A stretch of DNA of 64,000 nt. It comes from Acidobacteriota bacterium (GTDB lineage Bacteria > Acidobacteriota > Terriglobia > Terriglobales > Acidobacteriaceae). Position 1 is the first letter of the stretch, and each line of letters starts with the position of its first letter. Location of the stretch: positions 496,001 through 560,000 of the forward strand of contig JACPYL010000025.1 in NCBI GenBank assembly GCA_016196065.1, read 5' to 3'. The notes under the pieces were generated by a model. The model saw nothing but the letters and a program-made list of their open reading frames with translations, did not search any database and was not told the DNA's origin. The translations under genes were made by a program, and so were the position numbers. This document shows positions 1 to 64,000 of the stretch, one piece after another.

Positions 1-2
1 TT

Positions 3-545
3 CTCATCGCGTTTGCCGTCGTCTGCAAACCTCCTTACGCGTGGGATTTGCCGCACCGATATTTCTATATGTGGCATCCCAAGTCCCCGAGCATAAGCCT
101 AGACGGCTTCCTACTGACGTATGTTGTCTTTTTCCTCATCCCTGCGATTGCCGTCTTCGTTTCGGTAGTAGCGGTTGAGCACTTCCGTTCGACGCTCAAA
201 GCTCTCAGGGTTTTTACGGGATTCATAGCAGTTGCAGGGTTCCCGCTTGTGTGTCTATATGCACTCCCCAGAATCTTCGGGGCTTGCGAACTACTGGTTT
301 CCATCTGTGTGCTGATCTTGTGGACGCGAGAAAGATGGCCAGTTTCGGACGGCTTCAACGTAGTTCTCCTGATCCTCCATTTCGCATTCTGGTTGTCCTT
401 CTGCGTATCGCTGCTCGGTCTAGCATTAAGGCAAACCTCATCGTGGGGTTTGTGGGACTATTTGGTTTTCGTGTACCCAACCGTTGGGCTCGCCTATTCT
501 TTGATGTGGGCCAAAGATTCCAAGAATCGAAGTAGTTGGCGTTAA
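3..545 (+). CDS. Polytopic membrane protein, 5' end outside the window
   Basis: The reading frame is open from the first bases of the window. The residues ahead of the first usable start (a TTG at 48) are hydrophobic and look like the end of a membrane segment, so the gene very probably begins upstream and only its last 180 or so codons are here. I see about four to five further membrane spans separated by short loops, and a basic C-terminus ending in DSKNRSSWR. I do not recognise the family and see no catalytic motif. The stop codon (543-545) lies inside the first of two matching hairpin repeats, so that hairpin may also terminate this transcript. Being a membrane protein is well supported; the function is unknown. 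Confidence 0.6.
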   Translation, partial: LIAFAVVCKPPYAWDLPHRYFYMWHPKSPSISLDGFLLTYVVFFLIPAIAVFVSVVAVEHFRSTLKALRVFTGFIAVAGFPLVCLYALPRIFGACELLVSICVLILWTRERWPVSDGFNVVLLILHFAFWLSFCVSLLGLALRQTSSWGLWDYLVFVYPTVGLAYSLMWAKDSKNRSSWR

Positions 546-565
546 CAGGCGATTACACCAACTAC
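532..565. repeat. Hairpin repeat copy 1
   Basis: Inverted repeat with arms GTAGTTGG (532-539) and CCAACTAC (558-565) around an AACAGGCGATTAC core. It matches the hairpin at 1083-1110 in the same orientation and overlaps the stop codon of the preceding gene. No T-run follows it. Confidence 0.75.
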
Positions 566-586
566 GATCCCGCACCCGTGGTCGTG

Positions 587-1060
587 CTACCAAATCTTGT
601 TGAAGCCGACGACTCGCCAACCTGCCCTGTCGCCTCCGAGTTGTCGCACAGCCACCCAGTTGCCCTCAACACCAACTCCAGTGTCCGAGTAGTACAGGAC
701 GACATCGCTTCCCTCCTTCCTGCGATCCCGCAATCGTTGCACGAATAGGGATCGGTGGTCACGATACTCGCTCTGCATCTCTTCACACGTGAGTGCGTTG
801 GGAAGTACAAGGTCTGTGCTCAGTTTTGCTGCGTCCGTGCAGTTACCACTCCTCATTGCGTCTAGGTACGCTGCTGCTGCGTGCTCTGGTGATCGGTCAC
901 GAAAGGGATTGAACAGCACGTAGTTGTGGTCGCCTGTTTCCTGATTGACGCCGAAAGGCATCCGAATCAGAACCGGTCGCACATCACGACCCAATACAGC
1001 AGCCGCGACGGCGGCAATGCCTACGACGCCAAGAACGGCGAGATTTCGTCTCACGCCCAC
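587..1060 (-). CDS. Small membrane-anchored protein, hypothetical
   Basis: A 157-residue protein with one N-terminal hydrophobic segment (about residues 6-24, after MGVRRN), so it is probably anchored with its body outside the membrane. The region around residues 55-85 (PEHAAAAYLDAMRSGNCTDA) has the helical pattern of small NTF2/DUF4878-like domains that begin with an alanine-rich helix followed by a Gly-Asn/Asp turn. The C-terminal part is beta-rich with a WVAVRQLGGDRAGWRVVG strand pair, which also fits that fold. The fold assignment is inference. The gene stands alone on the minus strand and is bracketed by two near-identical hairpins, one just beyond its 3' end and one just upstream of its start, as if the gene plus one repeat were a unit. 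Confidence 0.6.
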   Translation of the reverse strand: MGVRRNLAVLGVVGIAAVAAAVLGRDVRPVLIRMPFGVNQETGDHNYVLFNPFRDRSPEHAAAAYLDAMRSGNCTDAAKLSTDLVLPNALTCEEMQSEYRDHRSLFVQRLRDRRKEGSDVVLYYSDTGVGVEGNWVAVRQLGGDRAGWRVVGFNKIW

Positions 1061-1082
1061 ACTTTACATCAGGTTCTAGACG

Positions 1083-1110
1083 GTTGGCGTAACCAGGCGA
1101 TTACGCCAAC
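1083..1110. repeat. Hairpin repeat copy 2
   Basis: Perfect 10-bp stem GTTGGCGTAA (1083-1092) / TTACGCCAAC (1101-1110) with an 8-base loop CCAGGCGA. The whole element and the following TACGA match copy 1 at 532-565 with few differences, in direct orientation about 550 bp away. Confidence 0.8.
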
Positions 1111-1188
1111 TACGAAAAAGGTGGCCATCGTCCAGATTCGCTTCCGCGAGCGAGCGGGAGGACGTCTGTCTAGTCTACAATCCCCGGC

Positions 1189-2514
1189 ATGCTAATCACT
1201 CGTCGTGAACTGCTTGCCGGGCTGGCCGCCGCGTCTGTCACTTCTGCTCTAACTGACCTGGGATTCGCTCAAAGTAGTGTCTCCGCGTTGCACATCGACG
1301 CTGCCCGTCTGCAGCAAAGCCTGGAAGGGCTCAGCATTTTCGGACGCCCCGCCGGCGGCACCTTCGCCGACGGCGTCAGCCGTGTGGCCTATTCGGATGC
1401 GGACATTGCCGGACGAAAGTACGCCATGGAGTTGATGCGAGCGGCGGGCCTCGATCCGCGAATTGATACCGCCGGAAACATCCTAGGGCGGCGCGAGGGA
1501 AGCGACCGCTCTCTCAAGCCGATACTGTTTGGGTCGCACATCGATTCCGTGCCCAGCGGCGGTAACTTCGACGGCGATGTGGGTTCGATGTCCGCCATCG
1601 AAGTCGTGCGCACGCTGAAGGAACACAGCATCCCCACGCGGCATCCGCTTGAGATCGCGATCTGGTCGAACGAGGAGTCCCTGACGATGGGAAGCCGTGC
1701 CGCAGCCGGCGACATGGAGGCGTCAGACTTGGAGAGAATGTACGGTGGGATCTCCCTCGCCGATGGCTTGCGCAAGATTGGTGGCGATCCGGCTAGGTTG
1801 GCGGAAGCGCGCATGGCCCCAGGGTCCATCCATTGCTATCTGGAGTTGCACATCGAGCAGGGTGGAACTCTCGACAAAGCAGGCATCCCGATCGGGGTAG
1901 TCGAAGGCATCGTTTCTATTGACGAGTACGAGGTCGAGATTCATGGTTTCGCCAATCATGCCGGAACCACGCCCATGCCCGAACGCCGCAACGCACTGCT
2001 GGCCGCCGCCAAGCTGATCGAAGCAGTGCAGGAAATCGTTACCCGAGAGCCGGGACGGCAGGTTGGAACCGTGGGACACCTGGAAGTATCGCCCAACGCC
2101 CGCAACGTGGTGCCCGGCGTGGTCAAGCACTCCATCGAGCTGCGCGACCTTTCGCCTGAAAAGATCGCGCGACTGGGAGACGAAATTCAGAAACGCGCTC
2201 AGCAAATCGCGCAAGAAACCAAGACAGACATCACCATGCGGAAGGTCGAGCACGACCCACCGGCAGTGGCCACGTCTGCCATTCAGTCGCAGATCGAGTC
2301 TGCTGCCGCCCGGTTAGGGCTGAAGACCATGCGTCTACCCAGCGGCGCAGGCCACGATGCACAGGTGATCGCCATGCTCGGGCCGATGGGCATGATCTTC
2401 GTTCCCAGCGTGGCCGGCATCAGCCATTCGCCCAAAGAACTCTCCCGCTGGCCGGATTGCGCGAACGGTGCGAACGTGTTGTTGCAGACGATTCTGAGTA
2501 TGGATCGAGGTTAG
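1189..2514 (+). CDS. Exported M20-family amidohydrolase (hydantoinase/carbamoylase, allantoate-amidohydrolase type)
   Basis: Metal-dependent hydrolase of the family that removes carbamoyl groups from N-carbamoyl-L-amino acids, ureidoglycine or allantoate. Visible family marks are GSHIDSVPSGGNFDGDVG (about 115-132, with metal ligands His117 and Asp128), the Glu pair in WSNEES (162-163), LHIEQGGTLD near residue 222, and the C-terminal SGAGHDAQ and VAGISHSPKE segments holding further metal or substrate residues. Length (441) is normal for the family plus a leader. The N-terminus carries a twin-arginine-like signal (TRRELLAGLAAAS), so it probably works in the periplasm. The loop after NEES differs from the usual NEEG-RF, so substrate class is uncertain. 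It stands alone upstream of tRNA-Arg. Confidence 0.88.
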   Translation: MLITRRELLAGLAAASVTSALTDLGFAQSSVSALHIDAARLQQSLEGLSIFGRPAGGTFADGVSRVAYSDADIAGRKYAMELMRAAGLDPRIDTAGNILGRREGSDRSLKPILFGSHIDSVPSGGNFDGDVGSMSAIEVVRTLKEHSIPTRHPLEIAIWSNEESLTMGSRAAAGDMEASDLERMYGGISLADGLRKIGGDPARLAEARMAPGSIHCYLELHIEQGGTLDKAGIPIGVVEGIVSIDEYEVEIHGFANHAGTTPMPERRNALLAAAKLIEAVQEIVTREPGRQVGTVGHLEVSPNARNVVPGVVKHSIELRDLSPEKIARLGDEIQKRAQQIAQETKTDITMRKVEHDPPAVATSAIQSQIESAAARLGLKTMRLPSGAGHDAQVIAMLGPMGMIFVPSVAGISHSPKELSRWPDCANGANVLLQTILSMDRG

Positions 2515-2633
2515 GAACTCGATCCTCATTTCGCGGCCTCCCAGACGGCGATCAAAATTGCCTCTTCCTGACTACTATCACGTGCCGAACATCCGCCGCT
2601 CGAACTCACAATTCGTTGATAAAATCAGGGTGC

Positions 2634-2710
2634 GGGCCCGTAGCTCAACTGGATAGAGCATCGGATTTCTAATCCGAGGGTTGGGTGTTCGAGTCACCCC
2701 GGGCCCACCA
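2634..2710 (+). tRNA. tRNA-Arg(UCU), CCA encoded
   Basis: Complete cloverleaf: acceptor stem GGGCCCG/CGGGCCC, D-arm TAGCTCAACTGGATAGAGC, anticodon stem TCGGA/TCCGA around loop TTTCTAA (anticodon TCT), T-loop GTTCGAGTC, discriminator A and encoded CCA. Its 3' half from 2666 onward is duplicated at 4817-4857, so it served as the attachment site of the element that follows. Confidence 0.96.
2666..2706. repeat. attL, inside tRNA-Arg
   Basis: 41 bp from the anticodon loop (TTTCTAATCC...) to the end of the acceptor stem, identical to 4817-4857. After one mismatch at the discriminator base (A here, G in the other copy) five more bases match. Confidence 0.88.
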
Positions 2711-2732
2711 CATGCCATACAGTTGGCACTTT

Positions 2733-2888
2733 TCAGGCCGCCGTCGGACTTTTCATAACATCACATAACGTTCCATGCAGGTCCGTTGCGTCGATGGAAT
2801 CGTAAACATCCATCGAAAGCTGGACCGTTGCGTGGCCCGGCCCGAGGGTCCCTGCCGCACGAAACTTTGGAAGCGGGCGAAGGTTGTT
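2733..2888 (-). pseudogene. 3' remnant of a tyrosine recombinase (integrase)
   Basis: On the minus strand this stretch reads through to a TGA at 2733-2735 and encodes TLGPGHATVQLSMDVYDSID, the C-terminal box of phage-type integrases: the conserved His (codon 2832-2834) followed ten residues later by the catalytic Tyr (codon 2802-2804), then a normal short tail. Only about 50 codons remain. Upstream the frame runs into the neighbouring gene with no start and no Arg or HxxR box, so the catalytic domain is gone. Its position beside attL in tRNA-Arg is where an integrase belongs. Confidence 0.8.
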
Positions 2889-2894
2889 GCCAAT

Positions 2895-3518
2895 CTATTC
2901 GCCTGATTTCGATTGAGGTATTAGGTCGAAACCGATCCCGAGTTCCTTCCTAATTCCTATCCTCACGGATGTGAATTTCGCAAATAGATCATCTTTTCTC
3001 TTGTCATAAACCTCAAGATCGCCTTTTACGATCTTTCCAGCCATCCATCGAAGCAAATCGGCAAGCTCAGCGAACGCCCGCATTGTTTCCTTCGAACATG
3101 TGACGTAAATGAGCGACTCGGTTTCCTCAAATGAATGCATGCAATTGTTCCAACTGGAAACATAGTCATGTTTAAGGCGAATCTTTGACTCCTCACCCTC
3201 AATCTCTCCGCCTACCAACTGCTTCTCGAAATGGTGCAAACCCAGCAGGTTGTTGTCGATTTCAGACAACTTCTTCGCAGCGCTGAGTAGGATCTCGCGC
3301 CTCAGTTCCCACTGCCTTTGGCGGTCCCAAAGATCCCCGGAGATCTTGGTTTCAATCTGTTTCGTGGCCGTGGTGACAGCTTTCACTTGCTCGACGAGTT
3401 GATCTATGTCTTCGTGGGTTGCTAGATTCTCACCCTTCTTTTTGAGGTAGCTTCCGAGATAGGCGCCTCCTCCCCCGGAAAGGAACATAACCGTCGCAAT
3501 TGCCAAAGTGAAATCCAT
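2895..3518 (-). CDS. Membrane-anchored coiled-coil protein, element cargo
   Basis: A 207-residue protein with one N-terminal membrane segment (about 3-24, glycine-rich near its end) followed directly by KKKGENLATHEDIDQLVEQV. I have seen this 'KGENLATxEDI' motif start many accessory-genome proteins with an N-terminal anchor and a long helical body. The rest is predicted to be mostly helical, with a coiled-coil-like stretch at about 36-95 and a WDRQRQWELRRE patch. No enzymatic motif is visible. It faces the Rep-like gene from the other half of the element and is probably cargo; such small anchored proteins are often suspected of exclusion or defence roles, but nothing here proves that. Confidence 0.7.
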   Translation of the reverse strand: MDFTLAIATVMFLSGGGGAYLGSYLKKKGENLATHEDIDQLVEQVKAVTTATKQIETKISGDLWDRQRQWELRREILLSAAKKLSEIDNNLLGLHHFEKQLVGGEIEGEESKIRLKHDYVSSWNNCMHSFEETESLIYVTCSKETMRAFAELADLLRWMAGKIVKGDLEVYDKRKDDLFAKFTSVRIGIRKELGIGFDLIPQSKSGE

Positions 3519-3554
3519 AGGCCAGTCATTCTACTGACTCTTGTGCGTAATCGC

Positions 3555-3731
3555 TTACCTCGATGGGTGCCGCCGATCAATCTCGTCTAGCAGCCGTTCC
3601 GCCCACCGAACCGCCTCCGTGATTGCGGTGATCGTGGCGGGAACCCGCTTGTCCGGGTCTAGCTGGCTCAGTTTCCGCGCGGCGAGGATGGCGGCGGCGA
3701 TCAGCAGCACGCGCTTGCGCCCCTCGTCCAT
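3555..3731 (-). CDS. 58-residue hypothetical protein
   Basis: Short ORF from ATG at 3731 to TAA at 3555-3557. It encodes a highly charged, helical protein: MDEGRKRVLLIAAAILAARK, then a SQLDPDKRVPATITAITEAV segment and a WAERLLDEIDRRHPSR tail. The amphipathic pattern and normal codon use make it look like a real gene rather than chance. Family unknown. It lies inside the tRNA-Arg element, between the membrane protein and the iteron-like array, and reads away from the array. Confidence 0.6.
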   Translation of the reverse strand: MDEGRKRVLLIAAAILAARKLSQLDPDKRVPATITAITEAVRWAERLLDEIDRRHPSR

Positions 3732-3826
3732 CACGGCAGGTTATCATGTTCGCTTTTTGTTCGCTATAACGGCGCCGACTGAACGAAGGCTTCTGCCCCA
3801 CCTCCCCACCCTCCCCTCTCCACTGG

Positions 3827-3881
3827 GAGCACATTTGAGCACATGGAGCACATTGCGAGCACATATAGCACATGGAGCACG
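3827..3881. repeat. Iteron-like array, six AGCACAT units
   Basis: Six same-orientation copies of (G)AGCACAT starting at 3827, 3837, 3846, 3857, 3866 and 3875. The fifth begins T instead of G and the last ends CACG. Spacing of 9-11 bp is about one helical turn, as in iterons bound by plasmid replication initiators. It lies about 280 bp upstream of the Rep-like gene in the same element. Confidence 0.75.
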
Positions 3882-4113
3882 CCAAGTGAGCGTAAACTCA
3901 ATAGGGTCAATGAATGTCAGGCGCAAACCCGCGATAATCTTTAGTCGACTCGCGCAGGCGCGCACAGGTTTGATAGTCTCTATGTCGTATCTGTAGACAG
4001 GTCATGTGTGACTCGGCGCATCTAAGTCATTGTATTTAATGTAGTTATGTAGCATCATGACAGCAGTTCAGAAGGCATCGTCCTTCGTATCGGCGAGCGA
4101 TCTGGGCAATTCA

Positions 4114-4139
4114 CACCGCGTGAGCGCGCTCACGCGGTG
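4114..4139. promoter_or_regulatory. 26-bp perfect palindrome upstream of the Rep-like gene
   Basis: Half-site CACCGCGTGAGCG followed immediately by its exact reverse complement. It ends 17 bp before the start codon at 4157. It could be the operator of an autorepressing initiator, a cruciform, or part of an origin; position favours an operator. Confidence 0.7.
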
Positions 4140-4156
4140 CATCTTCAGCAAAACGA

Positions 4157-4672
4157 ATGGTTTATATGATCCCAAGAACAACAATTAATGCAGCAGCCGT
4201 GAAACGGGAAACTCTGCGAGAGCAACTGTGGCCTGGTTTGTCGGGGGAGGTTTGGAACAGGAAGGTGGGCAAGGGTTTTACGACAATTCCTAGGACGCTC
4301 GGCCTAATTATGACTCTTATTGAAGAGTTGGTTGAAAGGAAAAAAGGACACGACGTATCCCGAGTCTATTTCGAACTTTGGTGCCGCGCCTTTGACGAAG
4401 GATTTCTAGACGGTCCGGACGAAGAATCCTGCGCGTTCGCGGCGGGTTTCACGACGGAACGAAGCGTGCGCTCATGGAAGGAACGCATCGACACGCTGGT
4501 CGAACTCGGATTCGTACGCATCGCCCCGAGGGGCACCCGACCTCAAGGCTACATCCTCATCCTAGATCCTCATAAGGTCGTGAAGATTCTGCACGGAGAA
4601 AAACGAATTCGTGCCGAGTGGTGGGGCGCTTATATCAAGCGGTGTAGTGAGATTGGCTATACGCTTCCCTGA
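4157..4672 (+). CDS. Rep-like winged-helix protein of the tRNA-Arg element
   Basis: A 171-residue soluble protein. The first 45 residues are basic and probably extended. Residues 50-100 form helices (TIPRTLGLIMTLIEELVERK, then a YFELWCRAFDEGFL helix), and residues 95-135 look like a winged helix-turn-helix (FTTERSVRSWKERIDTLVEL, then a wing of the form GFVRIAPRGTRPQGYILIL). This layout is shared by small plasmid replication or partition-type DNA-binding proteins. Together with the iteron-like array and palindrome upstream it suggests an initiator for the element, but I do not recognise a named Rep family. A helix-turn-helix regulator of another kind is the main alternative. Confidence 0.65.
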   Translation: MVYMIPRTTINAAAVKRETLREQLWPGLSGEVWNRKVGKGFTTIPRTLGLIMTLIEELVERKKGHDVSRVYFELWCRAFDEGFLDGPDEESCAFAAGFTTERSVRSWKERIDTLVELGFVRIAPRGTRPQGYILILDPHKVVKILHGEKRIRAEWWGAYIKRCSEIGYTLP

Positions 4673-4680
4673 ACTAGAGT

Positions 4681-4718
4681 CCGAGCCGAGCCGAGCCGAG
4701 CCGAGCCAAGCCAAGCCA
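4681..4718. repeat. 5-bp tandem repeat
   Basis: Five CCGAG units followed by two CCAAG units and a partial one, just after the stop of the Rep-like gene. The rest of 4673-4816 shows nothing else recognisable before attR. Confidence 0.8.
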
Positions 4719-4816
4719 CTGCGGAAGTGCTTCATAACAAGTAGGTCTAAAATTACCCCTGAGCGCCCGCTGGAGGGAGCCGAAAGCCTTAGATTCTTAA
4801 GGTTCCGGCGCTCAGG

Positions 4817-4857
4817 TTTCTAATCCGAGGGTTGGGTGTTCGAGTCACCCCGGGCCC
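4817..4857. repeat. attR, duplicate of the tRNA-Arg 3' half
   Basis: Exact 41-bp copy of 2666-2706 without the 5' half of the tRNA, so it cannot encode a tRNA. It marks the right end of the element; the GH39 gene ends 69 bp further on. Confidence 0.88.
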
Positions 4858-4925
4858 GCCACACACATCCGGGCAGCAGAGTCAGTCGGATCGCACTACG
4901 TGTCTCGCGAACAGTTTTGCTCGCC

Positions 4926-6425
4926 TTATTTTTCGATTTCCAACAACACCAAAGCGTTCGGCGTAAGTTGAATCTCGATTTTTCCATCTTTCAGAACGCT
5001 CGTCTGCGGGACGACAACCGAAGCGCGATTCAATTCGGCAATCTGCTTGCGCGTGGGATACCGTGGCTTGCCCATTTTCTCGTACGCCGCCAACGTGTTG
5101 CCATGCTGGGAGTCAACTCGCGTCACTCGGACTTTGGCGCTCGCAGGCACACCCTTGAAATCGAAACGCACGGTTCTCGTCGGGCCGGTGCGGTCCGGAT
5201 CAACGAGATTCCATGCGACCACAGCGAGTTTGTTCTTCTCTTTCGTGACCAATACTCCGGGAGCGGCATTCGCGATTCGCTGGTGGCCAAGTTTGTGGAG
5301 CAGTGCAAAACCGTTGTAGGAGGGCTTCTTGATTCCTCCAGCGGCCATCAGTCCGAAACCGCCATAGAAGGGTTCCTGCACGGGGCCACCTTCTTCGAAA
5401 ACATCGGAGAACGTCCAGAATGACATCATGTCGACCAGGCCATCGCATTGCGCGATGTCGTCGGCAAGCGCCGCGCCAACATAGATCGTGTCCCGCGACT
5501 TGAGATCGCCAAACGACGGCACGTTCCATTCCGTCCACATTAGAGGGGCTTTGGGAAAGGCCGAGGCCGCGATTTGATCGTGTACTTTCCGGATGGAACG
5601 GCAGACGCGCTGGTCCATCGGTATTTCTTCGCTGGTGCCGAAAAGATCTTCGACCGTGTCATCGCCGTACGAGTGCGAGGAGACGAAATCGACCGCAACA
5701 TGCTCGCGAGCGGCATGTGCCAGAAAGTCATCCACCCAATGCGCGGAGGAGGACGACGGTCCCCCCACCCGCAACTTCGGACTGACCGCTTTCAGTGTGC
5801 GCGCCGTGTGATCGTAAAGTTCAAAGTAGGTAGGCTGCTTCGGCTCTCCGGCCCAGAAATCGATGTTCGGCTCGTTCCACACCTCGAAGTACCACTGCGC
5901 GACTTCTTCGATGCCATAGCGTGCGACGAGGTGTTCGGCGAAGTTGCGAATCAGTCCGTCCCACTTCGCATAGTCCTTGGGTGGCGCAACGTTCTGCTTG
6001 TACCAGAAAGGATGGATCGCTTCTTTCGCTGCCAGCTTGCGCGGCATGAAACTGATCTCCACAAAAGGACGCACGCCATTCTGCAGGAGCCCGTCGTAAA
6101 TCTGATCCACATAGGAAAAATTGTAGACAGGATTGCCTTGCTCGTCCTCGTCATAGACACCGTTTTCATCATGAAAGATCGCGTGAAAGCGCGCGTAACG
6201 GAATTCCGTGACCTTGCGGACGTCCCGCAGATCGTTGCGGTAACTCTCCCGCATGGCAAGCACGGCTCGGCCGGATCCAAAAGTCTGTTCCCAGAAATGC
6301 GGGAACGCATGTGCGGGAGCAGAAGCGTCGATCACGATTGTTTCTGTACGTGCTTGTGCGGGAGCAAAGCTGGAAAAGAGACTGAAAAGAGCCCCGAGCA
6401 GAGCTGCACGGCAAATAGAGGACAT
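4926..6425 (-). CDS. Secreted GH39 family glycosidase (beta-xylosidase-like)
   Basis: Retaining glycoside hydrolase, by family a beta-xylosidase or alpha-L-iduronidase-type enzyme; xylo-oligosaccharides are the likely substrate in a soil bacterium. A signal peptide (residues 1-25, ending APAQA) is followed by a (beta/alpha)8 domain. The acid/base Glu sits in EVWNEPN (Glu185) and the nucleophile in MWTEWN (Glu299). FVEISFMPRKLA and the HSYGDD segment are typical of GH39. A beta-sandwich tail with ARVTRVDSQHGN-like strands closes the protein at 499 residues. A symmetric LacI-type operator lies 11 bp before the start, suggesting sugar-responsive repression. It stands alone between attR and an SDR gene. 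Confidence 0.9.
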   Translation of the reverse strand: MSSICRAALLGALFSLFSSFAPAQARTETIVIDASAPAHAFPHFWEQTFGSGRAVLAMRESYRNDLRDVRKVTEFRYARFHAIFHDENGVYDEDEQGNPVYNFSYVDQIYDGLLQNGVRPFVEISFMPRKLAAKEAIHPFWYKQNVAPPKDYAKWDGLIRNFAEHLVARYGIEEVAQWYFEVWNEPNIDFWAGEPKQPTYFELYDHTARTLKAVSPKLRVGGPSSSSAHWVDDFLAHAAREHVAVDFVSSHSYGDDTVEDLFGTSEEIPMDQRVCRSIRKVHDQIAASAFPKAPLMWTEWNVPSFGDLKSRDTIYVGAALADDIAQCDGLVDMMSFWTFSDVFEEGGPVQEPFYGGFGLMAAGGIKKPSYNGFALLHKLGHQRIANAAPGVLVTKEKNKLAVVAWNLVDPDRTGPTRTVRFDFKGVPASAKVRVTRVDSQHGNTLAAYEKMGKPRYPTRKQIAELNRASVVVPQTSVLKDGKIEIQLTPNALVLLEIEK

Positions 6426-6435
6426 GGCGTCTCCA

Positions 6436-6451
6436 ACTAAATCGGTTTAGT
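6436..6451. promoter_or_regulatory. LacI-family-type operator before the GH39 gene
   Basis: ACTAAATCGGTTTAGT: 14 of 16 positions are symmetric around a central CG, the hallmark of LacI/GalR-family operators. It sits 11 bp upstream of the GH39 start codon, where bound repressor would block transcription. Confidence 0.6.
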
Positions 6452-6501
6452 AGATACTCATTATCCCGGAAGACGCCGGGAAAATCGAGAGATATGTGTC
6501 G

Positions 6502-7356
6502 TTATTTCGGGGAAGGAGTTTTCTTCGGCTTCATCGACTGCCACTCTTGCTCCGTGAGCTGGCGGCCGAGTTCCGTGAATTCACCCGCGCCCTGCAGCCA
6601 CTCGCCTCCGTCCATGGTGACGACTTCCCCGTTGATATAGCCGGAACCGTCGCTGACCAGAAAGGCGGCGAGGTTCGCGAACTCTTCGACTGTGCCGAAA
6701 CGTCCGAGCGGATTCTTCTGCTTCGCGCGTTGCTCGAGTTCCGGCCGCGGCAGTAGACGCGAGAACGCTCCCTCGGTCGGAATAGGACCCGGCGCAATCG
6801 CATTCATGCGAATCCCGCGATTGCCCCACTCGACCGCCAGGCTGCGCGTCAACGCCTGTACGCCAGCTTTGGAAACAGCGGAGGGCACGACATACGCGGA
6901 GCCGGTTTCGGTGTAAGTCGTCGTAATATTCAGGACGACCGCACTGCGTCCAGCCTGAAGCCAGAGGCGCCCGCACGCGAGCGTAGTGTGCAGCGTGCCC
7001 ATCAGAACGATGCCGATCACGGACTGAAATGCTCCGATCGAAAGCTCTTCGGTGCGCGCCAGGAAATTGCCGGCGGCGTTGTTCATCAGGACGTCGAGCG
7101 GGCCATCGGCCCAGATCGAGCTAATCATGGCGTCAACAGCCGCAGCATCGCGCACGTCGCAGCGGCGGAAATGGATCTTACCGCCCGTACGTTTCGTTAA
7201 TTCCTCGCCGGTCGCGCTGAGCACGTCTTCGCGGCGTCCGCAGATGTAGACCTCAGCGCCGAGTTCGAGGAAGCGCTGCGCGGAGGCCTTGCCGAGTCCA
7301 GTGCCGCCGCCGGTGATGAGGATTCGCTTATTGCGGAGAAGATCGCTTTTGAACAT
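6502..7356 (-). CDS. SDR oxidoreductase, 2,4-dienoyl-CoA-reductase-like
   Basis: NAD(P)-dependent short-chain dehydrogenase. The cofactor loop reads ITGGGTGLGKASA near the N-terminus, the adenine pocket CDVRD, and the NNAAGNF motif follows. The catalytic Tyr-Lys pair is replaced: the segment is TETGSAYVVPSAVSKAGVQ, so Tyr is at SAY and Lys at SKAG in a spacing unlike the classic YxxxK. That arrangement is typical of 2,4-dienoyl-CoA reductases and similar SDRs acting on enoyl-CoAs. I chose the ATG at 7356 (MFKSDLL) because the 24 codons further upstream are read out of a 7-bp tandem repeat. The gene lies just downstream of queG on the same strand. Confidence 0.85.
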   Translation of the reverse strand: MFKSDLLRNKRILITGGGTGLGKASAQRFLELGAEVYICGRREDVLSATGEELTKRTGGKIHFRRCDVRDAAAVDAMISSIWADGPLDVLMNNAAGNFLARTEELSIGAFQSVIGIVLMGTLHTTLACGRLWLQAGRSAVVLNITTTYTETGSAYVVPSAVSKAGVQALTRSLAVEWGNRGIRMNAIAPGPIPTEGAFSRLLPRPELEQRAKQKNPLGRFGTVEEFANLAAFLVSDGSGYINGEVVTMDGGEWLQGAGEFTELGRQLTEQEWQSMKPKKTPSPK

Positions 7357-7362
7357 GAGTGC

Positions 7363-7404
7363 GGCTTCTGGCTTCTGGCTTCTGGCTTCTAGCTCCTGGC
7401 TACT
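7363..7404. repeat. 7-bp tandem repeat (GGCTTCT)
   Basis: Four perfect GGCTTCT units from 7363 to 7390 and two degenerate ones after them. The array spans the queG stop codon and the gap before the SDR start, so the last queG residues are repeat-derived. Confidence 0.85.
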
Positions 7405-8471
7405 CGCTTCAACTTGTCGAGTGCCCATTGGGCGTGCTCGGCTACGACGGGGTCAGGATCTTCTGCAAGGTCTCTTAGTGTCGGCACAAATTTTACGTCA
7501 TCACTGTTTCCCATTGCGACTACAGCATTGCGGCGCAGGCCGGTCAGTTTCGTGCGCCGAATCGGCGAGCCGCGGAAGACCGTGCGAAATTCTTCGGGCT
7601 GCATCGTGGCGAGCCAAGCGAGGTCCGGATTGACGAGTCGTTCGCGAGGCTGAAATTCGGCGGCTGCGGAGACCGGTGCTTTGCGATTCCAGGGACACAC
7701 ATCCTGACAGATGTCGCAGCCGAAGACATGCCGTCCTGTGCCGGTGCGCAGGCTCTCGGGGATTTCTCCGCGCTTCTCAATCGTGAGATAGGAAATACAA
7801 AGGCGAGCATCGAGTTCGCCGGGAGCGACGATTGCCTGCGTGGGACAGGCATCGATACAGCGCCGGCAACTTCCGCAGCGGTCCGCGGCGGGCAAGTCGG
7901 CCTGCAAATCGAGCGACGTCAGGATCGTTCCCAGAAACAGCCACGAACCCAGTTTCTGATTGATGACGCAGGTATTTTTCGCCAGCCATCCGATCCCGGC
8001 GTATTTTGCATACACCCGTTCGATCAGGGGGCCGGTATCGACGTAGGAGCGAAAAGAGTGGCTAGTGACTAGTGGTTGGTGATTGGTTAAGTCATTCTGG
8101 AGCGCGGCTTCCAGCACTCGCAATCGGCGGAGTACGGAATCGTGGTAGTCCTCGCGGCTCCAGGCATAACGCGAAATCCAGCCGCGATCGGGATCGTTGA
8201 ATTGCGTCGAATAAGGTTGTGCCGTGTTGTAGTTGATGGCGCAAACGATCACGCTGCGGGCCCATGGAGCAACGCGAGCCAGAGACGCCCGTTTTAGATA
8301 GCCCGCTTCGTCACGCGATTCCAGATAACGCATCTCGCCGTGACGTTCAGCGGCAATCCATGCAGGGAAAGCTTCGATCTCGCGGAACTCGTGGACCGGC
8401 GCGATTCCGCAGAGGTCAAATCCTGCTTCGCTTGCGAACTGCTTTATGCGGGATGGAAGATGGGAAGCCAA
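7389..8471 (-). CDS. queG: Epoxyqueuosine reductase QueG
   Basis: Last step of queuosine synthesis: reduction of epoxyqueuosine to queuosine in tRNA, with cobalamin and two 4Fe-4S clusters in the cytoplasm. Both ferredoxin-type cluster motifs are present, CGSCRRCIDACPTQAI and CDICQDVCPWNRK, along with CISYLTIEKRGEIP and the VDTGPLIERVYAKYAGIGW region. A C-terminal HEAT-like segment (VKFVPTLRDLAEDPDPVVAE) completes 360 residues. Two oddities: an extra low-complexity stretch (NDLTNHQPLVTSHS) before VDTGP encoded by a GACTAGTG-type simple repeat at 8062-8088, and a C-terminal VARS encoded by the 7-bp repeat. Both look like repeat insertions tolerated in a working enzyme. Confidence 0.95.
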   Translation of the reverse strand: MASHLPSRIKQFASEAGFDLCGIAPVHEFREIEAFPAWIAAERHGEMRYLESRDEAGYLKRASLARVAPWARSVIVCAINYNTAQPYSTQFNDPDRGWISRYAWSREDYHDSVLRRLRVLEAALQNDLTNHQPLVTSHSFRSYVDTGPLIERVYAKYAGIGWLAKNTCVINQKLGSWLFLGTILTSLDLQADLPAADRCGSCRRCIDACPTQAIVAPGELDARLCISYLTIEKRGEIPESLRTGTGRHVFGCDICQDVCPWNRKAPVSAAAEFQPRERLVNPDLAWLATMQPEEFRTVFRGSPIRRTKLTGLRRNAVVAMGNSDDVKFVPTLRDLAEDPDPVVAEHAQWALDKLKRVARS

Positions 8472-8499
8472 CGAGATGACGGAACCCTCTACATGAAGG

Positions 8500-9795
8500 T
8501 TACCGCACGCGGCGCTTCGCTTTGATCAGCACGTCGACTGGATCCGGCCGGCCATTCCAGAAATCCAAACGGATGCGACCATCGGCCATCTGCGAAACGG
8601 TTGCAGGAATGGAACTGGCTGTCAGGTACCATCCGTCTGGCAGAACAACCGCGTTGCGCGGACGTCCGAGACTACGATCGAAGACGAGTTCTTCGCCGTC
8701 TCGATCCGCGTTCAAACGGTAGCTCGCCGCAGCCGTGTACGTTTCTGAAATCCGTATCCGTAATGATTGTCCCGCCTTCACGGGAGCAAACGAGATCACG
8801 ACCACCTGCGCAGCTGCGTCGACCGGTTCCCCAGCATCGAGCCTCGCTGCCGGCAGGTCCGCTCCGGTCAATATCTTGGTGTCCAGTTTTTCACCAGTAT
8901 CGAGAATGGTTGCGGAAGGATCCGAAACCTGGCTGCCGCTTCGGACCACGTTGAAGTAGCGCTCTTCGCCAGGGCGCGACGCGGTGTAGTCGTGGTAGAG
9001 ACGGAAGGCGTGGGTTTCCGGCTGCTGGAGGAAGTACACAATCTCTCGGTCCTCGAGCGCCCGCTGCGAGAGTCGCTCTTTTTCCGTCTCGCCCTCAAAC
9101 GGAGCTTCCCAACTTCTTGCCTCACCCGGCAGACGCGGCGCAGCCGCAGATCCGGTCTGGGCGCCGAGCTTTGCTTTCAGAATGAGCGGAGCTTCGGCCC
9201 CGCTGCCGTTCATGAAGCTGATGCCAATCCGCCCGTCGGGCTCGGTGAGAACTTGTGAAGGTACGTTGCACGCGACCACTTCGTAGCCCGCGGGCAAGAC
9301 GACCTTGTTTCGAGGAATGCTGAGCGACCGGTTGAAGACGATCTTGTCGCCCGCGCGGTAATAGCTCTTCGCGTCCTTATATGTTTTCGCAATCAGGATT
9401 CGCGCCTGCCCATCCACTGGTACCGGGCGTGCGAGGGAGACTTTGATGTAGTCCACCGACGTGTCTTCGCCCTTCATCAGCGGATCTTTCACAGCCTCCT
9501 CGCCGCTCACGATTTCGAAGTGCAGGGGCCGTCCGGTCATCACGTCAATTACAGATTCGTCACGAGCCACGCTGCCCTTGCGGATCGGGTTGAAGTAATA
9601 TTTCGCCCCGGCGGTTGTGGCCGTCACCTCGTAACGGATCGCGAAACTGGCGCTCTCGGGCGCAAGGAGTTCGTAGCTGGTGTATTCGTCCGTTTCGGTT
9701 TGCAGTGACGGTGGCTGCGCATTGGCAAATGCGGCAGTCCCCAACACAATGAGCGCACCAACAAGAAGCCTTCGCAGATTCCAACTCCGATTCAT
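8500..9795 (-). CDS. Secreted protein with an internal duplication, hypothetical
   Basis: About 431 residues with a signal peptide (MNRSWNLRRLLVGALIVLG, then FANAQ). The mature protein is two copies of one beta-rich unit of roughly 170-190 residues. Matching landmarks are YYFNPIRKGS / RYFNVVRSGS, AKTYKDAKSYYRAGD / SETYTAAASYRLNAD, VFNRSLSIPRNKVVLPAGYE / VFDRSLGRPRNAVVLPDGWY and GRIGISFMNG / GRIRLDFWNG. I do not recognise the family; the repeats suggest paired beta-sandwich domains. The frame extends three codons further to a GTG at 9804, but the ATG at 9795 is the better start. It sits between queG and ggt with short gaps. Confidence 0.75.
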   Translation of the reverse strand: MNRSWNLRRLLVGALIVLGTAAFANAQPPSLQTETDEYTSYELLAPESASFAIRYEVTATTAGAKYYFNPIRKGSVARDESVIDVMTGRPLHFEIVSGEEAVKDPLMKGEDTSVDYIKVSLARPVPVDGQARILIAKTYKDAKSYYRAGDKIVFNRSLSIPRNKVVLPAGYEVVACNVPSQVLTEPDGRIGISFMNGSGAEAPLILKAKLGAQTGSAAAPRLPGEARSWEAPFEGETEKERLSQRALEDREIVYFLQQPETHAFRLYHDYTASRPGEERYFNVVRSGSQVSDPSATILDTGEKLDTKILTGADLPAARLDAGEPVDAAAQVVVISFAPVKAGQSLRIRISETYTAAASYRLNADRDGEELVFDRSLGRPRNAVVLPDGWYLTASSIPATVSQMADGRIRLDFWNGRPDPVDVLIKAKRRVR

Positions 9796-9852
9796 GGCAA
9801 GCACTCTAACACCGGCGTTTGGCTGTCGCTCGCTGACACTAAATACACAGTC

Positions 9853-11541
9853 CTATTCCATTCTGCCGGCAGCCGGACCTACCGCGGTGGCTTGTCTGGT
9901 CTTGGGATCAATTCCAATCAGCGCCACTCCGCCCACTCCCTCGCGGCCGAGAGTTACCACGTGGCCGCGAGCCCTCAAGTCGGCCTGCACTGCTTCGGGG
10001 AGGGAGTTGGGCACAGAGAGGCTGCCCAGGCTCGCGCGGTCCTGACCGAAGGAGCTGATGAAATGCGTGGTGGAGAAGCGCGGCGCATTGAAGGCCTCCT
10101 CGGGACTCATGCCGAACTCCACGGTATTGAGGATGACCTGGATAGCCGCCTGATCCTGCATGTCGCCGCCCGCTACCGAGACCGCCATCACGGGTTGATT
10201 GTCACGGAAAAGCAGCGTGGGGCTCAGCGTGATGCGCGGCCGCTTGCCGGGTTGGATGACATTCGGAGTTCCCGCAAACGTGTTCAGGCTGCTGAGCCGG
10301 CTTCCGTGAATAATGCCCGTGCGTCCGGCCACTCCGGCTGTGCTCGACAGGCCACTGGGAGTCGCCGCGATCACGTTCCCAAACTTGTCCGTCACACACA
10401 TGACGGTGGTTCCACCATGCCACGGGCCGGTGATCGTGGGCGGCTTGGTCGGTTTCATGTTGTAAGGGTCGCCCGGGCGGAGCTCGAGAGATGCCTTTTT
10501 CGGATTGATCAGCTCGCTCCGCATTTTGGTGTACGGATCGGACAGCAACTGCTGCATCGGCACCTTCGCAAAGTTCGGATCGCCGTAATATTCGTCGCGA
10601 TCCGCCAGCGCCAGTTTCTCCGCTTCAATCACCGTGTGGATATAGTCCGCCGAATTGAATCCCATCTTCTTCAGGTCGAAGCCTTCCAGCAGCCGCAGCG
10701 TCTGTGAGAGATAAGGACCCTGCGTCAGCGGACCTGCTTTGTAGACCGTGTAGCCGCGGTACGTGGTTGTAAGCGGATCGACCACGGGAGTCTTGTGCTC
10801 GGCCAGATCCGATTTACGAAGGAAGCCGCCCTTCTCGACATACCAGGCTTCCAAGGCGTCGGCGATGTCGCCGCGATAGAAGCGGTCCGAAACAGCTTGC
10901 AGTTTCTGCTGCCGCGTACCTTTCGCGGCCCTTTCGGACTCCACCAATTTGCGAAACGTCACCGCCATGTCCGCCTGCCAGTTCACGCCGGTTTCGATCT
11001 TCTTGTCGCTGCCCGTATCGATATACCAACTGGGGCCGCCCGCATCGAGAATGGCCAGCGTGGGCTGCACGACCTCTTCGAAGCTCTTGGTCCCGTAAAG
11101 TTTCAGCAGGGTGACAATCGCGTCGATGGTGCCAGGAACTGCGGCTGCCTTCACGTCACCATCCGGGATTCCGTGTTCCATGTACCATGCGATCGCTTTG
11201 GGATCGCGAGGGGCCTCCCCTTGTCCCTCCAGCAGCTTCACGTTTTTCTGGTCGGCGCTGTAAACCAGAATCGGAATCTCTCCTCCCACGCAGAACGCGC
11301 CCACATAGGTTACGGAGAGTGCCAGCAAGGTGGCGGCGCCAGCATCGGCAGCGTTTCCGCCCTGTTCCAGAATCTTGATACCGGCCGCGGTCGCGACTGG
11401 CCTGCCGGAAACAACCACGCCATGGCTGCCGGTGGCGACACTCGGTCCGCGCCGGGTGACCGGCGTTTTGGTGGCCTGCGGCCAAGCGAAGGACGCGAGC
11501 AAAAGAAGAGAGATGGATGATACCGAAATGATCTTGCGCAT
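9853..11541 (-). CDS. ggt: Gamma-glutamyltransferase-family protein (Ntn hydrolase)
   Basis: Exported N-terminal-nucleophile hydrolase that is made as one chain and cleaves itself before a Thr. Signal peptide residues 1-22; large-subunit region about 35-370 with GGNAADAGAA; the self-cleavage and nucleophile Thr is in PWHGGTTVMCVTDKFGNV (about 378), followed by the small subunit with the oxyanion glycines in SVAGGDMQDQA and the usual EAFNAPRF. Length 562 is typical. Odd point: the Arg that holds the gamma-glutamyl carboxylate in classical enzymes (RETAP-type motif) is replaced here by GQGEAP, so the donor substrate may not be glutathione. The upstream gap 11542-11818 holds only a short hairpin (GCTGGCA/TGCCAGC, 11568-11586). 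Confidence 0.88.
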   Translation of the reverse strand: MRKIISVSSISLLLLASFAWPQATKTPVTRRGPSVATGSHGVVVSGRPVATAAGIKILEQGGNAADAGAATLLALSVTYVGAFCVGGEIPILVYSADQKNVKLLEGQGEAPRDPKAIAWYMEHGIPDGDVKAAAVPGTIDAIVTLLKLYGTKSFEEVVQPTLAILDAGGPSWYIDTGSDKKIETGVNWQADMAVTFRKLVESERAAKGTRQQKLQAVSDRFYRGDIADALEAWYVEKGGFLRKSDLAEHKTPVVDPLTTTYRGYTVYKAGPLTQGPYLSQTLRLLEGFDLKKMGFNSADYIHTVIEAEKLALADRDEYYGDPNFAKVPMQQLLSDPYTKMRSELINPKKASLELRPGDPYNMKPTKPPTITGPWHGGTTVMCVTDKFGNVIAATPSGLSSTAGVAGRTGIIHGSRLSSLNTFAGTPNVIQPGKRPRITLSPTLLFRDNQPVMAVSVAGGDMQDQAAIQVILNTVEFGMSPEEAFNAPRFSTTHFISSFGQDRASLGSLSVPNSLPEAVQADLRARGHVVTLGREGVGGVALIGIDPKTRQATAVGPAAGRME

Positions 11542-11818
11542 AAGAGTTCGACTCCGTCGTGGTATCGGCTGGCATGCAGTGCCAGCATTTTCACCAAGGC
11601 TACATCAAGTCTCTTAATCCCGTGCAGTTTCCATCGGGTGCGATGAGGCTCTTGCACGGGTCATCTCAATTGTGAATCGTAGGACTGCGTTTTCATTTCG
11701 GGCCGCTCCTCTCGATCACTGCTTGCGGATTGCTTCTGGATTGCCGACTACTCATCTTGAACCAACGCGAGTCCTACCCGAGAAGCGCACTTTCACAAGC
11801 AAGCATGTGAGCCGCTCA

Positions 11819-13063
11819 CTATTCCACCAGGTGGCCCGGCTTCGGCTTGTATCCCAAGGTGAGCAATTTATCGATGGGAGCCTTGTGGGCCACTACGCTC
11901 GCCACGTATTCCCCCATCGCGGGGCCGTTCTTGAAGCCATGTCCCGAGCCGCCGCCGACGATCCACACATTCTCCATTTCCGGGTGACGATCGACCAGGT
12001 AGTTGCCTGTTTCCGTATTCTCGTACTGGCATACGCGCGTCTCGATCACCGGCGCATCTTTCAGGTCAGGAAAGCGCTCGGCCACGAAGGCCCGAACCTG
12101 AGCGCGGTACGGAGCAGTCGGCTCGCGATCCATCGTATCCGGGTCGGCCGGCAACGATAGTTTGTCCACGGCGACCTTGAAACCGCGATTCTCGAGTACG
12201 GGAAATCCGTAGGCTTCGACTTCCTTGCTCTTGTAGATCCATGTGGGCATTTGCGGTGCGGAAAACCGTGCGTCGCCGGGCGCCACTCCCAGAAAGTAAA
12301 CCTCCGCCCGCTCCGGCTGGATGTATCGTCCCAGCAGTGCTGGAAAAACTTTCGGCAGCCATGGCCCGCAGGCGAAGACGAATGCTCCCGCGGAGATCGT
12401 CTCATTCCCAGTGGTCGCGATCGAACTCAAAGGACTTTTCGACGAAGGCGGAGTGGCCGCAGCCACGCGGTAGTCGACTCCCTGTCGCACCATTTCTTCG
12501 ACCAATATCTGGATTCCGCGCCGGGCCAGCAGCGCTCCACTGCGTGGCTCAAGAAGTCCGGCTTCATTTCCTCTCCACCCGATCTGAGGAAACCGCTTGG
12601 CCAACTGCGACGCGTTGAGTACCTCGTGCGCGATTCCGAGGTGCTCCAGGCTACGCGCGCTCTGGGGCACAATATCCACGGTGTCATCGGAGAATGTGAG
12701 GACGCCGGTCTCTAGAAAAATCTCCTGCCCAGAGCGGGCCGCCAGGTCCTTCCATTGAGGCAGGGAGCGCAAAGCCCATCGGCTGTAGAAATCGTCCTCA
12801 CCATAAGCTGTTCGGATGATCCGCGATTCGCCTCCCGAACTGGAGCGGCTGTTGGCCGCTCCATAGGCGTCGAGTAGGATGACACGCAGCCCCGCTTTCC
12901 TTAGCCAGTATGCGGACCAGGCTCCAAACACACCGGCGCCGATAACGGCCACGTCCCAGGTTTTCGCAGCGGCCGCTTGTGACGCAGCGCGGGCCGCGAG
13001 TCCAGACGGCGCGACCGTAGCCGCCAACAGGATCTTCGTCACTTCACGTCGCGATATCTTCAT
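11819..13063 (-). CDS. Exported FAD-dependent amine oxidase (sarcosine oxidase/DAO family)
   Basis: Flavoprotein of the DAO family, which oxidises secondary amines or D-amino acids with oxygen. A twin-arginine-like leader (SRREVTKILLAATVAPSG) is followed by the FAD Rossmann motif VAVIGAGVFGAWSAYWL and the SRSSSGGESRIIR segment typical of monomeric sarcosine oxidases. The C-terminus carries the second FAD-contact region (VWIVGGGSGHGFKNGPAMGE), whose GSGHGFK pattern is where MSOX-type enzymes attach FAD through Cys; here no Cys is present in it. Start at the ATG at 13063 because upstream codons give a poor leader. True substrate cannot be read from sequence. Confidence 0.85.
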   Translation of the reverse strand: MKISRREVTKILLAATVAPSGLAARAASQAAAAKTWDVAVIGAGVFGAWSAYWLRKAGLRVILLDAYGAANSRSSSGGESRIIRTAYGEDDFYSRWALRSLPQWKDLAARSGQEIFLETGVLTFSDDTVDIVPQSARSLEHLGIAHEVLNASQLAKRFPQIGWRGNEAGLLEPRSGALLARRGIQILVEEMVRQGVDYRVAAATPPSSKSPLSSIATTGNETISAGAFVFACGPWLPKVFPALLGRYIQPERAEVYFLGVAPGDARFSAPQMPTWIYKSKEVEAYGFPVLENRGFKVAVDKLSLPADPDTMDREPTAPYRAQVRAFVAERFPDLKDAPVIETRVCQYENTETGNYLVDRHPEMENVWIVGGGSGHGFKNGPAMGEYVASVVAHKAPIDKLLTLGYKPKPGHLVE

Positions 13064-13224
13064 CCAGAATCCCCTTGCTGACTTCAAACGCGGCGACAAG
13101 TTTATACCCATTGTCCCGGCAAGCTGGCTCTCGACAAAGAAATTAACGGCGTGGGGTCGCTCCCGTACTAGTGAAGGAGACTTGAATGAAGAAGTGCCAA
13201 TACCGGGATTAGAAGGGTGACGGC

Positions 13225-13827
13225 TTAGCGTCGGCGAGGGCGTCCCTTTGCCGAGGCCTCGGATCCAAGCGGTTCACGGAACGGTTCCACAGCAATGCGC
13301 TCGTAGCGCACTTCCAGCACGTTCAGGTCTTCTGTACCGCCCGGCAATTGAAGGACTACTTCGTCGCCCGCTGCCGACTTCCTCAACGCGCGCCCGAGAG
13401 GTGATACCCAACTGATGTGGTTGCGGGCGAGATCGATCTCGTCGGTGCCCACGATGCTCACCACCCGCGATACTCCCGCGGCATTGGCATAGCGCACGGT
13501 CGCTCCGAAGAATGCTCTCGCCGCCGCCTGCCCCGCTCTCGGAGCTTCCGGGTCCACCACTTCCGCGGCTTCGATTCGCTTGGTGAGAAAGCGAATTCGC
13601 CCATCGATCTGCCGCAACCGCCGCTTGCCATACTGATAGTCGGCGTTTTCACTGCGATCGCCGTTGCTGGCAGCCCACGCCACCACCTCCACCACGGCCG
13701 GACGTTCCCTGGTGAGCAGAAAGTGCTTCTCATCTTTGAGGCGCTGCAAACCGCTCGGCGTGATGTAGTTCTTGACCGGCGTCGCGGGCTCGTCCGGTTT
13801 TGGATTTCTTGTAAAGCCTTTTCGCAT
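13225..13827 (-). CDS. greB: Transcription elongation factor GreB
   Basis: Rescues backtracked RNA polymerase by stimulating transcript cleavage. The N-terminal coiled coil opens with YITPSGLQRLKDEKHFLL and carries the acidic tip region SNGDRSENADYQYGKRRLRQ with the Asp/Glu residues that hold Mg2+ in the polymerase active site. The C-terminal FKBP-like domain has ISWVSPLGRALRKSAAGDEV. The longer basic N-terminal extension and C-terminal tail (SEASAKGRPRRR) make it 200 residues against about 160 in E. coli. The next gene on the same strand ends 63 bp upstream of its start. Confidence 0.93.
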   Translation of the reverse strand: MRKGFTRNPKPDEPATPVKNYITPSGLQRLKDEKHFLLTRERPAVVEVVAWAASNGDRSENADYQYGKRRLRQIDGRIRFLTKRIEAAEVVDPEAPRAGQAAARAFFGATVRYANAAGVSRVVSIVGTDEIDLARNHISWVSPLGRALRKSAAGDEVVLQLPGGTEDLNVLEVRYERIAVEPFREPLGSEASAKGRPRRR

Positions 13828-13890
13828 GAGCAGTCTTTCCGGTGCGAATACAGCAGGTGACCTAATGAAAGAGGATGAAGGTCGAGCCGA

Positions 13891-15351
13891 TCAGCGGTTT
13901 TGCGTTGGCAATGGAGCTGGTACTGCTGTACGTGTTTCTCGAGCACCTGCGTTAATTAAGTGGCTTTTCGACTTCTCATAATCGTCATGGTCAAGCGCAT
14001 TGCATCTCGAATATCCCACGGTCATCCATCGAGGATCTTTCTCGTGGATGATTGGCGATCCGCAGTTCGCTGCGTTGAGATAGTCGAGAGCTGTGCGTCC
14101 CTTTGAGTCTTTCATGCGAGCATCCGCCCCAGCTTTCAACAATGTGTCGACCTCACCTGGATCCCCGCGCTGAACCAGAAGCATAAGCGCGGTCATGCCG
14201 TCATCGTTGACTGCATTTACTTCGGCGCCCGCATTCAGAAGGTCCTCATCCGCCATACCCGTGACAGCAGATGCCATCAGCGCCGTTTCGCCTCTGTTGG
14301 AGCGGGCATTCACATCTACTCCTGCTTTGATGATTTCACTCAACTGCGAATCGCCATAGGAACTAGCGGCATACATCAGAGGCGTCCATCCGCTGTCGTC
14401 GACGTCAGACAGCTTATCGCCCGCCGCTAACGCGGCGTAAAAGGCTTTTTTGTCTCCGCGATGCGTCGCATCCATGAGATTTGTCCTGCCAGGTTTGGGT
14501 AGATACTCGAAGGTAATTTCCGCGATACTTTCAGTCGCCGGATCACCATGCCGCCACTGATGTGTATTGGCGGATTCGTCAACGGCTAGTTCCACGTCTC
14601 CGAAGATCGCCGGCGCGGCATCGCCATATTCGCCGACACTCTTCTCCCGCCCACCGATGCGCACCTTAAACGAACTACTGCCACCATCCATCAGCCCCGC
14701 CTGTTCGTAGTGGCCGCACAGCCTCCAAATCTCTGGAGTGCGAAAGCGCTCCAACAGGGAGTTTGCCTCGGCCAGTGTGATCTGTCCTTTCTGGGAAAGA
14801 TCGCCCTGCTTCCAAAGAACCGAGCCGTCTGCATCAACCCTAACTTCTTCGTTCCAACGTCGCAGTTCGACGAAATCTCCGTCCATGACGGTTGCCGGAG
14901 GCACGCGATCATTGGGGGTTGGACATTCTGAGCGATTCAATCCCGTCGTAGCGCCCGAAATGACCTGAACTTGTCCTCCTCCATCTATCATCACCTTCGT
15001 CGCTGGCTGGCCATCGTTGTATCCATCATCAGGTGGATTGAGTTGGAAATGAAAGGTGACCTTGTAGGCCTGCCCCGCAACCTCCGTTTTCGGCTGAAAA
15101 AGCCAGGCCTTCACGTTTTCGACTGCGATTCCTTGCAACATCGGATGACCAGAGATGGGAGTTACATCGACAGTTTGACCGTCCGCTCTCTTTCGGAAGC
15201 TCACTACAACATCACCCTGAATGTTAGCGGCCCTCGCCAGTTGAGGATATTTCAGTTCCGGAAGAGAGTCAGGTACGACCGTCTGCGCCTGACAAACATC
15301 GAAAGACGTCACAAACAGCGCTAGCAAAAGCAATAGTCGTATTCTCGACAT
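13891..15351 (-). CDS. Secreted TonB-C-like / ankyrin-repeat protein
   Basis: Signal peptide (MSRIRLLLLLALFVTS, then CQAQ) followed at about residues 30-110 by a TonB C-terminal-like domain (YPQLARAANIQGDVVVSFRK, later LFQPKTEVAGQAYKVTFHFQ). A middle region of unknown fold around 120-290 contains FVELRRWNEEVRVDADGS. Four to five ankyrin repeats run from about 295 to 460 (TPLMYAASSYGDSQLSEIIK, GETALMASAVTGMADEDLL, MTALMLLVQRGDPGEVDTLL). The combination suggests a periplasmic protein-binding scaffold; no enzyme motif is seen. The start at 15351 gives a clean signal peptide, while the frame extends 18 codons further upstream. Confidence 0.82.
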   Translation of the reverse strand: MSRIRLLLLLALFVTSFDVCQAQTVVPDSLPELKYPQLARAANIQGDVVVSFRKRADGQTVDVTPISGHPMLQGIAVENVKAWLFQPKTEVAGQAYKVTFHFQLNPPDDGYNDGQPATKVMIDGGGQVQVISGATTGLNRSECPTPNDRVPPATVMDGDFVELRRWNEEVRVDADGSVLWKQGDLSQKGQITLAEANSLLERFRTPEIWRLCGHYEQAGLMDGGSSSFKVRIGGREKSVGEYGDAAPAIFGDVELAVDESANTHQWRHGDPATESIAEITFEYLPKPGRTNLMDATHRGDKKAFYAALAAGDKLSDVDDSGWTPLMYAASSYGDSQLSEIIKAGVDVNARSNRGETALMASAVTGMADEDLLNAGAEVNAVNDDGMTALMLLVQRGDPGEVDTLLKAGADARMKDSKGRTALDYLNAANCGSPIIHEKDPRWMTVGYSRCNALDHDDYEKSKSHLINAGARETRTAVPAPLPTQNR

Positions 15352-15475
15352 GTCTCGAATCTCTACTACCTGAGAACCTATTCGCTTATCAAGCGAAGCC
15401 AACATTTCGATCGGTCACCCTAGTTTGGTTATACGAATAGAGAAAGTCAAATTCTACGAAGAGACGCCCGCTCGT

Positions 15476-15868
15476 TCACGCAACTCCTGGCGCGACTGCC
15501 TCCCGTTTTGCTGGCAGAAGCATTAACAGGACGACTCCGATCACAAGAAATATGATCACATCAGCAAAGTTCCTGTGGACGCCGTGATTCCAGGCTTGCA
15601 CGGTTTGAATCGCCATCACCGTGCCATGGGAGATGTTCCACCAGGCTGCCAGCGCAATCATCGAGCGATGTTCAGATGGTCTCCTTACGGCCATGAGTAG
15701 GAAGACCCCGGCCGGAATAAAGAAGCTCAGAAACATCGGCTCGCACTCGTTCTTCTGAACCAAAAGCCAGCTGGAATGCCGCAGATCCGTATATAAGAAA
15801 TAAATCAGGGCCAGATTGATCAGCCCCACGATCACCAGGACGATCTGTGTCAGGCGTGCTCTTTTCAT
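15476..15868 (-). CDS. Four-helix membrane protein, hypothetical
   Basis: 130 residues with about four membrane spans: one at 8-26, then near 45-60, 72-92 and 103-120, and a short basic tail. The conserved-looking stretches ECEPMFLSFFIPAGVFLLMA and ALAAWWNISHGTVMAIQ resemble small DUF6632-type membrane proteins, a low-certainty match from memory. It lies 26 bp downstream of another small membrane protein gene on the same strand, so the two are probably co-transcribed. Confidence 0.7.
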   Translation of the reverse strand: MKRARLTQIVLVIVGLINLALIYFLYTDLRHSSWLLVQKNECEPMFLSFFIPAGVFLLMAVRRPSEHRSMIALAAWWNISHGTVMAIQTVQAWNHGVHRNFADVIIFLVIGVVLLMLLPAKREAVAPGVA

Positions 15869-15894
15869 GTTGGCCTCATTATTTAAGCGGCCAG

Positions 15895-16314
15895 CTAGGA
15901 CATGCGGACAGTCTCAACCGCTGACCAAGTCCAAGCGTTCCAGACGATGACCGAGGTGCATACTGTTTCGATCGTCCCGAAGAAAATGTACGATGCAAAC
16001 ATGTGCTCGTGCCAGGCACCGCTGGCCAAAGGGTAAACGAATTGCATCGAAATGACGGCGAAAGTCTCAATCGCACCCGCGATGATATTCGCCAGCCGGT
16101 TCGCTCGAAACGGAAGCAGTCGAGACGCCAGAATCATGGCGATGGGTATTTCCATCAAGACCGCGGAACCCAGCAGAGCCCATGGTGCGAGATGTGGGGC
16201 GTCGGCTAGATTCGGCGAGCCAACAATGGCAAACAGGGCAATAACGTCCGCATACAGGTAGTTCAATAACGCGAAGATCCAGAATAGAGACAACCGCTCC
16301 TTTGTGTTATGCAT
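15895..16314 (-). CDS. DUF6326-like membrane protein
   Basis: 139 residues counted from the ATG at 16314 (MHNTKERLS). Four membrane helices; the first reads LSLFWIFALLNYLYADVIAL, which matches my memory of the DUF6326 family. The function of that family is unknown. The alternative start 19 codons upstream would add a polar leader with no apparent role. Probable operon partner of the next gene at 15476-15868. Confidence 0.72.
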   Translation of the reverse strand: MHNTKERLSLFWIFALLNYLYADVIALFAIVGSPNLADAPHLAPWALLGSAVLMEIPIAMILASRLLPFRANRLANIIAGAIETFAVISMQFVYPLASGAWHEHMFASYIFFGTIETVCTSVIVWNAWTWSAVETVRMS

Positions 16315-16489
16315 GCCAACCTCCCATAAAAGAGCTTTGCAGGATCTCAGTTGCTCTCCTGCGCTCTGCACTGTGCATTGAGCATTTCGGGAATACGGGC
16401 GAGAACATCAAAAGGATGCACGGTATGAGGAGTATCCGAAGCAACTGCATCTCTTGCGTCTTTTTTGGGCACTCATCCGTATTACGAGT

Positions 16490-17116
16490 ATGGTGGGGGC
16501 GACCGCACTATCGCTGGAGGGGCTTGTGGCCGTGGATGCCGATGTGATCCGGCTTCGCCGAGGCGACCTGAACGCTCTCTCGGAACTGATTACCCGGTAC
16601 CAGAATCGGCTGTATCGGTACCTGCTGCGCATCGTGCGGCAGCCCGCCGAGGCAGAAGACCTGTTCCAGCAAACCTGGTTGAGAGTGGTCGAGAAGATTC
16701 GGTCCTTTGACGCAAGCCGTAATTTTGACGCCTGGCTGTTCGCGCTGGCGCACAACCTGGCGATCGATCATTTGCGCCGGATTCGTCCGCAGAGCCTGGA
16801 CGAACCGATCGCCGAGCCGCTCGCAAACAGTTGGCATAGCGAAACCGTGGCAGAACGGATTCCGGGTAAAGACCACACGGCGCTCGATCACGTGTTGGCG
16901 GCCGAGCGCCGAACGGAGATCAGCGAAGCGATGGCGGAACTGCCCGTGATCTATCGCGAAGTCCTCACGCTGCGGTTTGAGGATGAGATGAAGATTGAGG
17001 AAATCGCGCACGTTACAGCGGTCCCGGTATCAACGGCGAAGTCGCGGCTGCGACGTTCGCTGGAACAATTGCGTTACGCGCTCGAAGCGCGGCATCCCGG
17101 AGGTACATGGCAATGA
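16490..17116 (+). CDS. ECF-type RNA polymerase sigma factor
   Basis: Extracytoplasmic-function sigma factor. Region 2 is visible as ELITRYQNRLYRYLLRIVRQ followed by AEDLFQQTWLRVVEKIRSFD and FDAWLFALAHNLAIDHLRR. After a charged linker, region 4 reads AMAELPVIYREVLTLRFEDE and the helix-turn-helix EIAHVTAVPVSTAKSRLRRS. I start at the ATG at 16490; a TTG 12 codons earlier is possible. The stop overlaps the anti-sigma start by 10 bp, then an ATGA overlap leads into a third gene, giving a tight sigma / anti-sigma / membrane-effector operon. Confidence 0.93.
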   Translation: MVGATALSLEGLVAVDADVIRLRRGDLNALSELITRYQNRLYRYLLRIVRQPAEAEDLFQQTWLRVVEKIRSFDASRNFDAWLFALAHNLAIDHLRRIRPQSLDEPIAEPLANSWHSETVAERIPGKDHTALDHVLAAERRTEISEAMAELPVIYREVLTLRFEDEMKIEEIAHVTAVPVSTAKSRLRRSLEQLRYALEARHPGGTWQ

Positions 17117-17607
17117 GAATGAGCGAGCACAACAAGATTCGAGAACTTCTGGCGCTGGCCGCAGCCGACGCGCTGACCAGCGCCGAAGAAAAACGAGTTG
17201 CGGAGCATGTGCGGTCTTGCATCGCCTGCTCGAACGAATTGGGGTTTTGGCGTCCGATTGCGAGCGAACTCCGCCGATTGCCGACGCCTCAGCCTTCTTC
17301 GTGGCTGGTGCAGGCCACGCTGGCGCGCGCGGCGACGAAGCTCACCGAACAGGCCGAGCATGATTGGAACCGCCGCGTCATGATTTTCGTCGTGGCTTTC
17401 GCGTGGCTGCTGACGATTGCGAGCTGGCCAGTTTTCCGCTTTGTGAGCGGGCGTTTCGGCAGCTTGATGGAGCCGGGGTTCAGCCCTACGCTACTCAGTC
17501 AAACATGGATCAGTTTTGCCGCGTTCACCGCGCTCGGGTGGCTCGCGGGAGGGGTGGCCGCAGTGATGCTGGCAATCCGGCAGCGCGGCGAAAGGAGGCT
17601 GGTATGA
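17107..17607 (+). CDS. Anti-sigma factor with zinc-finger (zf-HC2) domain
   Basis: Partner and inhibitor of the sigma factor just upstream. The N-terminus holds the ZAS-type motif HVRSCIACSNEL (His-x3-Cys-x2-Cys, about residues 34-41) on a helix that begins LLALAAADALTSAEEKRVAE, as expected for a binder of sigma region 2/4. A membrane segment follows at about 92-112 (MIFVVAFAWLLTIASWPVF) and a second near 134-156, so the sensor side is short. Several in-frame ATGs sit at the start (17107, 17113, 17119); the first overlaps the sigma stop. Confidence 0.85.
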   Translation: MAMRMSEHNKIRELLALAAADALTSAEEKRVAEHVRSCIACSNELGFWRPIASELRRLPTPQPSSWLVQATLARAATKLTEQAEHDWNRRVMIFVVAFAWLLTIASWPVFRFVSGRFGSLMEPGFSPTLLSQTWISFAAFTALGWLAGGVAAVMLAIRQRGERRLV

Positions 17608-18125
17608 GCGCCCTCACAAAGGAATTGCGCGTGATTCCAGGAGCAGCGTGGATCGTTGCATGGTTCACCTATCTGTGCCTCACGCTGCCGGTGTTCTTCT
17701 TGGTCGCACCAACGGATCGGGAAGTAGGCAAATGGCCACGCTGGGGACAAGCGCTGCTCGTTTACGGAGTTTTCCTGCTCGTGGTGGCTCTGGTTGCGCT
17801 GATCGGATACATCTACGGCGACGCGAAGCGGCGGCAGATGCGGTATGTAATGTGGACGCTGCTGGCGATCTTCATTCCTAATGCGATTGGGATCATCTTG
17901 TACTTCATTCTCCGCGATCCTCTGCCGAAGCCGTGCCCGGGCTGCGGGCATGTCGAAAAGGCAAAATTTCCATTCTGTCCCCGCTGCGGCACTTTGCTGC
18001 ATGCAACGTGTCCGAAATGTGACAAGCCCGTTGAGCCCAGTTGGGCGAATTGCGCCTATTGCGGACAGCAACTACTACCCGAGCCGGCGGCGGGAGCTGC
18101 ACAAAATCCCTCTGTGGCGACGTGA
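17604..18125 (+). CDS. Membrane protein with zinc-ribbon tail
   Basis: Starts with ATG at 17604 in an ATGA overlap with the anti-sigma stop. Three membrane helices lie at about 12-32 (AWIVAWFTYLCLTLPVFFLV), 50-70 and 80-100, followed by a cytoplasmic tail with two double-Cys ribbons: PCPGCG...CPRCG and CPKC...CAYCG. The layout resembles membrane proteins whose tail binds zinc and probably a partner protein. Being third in a sigma/anti-sigma operon, it is likely part of the envelope-stress output or its sensing; that is inference. Confidence 0.8.
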   Translation: MSALTKELRVIPGAAWIVAWFTYLCLTLPVFFLVAPTDREVGKWPRWGQALLVYGVFLLVVALVALIGYIYGDAKRRQMRYVMWTLLAIFIPNAIGIILYFILRDPLPKPCPGCGHVEKAKFPFCPRCGTLLHATCPKCDKPVEPSWANCAYCGQQLLPEPAAGAAQNPSVAT

Positions 18126-18185
18126 CGCCGTGCGCCTTCGGCGACTTGTTGGTTCGAGATTGACTGGTCTCGCTTGGGGATCGAG

Positions 18186-19004
18186 CTATCGCGCCCTGTC
18201 ATTCCCTGCTATCACGCTGCGGAGAATCTCGGTGCATTCCTGCGAAGACGCTTCTTCGCTGTGCGGACTGTGCCGGCCATTGGCGATGAAGTGCATCTCC
18301 GCTTCCGGAATCGATTCTTGCACCTGCTTCATCTCATCAGGTTCGGTTCTCGGATCGCCTCGGCCGTGGATGAACGTAACCGGGACACGCAGTCCTCTGA
18401 GTTGCCCGTCATAAAGGTCTTCCTCCGGTCGTGTGCTCTGTGCCGCAAGTTCCAGCCACGCTCGGCAATTTCTTCGCACTACGTTCTCCCAATTCTCAGG
18501 ACCGTGGTCCGATTTCAACAACTCGGCCATTTTTCCGCTCACGTGATTTTGAGGATCGGCAAACTTTTCAAAGAAGATGCTCTGCGATGCAGGTTTCCTG
18601 CGGAAGAAATGGAAGGCCTCAAGAACAAGGTGTTCACATCGCTGTGGAGCGGTGAGGCCAATCATCGCAGCAATGACCGCTCCGTCGCTATGGCCCCACA
18701 AAACAGCACGCGCAATCCCCAGTGCCTCCAGCACCAGCAGCGTCTCATCCGCCGCGCGACGATGAAAATCTGTCGGCAATGATCCGGGGAATCTTGCCGA
18801 ACGCCCATGGCCGGAGCGATCTGGAACGATGAAGCGGGCCTGACCTTGCAGTGCTTCGATCTGTCGCCCGATGGAGTAGACTCCATAGCCCCAACCACCG
18901 TGCAGAAAGACAATAGGCCTACCGTTGCCGGCGTCGCGGCAGTAGATCGGCACGGGCACGATCCCGCGCGCGTGAGGCGATTCTTCCAATTGCACAAACG
19001 GCAT
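18186..19004 (-). CDS. Alpha/beta hydrolase
   Basis: Serine hydrolase of the alpha/beta fold. The oxyanion region is FLHGGWGYG, the nucleophile elbow GHSDGAV, the acid is probably the Asp in HGRGDPRTEP, and the catalytic His lies in ANGRHSPHSEE, all in the expected order. Length from the ATG at 19004 is 272, normal for the family; a longer frame to 19145 has no better start. The substrate is not readable. It is divergent from the RluA-type gene that begins at 19115, so the 110 bp between them should hold both promoters. Confidence 0.85.
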   Translation of the reverse strand: MPFVQLEESPHARGIVPVPIYCRDAGNGRPIVFLHGGWGYGVYSIGRQIEALQGQARFIVPDRSGHGRSARFPGSLPTDFHRRAADETLLVLEALGIARAVLWGHSDGAVIAAMIGLTAPQRCEHLVLEAFHFFRRKPASQSIFFEKFADPQNHVSGKMAELLKSDHGPENWENVVRRNCRAWLELAAQSTRPEEDLYDGQLRGLRVPVTFIHGRGDPRTEPDEMKQVQESIPEAEMHFIANGRHSPHSEEASSQECTEILRSVIAGNDRAR

Positions 19005-19114
19005 GAGACTTGACTTTACATGGAACTCGGGCTGCGATTGCGGAATCCCGAAACTTGACTCGATCACTTGAACGCCGGCCTGCCGCCACTCGCCATACCT
19101 TACACTCAAACCAC

Positions 19115-20038
19115 ATGCTGAACCGGGGCTACGCCTACACCACAATCATCAGCGACAAATATCATGGACGAACCCTGCTCTCCTACTTGGCAAGCCTTTA
19201 CCCACACTCAACTCCACAAGCCTGGCAACAAAAACTGAACAATTGCGAAGTCACCATCAACGGCGTCACTGCGACCGGAAGCGAATCACTCATTGCAGGC
19301 CAAACCCTTGTCTGGAACCGTCCACCCTGGATCGAACCAGACACTCCTCAGCACTTCGAAGTACTGTTTGATGATCCTCATCTGTTGGCGGTCAACAAAC
19401 CTGGCGGGCTGCCGACTCTTCCCGGCGGCGGCTTCATGGAAAACACCCTTCTGCGCCTGGTGCAAAAGCAAATCCCCAACGCAAACCCTGTCCACCGGTT
19501 GGGCCGAGCCACGACCGGCATCGTTCTCTTCGCCAAAACAGCGCAGGCCGCCACTAAACTAGGCGCGGACTGGAACACTCCCAGAATTGAAAAAATCTAT
19601 TGGGCGCTGGCTCAAGGCATTGCACAGCACGACGCCTACGAGATCCTCACACCCATCGGACTTGTGCCGCACCCGCGTATCGGATCGGTGTGGGCCGCCA
19701 GCCCGAGTGGCAAGCCGTCAAAGTCGTTGGCGAAGGTGATCTCACGGGCGCCAAGCAGCACGGCGTCAAGCAGCACACAAGGCACCACAACATTTGAGGT
19801 AAGCCTAAATTCGGGACGCCCACATCAAATCAGGATCCATCTGGCATCCATCGGCCATCCCCTGGTGGGCGATCCTCTGTACGGTTCATCCGGCCAGCCT
19901 CTGGAAAATCTCCCCGGCCTCCCGGGCGATGGAGGATATTTCCTGCACGCCCGATTTCTAAAATTCCACCACCCCATCACCGGCGAACAAATCAATCTTG
20001 AAGCAGCTTTGCCGCCTGGATTCTCACTGCAGCAGTAG
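19115..20038 (+). CDS. RluA-family pseudouridine-synthase-like protein with altered catalytic motif
   Basis: RNA-modifying enzyme family. An S4-like N-terminal part (SYLASLYPHSTPQAWQQKLN, then CEVTINGVTATG) precedes the synthase domain beginning at LAVNKPGGLPTLPGGG and including HPLVGDPLYG and the GRPHQIRIHLASIGHPL motif. The usual HRLDxxTSG motif, whose Asp is the nucleophile, reads HRLGRATTG here, so that Asp is Gly. I recall HRLGRGTSG-type variants in some RluA relatives, so this may be a distinct subfamily rather than a mutation. A hydrophilic insert (SRAPSSTASSSTQGTT) sits before the substrate loop. Start at the ATG at 19115. Confidence 0.82.
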   Translation: MLNRGYAYTTIISDKYHGRTLLSYLASLYPHSTPQAWQQKLNNCEVTINGVTATGSESLIAGQTLVWNRPPWIEPDTPQHFEVLFDDPHLLAVNKPGGLPTLPGGGFMENTLLRLVQKQIPNANPVHRLGRATTGIVLFAKTAQAATKLGADWNTPRIEKIYWALAQGIAQHDAYEILTPIGLVPHPRIGSVWAASPSGKPSKSLAKVISRAPSSTASSSTQGTTTFEVSLNSGRPHQIRIHLASIGHPLVGDPLYGSSGQPLENLPGLPGDGGYFLHARFLKFHHPITGEQINLEAALPPGFSLQQ

Positions 20039-20091
20039 GTCCACGGGGGACAGAAATTCAGGGACAGACGATGTGAACAGATCATCAGGAC

Positions 20092-21018
20092 CTATTCAGG
20101 GTTTCCATTGCCAGAATTCCAATCTGGCTGAGTTGCGGCGCGGTCGCACATCGACTCGATCGTATCTTCCGTTTCTTGCCGATCGGCTGCGAAGATCCCA
20201 TGCTGGGTCAATTGCACTGTCTTCTTTAATTCGGCGGAAGATTTTCCGGCTTTGAGACCCTGCTTGACTTGTTTCCACATGTCGGCGATAAAGTCCCGCT
20301 GGCGATGCAGCAGATCAACATCACCAAGATCTCCGTGCGCCGGAACCACGGTCTTGATGGGGAGCTTGGCAATGTTGTCGAGTGCGCGAATCCAACCCAC
20401 GTAGCTGACATCCTGATCAGAAAGATTGTTTCCGTGGGTCCAATTGACCGCCAAGTCTCCCACAAAAACGATGCCTTCTGCGGGCAGATAGGCCACTCCA
20501 TCGCCTTTGGTGTGGGCCTGTCCGTACTTGATTAGCTCGACCCGATGTTGGCCGTCGTCAAATACGAGACGATCTTGAAATCGAATCGATGGTAATTCCA
20601 CATGTTTCAAATTGATCTTGGTCTGATCCCTGACATCTTCCATCCCTTTGGCGCCCAGCTCCAGCGCAAGATCGTCCGTGCTTACGATGGTGGCGCCGTG
20701 GGCAGTGAATACGCTGTTTCCCAACGTGTGATCGGCATGGTAGTGAGTATTGAATACAAAACGGACCGGTTTGGGAGTGATGGCTTTTATGTCCCCAATG
20801 ATCTTTCCAGCCGCCCAGGGAAAATTCGCGTCGATCACCAATACGTAGTCGCGAAATACAACAAAGCCCACGTTGGTCTGTTCGTGCCTGCTGAGGTCAC
20901 CAGACCAGTAGTAAACATCTTGAGCCATCTGATGCACGCGATTCTGGGCGAAACTTGGCTGGCTTGCCCATGAAAGCAAGAAGATTAAAAAGGACGAACA
21001 GTAGATTTTCGTCTGCAT
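20092..21018 (-). CDS. Secreted metallo-beta-lactamase-fold hydrolase
   Basis: MBL-fold protein exported by a signal peptide (MQTKIYCSSFLIFLLSWAS, then FAQ). The two-metal motif is FNTHYHADHTLGN, with further ligands in YGQAHTKGDGVAYLP, VFVGDLAVNW and VPAHGDLGD. These match the broad class related to SoxH and subclass B lactamases rather than a true lactamase. Start at the ATG at 21018; a longer frame exists but gives no signal peptide. A GGGACAGA-type repeat (20046-20071) lies in the gap between its stop and the convergent RluA-like gene. Confidence 0.85.
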   Translation of the reverse strand: MQTKIYCSSFLIFLLSWASQPSFAQNRVHQMAQDVYYWSGDLSRHEQTNVGFVVFRDYVLVIDANFPWAAGKIIGDIKAITPKPVRFVFNTHYHADHTLGNSVFTAHGATIVSTDDLALELGAKGMEDVRDQTKINLKHVELPSIRFQDRLVFDDGQHRVELIKYGQAHTKGDGVAYLPAEGIVFVGDLAVNWTHGNNLSDQDVSYVGWIRALDNIAKLPIKTVVPAHGDLGDVDLLHRQRDFIADMWKQVKQGLKAGKSSAELKKTVQLTQHGIFAADRQETEDTIESMCDRAATQPDWNSGNGNPE

Positions 21019-21210
21019 CGTTAAGAACCTCAGAGGGACTGATTTATGAACTATAGATATGAGTTCCCGAACCAACTTGTGTAAACCGGCCCGGGCACTA
21101 TTCCCATGTGTGCGCGTGGACCCACAGAGAAGGCTCACCCATACCGTACTGGAACGTCTATGCAATTGCACGGGCATGCCCAGCATTCCGCTTTAGGAGT
21201 TGCGCAAACT

Positions 21211-23616
21211 ATGGTTCATGGTGGAAACAAGTACGCACCACGAGTTACCCGCACGGTGCGGTTTCTGTTGAACGTCGGCTTCTTCTTTTTCATGCCAGCG
21301 TTGCTGTTGTCGCAGGAGCAAAAACTGGCTTCGGCCCCAACCTACACCACTCCTCTGGCAACCGGAGTGCGCCTTGATCCCGAAGGCGAATTCGTTGATT
21401 TGAGCAGCATGCCTCTGGGAATGGCGCTGGCGCCAAATGGTAAGAAACTGGTTGTAGTCCTGAGCGGCTGGCGCGAGCAGGGAGTCCAGGTTGTGGATCT
21501 TGCCACCCGGCGCGTGACCCAGACTCTTCCTCAGGAAGCGGCGTTTTATGGTGCGGCATTTTCTCCCGATGGCAACAAGCTGTACGTTTCCGGCGGCAAT
21601 GAAGATTTGATCTACTGCTATTCGTGGCGCGACGGGGTTGCGGCCCTGGACAAAAAAATTGTCCTGGGACAAAAGAAAGAGGACAAAACAGGATCACGAT
21701 ATCCGGCGGGCCTTGCGGCCTCAAAGCGGGGCGATTTTCTTTACGTTGTGGAGAATGTCGGCGACAGCCTTGCCGTGGTGGACCCATCTTTGGGGAAGGT
21801 CGTGCAGCGATTTTCGACCGACCATTATCCTTACGCAGTCGAAGTGGCTGCGAATGGCAACGTGTATGTCTCCGCGTGGGGCGGTCACACTCTTTCAATG
21901 TTCCGGACAAACCCGGACGGAACATTGGTCTATACCGGCCGGCTCGAGGTTGGGCAGCGGCCGTCGGCGCTTAAGTCGAATCCATCCGGATCGCGGTTGT
22001 TCGTTGCCTTAGCGGGCACAGACCGGATTGCAGTGGTAGATACACATGCGAAAAAAGTTCTGCGCTATCTCAAAGACGAAGCCCCCGGCGCTCCTTCACA
22101 GGGAAGTACCCCCAATGCGCTCAGCCTTTCCCGGGACGGCTCCAAGCTGTTTGTGGCCGAAGCCGACAACAATGCCGTCGCCGTCTTTCATACTTTGGAA
22201 GGAGCCGCGCAAGCTGGGTTGCATCCGGCTGGCCGCATTCCTACAGACTGGTATCCGACCGCCGTTCTGGAAACAGATAAGGGGCTGCTCATCCTGAATG
22301 GAAAGGGGCACGGTAGCCACGCGAACCCAGACGGGCCAACTCCCGGAAAGGGGATCCAACGCCCGTTAGGCTATGGCCTTGGGCAGCTCAACGGAACACT
22401 ACGGCTGGTTTCTGCTGATCTTAGTCCCGCGCGATTGGCTCAGGATTCCCGCAGGGTAGCGGAAGCGAATGGCTGGGGACAGAAGCGATCCACCAAGCGA
22501 TATCCGCCTTTCAAGCATGTAGTTTACATCGTTAAGGAGAACCGTACCTACGATCAAGTTCTTGGTGATATGAAAGAAGGAGACGGTGACCCCAGCCTGG
22601 TGTTCTTCGGCCAGGACGTCTCGCCGAACCATCACGCGCTGGCCCTTCGCTTCGGGTTGTTTGACCGCTTTTTCACCAATGCTGAAGTAAGTGGCCAAGG
22701 ACACGTCTGGTCCACCGCGGCCTATGTTACCGATTACGGCGAAAAGGTAGTTCCTTCCATGTATTCCGACCGGCGGGCGGACACTGCCGGCGACGAAGCC
22801 GACAACCCGCTGGGTGGGTATCTGTGGAACCTGGCCGCCAGGAAAGGAATCTGGTTCCGCGACTACGGCGATATCGTGGTCGGGCCCGATACGCAGCACG
22901 ATCTGCCGGCTGACGTAAGCTCCAGTTATCCTGAAACCAACCTGGAGATTCCCGATCAAAAACGGGCCGACGCCTGGATCGAAGAGCTGCACGACTTTGT
23001 TCGTAAAGGCGACATGCCGGCGCTGTCCCTCATGTATTTGCCGAGAGATCACACGCTTGGCGGCTCCGCGGGCCATTCGTCGCCTCGGGCCTGCATGGCC
23101 GACAATGATCTTGCACTGGGACGAATCGTGGAAGCGCTCTCGCAGACTCCATTTTGGCGGGACACGGTGGTGTTTGTAGTGGAGGACGATTCGCAGGCCG
23201 GTCCTGACCACGTGGACTCACACCGCTCACCTTTTCTCGCCATCTCGGCTTATAACCGTCCGGGCACGGTGCACAGATTCGCCAACACAACGGACGTGAT
23301 CGCGGCTCTCGAAGACATTTTAGGGCTGGGACGTATGTCCAAATTCGACTACTTCAGCCGCTCTCTGGCAGACACGTTTGCCGTGACGCCAGACCTCACA
23401 ACCTACAGCCCCGTTGTCCCGAAAGTGGATTTGAATGAGGTGAACCCGGCGCAGGGCGCAGCTGCGAGGATGTCAGAAGGTCTGGATTTTAGTGCCCCTG
23501 ATCGCATTGATGATGCGTTATTTAATCGAATTCTCTGGACCATGCTCAAACCGGCCGGCACGGCACCACCGGTCACAAACATGGCGCCGGTGCATGCGCT
23601 TCAATTAGCGCGGTAA
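21211..23616 (+). CDS. Secreted YncE-type beta-propeller / phosphoesterase fusion
   Basis: Long secreted protein of about 801 residues. A membrane or signal segment (VRFLLNVGFFFFMPALLLSQ) is followed by a seven-bladed-type beta-propeller with repeated SPDGNKLYVSGG-like and NGNVYVSAWGGHTLSMF-like strands. The C-terminal half is an alkaline-phosphatase-superfamily phosphoesterase: KHVVYIVKENRTYDQVLGDM opens it, SPNHHALALRFGLFDRFF and the DDSQAGPDHVDSHRSPFLAI metal region follow. Acidobacterial genomes carry such fusions often. I start at the ATG at 21211 because AGGAG stands 11 bp before it; earlier starts lack this. Role in phosphate release is probable; the substrate is unknown. Confidence 0.88.
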   Translation: MVHGGNKYAPRVTRTVRFLLNVGFFFFMPALLLSQEQKLASAPTYTTPLATGVRLDPEGEFVDLSSMPLGMALAPNGKKLVVVLSGWREQGVQVVDLATRRVTQTLPQEAAFYGAAFSPDGNKLYVSGGNEDLIYCYSWRDGVAALDKKIVLGQKKEDKTGSRYPAGLAASKRGDFLYVVENVGDSLAVVDPSLGKVVQRFSTDHYPYAVEVAANGNVYVSAWGGHTLSMFRTNPDGTLVYTGRLEVGQRPSALKSNPSGSRLFVALAGTDRIAVVDTHAKKVLRYLKDEAPGAPSQGSTPNALSLSRDGSKLFVAEADNNAVAVFHTLEGAAQAGLHPAGRIPTDWYPTAVLETDKGLLILNGKGHGSHANPDGPTPGKGIQRPLGYGLGQLNGTLRLVSADLSPARLAQDSRRVAEANGWGQKRSTKRYPPFKHVVYIVKENRTYDQVLGDMKEGDGDPSLVFFGQDVSPNHHALALRFGLFDRFFTNAEVSGQGHVWSTAAYVTDYGEKVVPSMYSDRRADTAGDEADNPLGGYLWNLAARKGIWFRDYGDIVVGPDTQHDLPADVSSSYPETNLEIPDQKRADAWIEELHDFVRKGDMPALSLMYLPRDHTLGGSAGHSSPRACMADNDLALGRIVEALSQTPFWRDTVVFVVEDDSQAGPDHVDSHRSPFLAISAYNRPGTVHRFANTTDVIAALEDILGLGRMSKFDYFSRSLADTFAVTPDLTTYSPVVPKVDLNEVNPAQGAAARMSEGLDFSAPDRIDDALFNRILWTMLKPAGTAPPVTNMAPVHALQLAR

Positions 23617-23636
23617 GAGGGAAGAAATGATAACTC

Positions 23637-23724
23637 GGGGACAGACGAGACGTTCCCCAGTTTACCCGGAAACCAGACAAACCTGTGACGGTCGAAAAAA
23701 CGGGGGAACGTCCCGTCTGTCCCT
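23637..23724. repeat. REP/MITE-like inverted repeat (GGGACAGACG family)
   Basis: Arms GGGGACAGACGAGACGTTCC(CC) at 23637-23658 and its near-complement at 23703-23724 (20 of 22 matching), with about 44 bp between them. Such units are a common dispersed intergenic element in Acidobacteria. The rest of 23617-23978, the gap before the M28 gene, shows no gene. Confidence 0.75.
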
Positions 23725-23978
23725 GCATTTCCCTGCATTTCGCGTCCCATCGTTCGCGCGGACCAGCCGGATGGCGGACCGATTCTCTATCGGGTTCGAC
23801 ACGCTGCAAAGCTCTGGCACAAGCACGAACGTCCGGAGCTTGAGCAGAAGGTGATAGAAGGGGATGCGAAGTTCTCGATTTAGGGATCGGGGCGGCCCCC
23901 TTAGCATCGATCCTGATTTTGAATGGAATTCAAAGCTGAGTTGCGTTGAAGGCGGCATGATCCCGATAATACGGGCTC

Positions 23979-26078
23979 ATGAAAATCCACCCATCAAAAC
24001 GACTAGCTCTGCTCCTGCTGCTAAGTGTCAGCCTGGTTTGGGGACAGACCGCCGCCGATTCCCCCGCGCCTCCAACTTCTTATCCCTCGCCCACTCCAGC
24101 CGCCCTAGCCACCGCCGAGCACGCGATCTCAGGACACGACCCGGGACCCTCAGGCCCGAGTCCTGTCACTGACCTGCTGAAGCTTCTGCTGGCCAGCGTC
24201 AACTCGACGGAAGCCTTTACGAACATGGAGGCAATGTGGGCAACCGACCGCTATTTTGACTTCGCCAGATTTCAGCAGACCGCAAAGAATGTCGCGGAGA
24301 TGATGCGGCAGGCAGGACTGGACGACGTCCAGATAGGCCAGGGGCCCGCCGACGGTGTGACGCAGAACGGTTTTTGGACGCAGCCGATGGCGTGGGACGC
24401 GCATTCTGCCACGTTGGAAATCGTGTCGCCTCAGGTTCCAGAGGACATGCGCGTTCTTGCCGACTATCAGAAAATTCCTACCTCGCTGTGCCAGTGGAGC
24501 GGTCCCACTCCACCCGGAGGCGTCGAGGGTGAGCTCGTGCTGCGTCCCAAGGACATTCGCAATGCGGATCTGAAAGGCAAGTGGGTGCTTGGCCACCGCA
24601 TGTCCAAGACCGATTTGAAGCAGGCCGGTGCGCTGGGTATGGTTCGCGAGAGCGGGGTGAACCGCACGCTGTTGGACGAGCGCGACTGGGAGAACGATTT
24701 CGGCGATAACGGCTGGGCCTTCAATAAAAACGACACGCCTACGGTGTGCCTCTCCATTACACCGCGACAGGAGCAATACCTTACTGAGTTGCTAAAAAAA
24801 GGACAAGTGAAGCTCCGCGCCAACGTTGACACACGTTACTACAGCGGGACGTATCCGTATGTAAGCGGCGTCATTCAAGGCACCGACGGCGCGGACGCAG
24901 AGGAAGTGCTCTCACTCGGACATTTATATGAAGAGGGCGCCAACGATAACTCCGCAGGCGTCGCATCCATTCTTGAAGCCATAACCACCCTCAACCGGCT
25001 GATTAAGGAAGGCAAATTACCCAGGCCAAAGCGGACCATCCGCATGTTGGCCATGGGCGAGCGCTATGGCACGCTCGCGTATCTCGATGCCCACAAGGAT
25101 CGAACCAAGCGAACCATCGCCGCGATGTGCATCGACACACCCGCCGGATGGCAGTACATGGCAGGAACGCAATTCATCTGGTCCATGAATCCGCAATCGG
25201 CCAGTTCTTTTGTGGATGCATTCACTGTGCGCCTTGCCGCGGAATATTTCCCCATGGTGCGCCGTCCTCATTTATGGAGTGAGTACAACCGGGGCGCATA
25301 CTACGGCGGAACCGACGATGACCTCGGCGAGTCGATGATCGGCATTCCCACGACCTCGGTGAATAGCGGCCACGGAATCCCTGCCCACCACACCAGCTTC
25401 GATACCCCCGCGCAGGTCGACCCCAAATCCCTGCGCGACCTCGCCGTCATGAACGCGGCTTACGCATATTTTCTGGCATCGGCGGGACCGGAGCAGATGC
25501 ACTGGATGGCTGAGTTAGCAGTGGAGCGCGGATACGATCAGATCAATTCGGGGACGGCAAACAGCCTGGACCTGGTGGCTGCGGCAAGAGACGCCGACAG
25601 CCTGGGACATCTTCTCTATTGGGAGAAGGCTCGCGTTGACTACAACCTGGCGCGCGAAACCAAGGCGGTCAAACAAGCCGTCAATCTCCCGCAGGAACTG
25701 GCTGCACTAGCCTTCTTTGCCGGCGCGCAGAAAGTGCGGATCGAAGGCGCCGTGAAAGACCGTGCAACGCAACTTCATTTGGCAACGATACAGCCGATGC
25801 CCCCCAACTTCGGTCCCGAAGCCGAAAAGATCATCGTTCGCCGCAAGCGAATGGGCGCTCTCCCACTGGATGAGATTCCAGAGAGTCAGCGGGAAGGATT
25901 TCCTGACAGCGGCTTCTGGTCGCCAACCATGGCAGCACTTTACTGGTGCGATGGCAAACGCAATCTAGCCGAGGTCATCCAAAACACGGAGATGGAACTG
26001 GGCCCGCAAAATAATTTTGACTGGGTGGGTTATTTTAAATTCCTGCAGCGGCACGGTTACGTGGACTTCGTGCAGTAA
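23979..26078 (+). CDS. Secreted M28-family peptidase
   Basis: Metallopeptidase homologue of 699 residues with a signal peptide (SKRLALLLLLSVSLVWGQ). An N-terminal helical/PA-like part (PPGGVEGELVLRPKDIRNAD, then WVLGHRMSKTDLKQAGA) precedes the peptidase domain with GHLYEEGANDNSAGVASILE, holding the first His and bridging Asp. The usual EE pair of M28 enzymes appears as MGERYGTLAYL, so the second Glu is Arg. The last metal His lies in GIPAHHTSFDTPAQVDP. A winged-helix-like tail (MAALYWCDGKRNLAEVI) closes the chain. With one metal-ligand Glu missing it may bind one zinc or be catalytically altered. It stands alone. Confidence 0.85.
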   Translation: MKIHPSKRLALLLLLSVSLVWGQTAADSPAPPTSYPSPTPAALATAEHAISGHDPGPSGPSPVTDLLKLLLASVNSTEAFTNMEAMWATDRYFDFARFQQTAKNVAEMMRQAGLDDVQIGQGPADGVTQNGFWTQPMAWDAHSATLEIVSPQVPEDMRVLADYQKIPTSLCQWSGPTPPGGVEGELVLRPKDIRNADLKGKWVLGHRMSKTDLKQAGALGMVRESGVNRTLLDERDWENDFGDNGWAFNKNDTPTVCLSITPRQEQYLTELLKKGQVKLRANVDTRYYSGTYPYVSGVIQGTDGADAEEVLSLGHLYEEGANDNSAGVASILEAITTLNRLIKEGKLPRPKRTIRMLAMGERYGTLAYLDAHKDRTKRTIAAMCIDTPAGWQYMAGTQFIWSMNPQSASSFVDAFTVRLAAEYFPMVRRPHLWSEYNRGAYYGGTDDDLGESMIGIPTTSVNSGHGIPAHHTSFDTPAQVDPKSLRDLAVMNAAYAYFLASAGPEQMHWMAELAVERGYDQINSGTANSLDLVAAARDADSLGHLLYWEKARVDYNLARETKAVKQAVNLPQELAALAFFAGAQKVRIEGAVKDRATQLHLATIQPMPPNFGPEAEKIIVRRKRMGALPLDEIPESQREGFPDSGFWSPTMAALYWCDGKRNLAEVIQNTEMELGPQNNFDWVGYFKFLQRHGYVDFVQ

Positions 26079-26187
26079 TGACGGTCCCACATCTCGAAAC
26101 CGCGAGCTGCGGGGCACGCCAAAAATTTGACTTCCTAATTTATTGTGAAAGGCGGGTGGCCCATCTCTGCATTGCACGATTGCCACG

Positions 26188-26383
26188 GAGGGTGCCCCAT
26201 CCTTGTGTTTTTTGCCTGGTGCCCCAGGTTCGCGCCGCGTCATATAACGTCTGCGGTTTTCACTTCTCTGGTTTTGGGGCGCTAACCTGGGCGGGGCAAC
26301 TCCTTAGACCATCCGAATATCTTGAATGATTCGGCAATCCCAGGTTAGCTCGCCTTCGGCTACGCGGAACCTGGGGCACCAGG
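26188..26383. repeat. Nested inverted-repeat element (GGTGCCCC family)
   Basis: The outer arms CCTGGTGCCCCAGGTTCGCG (26215-26234) and its near-complement at 26363-26383 differ by one base insertion. Inside lie AACCTGGG (26284) and CCCAGGTT (26339). The left flank includes ATCCTTGTGTTTTTTGC (26199-26214), which recurs at 28473-28489. Nothing in 26079-26430 looks like a gene. Confidence 0.75.
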
Positions 26384-26430
26384 CGGACAAAAGAAATGGG
26401 GTCAGTTCCGCCTGTCCCTTATCAGACCTT

Positions 26431-27210
26431 CTAAACAATGCCAGACAGATTCTTCTCACGGATGACTTCCTGGACCGCTTTCGTGCCGGGAGGAAGGATG
26501 CGAATTCTGTCGGTTTGTTCCGTGAATTCGATCAGCCGCTTCTTATGCAGGCCGCGGATTGTTCGCATTACGTATTTCTTATCGCCATATTCGATCCACT
26601 CGACCAACTGCGCTGAAGTAACATCCGGCATTGACACGGCGGCAAGAAGCAGAATCTTTTCGTGTAGTTTTAGAGTTGTCTCAAGGACGCGCTTAATTCC
26701 GTCATCCCCCGTCCACACCGCGGGAAGCCTCACCTCAACTAGCGCGTCCACTAATTGTTGAGCATGTGTCGTCGTAAGGTTGTGAAACACACGGACGAGT
26801 TCGCCCATAATCCAGTTTGACATCGAGAGCACAACGACCGCATCCATGTGGTTTGGATCAACATCGCCTCCGACATGCCCCACGTTGCGGTTATTCCGCA
26901 CGTCGTAGAGCACAGGAAGCATACGAGGGATTAAAATCTGAAAGCTGTGAGGGACGTGCGACAGTTTGTTCTTCTCTAGTGAGCGACAAGCGCCCACGAA
27001 GTCAGATGGCTTTGCAGGAGCAGGGGCATAGCCTTTCTTCGCATGGCCGTCGAGAATTGTGTATACAGTCTCGCTGAATCGCCCCCCGTGCAATTCGGAA
27101 GGAAGCCAACGCTGCTCAAGAAAGTTTTGCACAATGGTGCCGTATTCTTTGAGCAGCGGATCGCGTAGCCCGGGCGGAATTGCGGATAGTGCTGAGGAGG
27201 CGGCAATCAT
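26431..27210 (-). CDS. HEPN-like protein with C-terminal winged helix
   Basis: 259 residues. The middle helical part carries LYDVRNNRNVGHVGGD, in which Arg105 and His112 form an Rx6H motif (or Arg108-x3-His112) with the polar residue after R expected of HEPN ribonucleases. Helices before (FVGACRSLEKNKLSHVP) and after (VLSMSNWIMGELVRVFHNL) fit a HEPN four-helix bundle. The last 75 residues look like a winged helix (VTSAQLVEWIEYGDKKYVMR, then LHKKRLIEFTEQTDRIRILP). HEPN proteins often act as RNases in toxin-antitoxin or phage-defence systems; a dedicated family name is not known to me. It starts one base after the stop of the upstream small gene, so the cassette is one operon. Confidence 0.7.
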   Translation of the reverse strand: MIAASSALSAIPPGLRDPLLKEYGTIVQNFLEQRWLPSELHGGRFSETVYTILDGHAKKGYAPAPAKPSDFVGACRSLEKNKLSHVPHSFQILIPRMLPVLYDVRNNRNVGHVGGDVDPNHMDAVVVLSMSNWIMGELVRVFHNLTTTHAQQLVDALVEVRLPAVWTGDDGIKRVLETTLKLHEKILLLAAVSMPDVTSAQLVEWIEYGDKKYVMRTIRGLHKKRLIEFTEQTDRIRILPPGTKAVQEVIREKNLSGIV

Positions 27211-27211
27211 G

Positions 27212-27673
27212 TCACATGCCGAGAGACGCCCGACCTGGATCAGTCACGAAAAATCCTTTATCGCCGTCCTTCTCGCAGTGCCCCTTCGTTACATTGCTGT
27301 TAAGGCAATCCGATGGATTGTTCAATTTCGGTTGATTCGCGTTCTTCAAAGTGTTCTTAACTTCGGTAGTAGTGAGCCTGTTTTTTCCAGTCGTATCGTG
27401 CAGGTAAACTGAAGTCGCGAGGAACTTTTTGACCTGATTGCTGGTTGTATTTTTTTCTTTCAAGAAGGCAGCAAGAGTGCCCAACTTGCCATTTTTCTTT
27501 TTTGTGATTCCACCTTCGCTGTTTTCGGCCGCAGTTGTTTCCAATTGTGTGACGTCTGCCAGTTCAGAGAGTTTCGCCAATACTTTCTCTAGTTCCCCCG
27601 ACAGCCATTTCTCGGTGCCTTCTCCCGTGAACGCGAACCCACCCATTTTGATTTCAATTTTGGCATCAGCCAT
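27212..27673 (-). CDS. Small winged-helix-like protein A of the HEPN cassette
   Basis: 153 residues from the ATG at 27673, chosen because GGAG stands six bases before it (a second ATG four codons upstream overlaps that GGAG). N-terminal strands and a coiled region (MADAKIEIKMGGFAFTGEG) precede a C-terminal domain with LAAFLKEKNTTSNQVKKFLA, TSVYLHDTTGKNRLTTTEVK and a GFFVTDPGRASL end. That domain parallels the C-terminal part of the next gene upstream: an FL helix, a [VI]YL helix, an L[TS]-tract, and a final VT-x-x-G. I read it as a winged-helix variant that probably binds nucleic acid or a partner. The base composition is more AT-rich than the flanks. Confidence 0.65.
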   Translation of the reverse strand: MADAKIEIKMGGFAFTGEGTEKWLSGELEKVLAKLSELADVTQLETTAAENSEGGITKKKNGKLGTLAAFLKEKNTTSNQVKKFLATSVYLHDTTGKNRLTTTEVKNTLKNANQPKLNNPSDCLNSNVTKGHCEKDGDKGFFVTDPGRASLGM

Positions 27674-27801
27674 GCTCGACTCCATAACTCAAGAATTCCG
27701 CCGTAACAGCGGATGCAAATTGCCAGAAGCGGGGCTTACGAGACGTTCAATCATCTCCATTCGTTCGACACTTAAGGTACGTCTCGTCTTTGTCATTGTT
27801 T

Positions 27802-28356
27802 TCATTCCTCATTCCTGTCCGTCCCTTCGCTAATAAGACGATAACCGTATTCCAGTCCTGCTCGTGTTACTCGATATTCCTTCCATGCCTGCTTTGACTT
27901 GCCTGCTTTTTTGGTCTGAATCATGTGTTGTGGCTTTCGCGACTTGAGCGTATTGATTGAGTCAGTAATGTTTTTGACGCCGTGTCCGAGGTCCTTTAGA
28001 ACGTCATTGATCTGCTTACCCGAAAGCGTGGCATCAGGGGAATCGCTGAAATCTTGGAGATATATGGCGACGCAGAGAACGCGGTCCGCATCAGTTTGGG
28101 GGGATGCAGCAGCCAAGAACTCACCAACGCTCTGGAAACCGTCAGGGTGATTTTCAAATGCCGCGTCAATCGCTGGCTTTTTCGGCCCTATCTTTGTCCG
28201 CCCGAGGAGGGCCGGCTGGATGCCTAGCTTCTCGCCGGTCCACCGGAGCACTCTTTCACGTTCGCTTTCAGAGAGAGGCTCGAGGGTCTTGATGATTGTT
28301 TCAAGCGCTTTAAGATCGGCGAAATGTACGGCGGGGGTCTCCGGCTTGGTTGTCAT
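27802..28356 (-). CDS. Small winged-helix-like protein B of the HEPN cassette
   Basis: 184 residues, first gene of the cassette. Helices at about 10-45 (LKALETIIKTLEPLSESERE) are followed by a domain homologous to protein A: VGEFLAAASPQTDADRVLCV, AIYLQDFSDSPDATLSGKQI, INDVLKDLGHGVKNITDSIN and YRVTRAGLEYGYRLI. The I-N-x-L helix and the VT..G end are the clearest matches. I recall proteins of this kind scattered through accessory regions of many bacteria but know of no named function. The start ATG lies six bases after a TAATAT -10 box, so the transcript may be leaderless, and operator-like ACTTGG repeats overlap the promoter; the protein may regulate itself. Confidence 0.65.
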   Translation of the reverse strand: MTTKPETPAVHFADLKALETIIKTLEPLSESERERVLRWTGEKLGIQPALLGRTKIGPKKPAIDAAFENHPDGFQSVGEFLAAASPQTDADRVLCVAIYLQDFSDSPDATLSGKQINDVLKDLGHGVKNITDSINTLKSRKPQHMIQTKKAGKSKQAWKEYRVTRAGLEYGYRLISEGTDRNEE

Positions 28357-28399
28357 ACTTGGATATTATCCCTAGAGCGCCCAAGTGTCAACTCCAAGT
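28357..28399 (-). promoter_or_regulatory. Promoter and operator-like repeats of the HEPN cassette
   Basis: On the minus strand: TTGACA (28391-28386), 17-bp spacer, TAATAT (28368-28363), then six bases to the ATG at 28356. Three copies of ACTTGG or its complement CCAAGT sit at 28357-28362, 28381-28386 and 28394-28399, overlapping both promoter boxes. Confidence 0.7.
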
Positions 28400-28460
28400 C
28401 GTGACGAGAAGTTTGGGGAGGGCAGACGGGACGGTTTCTGCTTTGTATAGCAAATTCCCA

Positions 28461-28487
28461 CGCAAGGGGGCCATCCTTGCGTTTTTT
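28461..28487 (+). terminator. Hairpin plus T-run (terminator-like dispersed repeat)
   Basis: Stem CGCAAGG (28461-28467) / CCTTGCG (28475-28481), loop GGGCCAT, then six T. The right part matches 26199-26214, so it is also a dispersed repeat copy. It lies upstream of the HEPN cassette and downstream of the SRPBCC gene, not at a gene end on the plus strand, so a termination role is uncertain. Confidence 0.5.
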
Positions 28488-28498
28488 GCAAGAGCCTG

Positions 28499-28518
28499 CC
28501 CTGAGCTTGTCGAAGGGG
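28499..28518. repeat. CCCTGAGCTTGTCGAAGGGG intergenic repeat
   Basis: A CCTTCGACAAGCTCAGG-type imperfect palindrome found as a dispersed intergenic repeat in many bacterial genomes. The rest of 28357-28669 shows no gene apart from the promoter and terminator-like hairpin listed separately. Confidence 0.6.
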
Positions 28519-28669
28519 TGGGCGGCGATGCTGCCGGCACAACTCTGTGGTGGCTTCTGCAGTTTGAAAGCCGGACCACGCGCCCCGCCCACCCTTTGGT
28601 TTTCCGGCACGGACCAGCGTTGCGTTACGTTCAGATCTCGCGCATGACAATCATCAAAACTCCAACTTC

Positions 28670-29179
28670 TTACTTCGCCTGCGCTAGCTTGGTAACGACT
28701 GCGGCAATTTTATCGAGTATCTGGTTCCATCCCTCCATTTGACCGCTCTCTTTCGCGCTCTCCATGGGTTCATTTCCAATGAAGGTGAGTTTCGTCTGGC
28801 CGTTTCCGAGATCCTCAAAGATGGTCACGTCGTACGCACCGTCGATGGCCTCATGTTCTATTCCTAATTGGGCGGCGTCAACCTTGTTTCCCTTTGAGTC
28901 CGAAAAGTACATGGAGGAAACGATCTTCTCGTGCAGAACAATCTCGTGGTATTCAACCAGATTCCAGCACTCCTGCCCATCCGGCATCTTCATGCAGAGG
29001 AGAGATTTTCCCCCAACGCGAAAATCCATCTGGCAAACGGGCGCAGTAAAGCCCTTCGGCCCCCACCACTGCATCACGTACTGCGGGTCTGTCCACGCCT
29101 TCCAAACCAACTCGCGTGGGGCATCAAAAACTCTTGTGATCACCATCCGCTCTGGTTCGTTCATCGTGCTTTTCGTCAT
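28670..29179 (-). CDS. SRPBCC (AHSA1-type) domain protein
   Basis: 169 residues of the START/Bet v1-like fold known from Hsp90-activator homologues: VFDAPRELVWKAWTDPQYVM near the start, WWGPKGFT, the FRVGGKSLLCMKMPDG segment and EGWNQILDKIAAVV at the end. Such proteins bind small hydrophobic ligands. The start ATG overlaps the stop of an ArsR-type regulator in an ATGA junction; an ArsR gene followed by an SRPBCC gene is a very common two-gene unit, probably sensing a stress or toxicant. The ligand is unknown. Confidence 0.88.
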   Translation of the reverse strand: MTKSTMNEPERMVITRVFDAPRELVWKAWTDPQYVMQWWGPKGFTAPVCQMDFRVGGKSLLCMKMPDGQECWNLVEYHEIVLHEKIVSSMYFSDSKGNKVDAAQLGIEHEAIDGAYDVTIFEDLGNGQTKLTFIGNEPMESAKESGQMEGWNQILDKIAAVVTKLAQAK

Positions 29180-29508
29180 CTCTGGACCTCCGTTCTTTTC
29201 ATTTCCTTCACGACCACTTCCAGCTTGTCGAAGCTCTCTTCCCAGAATCGGCGATAGCTAATCGCCCAGTCGCTGACCGTCTTGATCGCCGCTGGCCTAA
29301 GCGTGCACACACTCTCTCGTCCACGCTTCGTCTTGATCACAATCCGCGCCCGCACCAGGTAGGCAATATGTTTTGAAATCATCTGCTGCGAGAGTGCAAA
29401 CGGTTCCGTCAATCCATGCACCGAGGCAGGCCCATGGGAGAGTCGTTGGATCATTGCCCGCCGGGTTGGATCAGACAAAGCCGCAAACGTTGTACCTAAT
29501 TTATCCAC
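29176..29508 (-). CDS. ArsR-family transcriptional regulator
   Basis: 110-residue winged-helix repressor: LSDPTRRAMIQRLSHGPASV leads into the recognition region FALSQQMISKHIAYLVRA and the wing IKTKRGRESVCTLRPAA. No Cys pair of the metal-binding CXC type lies in the recognition helix, so a metal role is not indicated. A long C-terminal helix (WEESFDKLEVVVKEMK) probably forms the dimer. It co-transcribes with the SRPBCC gene and probably represses its own operon. Confidence 0.9.
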   Translation of the reverse strand: MDKLGTTFAALSDPTRRAMIQRLSHGPASVHGLTEPFALSQQMISKHIAYLVRARIVIKTKRGRESVCTLRPAAIKTVSDWAISYRRFWEESFDKLEVVVKEMKRTEVQR

Positions 29509-29647
29509 AACCGCATGGTAGTGGATTATCTGGCGATGTCAAGTGTGGATTTTGCAGTCCCGATTTCTGTTCACTGATCCCCAATTTGCCAGCGCTGGCC
29601 GGCAAGTTTCTGCTCGGGCCGCCGCTCGGTGGTATAGTGGCCCCGCC

Positions 29648-30379
29648 ATGTCAACGACCCAGTTTCATCAGGCGATACGGCATCCTTGGCCCGTCTTTGC
29701 GACTGCCCTGACTCTGACGGTGGCGGGTTTCTGGCCCAGCTTTTTCGCGAGACTGCCGGAGGCGCCGCTGCCGCATCACCTGCACGCGTGGTCCGCGACC
29801 GCCTGGATGGTCCTCCCCTTGCTCCAGTACGCTCTGATACGGAGCGGACGGCGCAGCCTGCATCGCCTCGTGGGCTATTCCTCTGTCCTGCTTGCTGCCA
29901 TCGTGGCGGCGACCGGGGTCTATGTGGTCCGAATGATGGCCTACAAGAACATGACCAGTTTCGAACTGGTGAGTGTGAAGTTCGTCGTCCTCGACCTGAC
30001 CGGGATCGTCTTCTTCTGTGTATTAGTCGCCGTTGCCATCTCGGCGGCACGCCGGCGCGACATCCGGTTGCACGTCACCGCTCTGGTCGCCAGCGCGTTC
30101 ATTCCTCTGGAAGCGGCCCTCGAGAGACTGTTCCAGATCGTGTTGCCCTCGCTCGTGCCCGACTTCAACGTAGCTCTCTATGCGTCGCTGATTTTTCTGG
30201 AAGTCGCCTGCGCCGCCATCGTCCTCGTGGAATGGCGTTCGGGCCGCGTGCGTTGGCCGATACCGGCCCTGCTCGCCTACTATCTCCTGATGCACGCGAT
30301 TCTGACACCGCTTGCCGCCAACAAAGCCTTCCAGAGTTTCAGCGATTGGTTTGGAATGGCCGGACGTGCCGGGAGCTGA
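29648..30379 (+). CDS. Polytopic membrane protein, hypothetical
   Basis: 243 residues from the ATG at 29648. Seven hydrophobic helices: WPVFATALTLTVAGFWPSFF, then LPHHLHAWSATAWMVLPLLQ with two histidines that could sit in the membrane, LVGYSSVLLAAIVAATGVYV, and four more. The His-rich second helix and the HRLVGYSSV loop are like DUF2306-type membrane proteins; I offer that only as a resemblance. The frame upstream of 29648 is open to 29543 but carries no likely start. Divergent from the ArsR gene. Confidence 0.7.
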   Translation: MSTTQFHQAIRHPWPVFATALTLTVAGFWPSFFARLPEAPLPHHLHAWSATAWMVLPLLQYALIRSGRRSLHRLVGYSSVLLAAIVAATGVYVVRMMAYKNMTSFELVSVKFVVLDLTGIVFFCVLVAVAISAARRRDIRLHVTALVASAFIPLEAALERLFQIVLPSLVPDFNVALYASLIFLEVACAAIVLVEWRSGRVRWPIPALLAYYLLMHAILTPLAANKAFQSFSDWFGMAGRAGS

Positions 30380-30605
30380 GAGCAAACCCTGGATTGTATG
30401 CGGCTGATACATGAACATAGAGAAACACGTCGAAAACATTCGGGATTAGTGCCAATTCGGAAACACAAACAGGGTATGGCGCAAGTGTTGCCATGTTCCT
30501 TCCTCGGTGTCTCCGTGCCCTCCGTGGTGAAACGGACAATTGCAGAAACACGAAGCCTCGGTAATAAGCCCAGGGACTATTTAACTGTTGCTGTCCGCAT
30601 CTCCT

Positions 30606-30740
30606 CAATGGGGCGGGCAAGACAACGCTCTTCCGGATGATGGTCGGCGAGGAAACTCCCGACGAGGGCGCGGTCTCTGTCCCCAGGAAGTTGACGATCG
30701 GCTACTTTCGCCAGGACGTCGAGGAAATGCAGGGCCGTTC
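30606..30740 (+). pseudogene. Fragment of a second ABC-F ATPase gene
   Basis: 135 bp aligning without gaps to 32174-32308 of the intact ABC-F gene, with 9 mismatches. It covers codons 36-80, from the Walker A motif NGAGKTTLFRM through RKLTIGYFRQDVEEMQGRS, and then breaks off into a short tandem GAATGTGGTGAC repeat and a stop. The amino-acid changes are conservative (V to M, S to T, D to E, N to A, K to R), so it derives from a once-constrained paralogue. The remaining part of 30380-30802 holds only a CTCCGTGCCCTCCGTGGTG-type dispersed repeat (about 30509). Confidence 0.85.
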
Positions 30741-30802
30741 AAGAATGTGGTGACAGACGAGAATGTGGTGACGTCGGCATTTCCGGTGACGTTCGCTTCG
30801 TT

Positions 30803-31930
30803 CTAGAGGTGGAACAATTTCTGGGCATTACCGTGGGCAATTTTCATGCGGTCTGGCTCGCTGATGCTGGCCTGGTCGAACCAGTCCTTCGCCTCGACCA
30901 TGTCCTCAAAAGGGTAGTCCACCGAGTACAGCACGCGGTCTGCTCCAACTTCGAGAATCACATTGGTCAGCGCCTGCGTGCGGAAATTGCCGCTGGTAGT
31001 GATGTAGAAATTCTCACGCAGATAGTGGCTCATCGGCAGCTTCGCTTTCGGAGTACCGCTACCCCTAGATATGCGATGGTCCACGCGCCAGATGCCGAAC
31101 GTCAGTCCTTCGCCAAGGTGGCCAAGAATAATTCTGAGTTTGGGATACTCATCGAACAGCCCGCTGGCCATCAGGCGAAGAGCGTGAATCGAAGTTTCGA
31201 CCGCAAAGCCCCACGGCGAACCGGCGAGCCACGGGTACCCTTCGTAGGCCTGCTGGCGGGTGCTCAGGGGAGGACGAGGATGTAGATAGAACGGCACATC
31301 GAGCTCCTGGACCGTTGCCCAGAACGCACGGTATTGCGGCAAATCATAAGGAACGGCCGAATCGGCTTCGCCGATCTGTGAGAATCCGTTGACCAACGCC
31401 CCGCAGAATCCCAGTTCATGCACGCAACGTGTCAATTCACGAGCGGCCGCCTGAGGATCCTGCAATGGCAAAGCCGCAAAGCCTTTCAGTCGTTTGGGAT
31501 ACTTTGCGATGTGATCGGCCAAATAGTCATTGATTCGCCGTGCTAGATCGATAGCCTGCGAAACGTTGGGAATCGCCTGAATCCCAGCCGCAACGTGCGA
31601 GAGGATAGCGATTTCGACACCACCGCGGTCCATCTCTGCGATGCGTCCGCTGCCCACGTCGAGGACCTTCTGCCGAAGTTCGGGCGTTGGAAGATCTCTT
31701 ATCGCGTAACTTGTGTCGGCGGTTTCGGGAAGCACAAAGTGTTCTTCCAGCGCAATTTTGCCTGTGATTGGCGCCGAGTCAGGTTTAGCCGCGTCCACAG
31801 CATTCCCGGCTACGGGCGTCGCATTTGCTGCGTTGGCATCTCCGAGAAGTCCTGCGGTCGCCAAGGCCGCTGAACTAACTTCCAAGAACCCGCGTCTCGT
31901 GATCTGACTCCTTTGAACAATTTTTCTCAT
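30803..31930 (-). CDS. Tat-exported gamma-resorcylate-decarboxylase-like amidohydrolase
   Basis: TIM-barrel metal enzyme of the amidohydrolase superfamily. The body follows gamma-resorcylate decarboxylase closely: KIALEEHFVLPET at the start (metal Glu/His region), MDRGGVEIAILS, AALPLQDPQAA, LGFCGALVNGFSQIGEADSA, LDVPFYLHPRPPLS (metal His), ETSIHALRLMASGLFDEYP, ILGHLGEG and the catalytic Asp in LYSVDYPFE. The expected reaction is reversible, non-oxidative decarboxylation of a hydroxybenzoate. Odd point: a twin-arginine leader (RRGFLEVSSAALATAGLL) sends it out of the cytoplasm, unlike the known decarboxylases. It is divergent from the ABC-F gene. Confidence 0.86.
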   Translation of the reverse strand: MRKIVQRSQITRRGFLEVSSAALATAGLLGDANAANATPVAGNAVDAAKPDSAPITGKIALEEHFVLPETADTSYAIRDLPTPELRQKVLDVGSGRIAEMDRGGVEIAILSHVAAGIQAIPNVSQAIDLARRINDYLADHIAKYPKRLKGFAALPLQDPQAAARELTRCVHELGFCGALVNGFSQIGEADSAVPYDLPQYRAFWATVQELDVPFYLHPRPPLSTRQQAYEGYPWLAGSPWGFAVETSIHALRLMASGLFDEYPKLRIILGHLGEGLTFGIWRVDHRISRGSGTPKAKLPMSHYLRENFYITTSGNFRTQALTNVILEVGADRVLYSVDYPFEDMVEAKDWFDQASISEPDRMKIAHGNAQKLFHL

Positions 31931-32069
31931 GCGGGATCTCCTGTGTTGAGCCAGAAAAACAATCCAAAGTCTATATCAACTTACCAATAATCCAACGCCA
32001 GCATTCGCCGACAATTTTCAGGTCACGCTACACTGGAAGAGGCCCCGTGCCGCGAGTCGCTCCTCCAAA

Positions 32070-33707
32070 ATGATCTCTTTCTCAAACATCAATAAGCAGT
32101 ATGGCAAGCAGTTGCTCTTCGTGGACGCTTCGTTTCAGTTGAATCCCGGCGAAAAAGTCGGACTGGTCGGCCCCAATGGGGCGGGCAAGACAACGCTCTT
32201 CCGGATGGTGGTCGGCGAGGAGAGTCCCGACGACGGCAATGTCTCTGTCCCCAAGAAGTTGACGATCGGCTACTTTCGCCAGGACGTCGAGGAAATGCAG
32301 GGTCGTTCGGTCCTGGATGAAGCGATCGCAGGCAGCGGACGCGTCGGCGATCTGCACCACGAACTCGAAGCTTTGCAGCGGGAAATGTCCGACCCTGACA
32401 AGGCGGATGAAATGGACCGCATCCTTGATCGCTTCGGTCACGTGCAGGAGGAGTACGAGCACCTGGGCGGTTACGCGCTCGAATCGCAAGCGCGTGAAGT
32501 GCTCCACGGTCTGGGATTCAAAGACGATCAGATTGACGGCGACGTGGGCGCCCTCTCCGGCGGATGGAAGATGCGCGTTGCGCTGGCGCGCGTCCTGCTC
32601 GGAATGCCGGACGTATTGCTGATGGACGAACCGACGAACCATCTCGACATTGAATCCATCATCTGGCTGGAACAGTTTCTCAAGTCATTCCCCGGCGCGC
32701 TGCTGATGACTTCGCACGACCGCGAGTTCATGAATCGCCTGGTCTCAAAGATTGCCGACATTGATGGCGGCGAGATCATCACCTACTCCGGCAACTACGA
32801 TTTCTACGAGCGCGAGCGGGCGATCCGAGAGAGCAATCAGCAGGCGGCGTTCGCCCGGCAGCAGTCCATGCTAGCCAAGGAGCAGCGCTTCATTGATCGC
32901 TTCCGGACGCACGCCGCCAAAGCCGCCCAGGTGCAGAGCCGGATCAAGGCCCTGGACAAGATCGAGAAGATCGAACTGCCCAAGAAACGGCAGGTCGTGA
33001 AATTTGATTTTCGCGTTCCACCGCGATCCGGCGAACAGGTGGCCGTCCTTGAGAATCTGCATAAGAGCTACGGGCCGCGCGTGATTTATGAAGGATTCAA
33101 TCTCACCATCCGCCGCGGCGAACGCTGGGCCGTCATGGGAAGAAACGGCGCGGGCAAAACCACACTGCTCAAGATGATTGCCGGCGCTACTACCCCAGAT
33201 GCTGGAAGTGTAAAGCTCGGCGCCAGCCTGTATATGGGCTACTTCGCGCAACAATCGCTCGACGTGCTCAGTTCCGATCTCACCGTCGCCGAACAACTAC
33301 AACAAGATTTCCCCCAGGACAGTATCGGCTCGCTGCGGAACCTGGCGGGAGCATTCCAGTTCTCCGGCGAAGACACAGATAAGAAGATCCGCGCCCTCTC
33401 CGGCGGAGAAAAGTCGCGCCTGGCAATCGCACGCATGCTCTACAACCCGCCGAACTTCCTGGTGCTCGACGAACCGACCAATCACTTGGATCTCGCAACC
33501 AAAGAAATGCTGGTGGACGCCCTCAAAGATTTCGAAGGCACCATGATCTTCGTATCGCATGACCGCATGTTCCTTCGCGGACTCGGCTCACGTGTGCTGG
33601 AACTGGGCGGCGAGAGCGGTACGGACCGCAATCCCACGGTATATCCCGGCTCGTACGTTGAGTACGTGCAGAAGCTTGGACACGAGGCGCCAGGGATCTA
33701 TTCGTAG
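32070..33707 (+). CDS. ABC-F family ATPase (EttA/Uup/YbiT type)
   Basis: Soluble protein of 545 residues with two ABC domains and no membrane part, as in the translation factors of the ABC-F group that bind the ribosomal E-site. Domain 1: Walker A GPNGAGKTT (34-42), signature LSGGWKMR, Walker B VLLMDEPTNHLD. Linker (PtIM) around 235-320 with NYDFYERERAIRESNQQ and QSRIKALDKIEKIELPKKRQ. Domain 2: Walker A GRNGAGKTT, signature LSGGEKSR, Walker B FLVLDEPTNHLD. Which ABC-F subtype cannot be fixed by eye. A 135-bp degenerate copy of its 5' part lies at 30606-30740. Confidence 0.93.
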   Translation: MISFSNINKQYGKQLLFVDASFQLNPGEKVGLVGPNGAGKTTLFRMVVGEESPDDGNVSVPKKLTIGYFRQDVEEMQGRSVLDEAIAGSGRVGDLHHELEALQREMSDPDKADEMDRILDRFGHVQEEYEHLGGYALESQAREVLHGLGFKDDQIDGDVGALSGGWKMRVALARVLLGMPDVLLMDEPTNHLDIESIIWLEQFLKSFPGALLMTSHDREFMNRLVSKIADIDGGEIITYSGNYDFYERERAIRESNQQAAFARQQSMLAKEQRFIDRFRTHAAKAAQVQSRIKALDKIEKIELPKKRQVVKFDFRVPPRSGEQVAVLENLHKSYGPRVIYEGFNLTIRRGERWAVMGRNGAGKTTLLKMIAGATTPDAGSVKLGASLYMGYFAQQSLDVLSSDLTVAEQLQQDFPQDSIGSLRNLAGAFQFSGEDTDKKIRALSGGEKSRLAIARMLYNPPNFLVLDEPTNHLDLATKEMLVDALKDFEGTMIFVSHDRMFLRGLGSRVLELGGESGTDRNPTVYPGSYVEYVQKLGHEAPGIYS

Positions 33708-33736
33708 GTCTTGCATCTCGATCGTGTCCCTCTTGC

Positions 33737-35977
33737 TTAACTCTGAACCTGAATCCGGAGTCGCGGTCGGAGTGGAACGAGCACATTTGCGTAGGCTCTC
33801 ACGACACGGTTATAGAGATCAGGGATCCTCGGCGCGCGAAGGCTGATGATGAAGGCGTACGGGATCGGTTGGGGCGCATCGGCGGCCATTCCCGCCTCCC
33901 TGTGATGGTAGTAAATATCAAAACAGGGATTGTTGAGGCTCGTAGCTCTAAGCGTCTTCGTGTGCCGCAAGCATGGTTCCCACTTATGACCGTCGTCGCG
34001 CATCACGAACTCGGCGGCACCATACATGTTGGACGACGAGAAAAACGACTTCGATTGCGGATGAGCAGAGCGGCGACCGTCTTCGTACTCAGTGAACTTT
34101 GTCGAATCAGGTCGGAACGCGACTTCGAGTCCGCTGCGCGTGTAGGCCCCCGGATACTCTGGATCCACTTCCGGAGCGATCACCAAACTCGCTGAGAGTT
34201 GAACATTACCGAGCAAAGGTTCGCGCGGCACAGGAACTCGCGCTCGCAGGTGTTCTCCTACCGGGAGGATTCCTTGGTAGACAACGAGTGCTTCGTCATC
34301 CTCGCAAGTGATGAGCCGCACGGCGTCAGATTCAAATCGTCCCCAACCGATCTCAGGTCTTCCATGCTCGGCTGGATCAGCTCGATGCACCATCAGCGCG
34401 CGAATCGTGAGAGGAGACAACTCAGTACCGAGCTGTGCCCGGACGCCGATGCTCGATCCGAGCGTAAAGGGAGATGCGAAGCTTGTTCCCTGAATCCCCT
34501 CAGTCACGAGACCCGGCCGCGCAGCAAGCACGATGAATGGTTCGCGATCAGATCCCCCGAACGCAATCCCGTCCGGCTTAACGATGCCGGGACTGCTGCC
34601 CGGACCGACGCAACTGTACCCAGCACGTCGCCAACCCGTTGTTCCATTGCCATCAGAGGCCCCGACGCCGAGCACGTTGACCGCATCGGCGGGCGGTTGC
34701 ACTCGGTTCAGCCCGCTCGCGGCATCGCGATCGCCATCATTCCCGGCCGCAACTGTGACGACCGAGTTTCCTCCCGCGAACCGCTGATCGAGCGAGGCTG
34801 TCCACGCCGTCACTTCGTCGTCGGTAATCGGAATGTTCGGACCGATACTCAAATTGACATGCTGATAACGACCGGGATTCGTGTCGAGAAACGTCGTGAT
34901 CCGATCGAGAACATCCAGGTATTCGAGGTCCGCTCCGGTCCCGGTCGCGTCGTCGAGCACGCGAACGTGATCGACCGGCGCAATCGGCCGTCGGAGAGTT
35001 CCATTGATCGGTCCGAAGAGTAGAGCCGCGGTCACAGCCAAGCCGTGATCCTGAAGTTCAGGTACAGCAGGACCGATGCCCGCAGGCTCGATGTACGTCA
35101 CCCACGGCGAAAGAGCTGTGACCGCAACGTTCGGCAATCCGCCATCGAAGACGAGGGCTCGAAACGAAGTGTCATGCGGGCCATCCGTCGGCAACGTAAC
35201 TGCGTTGTTGCGGACCGTTCGGGTGATTCCCGGCCGCAGGGGGCGCAGAGTCGGGATTGGACGCGCAACACGGACGAACGAGAAGCGTGCCAACTGCTCA
35301 GCCAATGCGAACTCTGTGCGAACAGGAACGAAGGTTAGGCCCTTCACGTTTCGACGGCGATCAGCGATGGGCTGGGCTCCATGTCTTCGAGCGTATTCGA
35401 TGAAGGCATCAACGACTGCTTGGTCGCCCGCATTGTGCAAAACTACTTCCAAAACGCCCTCGGTCCGATCAGTAGGGACCATCCGAAGTTTTTCTCTCGC
35501 GGAAAACTCGGCAACATCTTCAACGTGCGACAAATGCTGCGCTCCTCGATGCGTTGGAGCCCACGTCGAAACATCTCTAGCCCAACCTGCGATCCTGTCC
35601 CTAGATCCGGTGACGAAAATGTCTTCGGTCACGGCCGCTTCAGGATGTTTTTGAACACCCCAAGCTTCCGGCCGCACGGTCCTGGTCCGACTGCCGACAG
35701 CTCTAAGCCCGAGAGTGTTCAGCAGATCTGTCGGAAAGTCGCTCTTTGAGACGTAGCGCGGATGCATCGTCATGACGGCGACGACTTGTCCACCTGGGGA
35801 AGCATCGTCTGGAAGTTGTCGAAGAGCACTAGCAACCGCGGCCATGCGAGTCGCGATGCGGGCGCGAGCGGCTTCGAAATTGTAGGGCGGATTCTTTTCG
35901 CCACCGCCGGACGGCACATCCACTCGTTGAGTGAGTCGCTCTCCATGACCCAAAAGAAAATTATTTTGTCGAGGCAT
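33737..35977 (-). CDS. Subtilase (S8) of an AAA+/protease two-gene system
   Basis: 746-residue subtilisin-like serine protease without a signal peptide, so intracellular. The triad is Asp278 in VFDGGLPN, His311 in LQDHGLAVTAAL and Ser499 in QGTSFASPFTL, with the oxyanion Asn413 in AAGNDGDRD. A large N-terminal region (1-270), rich in charged helices and including EVVLHNAGDQAVVDAFIEYA, has no match I recognise and may be a substrate-recruitment or inhibitor-like domain. The C-terminal 200 residues are beta-rich (LRARVPVPREPLLGNVQLSA). It begins directly after the AAA+ gene's stop, with no gap, so both are made together. Pairs of AAA+ ATPase and intracellular subtilase recur in accessory regions and are suspected conflict systems. 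Confidence 0.85.
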   Translation of the reverse strand: MPRQNNFLLGHGERLTQRVDVPSGGGEKNPPYNFEAARARIATRMAAVASALRQLPDDASPGGQVVAVMTMHPRYVSKSDFPTDLLNTLGLRAVGSRTRTVRPEAWGVQKHPEAAVTEDIFVTGSRDRIAGWARDVSTWAPTHRGAQHLSHVEDVAEFSAREKLRMVPTDRTEGVLEVVLHNAGDQAVVDAFIEYARRHGAQPIADRRRNVKGLTFVPVRTEFALAEQLARFSFVRVARPIPTLRPLRPGITRTVRNNAVTLPTDGPHDTSFRALVFDGGLPNVAVTALSPWVTYIEPAGIGPAVPELQDHGLAVTAALLFGPINGTLRRPIAPVDHVRVLDDATGTGADLEYLDVLDRITTFLDTNPGRYQHVNLSIGPNIPITDDEVTAWTASLDQRFAGGNSVVTVAAGNDGDRDAASGLNRVQPPADAVNVLGVGASDGNGTTGWRRAGYSCVGPGSSPGIVKPDGIAFGGSDREPFIVLAARPGLVTEGIQGTSFASPFTLGSSIGVRAQLGTELSPLTIRALMVHRADPAEHGRPEIGWGRFESDAVRLITCEDDEALVVYQGILPVGEHLRARVPVPREPLLGNVQLSASLVIAPEVDPEYPGAYTRSGLEVAFRPDSTKFTEYEDGRRSAHPQSKSFFSSSNMYGAAEFVMRDDGHKWEPCLRHTKTLRATSLNNPCFDIYYHHREAGMAADAPQPIPYAFIISLRAPRIPDLYNRVVRAYANVLVPLRPRLRIQVQS

Positions 35978-37081
35978 CTAAGCAGCGCCTCCTTCCACTG
36001 TGTGTTTACGAATCGTGTCGCGTGAAAGGCCCGTAACCTCCGAAACTTTTCTCTGAGAGTAGCCTTGTCGCTGGAGCTCCGCGGCGATGCCGACTTTCAT
36101 GGGTAGCGGGGCGTTTTGTGCGATTCTCCCCGCCAATTGCATCAGCTCATCTCCCAGTGGGGTTTCGCTCATGAGGGAGTCTCTTCGCGCGCGTGTGATG
36201 TGTTGCGACACGTCGGAGAACGAAGCGCCGACGAGCAATTGCGAAAGAACGTCGACGGCGCTCTGAAGGTCACTCTGGCCGGAGCCAATCAGAGCCTCGA
36301 TGTTCTTTGCTATCTCTGGCTGCGTAGGAAGGGGAAACTCGATCGTTTGATCGAAACGACGCCACACGGCGGGATCCAAGAGTTCGGGATGATTCGTTGC
36401 AGCGACGAGCAGACTGTTGGAAGGCCACTCGTCGATCGCCTGCACGAGAACCGTCACGAGCCGTTTTAGCTCTCCGATTTCTGCGCTGTCGTCGCGACGC
36501 TTTGCGACGGCGTCAAATTCATCGAGTAGCAGGAGGGCTGGAGATTTCGCGGCGTAGTCCAGCACGACGCGAATGTTATTTCCCGTACGCCCGAGAAAGC
36601 TGCTCATCACTGCTGAGAGATTCAGCGTCAAAAGCGGAAGCCGTAGTTCCCTGGACAGCCAGCGCGCAGCAAGAGTTTTCCCGACCCCCGGCGGTCCGGT
36701 GAATAACATCGATCGCGTCGGAAGAAGTCCAGCGGCCGCGAGCTGCTCGGATCGTTCGCGCTCACGGATAACGCCAGCGAGTTCGATCCCCACTTGCGAA
36801 GGCCAGATCGGTTCAACCGGAAGCGTTGTTTCCTCGTCCCGTCGAAGTAGTTCTTGACGGCTGTCGACGTCGACGGGGATCGTCTGTTCCTGGAACCCAC
36901 GGACTATATTGGAATCGGCAAAGGCCAAAACTCGCTTCGCAGAATCACTGAGGTCGGGTCTCCGACGCATGAGACCTCGAAGGGTGCGACGCACAAGGGT
37001 AGCGACATCGGCGGACTTGCCTTCCAGAGCCAACCGAGCCAAGTGGACGAAATCTGAGTCTATATCCGTCATATAGTCCAC
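35978..37081 (-). CDS. AAA+ ATPase of the AAA+/subtilase system
   Basis: 367 residues counted from a GTG at 37081; an ATG three codons later (37072) is equally likely. Walker A GPPGVGKT (129-136), Walker B LLLLDEFD (183-190), sensor 1 AATN (227-230) and arginine-finger region WRRFD (240-244) are all present, in the FtsH/spastin-like subgroup (SSFLGRTGNNIRVVLDYA before Walker B). The C-terminus ends in a helix-turn-helix (GYSQRKVSEVTGLSRDTIRK), unusual for a pure unfoldase and suggesting DNA binding or autoregulation. Its stop touches the subtilase start, and an inverted repeat lies upstream at 37119-37155. Likely job: activating, unfolding for, or restraining the protease. Confidence 0.88.
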   Translation of the reverse strand: MDYMTDIDSDFVHLARLALEGKSADVATLVRRTLRGLMRRRPDLSDSAKRVLAFADSNIVRGFQEQTIPVDVDSRQELLRRDEETTLPVEPIWPSQVGIELAGVIRERERSEQLAAAGLLPTRSMLFTGPPGVGKTLAARWLSRELRLPLLTLNLSAVMSSFLGRTGNNIRVVLDYAAKSPALLLLDEFDAVAKRRDDSAEIGELKRLVTVLVQAIDEWPSNSLLVAATNHPELLDPAVWRRFDQTIEFPLPTQPEIAKNIEALIGSGQSDLQSAVDVLSQLLVGASFSDVSQHITRARRDSLMSETPLGDELMQLAGRIAQNAPLPMKVGIAAELQRQGYSQRKVSEVTGLSRDTIRKHTVEGGAA

Positions 37082-37118
37082 GAAGAACCGTAATCAGAAC
37101 AATTACTTATCTCACAAT

Positions 37119-37155
37119 TGGACTAGATGTTTCAATACAGTACATTATTAGTCCA
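37119..37155. promoter_or_regulatory. Inverted repeat upstream of the AAA+/subtilase operon
   Basis: TGGACTA (37119-37125) and TAGTCCA (37149-37155), 23 bp apart in an AT-rich stretch 38 bp before the AAA+ start. Position suits an operator, perhaps for the HTH tail of the AAA+ protein. No clear -35/-10 pair was found with it. Confidence 0.45.
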
Positions 37156-37229
37156 CCATCGAGCCCACCCTTCCAAAAACGAAGGGTGGAGGCAGCCACA
37201 TTTTTTCGGTTTATACTCCCCCAGAAAGG

Positions 37230-38060
37230 GTGCGCCCCCTAGGGACAGAAAGGGACCCGCTGAAAGTCGCCACCTTCAACATTAACAACATCAATAAGCG
37301 GCTCGACAACCTCCTGGCTTGGTTAGCGAAAGCTGAACCGGACGTGGTGAGTCTCCAAGAGCTCAAGGCAGAGCAGGAAGCCTTTCCCGTGAATGCCCTT
37401 CGGACTCTCGGGTACGAAGCGGTCTGGCAAGGGGAGCGCTCCTGGAACGGCGTGGCCATTCTCGCGCGAAACTGCGTTCCCGTAGTCACTCGCACAAGTT
37501 TGCCGGCAAATTCTGATCGTCAAGCTAAAGATCGTCCAGATGAGGATCATCAAGCTCGCTACATTGAAGCGGCGGTTCAGGGAGTCCTGATCACTTCCCT
37601 CTACCTTCCCAATGGGAATCCGCAGCCTGGCCCGAAATTCAATTACAAGTTGGCCTGGTTTGAGCGCCTGATTGCTCACGCCGCCGAACTCATCGCGAGC
37701 GGCGCACCCGTGGTGCTGGCCGGTGACTACAACGTCGTGCCGACTCCGCAGGATATTTATCCGACCCGGTCGTTGGATAACAACGCTCTGATCCAACCCG
37801 AGAGCCGACAGGCTTTTGCGCGTTTGCTGGCCCAAGGCTGGACCGACGCTATGCGGAAGCTACATCCGGACGGGCCGCTCTGGACATTCTGGGATTACAA
37901 ATTTGAACGGTGGCAGAAGGACAAAGGCATGCGACTCGATCACTTTCTGCTCTCGCCGAATTTGTCAGACCGGCTCGTGGACGGCGGTGTTGACCGATGG
38001 GCGCGCGGGCAGGAGAACGCGAGCGACCACGCGCCAACATGGATCACGCTCGATGTTTGA
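37230..38060 (+). CDS. xthA: Exodeoxyribonuclease III
   Basis: AP endonuclease and 3'-5' exonuclease of base-excision repair, EEP superfamily. Motifs in order: VATFNINNINKRLDNLLAWL at the start, VSLQELKAEQEAFP with the metal Glu, ERSWNGVAILAR, VLAGDYNVVPTPQD with the catalytic Asp/Asn pair, LHPDGPLWTFWDYKFERWQK, RLDHFLLSP and the closing ASDHAPTWITLDV with the Asp-His pair. Length 276 is normal. The start is unclear: no ATG precedes the first motif, and the GTG at 37230 gives ten extra residues, while a CTG at 37260 directly before KVATFN is possible. Confidence 0.93.
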   Translation: MRPLGTERDPLKVATFNINNINKRLDNLLAWLAKAEPDVVSLQELKAEQEAFPVNALRTLGYEAVWQGERSWNGVAILARNCVPVVTRTSLPANSDRQAKDRPDEDHQARYIEAAVQGVLITSLYLPNGNPQPGPKFNYKLAWFERLIAHAAELIASGAPVVLAGDYNVVPTPQDIYPTRSLDNNALIQPESRQAFARLLAQGWTDAMRKLHPDGPLWTFWDYKFERWQKDKGMRLDHFLLSPNLSDRLVDGGVDRWARGQENASDHAPTWITLDV

Positions 38061-38107
38061 GATCAAGGTGGAATGACCAGCGGCGCGAAAACCGGAGGGA
38101 TTGATTG

Positions 38108-38194
38108 TGGTGCCGGGAGGGGGAGTCGAACCCCCAAGACCCGAAGGTCGGCGGATTTTGAGTCCGCTGCGTCTGCCAGTTCCGCCATCCCGGC
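38108..38194 (-). tRNA. tRNA-Leu(CAA), CCA encoded
   Basis: Minus-strand type II tRNA: acceptor GCCGGGA/TCCCGGC, anticodon stem GCGGA/TCCGC around loop CTCAAAA (anticodon CAA), a long variable arm (GACCTTCGGGTC), T-arm GGGGGTTCGACTCCCCC, discriminator A and encoded CCA. Confidence 0.95.
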
Positions 38195-38302
38195 TGAGGT
38201 GAATAAACGGAAGGAATCAGTAGGTTAATTCAGCCTTGCGGGGTTTGCAACCTTCGGAAGTTCCGGCCATAGACCGGTTTATTGCGAACCACTCCTCGCG
38301 CC

Positions 38303-38668
38303 TTAGACAACGGCGGTCTGGTACGCGACCGCTTTCTTGCCCACGACTGCATGCAGAATCTGGTCTCGCTGCCGCGCACTCAGTGCCAGAAATTGAAAAC
38401 CATATTGGGTGCCGAGAATCCTGGTGATTTGGGCGGGGACAACTAGTTCGACGCCCTTCTCTAACGGGATGCGGAGGGTGGCGGTCTCACCCATTTCGAG
38501 CGGCAATGCGACGAAGGCACCGATGCCACTCTCGCTGATGTCGCGAGCCCAGCCTTCGGCCGCGAGCGGTCCTTGCGGACGTTCAATCTCAATCTTGAAG
38601 CGCGCTTCAAAGGGATACCGCGGAACGATTCGATTCACGCCCGGTCGCAGATTTGATTCAGTCGGCAT
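38303..38668 (-). CDS. PilZ-domain protein
   Basis: 121-residue single-domain protein. The cyclic-di-GMP motif is complete: RIVPR (R13-x3-R17) near the N-terminus and DISESG (DxSxxG) about 28 residues later, followed by IGAFVALPLEMGETATLRIP, the beta-barrel body. Probably a c-di-GMP receptor acting on another protein. It lies 110 bp downstream of, and on the same strand as, the sigma-54 activator that itself ends in a PilZ-like domain, close to a membrane GGDEF/HD-GYP protein, so this whole block is a c-di-GMP signalling unit. Confidence 0.9.
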   Translation of the reverse strand: MPTESNLRPGVNRIVPRYPFEARFKIEIERPQGPLAAEGWARDISESGIGAFVALPLEMGETATLRIPLEKGVELVVPAQITRILGTQYGFQFLALSARQRDQILHAVVGKKAVAYQTAVV

Positions 38669-38778
38669 TCTTACAGGGCCTTTTTATCAACGTATTGTTT
38701 GTTATCTTCGCAAGCCATTCTTTGCGTATCTCGTGGCTGCGCCTATCGCCTGCGAACAGAAAAGCGAGTTACTCGGCC

Positions 38779-40590
38779 TTACGACGTAAATTCCCAGCCT
38801 TCGTCTTTCATTTTGCGGTTCGTCCAGTGCTGCAGGTGTTCAAAAAGCGTCGGCTCAATCACGACAAAGCGCAGACCGGCTTTCCCTCCTACGTCGGCCC
38901 AAACCAGACGGCCTTTCGCCTGGATTACGGTTTCGCTGTCCGGCAAAACAAAGCTGACTCCGAGCAATCCGGTGAACGCAACCGGGTCAGGAATACTATC
39001 CAGGCCCATGCCGCCGGTACTCAGGTTCACGGCCTGTGCCTGGCACTCCTTGCCATGCAAATTTTGAAGCGTAACGGACAAGTTCACTTTGGCGCGGAAG
39101 AACTTCTGCTGTTCAAGACTGATCTTTCCCAGAGTGGCCGGCCGATCTCCGGCCGCCACGTCGATATCGTATTCGCGCAGTTTGCGGCTCAAGGTACGGC
39201 GCGATATCCCCAGTTGTTCGGCGGCCTGGGCACGATGTCCACCGGTGCGCTCAAGAGCGCTGATGATCATCTGCTCTTCCATGTTTTCCAGATTGCCGAG
39301 GGGCATTGCCTGGCCCGCAGAAACTGCGGCAGGTCTTTCCCCGGACAACTCTTCTTGCACCTCGGCGAGACCGATCTGCTTGCCCGTGCCCGCCATCGCC
39401 AACTGTGCGACTAGATTCCTTAGTTCGCGAATGTTGCCCGGCCAGTCGCAGGACACCAGCGCGGCCAGAGCTTCCTCGGTGAAGGTCTTCCCCGGCACCT
39501 TCAGTTGGAGAAAATGCTGGGCGAGCGCAACGATGTCTTCGGGGCGCTCGCGAAGAGGTGGAACGCGCAACTGAAACTGGCTCAAGCGGTGATAGAGATC
39601 CTTGCGGAACTTTCCCTCTTTCACCGCAAGTTCGAGATCCTGGTTGGTGGCCGCGACCACCCGCACGTCGACTGTAATCTTGCGATGGCCGCCCAACCGG
39701 TAATAGGGCGCCCCGTCGAGAACACGCAAAAGCTTGACCTGGATCTGAGTCTGCAGTTCTCCGATTTCGTCGAGGAATATTGTGCCTTTGTCGGCGAGCT
39801 CGAACAGGCCCGCCTTGGAGGCGTCGGCGCCGCTGAAGGCGCCCTTTTCATAGCCGAAGAGTTCGCTTTCAACGAGGTGCTCGGGAAGGGCGGCACAGTT
39901 GATATCAATCAGGGGCCGGTTGCGGCGATGCGAAGATTCATGGATGGTCCGCGCGACCAATTCCTTGCCGGTTCCGGTTTCGCCGACCACGAGCACGGTT
40001 TCCGTGTGTCCCGCAACCCGATCCACCATGCCCATGAATTTGTGCATCAGGGGACTGGCCATGAGGAACTGGGTTCCATCGATTTCCCTGCGGATGATCT
40101 CAGACGGGATGGCAGCCGCTGGAGCTGACCTTGCCGGGCCTGATTCAAAAGCGCGTTCCAGCAACTTTTTGTCGGTAATGTCGATCGCCAGAACCGCCAT
40201 GCCAAGGGGGATGGAATCCGAATCCCGCAGCAGCGTGATCGAGAGATGCGCAAAAACATCTTCGCCGGACTTAGCACGAGAACGCAGTTCGCCCTCGAAC
40301 CTGCCCTTCTCAAGTACGGTGGGAATTACCTGACGGGCTAAGAACACTTGCTCTTCGGGCCGATAAAGACCTGCGATGTTCTTGCCGAGAAGTTCCTCGG
40401 GAGCATAGCCATACAGGCTTACGCCTTTGTTGCACGCAGTAATGTTGCCTTGCAGGTCAGTAGTAAGAAACGCGTCCTGCAGTTGATCGAAGATGTCGGC
40501 TGAAAGAGGGCGGTTACACGCCGCAGAAGGCGCACGTCCGCGTCGTTCCTCGGCGACGGGATGTGGGGTCTTCTCGACTGGTTGAACCAT
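38779..40590 (-). CDS. Sigma-54 activator with PAS, AAA+, Fis-type HTH and C-terminal PilZ-like domain
   Basis: 603 residues. PAS domain at about 30-145 (LQDAFLTTDLQGNITACNKG, then GKNIAGLYRPEE); AAA+ domain at about 175-400 with VGETGTGKELVA, the sigma-54 contact loop as YEKGAFSGADASK (GAFSGA for the usual GAFTGA), GTIFLDEIGEL and CDWPGNIRELRN; Fis-type helix-turn-helix ALERTGGHRAQAAEQLGISR; then about 500-590 a PilZ-like domain (RAKVNLSVTLQNLHGKE with VNLSTGGMGL, NxSxxG type). The RxxxR half of the c-di-GMP motif is weak (only FFRAK), so binding is uncertain. A PilZ fused to an enhancer-binding protein would couple c-di-GMP to sigma-54 transcription. No receiver domain, so PAS or PilZ is the input. 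Confidence 0.9.
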   Translation of the reverse strand: MVQPVEKTPHPVAEERRGRAPSAACNRPLSADIFDQLQDAFLTTDLQGNITACNKGVSLYGYAPEELLGKNIAGLYRPEEQVFLARQVIPTVLEKGRFEGELRSRAKSGEDVFAHLSITLLRDSDSIPLGMAVLAIDITDKKLLERAFESGPARSAPAAAIPSEIIRREIDGTQFLMASPLMHKFMGMVDRVAGHTETVLVVGETGTGKELVARTIHESSHRRNRPLIDINCAALPEHLVESELFGYEKGAFSGADASKAGLFELADKGTIFLDEIGELQTQIQVKLLRVLDGAPYYRLGGHRKITVDVRVVAATNQDLELAVKEGKFRKDLYHRLSQFQLRVPPLRERPEDIVALAQHFLQLKVPGKTFTEEALAALVSCDWPGNIRELRNLVAQLAMAGTGKQIGLAEVQEELSGERPAAVSAGQAMPLGNLENMEEQMIISALERTGGHRAQAAEQLGISRRTLSRKLREYDIDVAAGDRPATLGKISLEQQKFFRAKVNLSVTLQNLHGKECQAQAVNLSTGGMGLDSIPDPVAFTGLLGVSFVLPDSETVIQAKGRLVWADVGGKAGLRFVVIEPTLFEHLQHWTNRKMKDEGWEFTS

Positions 40591-40993
40591 AGCAAAACTT
40601 GTGGTCCTGGCCTGCGCCGGACTCGCCGACAGCTTCGGGCCGGACCAATTCCGCTGACTTCAGGGTCGCGACGGAGAACTCCCGCGGCGTTCCTTGCAGT
40701 CGATGCTGACATATTGTCCTCCGTTTCTCGTATGCCTTAGCCTCCGGCTGGAACACCGAAGTAACGTGACTTGGGGATTAAGTTCCTCCTCTGCAAAATT
40801 GTCCCACCGTTCTTTACCGCTGCGAAAACTGCGCGGCCGGCGGTTACTTTGGTAAATAGGTAAGCCTCCTCCACTGCTCTAAACTTTCTGCAACGATGGC
40901 AGCCATTTACCCGCTTAAAGCGCGGGGGAAATCTGCCGGAGTGGACTGGGGCGCCGCGGTCGCCGGCTCATGCCGATGACAGCGCGGTAGCTC
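40591..40993. other. Gap between divergent signalling genes, no gene seen
   Basis: 403 bp between the sigma-54 activator (minus) and the membrane GGDEF/HD-GYP gene (plus). It must hold the promoters of both, but I could not pick out a convincing -35/-10 or sigma-54 -24/-12 pair. A minus-strand frame at 40514-40756 overlaps it and looks like chance. Confidence 0.5.
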
Positions 40994-43471
40994 ATGTCTG
41001 AGCGGTGTTCGGTATCCGAAAGCATGTCTAAGCGGGCGACATTGTTCATCGGAATGACGGCGGCGGCCGGGGCGTCGGTGTTTGCCTATGCGCTCGCGCA
41101 TTGGCAGAACACTGAGCTGGAGCGTTTCGTTTGCTACCTGATCATCGCGGTGCTGGCGTCCAGTCTGAAAATTCAAATCCCTGGCCTCGACGGCACGATG
41201 TCCGTCAATTTCCTCTTCATCTTGTTGGGAGTACTCGAACTTAGCCTGCCGGAAACGCTTCTCATCGGCTGCACGGCTGCGCTCGTCCAGTCTTTTTGGC
41301 AAGCGCGGCAAAAAATTGTTGCGACCAAGGTCGTGTTCAACGTCTTCATGATGGCGAATGCGATTGCGCTTTCCTTCTTCACCTACCATCAACTTGCCGG
41401 ATTCGTCGGAGAGAGAACGCCCGTGCTGCTGGCGATCACGGCGCTGGTATTCTTCCTCGCCAATACCCTACCGGTGGCAATAATCATCTCGCTGACAGAG
41501 GGCAAGTCGGCGCGAAAAGTCTGGTCGGACTGTCATTTCTGGTCGTTTCCCTACTACCTGGTGGGGGCCGCAGTCGTATTTACAGTGGGATTCGTCAACC
41601 GCTACGCGGGATGGCAGACGGCGCTGCTCGTCCTGCTGCCGATCTACTGGGTCTATCGCTCCTACCGGTTGTATCTCGGCAAGCTCGAAGCAGAGAAAAA
41701 CCTGGTTCAAGTCCAGAAGCAGCAAGTGGAAGATGTCGCATCCCTGCACTTACGCACCATCGAAGCGCTCGCGCTCGCCATTGAGGCCAAGGATCACACC
41801 GCACAAGAACATTTGCAGCGCCTGCGCTTATTTACGGTGTCGATTGCGCAAGAACTGGGTCTGCCGGAGCCGGAGATTGAGGCGCTACGGGCGGCGGCGT
41901 TGCTGCACGATATCGGAAAGCTGGCTGTTCCCGAGCACATCATTAACAAGCCGGGAAAGCTGACGCCGGAAGAATTCGAGAAAGTAAAGATCCACCCAAT
42001 TGTGGGCGCAGACATTCTGGAACGGGTGGCGTTCCCATATCCGGTGGCGCCGATTGTCCGTGCACACCACGAAAAGTGGGATGGCAGCGGGTATCCCGAC
42101 GGATTGAAAGGCGAACAAATTCCGATGGGCGCGCGTATTCTGGCGGCAGTCGACTCGCTCGACGCGCTGGTATCCGATGGCCAACAGCGCAACGCCCTGC
42201 CGCTGGCCCATGCCATGGAAAGAATCTCCGCGCGTTCTGGGACGTCGTTCGACCCAAAGGTGATCGAGGTTCTGAAGCGGCATTACGTCGACCTCGAAAA
42301 GATGGTGCAGGCACTGCCGCAAAATACCGCCCGCGGCGCGTCGTGCAAGATTCAGACAGGCAACCAATCTGCGCCGGCAACCGGATTTGAAGAGACCTCT
42401 GGTGGGATCGGAGGCGACAGCAATTTTCTGGCTTCGATTGCGGCGGCCCGTCAGGAAGCGCAGACCATGTTCGAACTCAGCCAGGATCTGGGCAACTCGC
42501 TGAGCCTGGGAGAAACACTTTCTGTGCTGTCGATGCGGCTGCGACGCCTTATTCCCTACGATTCGATGGTCGTATTCCTGAACAAGAGCGGCGTGCTGGT
42601 GCCGGAACTGGTCAGCGGCGATAACTTCCGAATTCTTTCTTCCCTGAACCTTCGCGTGGGCGAAGGCCTATGCGGATGGGTGGCTGAGCAACGCAAGCCG
42701 ATCCTGAATGGCAATCCGCAAATGGAAACTGGATACGTGCAGGAACACGGAAAATACACGACCTTGCGATCGGCACTGGCGGTACCGCTGGAAGGAATGA
42801 ATGGAGTCGTCGGCGTGCTGGCGATGTACCGCGCGGATCAGGACGCGTTCACGCCCGACCATTTGCGAATCCTTTTGGGCGTGACTCCGAAAATTGCACT
42901 GTCCGTGGAAAATGCGCTGAAGTATGCGCAGGCGGAAAACTCCGCGACCACCGATTACCTGACGGGATTGCCGAACGCGCGTTCCCTGTTCGTGCATCTG
43001 GCGCGTGAGTTGGCGCGATGCCGCCGCACCGGCACAGCGCTCGCGGTCATGGTCTGCGACTTGGACAACTTCAAGCAGATCAACGATCTTTACGGCCATC
43101 TCGAAGGCGACAACCTGTTGCGCGACTTTGCCGGGCAGTTGCAGGATTTGTGCCGTGGCTACGACTACGTAGCCCGCATGGGCGGCGACGAATTCGTCAT
43201 TGTCGCACCCGGCATGAAACCAGCAGCAGCGGAAGAAAAAGCGCATCGCCTGAACCAACTCGCAGTCTCTGCCGGAAAGAAAATCGCAGGCCGGAACATG
43301 ATTGGCCTGAGCGTCGGTACTTCATTTTGCCCAGAAGACGGCTTCGACCTGGAACAGTTGCTGGGAGCGGCCGACCGTCGCATGTATTCCGTCAAGCAGA
43401 TTCACCACGAAGAACTGGAGCGCGAAACCCAGCCACCGGATTCCAATGCTCGCAGCGCAACGGTGAACTAG
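40994..43471 (+). CDS. Membrane c-di-GMP turnover protein: HD-GYP, GAF, GGDEF
   Basis: 825 residues. An N-terminal membrane domain of about seven helices spans residues 15-230 (QIPGLDGTMSVNFLFILLG, FFLANTLPVAIIISLTEG, YYLVGAAVVFTVGF); a very similar domain stands alone at 49734-50465. HD-GYP phosphodiesterase domain: HDIGKLAV near 305 and HHEKWDGSGYPDGL, both intact. GAF domain around 470-640 (RLRRLIPYDSMVVFLNKSG). GGDEF cyclase: catalytic GGDEF at about 729, with an RGYD feedback-inhibition motif five residues before it, and YLTGLPNARSLFVHL at its start. So both synthesis and breakdown of c-di-GMP appear possible. A second ATG at 41027 is an alternative start. The peptide ABC operon follows 9 bp later. 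Confidence 0.92.
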   Translation: MSERCSVSESMSKRATLFIGMTAAAGASVFAYALAHWQNTELERFVCYLIIAVLASSLKIQIPGLDGTMSVNFLFILLGVLELSLPETLLIGCTAALVQSFWQARQKIVATKVVFNVFMMANAIALSFFTYHQLAGFVGERTPVLLAITALVFFLANTLPVAIIISLTEGKSARKVWSDCHFWSFPYYLVGAAVVFTVGFVNRYAGWQTALLVLLPIYWVYRSYRLYLGKLEAEKNLVQVQKQQVEDVASLHLRTIEALALAIEAKDHTAQEHLQRLRLFTVSIAQELGLPEPEIEALRAAALLHDIGKLAVPEHIINKPGKLTPEEFEKVKIHPIVGADILERVAFPYPVAPIVRAHHEKWDGSGYPDGLKGEQIPMGARILAAVDSLDALVSDGQQRNALPLAHAMERISARSGTSFDPKVIEVLKRHYVDLEKMVQALPQNTARGASCKIQTGNQSAPATGFEETSGGIGGDSNFLASIAAARQEAQTMFELSQDLGNSLSLGETLSVLSMRLRRLIPYDSMVVFLNKSGVLVPELVSGDNFRILSSLNLRVGEGLCGWVAEQRKPILNGNPQMETGYVQEHGKYTTLRSALAVPLEGMNGVVGVLAMYRADQDAFTPDHLRILLGVTPKIALSVENALKYAQAENSATTDYLTGLPNARSLFVHLARELARCRRTGTALAVMVCDLDNFKQINDLYGHLEGDNLLRDFAGQLQDLCRGYDYVARMGGDEFVIVAPGMKPAAAEEKAHRLNQLAVSAGKKIAGRNMIGLSVGTSFCPEDGFDLEQLLGAADRRMYSVKQIHHEELERETQPPDSNARSATVN

Positions 43472-43480
43472 GAACCTGCC

Positions 43481-44347
43481 ATGCTGCTGTGGAGAATCGG
43501 CCGTCACCTTTTGTCCATCGCAGGGATCGTCCTGCTCGGAGGACTGATCTCCGCGACGCTGGTTCGCTTCGCCCCAGGCTTCGATACCGACGAACATCAG
43601 TTTGATCCTCATCTCAGCGCAGAAAGCGTGCGCGCCCTGCAGGAATCTCGATCCGGCGAGCACAACGTGCTGCGCTACTACACCTCGTATTTGCAGGGAG
43701 CGTTGCATGGCGACTTGGGCGTCTCGCACGCCCTGGGACAGCCGGTGCGGACGCTGCTCCGCGATCGCTGGCCGGTCACGTTGAAGGTAGCGGGGATTGG
43801 ATTGTTGATGGGATGGCTTCTGGCGACGGCCTTGGCCTTCGCGGTATCTCTAACGCGATTCGCAGCCTACGAAATTCTCGGGACCACGGTCAGCGGGGCA
43901 TTCCTGTGTATCCCCGCCGCGGTGCTGGCGCTACTGTCCGTAATCTTCAATGCACCGGGATACCTGGCGATCGCCTTCATCGTGTTTCCCAAAATTTATC
44001 GCTACACCCGAAACCTGCTGGCGAAAGCATATGGCATGCCCCACATCACGGCGGCACGGGCTAGAGGCTTAGGGGAACTGCGCATCTTGTTCTGGCATGT
44101 GCTGCCCGTGGCGGGCCCGCAGATGATCGCGCTCGCTGGCATCACGGTAAGCATTGCTCTGGGAGCAAGTATTCCCGTCGAGTCGCTGTGCGGTCTCCCG
44201 GGCATCGGACAACTCGCCTGGCAGGCAGCTTTGGCACGCGATCTGCCATTGCTGGTCAATCTGACGGCGCTCGTTACGCTGGTTACCTTGCTGGCAAATT
44301 CCAGCGCGGATGTAATTGTTTACATGGTGAGGTCTCGGGAGGCATGA
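43481..44347 (+). CDS. Peptide ABC transporter permease (DppB/OppB type)
   Basis: First permease of a peptide/nickel-type ABC importer. N-terminal helix LLSIAGIVLLGGLISATLVR and the conserved TSYLQGALHGDLGVSHALGQ stretch identify the DppB group; the coupling segment is TAARARGLGELRILFWHVLP. Six membrane helices in 288 residues, somewhat shorter than usual. Joined to the second permease by an ATGA overlap at 44344. Confidence 0.9.
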   Translation: MLLWRIGRHLLSIAGIVLLGGLISATLVRFAPGFDTDEHQFDPHLSAESVRALQESRSGEHNVLRYYTSYLQGALHGDLGVSHALGQPVRTLLRDRWPVTLKVAGIGLLMGWLLATALAFAVSLTRFAAYEILGTTVSGAFLCIPAAVLALLSVIFNAPGYLAIAFIVFPKIYRYTRNLLAKAYGMPHITAARARGLGELRILFWHVLPVAGPQMIALAGITVSIALGASIPVESLCGLPGIGQLAWQAALARDLPLLVNLTALVTLVTLLANSSADVIVYMVRSREA

Positions 44348-45150
44348 ACGCTGCCCGCACGCTGGCGTGTGCCGTGATGCTGATCGTGTGCGCGGCGTCG
44401 CTGGCTGCGCCATGGCTTGCGTCTGCGGGATACGCCAAACAGTTTCGGGAAGCGCCCGGTTCTCCACCTTCGCGACAGCATCTGTTAGGCACGGACGAAA
44501 TCGGCCGCGACCGCTTTGCGCGAGTGCTCTACGGCACTCGCATTTCACTTCTCTTAGCACCGGCCGCGGCCTTGATTTCAACTCTGTTGGCAGCATTGGT
44601 GGGTGGTCTGGCGGGATATCTAGGTGGCGCCTGGCTACGGCTGGCGACGGGGCTGACAGATTTGTTCCTGTCTCTGCCCTGGCTTTTCCTGCTGATTACG
44701 GTCCGCGCCATTCTGCCTCTGAATGTTTCGCCGGTATTTTCCGTGATGATTACGTTTCTCATCCTTGGGCTGCTGGGATGGGCCGCATCGGCACGCGTGC
44801 TTTGTACCAGCGCGCAATCGCTGCGGAGTTCCGATTTTGTCGTGCAGGCCCGTGCGTCGGGCTTGCATGGATCGCGGCTTTTCTTCGTTCATGTGCTTCC
44901 CAACCTCAAACCCGTTTTGTACGCGCAGTTCTGGATTTCTATCCCAGTTTTCATCTTGAGTGAGGCCAACCTGGGGATTCTCGGCCTCGGCGTAGCGGAG
45001 CCGTTGCCTTCGTGGGGAAGTTTGTTGCGCGAATTGGAAGGACTTGTCTCCTTCCGCGAGGAACCGTGGCGACTGGTGCCTTTGCTGCTGCTGATCGTCG
45101 TCATGACATCGTTCCAAATGCTTTTGTCGAAAGAGGAGGTGGCCGTATGA
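44344..45150 (+). CDS. Peptide ABC transporter permease (DppC/OppC type)
   Basis: Second permease. Typical opening LGTDEIGRDRFARVLYGTRI after a first membrane helix, then five more helices and the coupling motif VQARASGLHGSRLFFVHVLP, and LSEANLGILGLGVAEPLPSW near the end. I start at the ATG at 44344, which overlaps the preceding stop, rather than at the longer frame. The last codons overlap the solute-binding gene start (ATGA at 45147). Confidence 0.9.
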   Translation: MNAARTLACAVMLIVCAASLAAPWLASAGYAKQFREAPGSPPSRQHLLGTDEIGRDRFARVLYGTRISLLLAPAAALISTLLAALVGGLAGYLGGAWLRLATGLTDLFLSLPWLFLLITVRAILPLNVSPVFSVMITFLILGLLGWAASARVLCTSAQSLRSSDFVVQARASGLHGSRLFFVHVLPNLKPVLYAQFWISIPVFILSEANLGILGLGVAEPLPSWGSLLRELEGLVSFREEPWRLVPLLLLIVVMTSFQMLLSKEEVAV

Positions 45151-46778
45151 TCTGCCGCCGCATTTTTTTAAGGATTCTTATTACCCTGTCTCTCCTGGCT
45201 GCCATCGCTTCCGCCCAGAATGCCAATGAACTGCGCTTCTGTCTGCGAGCCGAGCCGAAAACATTCGATCCAGCCAAGGTTGACGACGACGCGTCGCTCG
45301 CGATCCGCTACTTGACCGGTGGGGTATTAGTACGCGTCAACCGCCAGACGCAGGCTCTGGAGCCGGGACTGGCAGAGTCCTGGAAGGCTTCGAAAGATGG
45401 CCGGGAGATTACGTTCAAGCTGCGTTCCGGTGTCCGGTTTTCCGACGGTACTGCGTTCTCCGCGGTGGATGTTGCTTACACGGTCAGCCGGTTGATGGAT
45501 CCAGCATTGCACTCTTCGACCGGAGACGCTTTCCGTTCGGGCAACGGCACGGTCGCGACCAGGATCCTTGGTCCGAACCATATCTCGGTTACGTTCTCAG
45601 CTCCCGTGATTGGCATCGCAGCGCTCTTCGATCAGGTAGGCATCATGTCGTCGCTTTCTCCGAAAAAGGAAGCGGCGGTGCTGGGGCCATTCATGGTCTC
45701 GGAATACAAACCGGGATCCAGCGTGCTCCTGAAACGCAACCCGAACTACTGGAAAAAGGACGCACAGGGCCGGCCGTTGCCCTATCTGGATTCGATCCGG
45801 CTGGACATTCAGCCCAATCGCGACGTCGAGGCGCTCCGTTTCCGGCGCGGGGAGCTTGACCTCATCAACTCCATCGACACGGAATACTATGACCGGCTGG
45901 CGGCGAGTTCTCCCTCGGCGGTGCATGACGCAGGTGCATCGCTTGATTCCGAATTCCTGTGGTTCAATCAGGTCGCGAACGCTCCAATTCCGGAGTACAA
46001 GCGGAACTGGTTTCGCTCGACGAATTTTCGGCGGGCCGTCTCAGAAGCCATCAATCGCGCGGACCTGAGCCGTGTCGTGTTCAATGGACACGCGCAACCC
46101 GGAGTGGGTCCGGTTTCTCCAGCGAACAAGTTCTGGTTCAACAGCAAGCTTAGGGCGCAATCGTACGCTCCCGATGCGGCTCTCCAGCGGTTGCAGGCGG
46201 ATGGATTCACTCGTCAGAACGGCTCTTTGCGCGACAAAGGCGGAAACGCCGTTGAGTTTTCTATCGTGACCAATGCGGGCAACAAATCCCGCGAGCGCAT
46301 GGCCGTCATGATTCAGGAGGATCTCGGCAAGATCGGCATCAAGGTGAACGTAGTCACGCTGGATTTTCCGTCGCTCCTGGAACGTATCGCGCAGAAGTTC
46401 AACTACGAGGCCGCCGTGTTGGGATTTCAGAATGTGGACCTCGATCCGAATGGGCAGATGAACATCTGGCTGAGCTCGGCGGAGGATCACGCCTGGAATC
46501 CGCAGCAGAAATCTCCCGAGACCGCGTGGGAAGCGGAGATTGACCGTCTGATGCGCGCGCAGGCTTCCGGAATGGATCCGAAGAAACGCAAGGCGGCATT
46601 CGATCGTGTGCAGGAAATCGTGGTCGAACAGGCGCCATTCCTCTATCTCGTCAACAAGGATGCGCTCTCTGCGGTGTCCACCTCGGTGGAGGGTGCGACG
46701 CCGGTTATTCTGAGTCCGCAGACTTACTGGAACGCCGAACGCCTCACCCTACGTTCGAATGCTCAGGCGAGTCGATGA
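45147..46778 (+). CDS. Peptide ABC transporter substrate-binding protein (SBP family 5)
   Basis: Exported peptide-binding protein. Signal peptide MICRRIFLRILITLSLLAAI then ASAQ, without a lipobox Cys at the cleavage point, so periplasmic rather than lipid-anchored. Family 5 marks: RAEPKTFDPAKVDDDASLAI, LEPGLAESWKASKDGREITF, FKLRSGVRFSDGTAFSAVDV, NPNYWKKDAQGRPLPYLDSI and the C-terminal ERMAVMIQEDLGKIGIKVN. Which peptide is bound cannot be told. Confidence 0.92.
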   Translation: MICRRIFLRILITLSLLAAIASAQNANELRFCLRAEPKTFDPAKVDDDASLAIRYLTGGVLVRVNRQTQALEPGLAESWKASKDGREITFKLRSGVRFSDGTAFSAVDVAYTVSRLMDPALHSSTGDAFRSGNGTVATRILGPNHISVTFSAPVIGIAALFDQVGIMSSLSPKKEAAVLGPFMVSEYKPGSSVLLKRNPNYWKKDAQGRPLPYLDSIRLDIQPNRDVEALRFRRGELDLINSIDTEYYDRLAASSPSAVHDAGASLDSEFLWFNQVANAPIPEYKRNWFRSTNFRRAVSEAINRADLSRVVFNGHAQPGVGPVSPANKFWFNSKLRAQSYAPDAALQRLQADGFTRQNGSLRDKGGNAVEFSIVTNAGNKSRERMAVMIQEDLGKIGIKVNVVTLDFPSLLERIAQKFNYEAAVLGFQNVDLDPNGQMNIWLSSAEDHAWNPQQKSPETAWEAEIDRLMRAQASGMDPKKRKAAFDRVQEIVVEQAPFLYLVNKDALSAVSTSVEGATPVILSPQTYWNAERLTLRSNAQASR

Positions 46779-47647
46779 TCGAAACACCCCAAACTCTGCT
46801 CTCCGCGCGGGTTACGGTCCGTTACCCTGGGAAGGCGCCGGTGCTGAACAATGTTGCGTTGGACATTGCTCCCGGCGAAATCCTGGGTCTGGTCGGACAG
46901 AGCGGCTCGGGCAAAAGCACGTTGGCCATGGCTATTCTTGGTCTGCTGAGCCGCAAGCGGGCGACGGTGGAAGGCAGCATCGTGTTTCAAGGTACGGATC
47001 TGCTGGCGATGCGGGAACGGGACCTGCGTGGAATGCGTGGACGATCCCTCAGCCTGGTATTGCAGAGTCCGCTGTCCTCGCTCAACCCGGCGCTTCGGAT
47101 TCGAACGCAGCTCAGGGAAGCGTGGCGCGCTCATGCTGTTGCCGGCACAGATTGCGATTCGGCGATCAAGTCGGCGATGACGAGCGTCAGTTTGCCCGCC
47201 GACCCCGACTTCCTGCGCAAGTATTCGGCACAACTGAGTGTGGGCCAGGCACAGCGGGTGCTGATCGCCATGGCCGTGATGCACCGCCCGGCCCTTCTGG
47301 TGGCGGATGAAGCAACCAGCGCTCTCGACGTGATCACTCAGTCGGAAATATTGGAATTGTTCGTCCAATTGAATCGCGAGATTGGCATGTCGATTTTGTA
47401 CATTTCGCACGACCTGCCGTCGGTGGCTGGGATCTGCCAGAGGATTGCGATCCTAAACGAAGGCCAGATCGTGGAGTGCGGACCAACCGCACAGATATTC
47501 ACGGAACCGTCCCACGCCTACACGCGCCGCCTGATGGCGTCATTGCCCCGCGTTCCGGCACGAATCGAAGACTCACTGGCAAAGGCCTACGCCGCTGCTG
47601 CCGGAGTCTCGATTGCGCGATCCACATCTCCCTGCTTACCGCGCTAA
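46775..47647 (+). CDS. Peptide ABC transporter ATP-binding protein (DppD/OppD type)
   Basis: ATPase of the importer. Walker A GLVGQSGSGKST, Q-loop SLSLVLQSPLSSLNPALRI, signature LSVGQAQRVLIAMAV (in place of LSGGM), Walker B PALLVADEATSALDV, and YISHDLPSVAGICQRIAIL. The C-terminal oligopeptide-family tail is present (PSHAYTRRLMASLPRVPARI) but lacks the Cys-rich iron-sulphur motif some have. Only one ATPase gene follows, so it would act as a homodimer or with an ATPase encoded elsewhere. Confidence 0.9.
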   Translation: MIETPQTLLSARVTVRYPGKAPVLNNVALDIAPGEILGLVGQSGSGKSTLAMAILGLLSRKRATVEGSIVFQGTDLLAMRERDLRGMRGRSLSLVLQSPLSSLNPALRIRTQLREAWRAHAVAGTDCDSAIKSAMTSVSLPADPDFLRKYSAQLSVGQAQRVLIAMAVMHRPALLVADEATSALDVITQSEILELFVQLNREIGMSILYISHDLPSVAGICQRIAILNEGQIVECGPTAQIFTEPSHAYTRRLMASLPRVPARIEDSLAKAYAAAAGVSIARSTSPCLPR

Positions 47648-47699
47648 CCTGGTAACTCCGTTTGAGGTAACTCTGGTAACCGGCGCGCCCATGAGCCAT

Positions 47700-47741
47700 G
47701 GGACAAAATGGCGCAACGCCCTTGCGAGGGGACAAAGTGGC
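47700..47741. repeat. Direct repeat GGGACAAARTGGC
   Basis: Two copies, 47700-47712 and 47729-47741, in the gap between the ABC operon and the subtilase gene. It might be a binding site or part of a structured leader. I found no riboswitch consensus in it. Confidence 0.45.
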
Positions 47742-47874
47742 CTGATTGGCCTTGGCACCCACCATCCATCTATCTGCATAATCAACAACTTAGAGCTGGC
47801 TAGTTGGCGACGCCCGTGCACTAGTAGGGCTGAGTTGTAGCGGGCTTTGTTCGCCGCAAAGGACGAAAGGAAAC

Positions 47875-49698
47875 ATGACTGCACAACGAAAGAAGAAGTC
47901 AAACAAGCGAAACGAGCGTCACGGCGCCGCGTGGGGCGGCGGGCGTTCCTTGTTGCTGATGTCCTTCCTGTTGATCGCGAATCTGGCGTTCGCGCAGGCC
48001 GCCCGCCCGGTGCTGGATGGCGACGGTGGTCCTAACTTCCATGCCAAGATGTCGGCCGACCTTTCCGCGATGCTGGGCAAGGGCGGAGCGATGCGCGTCA
48101 TCGTCCAATACAAGAATGCTCCGACTACAGCGCAGTTCTCGCGGGCACAGGGACGGGGTGCAAAGCTGAACCGGACTCTGTCGTTCGTGAAAGCAGGCGT
48201 GTTCACGATGTCGCCGGCCGCGATTCGCGCTCTGGCCAACGACAGCGACGTGGCCTTCATCTCTCCGGATCGTCCGTTGAAGGCAATGGATGATCTCACC
48301 GACGCGGCCGTTGGGGTTAGCAGCGCACGCAACCTGAGCCTGGATGGCTCCGGGATCGGCGTTGCTGTCATCGATAGCGGTGTCAACGACAATCACCAGG
48401 ACCTGATGGACTCCACCGGCACGGTGTCGCGGGTGGTCTATCACCAGGACTTCACCGGAACCGTGAACACCAATGGTAACGGTGCCAAGTGGGACCTCTA
48501 TGGCCACGGCACACACGTGGCGGGCATCGTCGGATCGAATGGTGCGCAATCCGGCGGACGGTTCGACGGAATGGCGCCGAACGTTAATATCATCGATCTT
48601 CGCGTGCTCGACGGCAATGGATCTGGATCGGACAGCATGGTGATCGCGGCCATTCAACGCGCGATCCAATTGAAGACCACCTACAACATCCGCGTGATCA
48701 ACCTGTCACTCGGACGCGGTATCTCGACTAGCTATGTCAATGATCCTCTGTGCCAGGCCGTGGAATCGGCGTGGCGCGCAGGAATCGTGGTCGTGGTGGC
48801 GTCCGGCAACTACGGCCGCCTCAGTCTCAACGGCAGCAATGGCTACGGAACCGTGACGGCTCCGGGCAACGATCCGCTGGTACTGACGGTGGGCGCGATG
48901 AAAACCATGAATACTGGTTCGCGCCTGGACGATACCATCGCCAGCTACAGCTCGAAAGGGCCGACCACGTTTGACCACGTGGTAAAGCCGGATCTCGTCG
49001 CACCGGGCAACTCGATCGTCTCAACCATTGACCATGGCAGCACGCTCGAAGCCAAGTATCCGCAGAACAAGAAGAATTCGAGCGGTGCCTCGTGGGGTAA
49101 CTCACGTCCCTACTTTGTGCTGAGCGGAACCAGCATGGCGACGCCCGCTGTTGCCGGTGCCGTTGCGCTTCTGCTGCAGCAGAACCCGAATATGAAGCCG
49201 GATCAAGTCAAGGCGCGCCTGATGAAGACCGCGTACAAGACTTTCCCGACTTCTTCTATCTCGCTGGATCTCACTACGGGTGAGACTTTCACTTCTTACT
49301 ATGACGTGTTCACCGTGGGAGCCGGATACATGGACGTTGCGGCCGCCCTGGCGAGCACGGACATGGCGCCCGCAGCCACGGCATCGGCACTTTCTCCGAG
49401 CGCGGTCTATAACCCGACGACCGGAACCGTATCCATCGTCAACGGCAACTCCGTAGTTTGGGGTACGTCGGTGGTGTGGGGCAGTTCTGTGGTCTGGGGC
49501 AACTCAGTGGTTTGGGGCACCAACGTCAGCGGCAGCTCTGTGGTCTGGGGCACGTCGGTGGTGTGGGGCAGCAACATCATGAGCGGCTTCAGCGTGGTTT
49601 GGGGCAGCTCGGTTGACAGCGCCACCAGCGTAGTCTGGGGCAGTTCTGCCGTGGACGCCGTCGACGCAAGCTCGATCGATATTGAGGGTGAAGAGTAA
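47875..49698 (+). CDS. Secreted subtilase with C-terminal SVVWG repeat
   Basis: Secreted S8 peptidase of 607 residues. The leader is basic (AQRKKKSNKRNERHG) with a hydrophobic core (SLLLMSFLLIANLAFA). A propeptide-like region is followed by the catalytic domain: Asp167 in VAVIDSGVNDNHQDL, His211 in YGHGTHVAGIVGSNG and Ser420 in LSGTSMATPAVAGA. After residue 520 come eight copies of a (T/S/N)SVVWG unit, spaced six residues apart in the first block and further apart later, ending in a short acidic tail (SSIDIEGEE). This repeat tail recurs in acidobacterial subtilases; its role (wall or matrix attachment, aggregation) is unknown to me. A GGAAA-type ribosome site precedes the ATG. Confidence 0.93.
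   Translation: MTAQRKKKSNKRNERHGAAWGGGRSLLLMSFLLIANLAFAQAARPVLDGDGGPNFHAKMSADLSAMLGKGGAMRVIVQYKNAPTTAQFSRAQGRGAKLNRTLSFVKAGVFTMSPAAIRALANDSDVAFISPDRPLKAMDDLTDAAVGVSSARNLSLDGSGIGVAVIDSGVNDNHQDLMDSTGTVSRVVYHQDFTGTVNTNGNGAKWDLYGHGTHVAGIVGSNGAQSGGRFDGMAPNVNIIDLRVLDGNGSGSDSMVIAAIQRAIQLKTTYNIRVINLSLGRGISTSYVNDPLCQAVESAWRAGIVVVVASGNYGRLSLNGSNGYGTVTAPGNDPLVLTVGAMKTMNTGSRLDDTIASYSSKGPTTFDHVVKPDLVAPGNSIVSTIDHGSTLEAKYPQNKKNSSGASWGNSRPYFVLSGTSMATPAVAGAVALLLQQNPNMKPDQVKARLMKTAYKTFPTSSISLDLTTGETFTSYYDVFTVGAGYMDVAAALASTDMAPAATASALSPSAVYNPTTGTVSIVNGNSVVWGTSVVWGSSVVWGNSVVWGTNVSGSSVVWGTSVVWGSNIMSGFSVVWGSSVDSATSVVWGSSAVDAVDASSIDIEGEE
49450..49641 (+). repeat. Coding SVVWG repeat array
   Basis: Eight SVVWG units (residues about 526-589), four spaced by six residues and four with longer gaps filled by Ser, Gly and Ala. 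In DNA the units are near-copies of GTGGTSTGGGGC-like codons, which makes the array prone to slippage or recombination. Confidence 0.85.
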
Positions 49699-49733
49699 CG
49701 AGTCGTGTGCAACCGGAAGGAAAGGAGAGAAAA

Positions 49734-50465
49734 ATGACTTACACACGACTTGCGAAGATATTCATCGGATTTATGGCTCTTGCGGCAGCCGCGATAAGTG
49801 GCAACGCAATGATCCAGGGACAGGGTTGGCATCCGTTGCTGGCGATGACTCTACTGCTCGCCGCAGTAGGTACCTCGCGGCTGAAGATGACGATCCCAGG
49901 TGTCACTGGGAATATGTCGGTGAACCTGCCCTTCTTACTGCTGTCGGTGATCGCACTCAGCGCGACCGAGTCGATCCTGATCGCTTGCGCATGCGCAATC
50001 ATGCAAACTCTGCCGAAGGATGGCACCAGGGTGAAACCGGTTCGCGTGCTCTTTAACGTCAGCCTGATGACGTTCTCGAGCGGCGCCGCCGGGTTACTGT
50101 TCCATCTGCAAGCGCTGAATGGAATGAGGTGGGTATCAGCACCGCTGCTGATGGCCGCCACCACCGCCACCTTCTTCCTGGGCCAGACGTTGCCCGTTTC
50201 CGTCATCGTAGCCTTAACCGATGGTGGAGCGGTGCGCCGGATCTGGGCCAACATCGCGCAGATGTCATTCCCATACTACGTGGTCAGCGCGGGCGTGACG
50301 TCGATGCTGAGCTCAGCGAGTCAGCATATCGGTTGGATAGCAGCCTTACTGGCATTGCCGGTCATGGTTGCGATCTACCGGTCGTATCGGGCGTACTTCG
50401 CCCGGGCGCTGGAAGCAGTCGCTTCTCCGATGGCCAGGACCGCATCGGCGGGGGCAAGCATTTAA
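49734..50465 (+). CDS. Free-standing membrane sensor domain homologous to the GGDEF/HD-GYP protein's N-terminus
   Basis: 243 residues from the ATG at 49734, preceded by AAAGGAGA. About seven membrane helices. Aligned with the N-terminal domain of the gene at 40994, matching parts are LKMTIPGVTGNMSVNLPFL (LKIQIPGLDGTMSVNFLF there), VRVLFNVSLMTFSSG (VFNVFMMAN), FFLGQTLPVSVIVALTDGG (FFLANTLPVAIIISLTEGK), MSFPYYVVSAGV (WSFPYYLVGAAV) and YRSYRAYFA (YRSYRLYLG). It lacks any output domain. It may pair with or compete against the signalling protein; no function is known. Confidence 0.82.
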   Translation: MTYTRLAKIFIGFMALAAAAISGNAMIQGQGWHPLLAMTLLLAAVGTSRLKMTIPGVTGNMSVNLPFLLLSVIALSATESILIACACAIMQTLPKDGTRVKPVRVLFNVSLMTFSSGAAGLLFHLQALNGMRWVSAPLLMAATTATFFLGQTLPVSVIVALTDGGAVRRIWANIAQMSFPYYVVSAGVTSMLSSASQHIGWIAALLALPVMVAIYRSYRAYFARALEAVASPMARTASAGASI

Positions 50466-50612
50466 TTTCCTTGAGTGGAAGGACAAGAGGCGCGTTCGCC
50501 GGCCGACCAGCCGGCGCAACGCGCCCTTGCTGTTTTGGGATGTTTCTTCGCTGCGGCCGTGAGTTGGACTGGAAGCTTGTCTGATGGAGGGCCAACCACT
50601 CCCGCGACATGT

Positions 50613-51416
50613 TCAGTCTGATTTTTCAGATTGTGCCCGTTTCAGCATCTTCATCATTCCCCACTCGACTACGCCGGGAAATATTTGATAGAGCTTCACC
50701 GCCGGATGCATGGTCCAGGGGACGATGACTTCACGTTTCTGCTTGCGATATCCGTTGTAGACCGCGCGTGCCACTCGTTCTGACGAGATCCCGGTTACAC
50801 CCTGGGGACGCGTATTGCCTTGCCGGCGCGCAATCATGTTCTGGCTGAAACCGGTCGCGACATATCCTGGGCACACGGTCAGCACGTGGATGTTGTCGCG
50901 CTGCAGTTCTAACCGCGCGGCCTTGCCAATTGCATTCATGGCGAATTTGCTGGCCGAATAGATCGCGCTCGACGCCAATGGGATGTGGCCCGCGACGCTG
51001 GAAATGTTGATGATGGCTCCACCACCGCTCGCTCGCATCGCTGGAACCACGGCCTGCATGCTCGCGATGGTACCGAAGAAATTCGTATCGAAGAGTTCGC
51101 GGCACGCTGCCATGTCCATGTCTGCGACGGTATCGCGCATGCCGACGCCGGCGTTGTTGATCCAGACATCGATACGTTGGAAGTGATGTAACGTCAGGCC
51201 AAGCGCGCGATCGATTTCTTCCCGATGCCGCACGTCGCAGGCCAGTGCGATGGTCCGGTCGAGGTTTCCGATCCGGCTGCGAGCCGCTTCGGCGCGACTG
51301 GCGTCGCGCGCCAGCAATACGACACTCGCTCCCTGTTCCGCAAACACCTTGGCGATCGCTTCCCCAATTCCCATCGAAGCGCCGGTTACGACGACAACTT
51401 TTCCTTGCATCTCCAT
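50613..51416 (-). CDS. SDR oxidoreductase
   Basis: Classical short-chain dehydrogenase: cofactor loop VVVTGASMGIGEAIAKVFAE, adenine site DVRHR, NNAGVGM, catalytic INISSVAGHIPLASSAIYSA with Ser and Tyr, and SKFAMNAIGK carrying the Lys (YSASK = YxxxK). The C-terminal extension IVPWTMHPAVKLYQIFPGVV with a hydrophobic stretch suggests a membrane-associated subgroup acting on sterol- or lipid-like substrates, by analogy only. Start at the ATG at 51416. Stands alone, divergent from the Lon-N gene. Confidence 0.88.
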   Translation of the reverse strand: MEMQGKVVVVTGASMGIGEAIAKVFAEQGASVVLLARDASRAEAARSRIGNLDRTIALACDVRHREEIDRALGLTLHHFQRIDVWINNAGVGMRDTVADMDMAACRELFDTNFFGTIASMQAVVPAMRASGGGAIINISSVAGHIPLASSAIYSASKFAMNAIGKAARLELQRDNIHVLTVCPGYVATGFSQNMIARRQGNTRPQGVTGISSERVARAVYNGYRKQKREVIVPWTMHPAVKLYQIFPGVVEWGMMKMLKRAQSEKSD

Positions 51417-51485
51417 GGTTGACCCTTGTATCCCGCGGAGCACAGCCCAGTCAACCACTGGCGTAAAATCACCGCAGGAGCCTCC

Positions 51486-52070
51486 GTGAGTTTGTTGCTG
51501 CCTCTATTTCCGCTGGATCTTGTGCTGTTGCCGGGCGCTCCTCTGCCTTTGCACGTCTTCGAACCGCGCTACAAGGAAATGATTGCGGAGTGTCTGGACG
51601 AGAAGAAGCCCTTCGGAGTGGTGCGAGCTTCTTCCGACGGTGTCGCTGAGATCGGTTGCACGGCGGAAATCGTTGAAGTGACCAATCGCTATGACGATGG
51701 CCGCATGGATATCCTGACGCGCGGAGTCGAGCGTTTCGAAGTGTTGCAGGTCCATGAAGAACGGACGTTCCTCGAGGCGGAGTTTACCGTGATCGAAGAC
51801 GAGCCGGGGACGCCCTCTTCGCAACTCGTGCAGCAGGCCATGCGCCTGCATTCGGAAATTGCAAAGCTTGCGGGATCCGACAGCACCGCCCCGAAGGACA
51901 ATGGCGAGCACCTTTCCTTCCTGCTCGCGGGATCACTCCCGCTGGATCTCGACTTTAAACAGAATCTGCTGACCACGTTGTCGGAACCGAAACGTTTGGA
52001 AGCGGTGATCTCTTACCTGGAAGCCATTCTGCCCAGCATTCGGCGAGCATCGAAAGCACGCTGGAACTGA
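51486..52070 (+). CDS. Lon substrate-binding-domain protein
   Basis: Free-standing LON N-terminal domain of 194 residues. Starts at GTG 51486 (SLLLPLFPLDLVLLPGAPLP), the family's typical opening, and includes HVFEPRYKEMIAECLDEKKP, GVVRASSDGVAEIGCTAEI and LLAGSLPLDLDFKQNLLTTL. Such proteins occur without ATPase or protease parts and are thought to bind unfolded or specific proteins; the partner is unknown. Confidence 0.9.
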   Translation: MSLLLPLFPLDLVLLPGAPLPLHVFEPRYKEMIAECLDEKKPFGVVRASSDGVAEIGCTAEIVEVTNRYDDGRMDILTRGVERFEVLQVHEERTFLEAEFTVIEDEPGTPSSQLVQQAMRLHSEIAKLAGSDSTAPKDNGEHLSFLLAGSLPLDLDFKQNLLTTLSEPKRLEAVISYLEAILPSIRRASKARWN

Positions 52071-52194
52071 GTTCAGGTCAGAGGTAAGAGGTCAGATTGC
52101 AGAGGTGAAACTCCTGCGCGGGCCGGTAGCGAACAGATTTGCTCCAAGCTCGCGGCTCGAAGCTCGTAGCGCATTCGCCTTCTCACTCTGACCT

Positions 52195-53850
52195 TCAGAA
52201 ATTCGTACGCTTCGCTCGAAATGGGATCACCACCACGGCTTCGAGCGCGACAGGCTGTCCGTCCTTGGTGGCGGGGCGAAACTTCCAACGAGCCAACGCG
52301 CTTTTGGCAAGCGCGTCGAGCCGGTCGTCGGGGCTGGTAAGAACGCGAATTTCTCCAACCGTGCCGTCCGAATGGATGATCGCGTAGAGCGTGACGGTGC
52401 CCTGCACGTTTGCACGCATCAGTTCGATCGGATATCCCGGATCGGATTTCTGGATCGCATCGGGCGCGCTCAGTTCTCCGGGGCGCTGGTTGGCCTTGAG
52501 TTCCGCGAAACGAATCACCCAACTGCCGGTCGAGGAATTGAGGTTCGGCGTATTCGAGGTCATGGAATAAAATCGCTTCGCGCCGAATACCTGCCGGTCA
52601 ACATCAGTGGCTTTATCTTCCGATACAGGTGCAGCCTTGCCGCCAACACGAGGCGGAGTGGCGCTCGCCATCTCGCGGGCATTCCCGTTCGACGCCACGC
52701 CGGAAGCTGAATCGGCTGCTCCCACATGTAACCCGCTGGGCAAGGACCCATTTTCGCGTCCACGCAGACCCGCCGTGCTGCCATTCGTTCCGTTGCCGGA
52801 TGCTCCTGTGCTCGACCCATTCGCCGAACCGGGAGTTCCCGCTGCACCCGCCTTGCCGGAAGGATTGGCCGCAAATGCTCCCCGGCGATTTCCGCCCGGC
52901 GTAGCAACTGGCCCGGATGGCGCGACAGGATGAATCCCCAACGCGATCAATCGACCCGAAGATCCCGCTGCTCCGCCGCCACCCATGCTCGGTGGGGGCG
53001 CGACGGCTTGGATGCCGCCACCGGGCAAGCCGCCGGTGCCGCGTCCAGAAACAGTATGTTGCGCGGGGATATTCAGCTGCGGAGCCGGTGCAACGACCTG
53101 GCTTGGCCCGATGTTCACAGCACCCACGCGTCCCATGGTCGATCGCGCTACGTCCGGCGGAGGCTCGACAACCGAAGTGTCGGGGCCGGACATGCCCCGC
53201 GTTCTGGTTGTCTTCACCTCGGGCGGCGGATCGATAATCGAAGTGGTCAAAGCACTACGAACCACGCGATTTTGCGCGCTATCGAGTTGTGGAGCAGGAG
53301 CGACGATCTGGGTGTCTGGAGTTGCCAACCGCCGGAGTGGAGCCTTGGTCGCATCGATCGGAACAACCGGCGCGGGCGTTGACATGGCAATCATGTTCGG
53401 CAAAGGCACATCGTGATTGAGCCGCACATCCGGCGGCGCGACGATGGTCTGCCTGCGATTGTCGGCTTCCTTCGGCACCGATAAGATCGGCTGCTTTGCG
53501 AATACGGGATCGCCCTTTGCGGGCGGGGCCGGATCAGTAACGCCGGTGTCGAGCGGCGGCAGATATTCTTCCGGCGTGTAGGTGATGACTTCCGAGTGAT
53601 CAAATTCGGGCGTAGCCACAATTTGTTGCTGACGGAGCCAGGACAAACTGACGATCCAAATCAATGCGAGCGCGCCGGAATGCAGGATCACCGACTGTAC
53701 GAAGCGTCCCCAGGGCATGCCTTGGCGTACAAATACGTCGCGCCACAAGCCGAGTTCGCTTTCACGAACGGGACGCACGGGCCGGAGAGCGGCTGCCACG
53801 CTGCTCCAAAATGCGCGCCGACGAGGTTCCAGTTCCAGCAGTAGGTTCAA
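52195..53850 (-). CDS. TonB-family energy transducer
   Basis: TonB-like protein: one membrane helix at about 55-75 (VQSVILHSGALALIWIVSLS), a long Pro/Ala/Gly-rich periplasmic region (such as TGASGNGTNGSTAGLRG), and a C-terminal TonB domain with YPIELMRANVQGTVTLYAII and the ALAKSALARWKFRPATKDGQ motif. The N-terminus MNLLLELEPRRRAFW-type sequence recurs in acidobacterial TonB proteins, so I start at the TTG at 53850, which has GAAAGGA six bases upstream; the frame continues to a TTG at 53883. Low-complexity simple repeats lie at about 52075-52165 after its 3' end. Confidence 0.86.
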   Translation of the reverse strand: MNLLLELEPRRRAFWSSVAAALRPVRPVRESELGLWRDVFVRQGMPWGRFVQSVILHSGALALIWIVSLSWLRQQQIVATPEFDHSEVITYTPEEYLPPLDTGVTDPAPPAKGDPVFAKQPILSVPKEADNRRQTIVAPPDVRLNHDVPLPNMIAMSTPAPVVPIDATKAPLRRLATPDTQIVAPAPQLDSAQNRVVRSALTTSIIDPPPEVKTTRTRGMSGPDTSVVEPPPDVARSTMGRVGAVNIGPSQVVAPAPQLNIPAQHTVSGRGTGGLPGGGIQAVAPPPSMGGGGAAGSSGRLIALGIHPVAPSGPVATPGGNRRGAFAANPSGKAGAAGTPGSANGSSTGASGNGTNGSTAGLRGRENGSLPSGLHVGAADSASGVASNGNAREMASATPPRVGGKAAPVSEDKATDVDRQVFGAKRFYSMTSNTPNLNSSTGSWVIRFAELKANQRPGELSAPDAIQKSDPGYPIELMRANVQGTVTLYAIIHSDGTVGEIRVLTSPDDRLDALAKSALARWKFRPATKDGQPVALEAVVVIPFRAKRTNF

Positions 53851-54061
53851 GGAATTCCTTTCGAGGTCCCAGGCCCGTTCCAAAATCCGCTACTCAGCGA
53901 ACTCCTTCGGGTGGCAGTCCCGAAAGGCGGGATCCGAAGCGGCTTTCCGCAATCGCTCCGGACGGCTATTCTGTAGCAAGATTATAGCCGACGCGACCTG
54001 CCCCAATCGACTAGGTTGGACAGCGAATCGGCATCTTAGTGAGCAGGAGTTTGGTGACAAG

Positions 54062-54553
54062 ATGCTTCGTCATTCATCACAACTGATTTGTTTTGTTATC
54101 TTTGCCATTCTCACGAGTGCCGCGCAGAATAGCAAGCCGGCTCCGGTCCAGCCAGGAGCGGAATATTCCGGCATGTACTACTTCCTGCGGGACGGAGAGT
54201 TTGTGCAAATCACGGTCGAAGACGAGGGCAATGTCACGGGCTTCGTATCGCGGATTGGCGACAGCGACACCGATCGCGGTGCGATTCTCGACCACTTCTT
54301 CAAGCAGGGCAAACTCGATGGACAAAAGCTCACCTTCTCCACGAAACCAGTGCACGGAGTCTGGTTCGAGTTTCGCGGAACCGTGGAGCGAGGCGACGGG
54401 AAGAACGCTGGCGACGAAGCCTACTACGTCCTCAAGGGCACGCTCACCGAGAACCTGACGGATGAAGCCAAAAAGACTACTTCGCATTCACGTGAAGTTG
54501 GATTGAAAAGCTTTCCGCAGGATATGGCACCGGAAGTGCCCACGAAGAAATAG
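54062..54553 (+). CDS. Secreted hypothetical protein
   Basis: 163 residues from the ATG at 54062 (MLRHSSQLICFVIFAILTSA signal peptide). The mature part is beta-rich, with YYFLRDGEFVQITVEDEGNV, SRIGDSDTDRGAILDHFFKQ and EFRGTVERGDGKNAGDEAYY. The alternation of strands and charged turns suggests a small beta-barrel or lipocalin-like fold, an unproven impression. No known motif. Convergent with the DUF2207 gene, whose stop is 21 bp away. Confidence 0.72.
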   Translation: MLRHSSQLICFVIFAILTSAAQNSKPAPVQPGAEYSGMYYFLRDGEFVQITVEDEGNVTGFVSRIGDSDTDRGAILDHFFKQGKLDGQKLTFSTKPVHGVWFEFRGTVERGDGKNAGDEAYYVLKGTLTENLTDEAKKTTSHSREVGLKSFPQDMAPEVPTKK

Positions 54554-54573
54554 ATACTAGTTTCGGTGAGACG

Positions 54574-56349
54574 CTAGAATGCGCTGCCGCCACCGCCGCC
54601 GAAGCCGCCGCCGGAGAATCCCCCACCCCCGCCACCGCTGAATCCTGAACCTGAAGAACTCGATCGCGGAGCAGACACGAAGACCTGGTGCATATCGGAC
54701 GCCATGCTGTGCATGGAACTCGAGAAGAAGATTGGATTGAATCCGGAATAGGGCGTCGATCCAACGTACCAGTTGGGCGGGTCCTTGATGATTCCGGCAA
54801 AGGCTTGCGCCCAGTGCTGTTCGACTCCCAGGGCCATCGCGTACGCCAGATATTTTTCGAACGTGTCAGGAGGCAAGCGTTTAATGCGATCGGCGTCGAC
54901 GCGATTCATGAATTCCTGGAAGCCGAGAACCGCGACTACCGTGCGCGCTCCTAGCACCGTCTTCGCAGTCATCTCGCGCGCAAACAACCACCATACCCCA
55001 GCTGAAATCAGTCCAACTCCAATCAAGAGCGGGACGGAATTGAAGAGATTCATCCATCCCAGATATTGCAGGCCGGCGATGAGAAGACCGATCACGACCA
55101 CGGCGACGATACTGTATCCGTTAGCGGAACCTGGATCGAGCATGTACATGCCCTTGGTCTTCAGCGCCGCCATGATGTCCTGCTGGATGATCGGAATGGC
55201 GGTGTAGAAACGGTTCTTCAATTCCGAGAGTCGCGTCTCGCTGCCGCCGGCGAAAACATTCTCCAGCATCACGCGCTCGTGCGGACACACATCGCTGCCC
55301 CACTGTTCGCGCGGCTTCAAGAGGTGAAACAGATAGTCCTTCTTCTTGAAAACCAGGAAGGTATCGACTTTCTCCTCGATCTTGATATATCCGCGCACGG
55401 CAAGATCCACGATCGTCGATGTAATGTCGCGTGGATCGGTGGAGTCGTCAATCAGCGTTCCTACTTCAGCAGGCGTGAATCCTTTCGGCGGCTCGTAGAG
55501 TGGAGCGACGGAGACGCCCGGATCTGGATCTTTCCCCACCGTGTGCCACAGCCCAAACATCACGGCGAAAGTGAGAAACGGTAAGAAGACGATCGGGTTG
55601 CTTCCGAGAAACCAGAAAAACTTCGTCAAGGCGCTGGTTTCTTTGAGAATTCCTTTCGGAATGAAGATATCGATGGTCATTCCCTCCCGCATGGAGAGAG
55701 GGTTGTTTGTTTCAAAAGTCGCGTCGGCGCCTCTTACTTCAGAGGTCGCACCCCGCTCCGCGGATCCGTACAACCCTGTAAAGGCTTGCGCCCGTAGCCC
55801 GTTCGCGGCGCCATCCGGAAACGTAACAAATGCGGACGCGTGGTCAATCGGAACCGGCCAATCGTTGCCGGTTACGTTCCAGTAAAACTCATCGTGATCA
55901 TCAAACGCGCGGATGCCGTTGCGGACGAGGTAGTCGATGTTGACCACTCGGGTCGCGTCTTCCGCGCCGGGAATAAAGATCTTTAAGTCGCGGAAGTCGC
56001 CCGATTTACTCGAGTCATATTTCAGCTTGGAGCCATCTTCGCTGGTCACACTTTTGACGTCGAGAAAAAGCGTGTAGTTCGTTCCGTGCGGACCGGGGTA
56101 TTCGACGGGAATGGTGCGATGGATGCCGTGCCACTGGCCCACAAAGACCAGAGTGATTTTTTCGCTGATCAGGGCGCTGCCATCCGCGCTGATCGAGATC
56201 GTGTCTTTGAAATCGGCGATGCGCCAGTTGCGGGACTGTGCTGCACTGATACTCGGGACACTGCCGAGCATCAGCACGCACAAAATCTTCACCACAGAGG
56301 ACACGGCGGACGCAAAGAAAGTCCTAGAGCTGTGTCTTCTTTGTGACAT
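54574..56349 (-). CDS. DUF2207 membrane protein
   Basis: 591 residues with a signal peptide, an external beta-rich domain at 40-250 (EKITLVFVGQWHGIHRTIPV, VNIDYLVRNGIRAFDDHDEF, GNDWPVPIDHASAFVTFPDG), a membrane helix at about 255-275, a cytoplasmic-type helical part (DPRDITSTIVDLAVRGYIKI), two more helices at 400-450 and a glycine-rich end (GFSGGGGGGFSGGGFGGGGG). These are DUF2207 traits, a family usually encoded beside LemA. Start one base after the LemA stop. Note: codons of the leader (CCGTGTCCTCTGTGGTGAA-like) coincide with a dispersed acidobacterial repeat, so the true start may be a GTG about 18 codons in. Confidence 0.88.
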   Translation of the reverse strand: MSQRRHSSRTFFASAVSSVVKILCVLMLGSVPSISAAQSRNWRIADFKDTISISADGSALISEKITLVFVGQWHGIHRTIPVEYPGPHGTNYTLFLDVKSVTSEDGSKLKYDSSKSGDFRDLKIFIPGAEDATRVVNIDYLVRNGIRAFDDHDEFYWNVTGNDWPVPIDHASAFVTFPDGAANGLRAQAFTGLYGSAERGATSEVRGADATFETNNPLSMREGMTIDIFIPKGILKETSALTKFFWFLGSNPIVFLPFLTFAVMFGLWHTVGKDPDPGVSVAPLYEPPKGFTPAEVGTLIDDSTDPRDITSTIVDLAVRGYIKIEEKVDTFLVFKKKDYLFHLLKPREQWGSDVCPHERVMLENVFAGGSETRLSELKNRFYTAIPIIQQDIMAALKTKGMYMLDPGSANGYSIVAVVVIGLLIAGLQYLGWMNLFNSVPLLIGVGLISAGVWWLFAREMTAKTVLGARTVVAVLGFQEFMNRVDADRIKRLPPDTFEKYLAYAMALGVEQHWAQAFAGIIKDPPNWYVGSTPYSGFNPIFFSSSMHSMASDMHQVFVSAPRSSSSGSGFSGGGGGGFSGGGFGGGGGSAF

Positions 56350-56350
56350 T

Positions 56351-56896
56351 TTAGAATTTCACCGCGACTGGCTCCCGGTCCGCGGCCGCTGTTTCGAAGA
56401 ATTGTTTCTGCTGGAATCCAAACATTCCCGCCAGAATATTGGTGGGGAAGGACTGGATTTTCGTGTTCAGGTCGCGCACGACCGCGTTGTAGTAGCGCCG
56501 CGAATTCTGAATCGCGTCTTCGATCTCGCTGAGCGAGTTCTGGAGTTGCGTGAATTCCTGTGCCGCCTGCAACTGCGGATAGTTTTCCGCCACCGCGAAA
56601 AGGCTCTTCAGAGCGCCGGTAAGCTGATTCTCCGCCGCCGCTTTGTCGGCTGGCCCGGTGGCCTGCATCGCCATGGAGCGGTATTTCGCGATGTTTTCGA
56701 AGGTCCCTTTTTCGTGCGTTGCATATCCCTTTACGGTTTCGACCAGATTGGGAATCAGGTCATGGCGCCGCTTCAGTTGCACATCAATGTCAGACCAGGC
56801 GGAGTCCGAGCGCACGCGCAACTGGACCAGACTGTTGTACATCCCGATGAGAAAAAAGCCGAAGAGAACTAGGACGCCGAGAACGATCCAGACCAT
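56351..56896 (-). CDS. lemA: LemA family protein
   Basis: 181 residues from the ATG at 56896 (MVWIVLGVLVLFGFFLIGMY membrane anchor). Family marks: YNSLVQLRVRSDSAWSDIDV, QLKRRHDLIPNLVETVKGY, ENYPQLQAAQEFTQLQNSLS and RRYYNAVVRDLNTKIQSFP. LemA proteins form a coiled-coil bundle outside the membrane; function unclear. Its stop is 1 bp from the DUF2207 start, so the two form an operon, the usual arrangement. Confidence 0.93.
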   Translation of the reverse strand: MVWIVLGVLVLFGFFLIGMYNSLVQLRVRSDSAWSDIDVQLKRRHDLIPNLVETVKGYATHEKGTFENIAKYRSMAMQATGPADKAAAENQLTGALKSLFAVAENYPQLQAAQEFTQLQNSLSEIEDAIQNSRRYYNAVVRDLNTKIQSFPTNILAGMFGFQQKQFFETAAADREPVAVKF

Positions 56897-57225
56897 GGAA
56901 ATTTCACCTCGATGCGGATTCAAGGGGACGGTAGCATATGGGCCGGGCGGACGCAATGGAGGCCTTGATGCTGGTACTTCGGCGGACGTTCGAAGCCAGG
57001 CATTTTTCGCACAGTCGGACCAAGGGCGCGCGAACGACATCGTTTCAAGAATTTCCCGCGGCAGCCGCAAGAAGTTGCGCACTTCCTATTTCCCAGAAAC
57101 ATGGCTCTCCGCGCCGTTTTTCTTGACATCCGGCGGGAGCATCAACGACACTCGATGCCATATTTGAGAGTTCCCTCCACCCGTCTTGGACTCTCCCAAT
57201 TCAGGCCGTAGACGAAGGAATCCTG
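56897..57225. other. Gap between divergent genes, no gene seen
   Basis: 329 bp between the lemA start (minus) and the propeller-protein start (plus). The frame upstream of lemA continues to 57082 but its codons look non-coding. A TTGACA at 57123-57128 has no convincing -10 partner. Nothing else is recognised. Confidence 0.5.
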
Positions 57226-58773
57226 ATGACTTTGCGATCGACTGCTTTCTCCCTGCTCGTTGCTCTTTGCCTGTCGTGCTGTGCCTTTGCGCAGGTGGCT
57301 GTACTAACTCAGCATAACGACAACTATCGCACTGGCCAGAACACGGGCGAGACCATACTCACGCCCGCGAACGTGACAACTGCGAAGTTCGGAAAACTGT
57401 TCTCGCAAACAGTGGATGGTTACGTCTACGCGCAGCCGTTGGTCGTGCCGAACGTGAATATCCCGGGCAAGGGCACTCACAATGTGGTTTATGTCGCCAC
57501 CGAGCACGACACCCTGTACGCATTCGATGCCGACAACAAGACAGGCGGCAATGCGTCCCCTTTGTGGCAGGTGAGCTTTCTCAACCCGGGGGCAGGAATT
57601 GGCGTCGTCACCAGCGGTGATGTCGGCTGCAATGACTTGGTCCCTGAAATCGGGATTACCGGCACTCCCGCAATCGATCTCTCCACGCAAACCTTGTACC
57701 TCGTGACGAAGACCAAGGACAACGGACAGTTCGTCCACAAAGTGCACGCGATCGACATCACCACTGGCGCGGAGAAATTCGGCGGGCCCGTTGCGGTGCA
57801 GGCGACATTAAAAGGTGTTGCGTTTGAACCGCACCGCGAAGCGCAACGCGCCGCACTCCTGGTACAGAACGGCGTCGTGTACATTGCGTGGGCGTCGCAT
57901 TGCGACATCGGCCCTTACCATGGATGGGTGATGGCCTATGACGCGCAAACGCTCCAGCAAAAAAGCGTCTGGAACTCCACTCCGACGGGCGGACTAGGCG
58001 GATTCTGGCAGGCGGGCGCCGGGATTGCAGCAGATTCACGCGACTTGCTCTACCTTTCCAGCGGCAATGGAGACTTTGACAAGAATTTTGGCGGCAGCAA
58101 CTACGGCGACACCATCGTCAAGCTTGGGTTTAACAAGGCGGGTAAGCTGATCGCCAAAGACTATTTCACTCCGCATGATCAGAAATTCCTGCAAGACACT
58201 GACACCGACCTCGGTTCCGGAGGCGTGCTCCTGATCCCGGATCGCCCGAAGAAGAAACCTTTGCTTGTGCAGGTCGGAAAAGAGGGAACGGTCTACGTGA
58301 CCAACCGCAATCGCATGGGAAAATTCAATCCCAACGACGATAGCCAGATCATCCAGAATCTACCGGGCGCGGTGGGTGGAATGTGGGGTATGCCGGCATT
58401 CTGGAACAACAATGTCTATTTTGGCGGAGTGGGCGATAACTTGAAAGCGTTCAGTTTCGATCCGGTAGCCGGATTGCTTTCGACAACGCCGACTTCCAAT
58501 ACGGGCACGTTCTTCAACTATCCGGGGACAACGCCTTCGATCTCAGCGAATGGCACAACGAACGGAATCGTGTGGGCCCTGCAGACCGATCACGCTCCGG
58601 AAGTGCTGCATGCGTACGATGCCACGAACCTGAGTACGGAACTCTATAACTCGAGCCAAAATCAGACGCGAGACAATCCCGGGACTTCCGTAAAGTTCGT
58701 GGTGCCGACCGTTGCCAACGGCAAGGTCTACGTCCCAGCGCAGAAACTGCTGAGCGTGTTCGGCCTTTTGTAG
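57226..58773 (+). CDS. Secreted PQQ-like beta-propeller protein
   Basis: 515 residues, signal peptide MTLRSTAFSLLVALCLSCCA. Mature protein: TQHNDNYRTGQNTGETILTP, the opening of many acidobacterial secreted propellers; blade strands such as FGKLFSQTVDGYVYAQPLVV, VVYVATEHDTLYAFDADNKT and LLVQVGKEGTVYVTNRNRMG. Single Cys pairs may form disulphides. Resembles the PQQ-binding quinoprotein fold, but no quinone-binding residues can be shown by eye, so it may be an adhesin or binding protein. Starts after a GAAGGAA ribosome site. Confidence 0.85.
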   Translation: MTLRSTAFSLLVALCLSCCAFAQVAVLTQHNDNYRTGQNTGETILTPANVTTAKFGKLFSQTVDGYVYAQPLVVPNVNIPGKGTHNVVYVATEHDTLYAFDADNKTGGNASPLWQVSFLNPGAGIGVVTSGDVGCNDLVPEIGITGTPAIDLSTQTLYLVTKTKDNGQFVHKVHAIDITTGAEKFGGPVAVQATLKGVAFEPHREAQRAALLVQNGVVYIAWASHCDIGPYHGWVMAYDAQTLQQKSVWNSTPTGGLGGFWQAGAGIAADSRDLLYLSSGNGDFDKNFGGSNYGDTIVKLGFNKAGKLIAKDYFTPHDQKFLQDTDTDLGSGGVLLIPDRPKKKPLLVQVGKEGTVYVTNRNRMGKFNPNDDSQIIQNLPGAVGGMWGMPAFWNNNVYFGGVGDNLKAFSFDPVAGLLSTTPTSNTGTFFNYPGTTPSISANGTTNGIVWALQTDHAPEVLHAYDATNLSTELYNSSQNQTRDNPGTSVKFVVPTVANGKVYVPAQKLLSVFGLL

Positions 58774-58801
58774 ATTGACAAGAGCGCGATTGCGAACCGG
58801 A

Positions 58802-59812
58802 TTACTGGCGTGGAGCGTAGTATCCGCGACGGGCGCGGACTTGCAGGTCTTTCTTGTTGACTGCAGTAATTTCAATCGAGCGGTAGCGGCCATCCGCGTC
58901 GAAATCGGACGGCTTGTAGGAGACTGCGTACTGGCTGCGGAGTTCGTCTTCGATCGCTGCAAAGGAGTGGGTGATGTCCTTCATCTTGAACGGGAAGAAG
59001 GCGCGTCCGCCGGTCGCTGACGCGATGTCTTCCAGCACTTTGTCTCCCCGCAGGATCAAGCCGCTGTCGTCGGTAGAAATCGCGTAAATCAATACTTCAG
59101 AGCGCTGCGCCATTTCGATCGCCTGGGCTCGCGTCACTTCACTCTGATTGTCCTCGCCATCGCTGACGACGATGATCGCCTTGCGAATCGGATGGTCCGC
59201 ACGCTCGTGCAGCTTTTCCTGGCAGGCTTTGTAGATGGCGTCATAAAGAGCAGTCCCGCCGCTGCCCCGGAGTTCTTGAACACCGGTGGATAGCAGGGCC
59301 ACATCGTCGGTGAAATCCTGAGTCATGTGGCTGTTCTTGTTGAACCCTACGACGAACGCCTGATCGTAGCCTTTGCGAAGGACGTGTCTCAGAAAACCGG
59401 TAGCGGCTTCTTTCTCAAAATCAAATCGTCCGTGAACGGACGCGCTCATATCTACCAGGAGCCCCATGCGCAGGGGAAGATCAGTCTCACGCCGAAAGTT
59501 CGAGATGGACTGCACCGGCTTGTGATCATCGAGAATCGCAAAATCAGCCTGGTTCAAATTGCGTACGAATTTGCCGTGGCGGTCGGTCGCGATAAACAGG
59601 ACGTTGACTTCATCCACACGCTTCTTAATGGTCAGGATTGGTTCGTCGGCGCCATCGACTCCGCCGTCGGTGGTCATCGCTGCGGTATAAGCGGTATAAG
59701 TGGACGCAGCCGCAAGTGCGGGAACCGCAGGAACGCTACTTTGCCCCATGGCGGACGCGCAAGTGATCAGCGCCGCGGTAATGACCAGCCCGAACTGTTC
59801 GAACTTCTTCAT
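58802..59812 (-). CDS. Acidobacterial VWFA-related protein
   Basis: Signal peptide MKKFEQFGLVITAALITCAS, then the N-terminal NVLFIATDRHGKFVRNLNQA region that marks the Acidobacteria-specific VWFA-related family (TIGR03436 in my memory). The VWA domain has the metal site LLVDMSASVHG (DxSxS), GSGGTALYDAI and IIVVSDGEDNQSEV. Secreted or periplasmic protein-binding role assumed. Start at the ATG at 59812; the longer frame to 59893 lacks a signal peptide of the usual form. Confidence 0.88.
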   Translation of the reverse strand: MKKFEQFGLVITAALITCASAMGQSSVPAVPALAAASTYTAYTAAMTTDGGVDGADEPILTIKKRVDEVNVLFIATDRHGKFVRNLNQADFAILDDHKPVQSISNFRRETDLPLRMGLLVDMSASVHGRFDFEKEAATGFLRHVLRKGYDQAFVVGFNKNSHMTQDFTDDVALLSTGVQELRGSGGTALYDAIYKACQEKLHERADHPIRKAIIVVSDGEDNQSEVTRAQAIEMAQRSEVLIYAISTDDSGLILRGDKVLEDIASATGGRAFFPFKMKDITHSFAAIEDELRSQYAVSYKPSDFDADGRYRSIEITAVNKKDLQVRARRGYYAPRQ

Positions 59813-60133
59813 TCTGGGTACTGCCCTGCTTCCTGAAGCGTGTGGGACACGCTTCATATCGTTCGATGCACGCCAGGGGCCGAAGACCCTCAAAACAGCG
59901 TTGGACCGACTCTAGGCTGTATAGGGGCGCGAGTCCAAGTTACAAAAGGAGTACGCGCCCGGTGTGGACTTTAAACATAGCCCATTCAATGAGTTGGGAA
60001 CCGCCAATTCACGGTAAAATCCCCTGCGAGGTTTTTCCACAGAGGTGGGCCCTCGAAGACCGGTGCGCAGCACCCGAACGTGGCGTAAGGTTCCATATAT
60101 TCCCAGGATATTTTTCCTGGTTTGGGAGATTCC
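59813..60133. other. Gap with a short hairpin before the SYLF gene
   Basis: 321 bp without a gene. CCAGGA (60103-60108) and TCCTGG (60115-60120) form a 6-bp stem over TATTTT, just upstream of the GGGAG ribosome site (60124-60128) for the ATG at 60134. A leader structure is possible; nothing else is seen. Confidence 0.5.
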
Positions 60134-60844
60134 ATGAAAAAAGTGCTGACTGCTCTTCTCTCGATTTTTGTTGTGGTTTTGCCGCTGGCTGCCGACAGCG
60201 AAAAGGAAACGGACAGGGTCGAAGAGTCCGGACAGGTAATGAAAGAGATTGTCGATATCCCCGACAACATTCCCAAAGATCTGCTCGACCGTGCCGAGTG
60301 CGTCATCGTTTTGCCGTCTGTAAAAAAACTTGCCATCGGAATCGGCGGCAGCTACGGCCGCGGAGTAATGACCTGCCGCACGGGACAGCACTTCACGGGC
60401 TCGTGGAGCGCACCCGCACTGTATGCGCTCGAAGGCGGCAACATCGGATTTCAGCTGGGAGGGCAGGCGACTGATTTTGTTTTGCTGGTCATGAATCCAC
60501 GGGGCGCGTCCAGCCTGATGGGGAGCAAAGTGAAGCTGGGAGCAGACGCAGCAGCAGCAGCTGGACCGAAGGGCCGAGCAGCCACTGGTGCAACCGATGT
60601 CGTGATGCGGGCGGAAATTCTCTCCTATTCCCGTTCGCGCGGTTTGTTCGCGGGCGTTTCGCTGGAAGGTTCCACGCTGCGTCCTGACAACCGTGCGAAC
60701 GAAAAGCTATATGGCAAGAAAGCCAGCGCCCGTGAGATTGTGAGGCTCGGTAAAGTCGGTGTTCCCGCTTCAGCGAAGGAACTGCTCTCGGTGCTCAACA
60801 CACACTCGCCCAGGAACAAGTCGGAACCGAAGTCGCTGAAATAG
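60134..60844 (+). CDS. Secreted SYLF-domain (Ysc84-type) protein
   Basis: 236 residues, signal peptide MKKVLTALLSIFVVVLPLAA. The SYLF-type lipid-binding domain includes RAECVIVLPSVKKLAIGIGG, YGRGVMTCRTGQHFTGSWSA, IGFQLGGQATDFVLLVMNPR and SYSRSRGLFAGVSLEGSTLR, the last being the family's best conserved stretch. Bacterial members are thought to bind phosphoinositide-like or other lipids; role unknown. GGGAG precedes the ATG at 60134. Confidence 0.92.
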   Translation: MKKVLTALLSIFVVVLPLAADSEKETDRVEESGQVMKEIVDIPDNIPKDLLDRAECVIVLPSVKKLAIGIGGSYGRGVMTCRTGQHFTGSWSAPALYALEGGNIGFQLGGQATDFVLLVMNPRGASSLMGSKVKLGADAAAAAGPKGRAATGATDVVMRAEILSYSRSRGLFAGVSLEGSTLRPDNRANEKLYGKKASAREIVRLGKVGVPASAKELLSVLNTHSPRNKSEPKSLK

Positions 60845-60872
60845 GCTCGCAATCAGCCGGTGCCCCGGGAGG

Positions 60873-62270
60873 ATGGCTATGTATTTCGAACAGTTCTATC
60901 TCACTTGCCTGGCCCATGCTTCGTACATGATCGGGTCGCAAGGCGAGGCGGCGGTGATCGATCCGCAGCGCGATGTCGATATTTATCTGGAAGCCGCGGA
61001 GGAGCAAGGACTCAAGATCCGCCACATTTTCGAAACCCATCTGCACGCCGATTTCGTATCCGGCCACAAAGAACTGGCGGCGCGAACCGGCGCAAAAATC
61101 TACATCGGAGTGCAGGCCAATGCTGGGTTCCCGCACACTCCTCTTCGCGATGGTTCCGAAGTAAAGATGGGAGCAATCCGGATTCGCACTCTGGAAACAC
61201 CCGGCCACACCTCCGAGAGTATTTGCCTGGTCGTTACGGACACAGAGAATTCTGCTGAACCGTGGGGAGTTCTGACCGGTGACACGCTCTTCATCGGAGA
61301 TGTTGGCCGTCCCGATTTATCGCCGCAACACTCGCCCCAAGAACTTGCGGGATTGCTCTATGACAGCCTGCATCAGAAAGTGCTGCGACTGCCGGATGCA
61401 ACCCTGGTATACCCCGCTCACGGGGCCGGGTCGCTGTGCGGACGCAGCATGCGCGCGGAACGTTCCTCCACGATTGGCACCGAGCGCCTGACGAACTACG
61501 CGCTGCAGATTGGAAGCCGCGAGGAATTTGTTCAGCAACTCACCTCGAATCTTCCGGTTCGTCCCGGATACTTCCTCCAAGATGCCGAGATCAATCGCTC
61601 GGGAGCGGAGGCGCTCACAAACCGCCCGCCCCTCCCGGAATTTACCCCGGCGGAATTGCAGACTCTGCTGATCGACAAGGCGAACATCGTCGATGTGCGC
61701 CCGCCTGAACAGTTCGCCGCCGGGCACATCGCTGGCTCCATCAACATCGCTCTGTCCGGTCAGTTCGCTACCTGGGCGGGCACGATTCTCGGCCTTGGAT
61801 CGAAACCAGTGCTGGTTGCGGAAACCGATGCCCAGATTGAGGAAGCCGCCCTGCGGATGTCCCGTGTCGGCATTGAAGATGTACACGGCTATCTGTCAGG
61901 AGAGATTTCCGCATGGCAGAAGGCTGGCCTTCCGCTGGCCGTGACAGCGCAGATCTCGGCCGAGGATTTGGATAAGAAGTTGCGCGCGAAAGAAGTTCAA
62001 GTGCTGGATGTTCGCCGCGCCAACGAGTGGCAAGCAGGCCACATCGAGCAGGCGGCAAATCTCGCTCTCGACGATTTTCCGCACGGGCTACCCGAGGTGC
62101 AGGACAGCCAACCGCTCGCGGTTCACTGCAAGGGGGGCTACCGGAGCATGATTGCGTGCAGTCTGCTGGAGCGCGCCGGGCATCACAATGTCCTCAATGT
62201 AGTCGGCGGCTATGACGCATGGCACGCCGCAGGGCTACCTGAGGTCAGCGGACAACTGGTCAAAGCATAG
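60873..62270 (+). CDS. MBL-fold / double rhodanese protein (persulfide-dioxygenase-like)
   Basis: 465 residues, no signal peptide. MBL domain at 1-230 with ETHLHADFVSGHKELA, the iron-binding H-x-H-x-D of the ETHE1-type persulfide dioxygenases, then TPGHTSESICLV, LTGDTLFIGDVGRPDL and VYPAHGAGSLCG. Rhodanese 1 (about 265-355) lacks a Cys at its active loop (VLVAETDAQIEEAA), so it is inactive. Rhodanese 2 (about 375-460) has the Cys loop VHCKGGYRSMIACSLLERAG. The pairing suggests sulfur transfer from persulfides or thiosulfate and their oxidation. It begins 29 bp after the SYLF gene; a second ATG lies two codons later. Confidence 0.9.
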   Translation: MAMYFEQFYLTCLAHASYMIGSQGEAAVIDPQRDVDIYLEAAEEQGLKIRHIFETHLHADFVSGHKELAARTGAKIYIGVQANAGFPHTPLRDGSEVKMGAIRIRTLETPGHTSESICLVVTDTENSAEPWGVLTGDTLFIGDVGRPDLSPQHSPQELAGLLYDSLHQKVLRLPDATLVYPAHGAGSLCGRSMRAERSSTIGTERLTNYALQIGSREEFVQQLTSNLPVRPGYFLQDAEINRSGAEALTNRPPLPEFTPAELQTLLIDKANIVDVRPPEQFAAGHIAGSINIALSGQFATWAGTILGLGSKPVLVAETDAQIEEAALRMSRVGIEDVHGYLSGEISAWQKAGLPLAVTAQISAEDLDKKLRAKEVQVLDVRRANEWQAGHIEQAANLALDDFPHGLPEVQDSQPLAVHCKGGYRSMIACSLLERAGHHNVLNVVGGYDAWHAAGLPEVSGQLVKA

Positions 62271-62297
62271 CTGGGTCCGAGTGTTCTACCAGAACGA

Positions 62298-63437
62298 ATG
62301 ACTCGTTACGTCGGCCACAGATCGCTCTGCACCTTGCGTCGGATTGTAATTGCTATCGTCATCGGGATTTCCGTGACCACATCTGCTCAAGTCTATCCTG
62401 AAAAAATCGATGCGCTTTTCTCGCAGTTTTCCCACCAACGTGAGCCCGGCTGCGCGGTGCTGGTGATCAAGGATGGGAAGCCGGTATTCCGCAAGGGTTA
62501 CGGCGTCACTGATCTTCGAACCATGCATGCGATTGGCTCGGAGACTAATTTCAGGTTGGCGTCATTGACCAAGCAGTTCACTGCGATGGCCATCATGTTG
62601 CTCGTTCACGATGGCAAATTGAAATACGAGGACCATCTCACGGATGTGTTTCCCGACTTCCCTGCCTATGGCAAGTCGATCACGATTCGGGAAATGCTGA
62701 ACCACACTTCGGGGCTCAAAGATTACGAAGACCTGATGGGAAAGCTTTTTGATGGCGCCGAGGGCAACACTCTGCAGATGAAAGACGCAGGTGTATACGA
62801 CCTGTTGAAAAGTCAAACCGCCACCAAATTTCCTCCGGGCACGCATTGGGACTACAGCAACTCCGGGTACGTCTTGCTGGGGATCGTGGTGGAGAAGAAG
62901 TCGGGAATGAGCTTTGGCGATTTTCTTCGCTCTCGAATTTTCGATCCGCTCGACATGAGCCACACTGTGGCCTATGAGAGAGACATCAACGAAGTAACAA
63001 ATCGGGCATACGGCCACACGCGAACGGACGGCAAATGGCGTGAGACGGACCAGAGTTCGACGTCGGCCACGCTTGGGGACGGCGGTATCTACACCTCGCT
63101 CAACGACCTCGAAAAGTGGGATCGCGCGCTGACCCGGCACACCCTGCTGACGGAAAAAGAAATGGCACCCGCGCTGGCTCCCCCAAAGACCGCGAGTGGT
63201 GGCCCGTTGCCCATGACCAACGGCGGGGCTGCTCCACTGTACGGCTTCGGGTGGTTTCTGGACCCGTACGAGGGACATCGCCGCTATACGCACTATGGCG
63301 AGACGGTCGGGTTCCGGACGGCGATTCAGCGCTACCCCGATGATCGCTTGACGGTAGTCGTGCTCTGCAATCGGTCGGAGACGGATGCGCCAGCGCTCGC
63401 GGAAAGCACGGCGAAACTGAATTTGAACGCTAAGTAG
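62298..63437 (+). CDS. Secreted class C beta-lactamase-type serine hydrolase
   Basis: 379 residues; leader RRIVIAIVIGISVTTSAQ. Active-site SLTK (Ser89-x-x-Lys92) in FRLASLTKQFTAM, the YSN motif in HWDYSNSGYVLLGIVVEKKS, and NHTSGLKDYEDL. The HTG/KTG-type third motif is HYGETVGFRTAI, so His-x-Gly in this subgroup. These enzymes include esterases and D-aminopeptidases as well as lactamases; drug resistance should not be assumed. Convenient start at the ATG at 62298, 28 bp after the MBL-rhodanese gene. Confidence 0.9.
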   Translation: MTRYVGHRSLCTLRRIVIAIVIGISVTTSAQVYPEKIDALFSQFSHQREPGCAVLVIKDGKPVFRKGYGVTDLRTMHAIGSETNFRLASLTKQFTAMAIMLLVHDGKLKYEDHLTDVFPDFPAYGKSITIREMLNHTSGLKDYEDLMGKLFDGAEGNTLQMKDAGVYDLLKSQTATKFPPGTHWDYSNSGYVLLGIVVEKKSGMSFGDFLRSRIFDPLDMSHTVAYERDINEVTNRAYGHTRTDGKWRETDQSSTSATLGDGGIYTSLNDLEKWDRALTRHTLLTEKEMAPALAPPKTASGGPLPMTNGGAAPLYGFGWFLDPYEGHRRYTHYGETVGFRTAIQRYPDDRLTVVVLCNRSETDAPALAESTAKLNLNAK

Positions 63438-63490
63438 CTGGATAGAGTGTGGTTTTGCCGTCCCGCTTAAAGAAGCGTAAATCCAGCTAC
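63434..63490. repeat. Inverted repeat after the serine-hydrolase gene
   Basis: GTAGCTGGAT (63434-63443) and ATCCAGCTAC (63481-63490), perfect 10-bp arms with a 37-base loop, overlapping the stop codon; a second 9-bp inverted repeat TCCACCTCC / GGAGGTGGA lies at 63538-63546 and 63576-63584. Neither is followed by a T-run, so a termination role is open. Confidence 0.6.
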
Positions 63491-63631
63491 CGTTTGGGCA
63501 AGTCGCGCATCTAACTTTTCAGGCAGAACTGCAGTCTTCCACCTCCTCCTTGGGGCTGTTTGCACGGCGGCCCTTGGAGGTGGAGGCTGCTGTTGACTCC
63601 TCAAAGTTCTGTTTTCGCTACACTACTACAT

Positions 63632-64000
63632 ATGACAGCTTCCTTCCGTTATGTTCGTCTGGCATTGGGATTCGCTCTGGCCCTGGTCGCAGTATCCCCC
63701 CTGCGCGCGCAGGAAGGCACGCTCGACAAGTCCGATCCAAAAGGGATTACGACTGACGAAGTCATCAAGCGCTTTGCCGCCAAGGAAAAAGAATTCCAGA
63801 CCGCGCGCGACCAGTACACGTTCCGGCAGGACGTGAAGGTCCAGACGCTCGAGGGCGACACACCCGACGGCGAGTACCGGCAGGTGTTCGACGTGAGCTT
63901 CGACGACAAGGGGCACAAGGTGAGAACGGTTGTCCTGTCGCCGCAGCCCACGCTGCAGCGTGTTCAGATGACGACAGAAGACTTTGAAGACATCGAAAAC
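63632..64000 (+). CDS. Secreted hypothetical protein, 3' end outside the window
   Basis: Open frame from the ATG at 63632 to the window edge, 123 codons. Signal peptide TASFRYVRLALGFALALVAV then LRAQ; mature start EGTLDKSDPKGITTDEVIKR, then a lysine- and glutamate-rich helical stretch (FAAKEKEFQTARDQYTFRQD) and strands (YRQVFDVSFDDKGHKVRTVV). I recall similar secreted proteins in Acidobacteria without assigned function. Incomplete, so the domain structure cannot be judged. Confidence 0.75.
   Translation, partial: MTASFRYVRLALGFALALVAVSPLRAQEGTLDKSDPKGITTDEVIKRFAAKEKEFQTARDQYTFRQDVKVQTLEGDTPDGEYRQVFDVSFDDKGHKVRTVVLSPQPTLQRVQMTTEDFEDIEN

What the first reader, a model, noticed from the sequence alone, without database searches (positions are those of the whole stretch)
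26431..28356. Three-gene HEPN / winged-helix cassette, candidate undescribed conflict system
The operon encodes a HEPN-like protein with an Rx6H motif fused to a winged helix, plus two related small winged-helix-like proteins, in an AT-richer block between house-type genes. HEPN RNases plus small DNA-binding partners are typical toxin-antitoxin or abortive-infection kits, but I know no named system of this composition.
Basis: partly seen in the sequence, partly recalled or inferred. Interest (0 to 1): 0.72.

Follow-up and report, generated by a model that had tools for sequence, protein, structure and literature searches.

The report
Inserted RNase-toxin cassette with modular partners
Three neighbouring genes in a bacterium form a small, apparently inserted cassette that most likely encodes an RNA-cutting self-toxin plus two small winged-helix partner proteins, and relatives of those partners sit beside quite different toxins elsewhere, which points to an undescribed, mix-and-match family of microbial conflict systems.

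Summary
Three co-directional genes encode a 259-aa protein with a HEPN-type domain (R-N-x5-H; R and H in 31 of 31 aligned sequences) fused to a MarR-like winged helix, and two small proteins with related winged helices. None has a significant Pfam, NCBIfam, PHROGs or PADLOC match. The HEPN gene occurs in ten bacterial phyla (by submitters' titles) and an archaeon, is rare and patchy (1 of 23 congeners, divergent, elsewhere), and usually follows a small relative of the partner genes. The cassette lies between 19-bp direct repeats; a congener shows the site without it. Some of these links are strong, some weak. I read the locus as an abortive-infection/toxin-antitoxin-like cassette: HEPN RNase effector plus interchangeable partners that neutralise or trigger it. 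Toxicity, neutralisation and phage defence are inferred, not shown. Eight literature searches found no description.

The parts
26431..27210 (-). HEPN-type effector gene (P0001, 259 aa): helical bundle about 13-143 with E47, R105, N106, R108, H112, D123, W133, E137, R140; MarR-like winged helix 176-259
   Evidence: single copy in the genome
27212..27685 (-). B-type small partner (P0002, 157 aa): N-terminal beta-hairpin plus helix (low confidence), C-terminal winged helix 71-154; probable real start 27673
   Evidence: relatives upstream of HEPN in L002, L003, L005, L007, and L004 with a 146-nt gap
27802..28356 (-). A-type small partner (P0003, 184 aa): N-terminal helical part (by sequence only), C-terminal part related to the winged helix of P0002
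   Evidence: relatives upstream of HEPN in e.g. L006, L012, L021, L023-L025, L028, L029, L031
28363..28391 (-). Sigma-70-like promoter TTGACA-17-TAATAT just before the ATG at 28356 (would give a leaderless transcript); 6-bp inverted arms ACTTGG (28381-28386) / CCAAGT (28357-28362) straddle the -10, a possible operator (inference)
   Evidence: (10 of 12 matches; 2 promoter-like sites found in the region, 1.6 expected by chance), sequence
26197..26215 (+). Left copy of the 19-bp direct repeat flanking the cassette
   Evidence: only two places with fewer than three mismatches in the 5.5-Mb genome
28471..28489 (+). Right copy of the 19-bp direct repeat flanking the cassette
26203..26395 (.). Palindromic element between the HEPN stop codon and the left repeat (29-nt arms, 83%; inner 18-nt arms perfect)
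   Evidence: single-strand DNA fold of 26190-26410 z -5.91

Best explanation
The locus is an inserted abortive-infection / toxin-antitoxin-like cassette. The HEPN-winged-helix protein is a metal-independent endoribonuclease effector; the one or two small winged-helix proteins encoded just upstream bind it, keep it silent and/or sense the trigger, and probably bind the cassette's own promoter. On infection (trigger unknown) the HEPN dimer is released and cuts RNA, stopping growth of the cell. Shown here: domain make-up, conserved motif residues, recurring gene order, patchy cross-phylum distribution, position between direct repeats, and that relatives of the small proteins stand beside several unrelated effector types. 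Inferred: RNase activity, neutralisation or triggering by the small proteins, complex formation, autoregulation, phage defence.
For: [quoted passage not shown] all found in model and alignment. HEPN structure 2hsb aligns with Z 10.5, rmsd 3.9, 122 of 126 residues. A same-strand ORF of 91-264 aa ends within -44 to +20 nt of the HEPN start in 28 of 33 loci; a relative of the small proteins is found upstream in 34 of 38 loci (26 of the 34 helped to build the models, 8 did not). Distribution: 5 of 61 relatives and 6 of 297 genomes of the phylum, own genome included in both. The clade holding the window mixes Acidobacteriota, a Bacteroidota bin, a Rhizobiaceae bin and a Myxococcota bin (100/100). 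Nucleotide similarity to L002 spans only the B and HEPN genes (26431-27712). Neighbours of relatives: 31 PADLOC families at E<=1e-20 among 107 neighbouring proteins against 5 among 107 control proteins. A cassette lies between type I specificity and restriction-subunit genes in G401. Small proteins accompany known toxin or defence families.
Against: No experiment. Z 10.5 is below the level at which helical bundles are safe, Foldseek alone gave nothing at E<=0.001, and the motif loop 109-113 has pLDDT under 50. R105 is A in 2 of 16 of the wider set while R108 is kept in 16 of 16, so the catalytic pair may not be the classical one. The AbiEii-type protein that carries a small domain as a fusion (L069) has an upstream gene that reads by eye as AbiEi-like, so there the small domain need not be the antitoxin. 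Of 20 further places with a small protein, 4 are standalone genes in one family and 4 have no recognisable effector or end at a contig edge. No match in 50,697 phage records or in viral contigs.
Confidence: 0.55

Rival explanations
1. The small winged-helix proteins are not neutralisers but nucleic-acid sensors or adaptors: they recognise invader DNA or RNA and recruit or activate the effector (HEPN, RelA/SpoT, PLD-like, AbiEii).
For: A nearly complete B-type unit (A3 profile positions 11-159 of 163) is fused to the C-terminus of AbiEii-type nucleotidyltransferases in G279 and G235; two different small proteins precede one HEPN gene in the window, L003, L016, L025 and L031; small proteins occur with ParA-like ATPases and within type I R-M loci; K150 and K159 are invariant in 10 A-type proteins, which would suit nucleic-acid binding.
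Against: Upstream position with 1-4 nt overlaps is the usual antitoxin position; no DNA-binding test; the N-terminal part of P0002 is poorly predicted.
Confidence: 0.27
2. The small proteins are mainly transcription regulators (controllers) of an adjacent immune operon, as CapS or CapW are, and the HEPN protein acts on its own.
For: Winged helices; a near-consensus promoter with inverted 6-bp arms over the -10; CapK/CapS are known to precede diverse immune operons (PMC13373217, passages).
Against: Small genes directly adjoin and often overlap the effector gene; in G279 and G235 the domain is part of the effector polypeptide; two different small proteins in some cassettes.
Confidence: 0.1
3. 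The HEPN-winged-helix protein is a non-toxic, possibly catalytically inactive RNA- or DNA-binding regulator of host metabolism.
For: No activity shown; HEPN domains without catalysis exist (PMC3710099, passages); R105 is not universal in the wider set.
Against: H112, R108, E47 and D123 are kept in 16 of 16 of the wider set; rare, patchy, cross-phylum distribution and position between direct repeats; neighbours rich in defence families (against 100).
Confidence: 0.07

Closest known systems
HEPN superfamily RNases of conflict systems (Anantharaman et al. 2013, PMC3710099; passages read)
   Same: Predicted four-helix arrangement, R-N-x5-H at the end of helix 3, acidic residue in helix 2, insert between helices 2 and 3, link to R-M and toxin loci
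   Different: No Pfam HEPN family matches (the only hint is Abi_C in 1 of 31 at E 0.046); a C-terminal MarR-like winged helix with small winged-helix partners is not among the architectures in the passages I read
HEPN/MNT (HepT/MntA) toxin-antitoxin system (PMC7641770, search listing with start of abstract)
   Same: HEPN RNase encoded beside a small partner gene
   Different: No MNT nucleotidyltransferase in the cassette; partners are winged-helix proteins
Panacea (PanA) hyperpromiscuous antitoxin network (PMC8832971 listing; PMC10440598 passages)
   Same: One small-protein family paired with many unrelated toxins; partner swapping
   Different: P0002 and P0003 show no Panacea match in Pfam; fold here is a winged helix; sometimes two different small proteins per cassette; neutralisation not shown
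CapK/CapS controllers upstream of diverse immune operons (PMC13373217, passages)
   Same: A winged-helix protein encoded beside varied immune effectors
   Different: No STAS match and no kinase gene in the cassette; small genes adjoin or overlap the effector gene
AbiEi/AbiEii toxin-antitoxin (Pfam calls AbiEii a type IV TA toxin)
   Same: In G279 and G235 a small-protein unit is fused to an AbiEii nucleotidyltransferase (Pfam E 1e-30 for G279; G235 61% identical to it)
   Different: No AbiE match among the three window proteins; here the effector is HEPN

Membership tests
HEPN superfamily | Rx4-6H motif at the end of helix 3 / start of the loop to helix 4 | tested here: met
   R105 ends helix 88-106, H112 lies in the loop to helix 119-143 (loop 109-113 has pLDDT under 50); R and H 31 of 31; definition from PMC3710099. 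In a wider set of 16, R105 is 14 of 16 and H112 16 of 16
HEPN superfamily | Polar residue (mostly N, D, H) directly after R | tested here: met
   N106 in 30 of 31, S in 1
HEPN superfamily | Conserved acidic residue in helix 2 (in many families, typically Ex3[KR]) | tested here: met
   E47 in helix 35-58, 31 of 31 and 16 of 16; in P0001 the residue at +4 is T, not K/R
HEPN superfamily | Four-helix bundle, often with an insert between helices 2 and 3 | tested here: met
   Model helices 13-31, 35-58, insert 71-79, 88-106, 119-143, mean pLDDT 87.2; a prediction, not a structure
HEPN superfamily | Structural match to a solved HEPN domain | tested here: inconclusive
   2hsb Z 10.5, rmsd 3.9, 122 aligned of 126; below the safe level for helical bundles; Foldseek alone gave none at E<=0.001
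HEPN superfamily | Metal-independent RNase activity | not testable with these tools
   Needs expression and an RNA cleavage assay
A HEPN family already in Pfam | Score above the family's curated cut-off | tested here: not met
   P0001: only DUF1106 at 15.8 bits against cut-off 27. 31 aligned proteins: Abi_C in 1 at E 0.046; the best hit of any kind is UBM in 3 of 31, E 6e-4
HEPN/MNT toxin-antitoxin | Adjacent MNT nucleotidyltransferase | tested here: not met
   Neither small protein matches a nucleotidyltransferase family
Type II toxin-antitoxin | Small partner gene upstream of, and coupled to, the effector gene | tested here: met
   28 of 33 loci
Type II toxin-antitoxin | Toxicity of the effector and neutralisation by the partner | not testable with these tools
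Panacea antitoxins | Panacea domain | tested here: not met
   P0002, P0003: no such Pfam match at E<=1
CapS controllers | STAS domain plus winged helix, with adjacent CapK kinase | tested here: not met
   No STAS or kinase match among the three proteins
Named anti-phage systems (PADLOC-DB 2.0.0) | Match to a component model | tested here: not met
   P0001 and P0002 none at E<=1, P0003 only SP_VI at E 0.04

The most novel reading that the evidence does not exclude
The small winged-helix proteins are a previously undescribed, transferable partner superfamily (several sub-types) that arms many unrelated effectors: the window-type HEPN, another HEPN-like family, pPIWI-associated nucleases, a DUF4145 protein, ParA plus RelA/SpoT protein, a PLD-like protein, AbiEii nucleotidyltransferase and a TIR-like protein. 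The window cassette would then be one member of a combinatorial conflict network with a common control or sensing principle, comparable in reach to Panacea but with a different fold and sometimes two partners per effector.
Probability: 0.5. Interest if true: 0.82.

Novelty: new variant of a known kind. Interest (0 to 1): 0.7.

Why it matters
If right, it adds an unannotated HEPN effector family spread over bacteria and archaea and, more importantly, a partner-protein superfamily that can be used as bait: a gene next to such a small winged-helix protein becomes a candidate effector. It also makes a concrete question testable: can one small-protein fold control RNases, alarmone synthetases, nucleotidyltransferases and other nucleases by the same mechanism, and is that mechanism neutralisation or sensing? 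The 2.27-kb unit between direct repeats is a tractable three-gene system to clone.

Tried and rejected
Core-gene reading: rejected, 1 of 23 congeners and a site without the cassette. HEPN/MNT, Panacea, CapS membership: rejected on defining features. Known defence system: only SP_VI at E 0.04 for P0003 in PADLOC. Phage-borne gene: no match in the phage collection; in viral contigs 17 stretches matched a peptide pattern, none encoded a relative; one distant plasmid match, Natronomonas. Similarity of the HEPN protein's own winged helix to the small proteins: none by profile (E 0.065 and 0.096), which also serves as a negative control for the small-protein links.

Results against or weakening the reading. 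Of 78 pairs of small-protein sets compared by hhalign, 32 scored above probability 20 (all E<=8e-4) and 46 did not. All 13 sets are connected, but the D-type and the DUF4145-context group hangs on weak links (best D with E: probability 55.7, E 1.2e-4), and A with B directly is E 3.5e-4; the 8e-9 includes an intermediate protein of L003. Column-shuffled controls: 468 comparisons, none below E 1e-3, best probability 5.7, E 0.0067. Some first hits were weak for a search of about 350 genomes: G464 2.7e-5, G424 7.8e-5, G971 2.9e-5, G1013 4.2e-5, E-values being for one genome; sub-type models then gave 1.9e-46 for G464 and 9e-13 for G424.

Pfam comparison of neighbours against controls was uninformative (111 against 166 families, top 25 shown). 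The PADLOC comparison counts families, not genes; six of the 31 families were not displayed, several models can hit one gene, and the 20 control stretches (some short) were not matched for distance to contig ends. The invariance of DVDPNHMD is inflated, because one search used that peptide as a search pattern. The left-flank test with the peptidase gene was uninformative, since that gene is not conserved in the genus (best 49% identity). An integron attC reading of the palindrome was considered and dropped: I saw no consensus core sites by eye. Rfam: nothing at gathering score in 25900-28900. Literature; most papers of subscription journals are missing from that library, so 'not described' means not found there. 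Names by eye or from memory, from no call: SRPBCC- and ArsR-type flanking genes, SSF transporter, AbiEi-like gene of L069, PLD-like and TIR-like labels, ParA label of G314 and G1013, ParE-like, DUF5343 and TIGR02391.

Rows dropped before counts: A1 leaves out L015, L026 and L034 (L001 is the window itself). The tree leaves out L001, L026, L034 and the divergent L045-L048 and L054. The neighbour survey leaves out L001-L004, L015, L026, L034. A4 is a set of 16 that I chose. Partner labels on the tree: 29 rows gave 8 changes; after relabelling L016 and adding L022 and L052, 31 rows gave 7.
Full report
WHAT IS THERE. The window holds three minus-strand genes in one direction: A (27802-28356, 184 aa, P0003), B (27212-27685, 157 aa, P0002) and C (26431-27210, 259 aa, P0001). 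Each is single copy in the 5.5-Mb genome. The nearest relatives of P0001 are in Acidobacteriota bins. None of the three has a significant match in Pfam, PADLOC, NCBIfam or PHROGs; the best hit at E<=1 is DUF1106 at E 0.015.

THE EFFECTOR. P0001 was aligned with 30 relatives (A1). E47, R105, R108, H112, D123, W133, E137 and R140 are present in 31 of 31; N106 in 30 of 31. DVDPNHMD is invariant there too, but it was one of the search peptides, so that is partly selection. In a wider set of 16 that I chose, with members found by profile (A4), E47, R108, H112, D123, W133, E137 and R140 are 16 of 16, R105 is 14 of 16 (A in two). The AlphaFold2 model (mean pLDDT 87.2) shows helices 13-31, 35-58, a short 71-79, 88-106, 119-143, then a winged helix over 176-259. 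The motif sits at the end of the third main helix and in the next loop, E47 in helix 2, the extra helix between helices 2 and 3, as PMC3710099 describes for HEPN domains (passages). In the structure comparison the winged helix dominates (MarR family, best Z 11.1); the HEPN protein 2hsb aligns with Z 10.5, rmsd 3.9, 122 of 126 residues, while Foldseek alone gave nothing at E<=0.001. That Z alone would not settle the fold; motif, position and topology together make HEPN the likeliest reading. The motif loop 109-113 is modelled with pLDDT under 50.

DISTRIBUTION AND MOVEMENT. A scan of the genome collection (84,980 species) with short peptides found 33 loci in Acidobacteria, Proteobacteria, Bacteroidetes, Actinobacteria, Chloroflexi, Omnitrophota, Hydrogenedentota, Amesbacteria, Saccharibacteria and a Diapherotrites archaeon; by submitters' titles the tree rows fall into ten bacterial phyla. 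With the profile, 5 of 61 related genomes and 6 of 297 genomes of the phylum have it, the own genome included in both; among 23 congeners only G020, a divergent copy in another neighbourhood. In the tree the window's clade joins Acidobacteriota with a Bacteroidetes bin, a Rhizobiaceae bin and a Deltaproteobacteria bin (100/100); bins can hold stray contigs, so single placements are no proof of transfer. Nucleotide similarity to the closest locus, L002 (74%), covers 26431-27712, the B and C genes, and nothing outside.

The cassette lies between two copies of a 19-bp direct repeat, 26197-26215 and 28471-28489. Elsewhere in the genome the pattern occurs only with three mismatches (3 places); in the window there are 2 matches against 0.05 expected. 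In congener G003 (L190) the sequence left of the cassette (window 26151-26215, 89%) runs, two bases apart, into sequence from right of it (28516-28546) and, after 79 further bases of its own, on to the same SRPBCC- and ArsR-type genes: one repeat copy, no cassette. The match is not flawless: only 65 bp of the left side are shared, the gene further left differs, and 28490-28515 has no clear counterpart. So the unit is about 2.27 kb and has no recombinase of its own. Three other congeners keep the right flank. In G014 a ParE-like gene (PDB match 'plasmid stabilisation system protein', E 1.6e-5) with a small gene before it stands in that place; in G009 a pair that I read by eye as DUF5343-like and TIGR02391-like (PDB searches empty); in G013 I saw no such pair. 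The site may be a hotspot for small conflict cassettes.

GENE ORDER. In 28 of 33 loci a same-strand ORF of 91-264 aa ends within -44 to +20 nt of the HEPN start; the five not counted are L004 (gap 146), L016 (the small frame ends 136 nt before the start taken; a nearer ORF is in another frame), L022 (gap 182), and the fragments L026 and L034. Scored with models of five small-protein sub-types (A-E) and four related groups, 34 of 38 loci have a relative upstream; 26 of these 34 contributed to the models, 8 did not; L027, L032, L033 and L034 have none, though the first three have an unmatched small ORF there. Further support: single-sequence searches with P0002 and P0003, and the A-type profile, which matched 18 of 28 HEPN-bearing genomes, at the HEPN locus in each by position. 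Two small relatives precede HEPN in the window and in L003, L016, L025 and L031. On the HEPN tree the adjacent sub-type changes at least 7 times for 31 labelled rows where 4 is the minimum, against a shuffled mean of 17.25, lowest 13 of 100 shuffles: mostly inherited together, with some partner exchange.

THE PARTNERS ARE SHARED. Profile searches with the small proteins found, apart from the window and the copies next to HEPN genes already known, 20 places. Twelve have a recognisable effector beside or fused to them. (1) ParA-like ATPase plus RelA/SpoT-domain protein in G028, G314 and G1013 (AAA_31 E 1e-29 for G028, the other two ATPases by eye; RelA_SpoT E 1e-13, 1e-13, 3e-14). (2) A protein I read as PLD-like in G312 (PADLOC candidate PDC-S05 E 6e-15, no Pfam hit). 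(3) AbiEii nucleotidyltransferases with the small unit as a C-terminal fusion in G279 and G235 (AbiEii E 1e-30 for G279; the two are 61% identical). (4) pPIWI-associating nuclease pP_pnuc_1 in G446 and G424 (E 3e-12, 4e-8), the first beside type I specificity and restriction-subunit genes. (5) A different HEPN-like protein with [LF]RNxCGHP in G464 and, divergently transcribed, in G774 (assigned by motif; no Pfam hit for that of G464; that of G774 not scanned). (6) A DUF4145 protein in G747 (E 5e-7). (7) The window-type HEPN in G401, on the opposite strand between type I specificity and restriction-subunit genes. Four places are standalone genes in one family (f15), beside a transporter-like gene in three of the four listings. 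Four show no recognisable effector or end at a contig edge (G007, G959, G971, second copy in G376). In addition, L003 has a small relative before a 287-aa protein that I read as TIR-like (Pfam only DUF5919 at E 0.057), and L046 has a small relative among a second HEPN-like gene and a TIR gene (PADLOC TIR-TM E 7e-61).

Homology between contexts rests on profile comparison: C-type with the G464 protein E 1e-35, the ParA-RelA/SpoT set with E-type 5e-11 and with A-type 5e-9, C-type with the G424 (pP_pnuc) protein 4e-10, A-type with the L003 (TIR-like) protein 3e-9, B-type with the G312 protein 2e-5; the G747 (DUF4145) protein matches the D-type model at 1.5e-10. Of 78 set pairs 32 scored above probability 20, and the D-type/DUF4145 group is tied to the rest only weakly (55.7, E 1.2e-4). 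None of 468 column-shuffled comparisons reached 1e-3. P0003 with P0002: E 8e-9 with an intermediate row of L003, A with B without it 3.5e-4. The winged helix of the HEPN protein does not join them. The P0002 model is confident only for the winged helix, 71-154; P0003 was not modelled.

NEIGHBOURHOOD. For 107 proteins near 27 HEPN loci (cassette genes removed) PADLOC finds 31 families at E<=1e-20, with DarT, DarG, MTase_II, AbiEi, DrmD, MzaA and RT_UG29 among the 25 shown; for 107 proteins from 20 control stretches of the same genomes it finds 5. Families are counted, not genes. A phage integrase, a serine recombinase and an ORF with a partial C5-methylase match lie directly upstream in L021, L028 and L029. 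The genes next to the cassette in the window are not defence genes as far as I read them; no family search was run on them.

MECHANISM. Most likely the HEPN protein cuts RNA and stops growth when released; the small proteins keep it silent and may sense the trigger. Upstream position, coupling and partner sharing are as in antitoxins. The AbiEii fusions and the double partners speak for a sensing or targeting role, hence the second explanation at about half the weight. A near-consensus promoter ends close to the first ATG, with 6-bp inverted arms over the -10, which would suit autoregulation; this is inference.

COMPARISON. It works like HEPN-based abortive infection or toxin-antitoxin pairs, and the partner family behaves like Panacea, one small family with many toxins (PMC10440598 passages; PMC8832971 listing), or like the CapK/CapS controllers (PMC13373217 passages). 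It failed a defining feature of each named system tested, HEPN superfamily membership apart. Papers on BREX, DefensePredictor and NTP-dependent conflict systems were read in passages only; those passages do not mention it. I file it as a new variant of a known kind: the effector chemistry is familiar, the partner superfamily and its combinatorial use are what is new.

Noticed in passing
L060 6020-8448, L073 4415-6690, L115 5648-7905: Recurring three-gene operon: small winged-helix protein, ParA-like ATPase, RelA/SpoT-domain protein (possible toxic alarmone synthetase system).
   Followed up: partly
L069 5002-6333 and L070 5248-6585: AbiEii-type nucleotidyltransferase with a C-terminal fusion of a nearly complete B-type small protein; an AbiEi-like gene (by eye) lies upstream in L069.
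   Followed up: partly
L101 1693-3040 and L103 4944-6214: Small winged-helix protein beside a pPIWI-associating nuclease family protein (pP_pnuc_1); in L101 next to type I R-M genes.
   Followed up: partly
L072, L074, L075, L076 (about 6.1-6.8 kb): Standalone B-like gene in several genomes of one family, beside an SSF-type transporter gene (by eye) in L072, L074 and L076; no effector in sight, function unclear.
   Followed up: no
window 28490-28670, downstream of the SRPBCC-type gene; L189 2523-3070, L191 6634-7894: The same place carries a ParE-like pair in G014 and a DUF5343-like plus TIGR02391-like pair (by eye) in G009, but ordinary-looking genes in G013: a possible hotspot for conflict cassettes.
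   Followed up: partly
window 26203-26395: Palindromic element with 18-nt perfect inner arms at the left end of the inserted unit; could be a MITE-like end or a recombination site.
   Followed up: partly
L003 1379-2829: Small winged-helix relative directly before a 287-aa protein with a TIR-like or nucleoside-transferase-like look; no Pfam support.
   Followed up: partly
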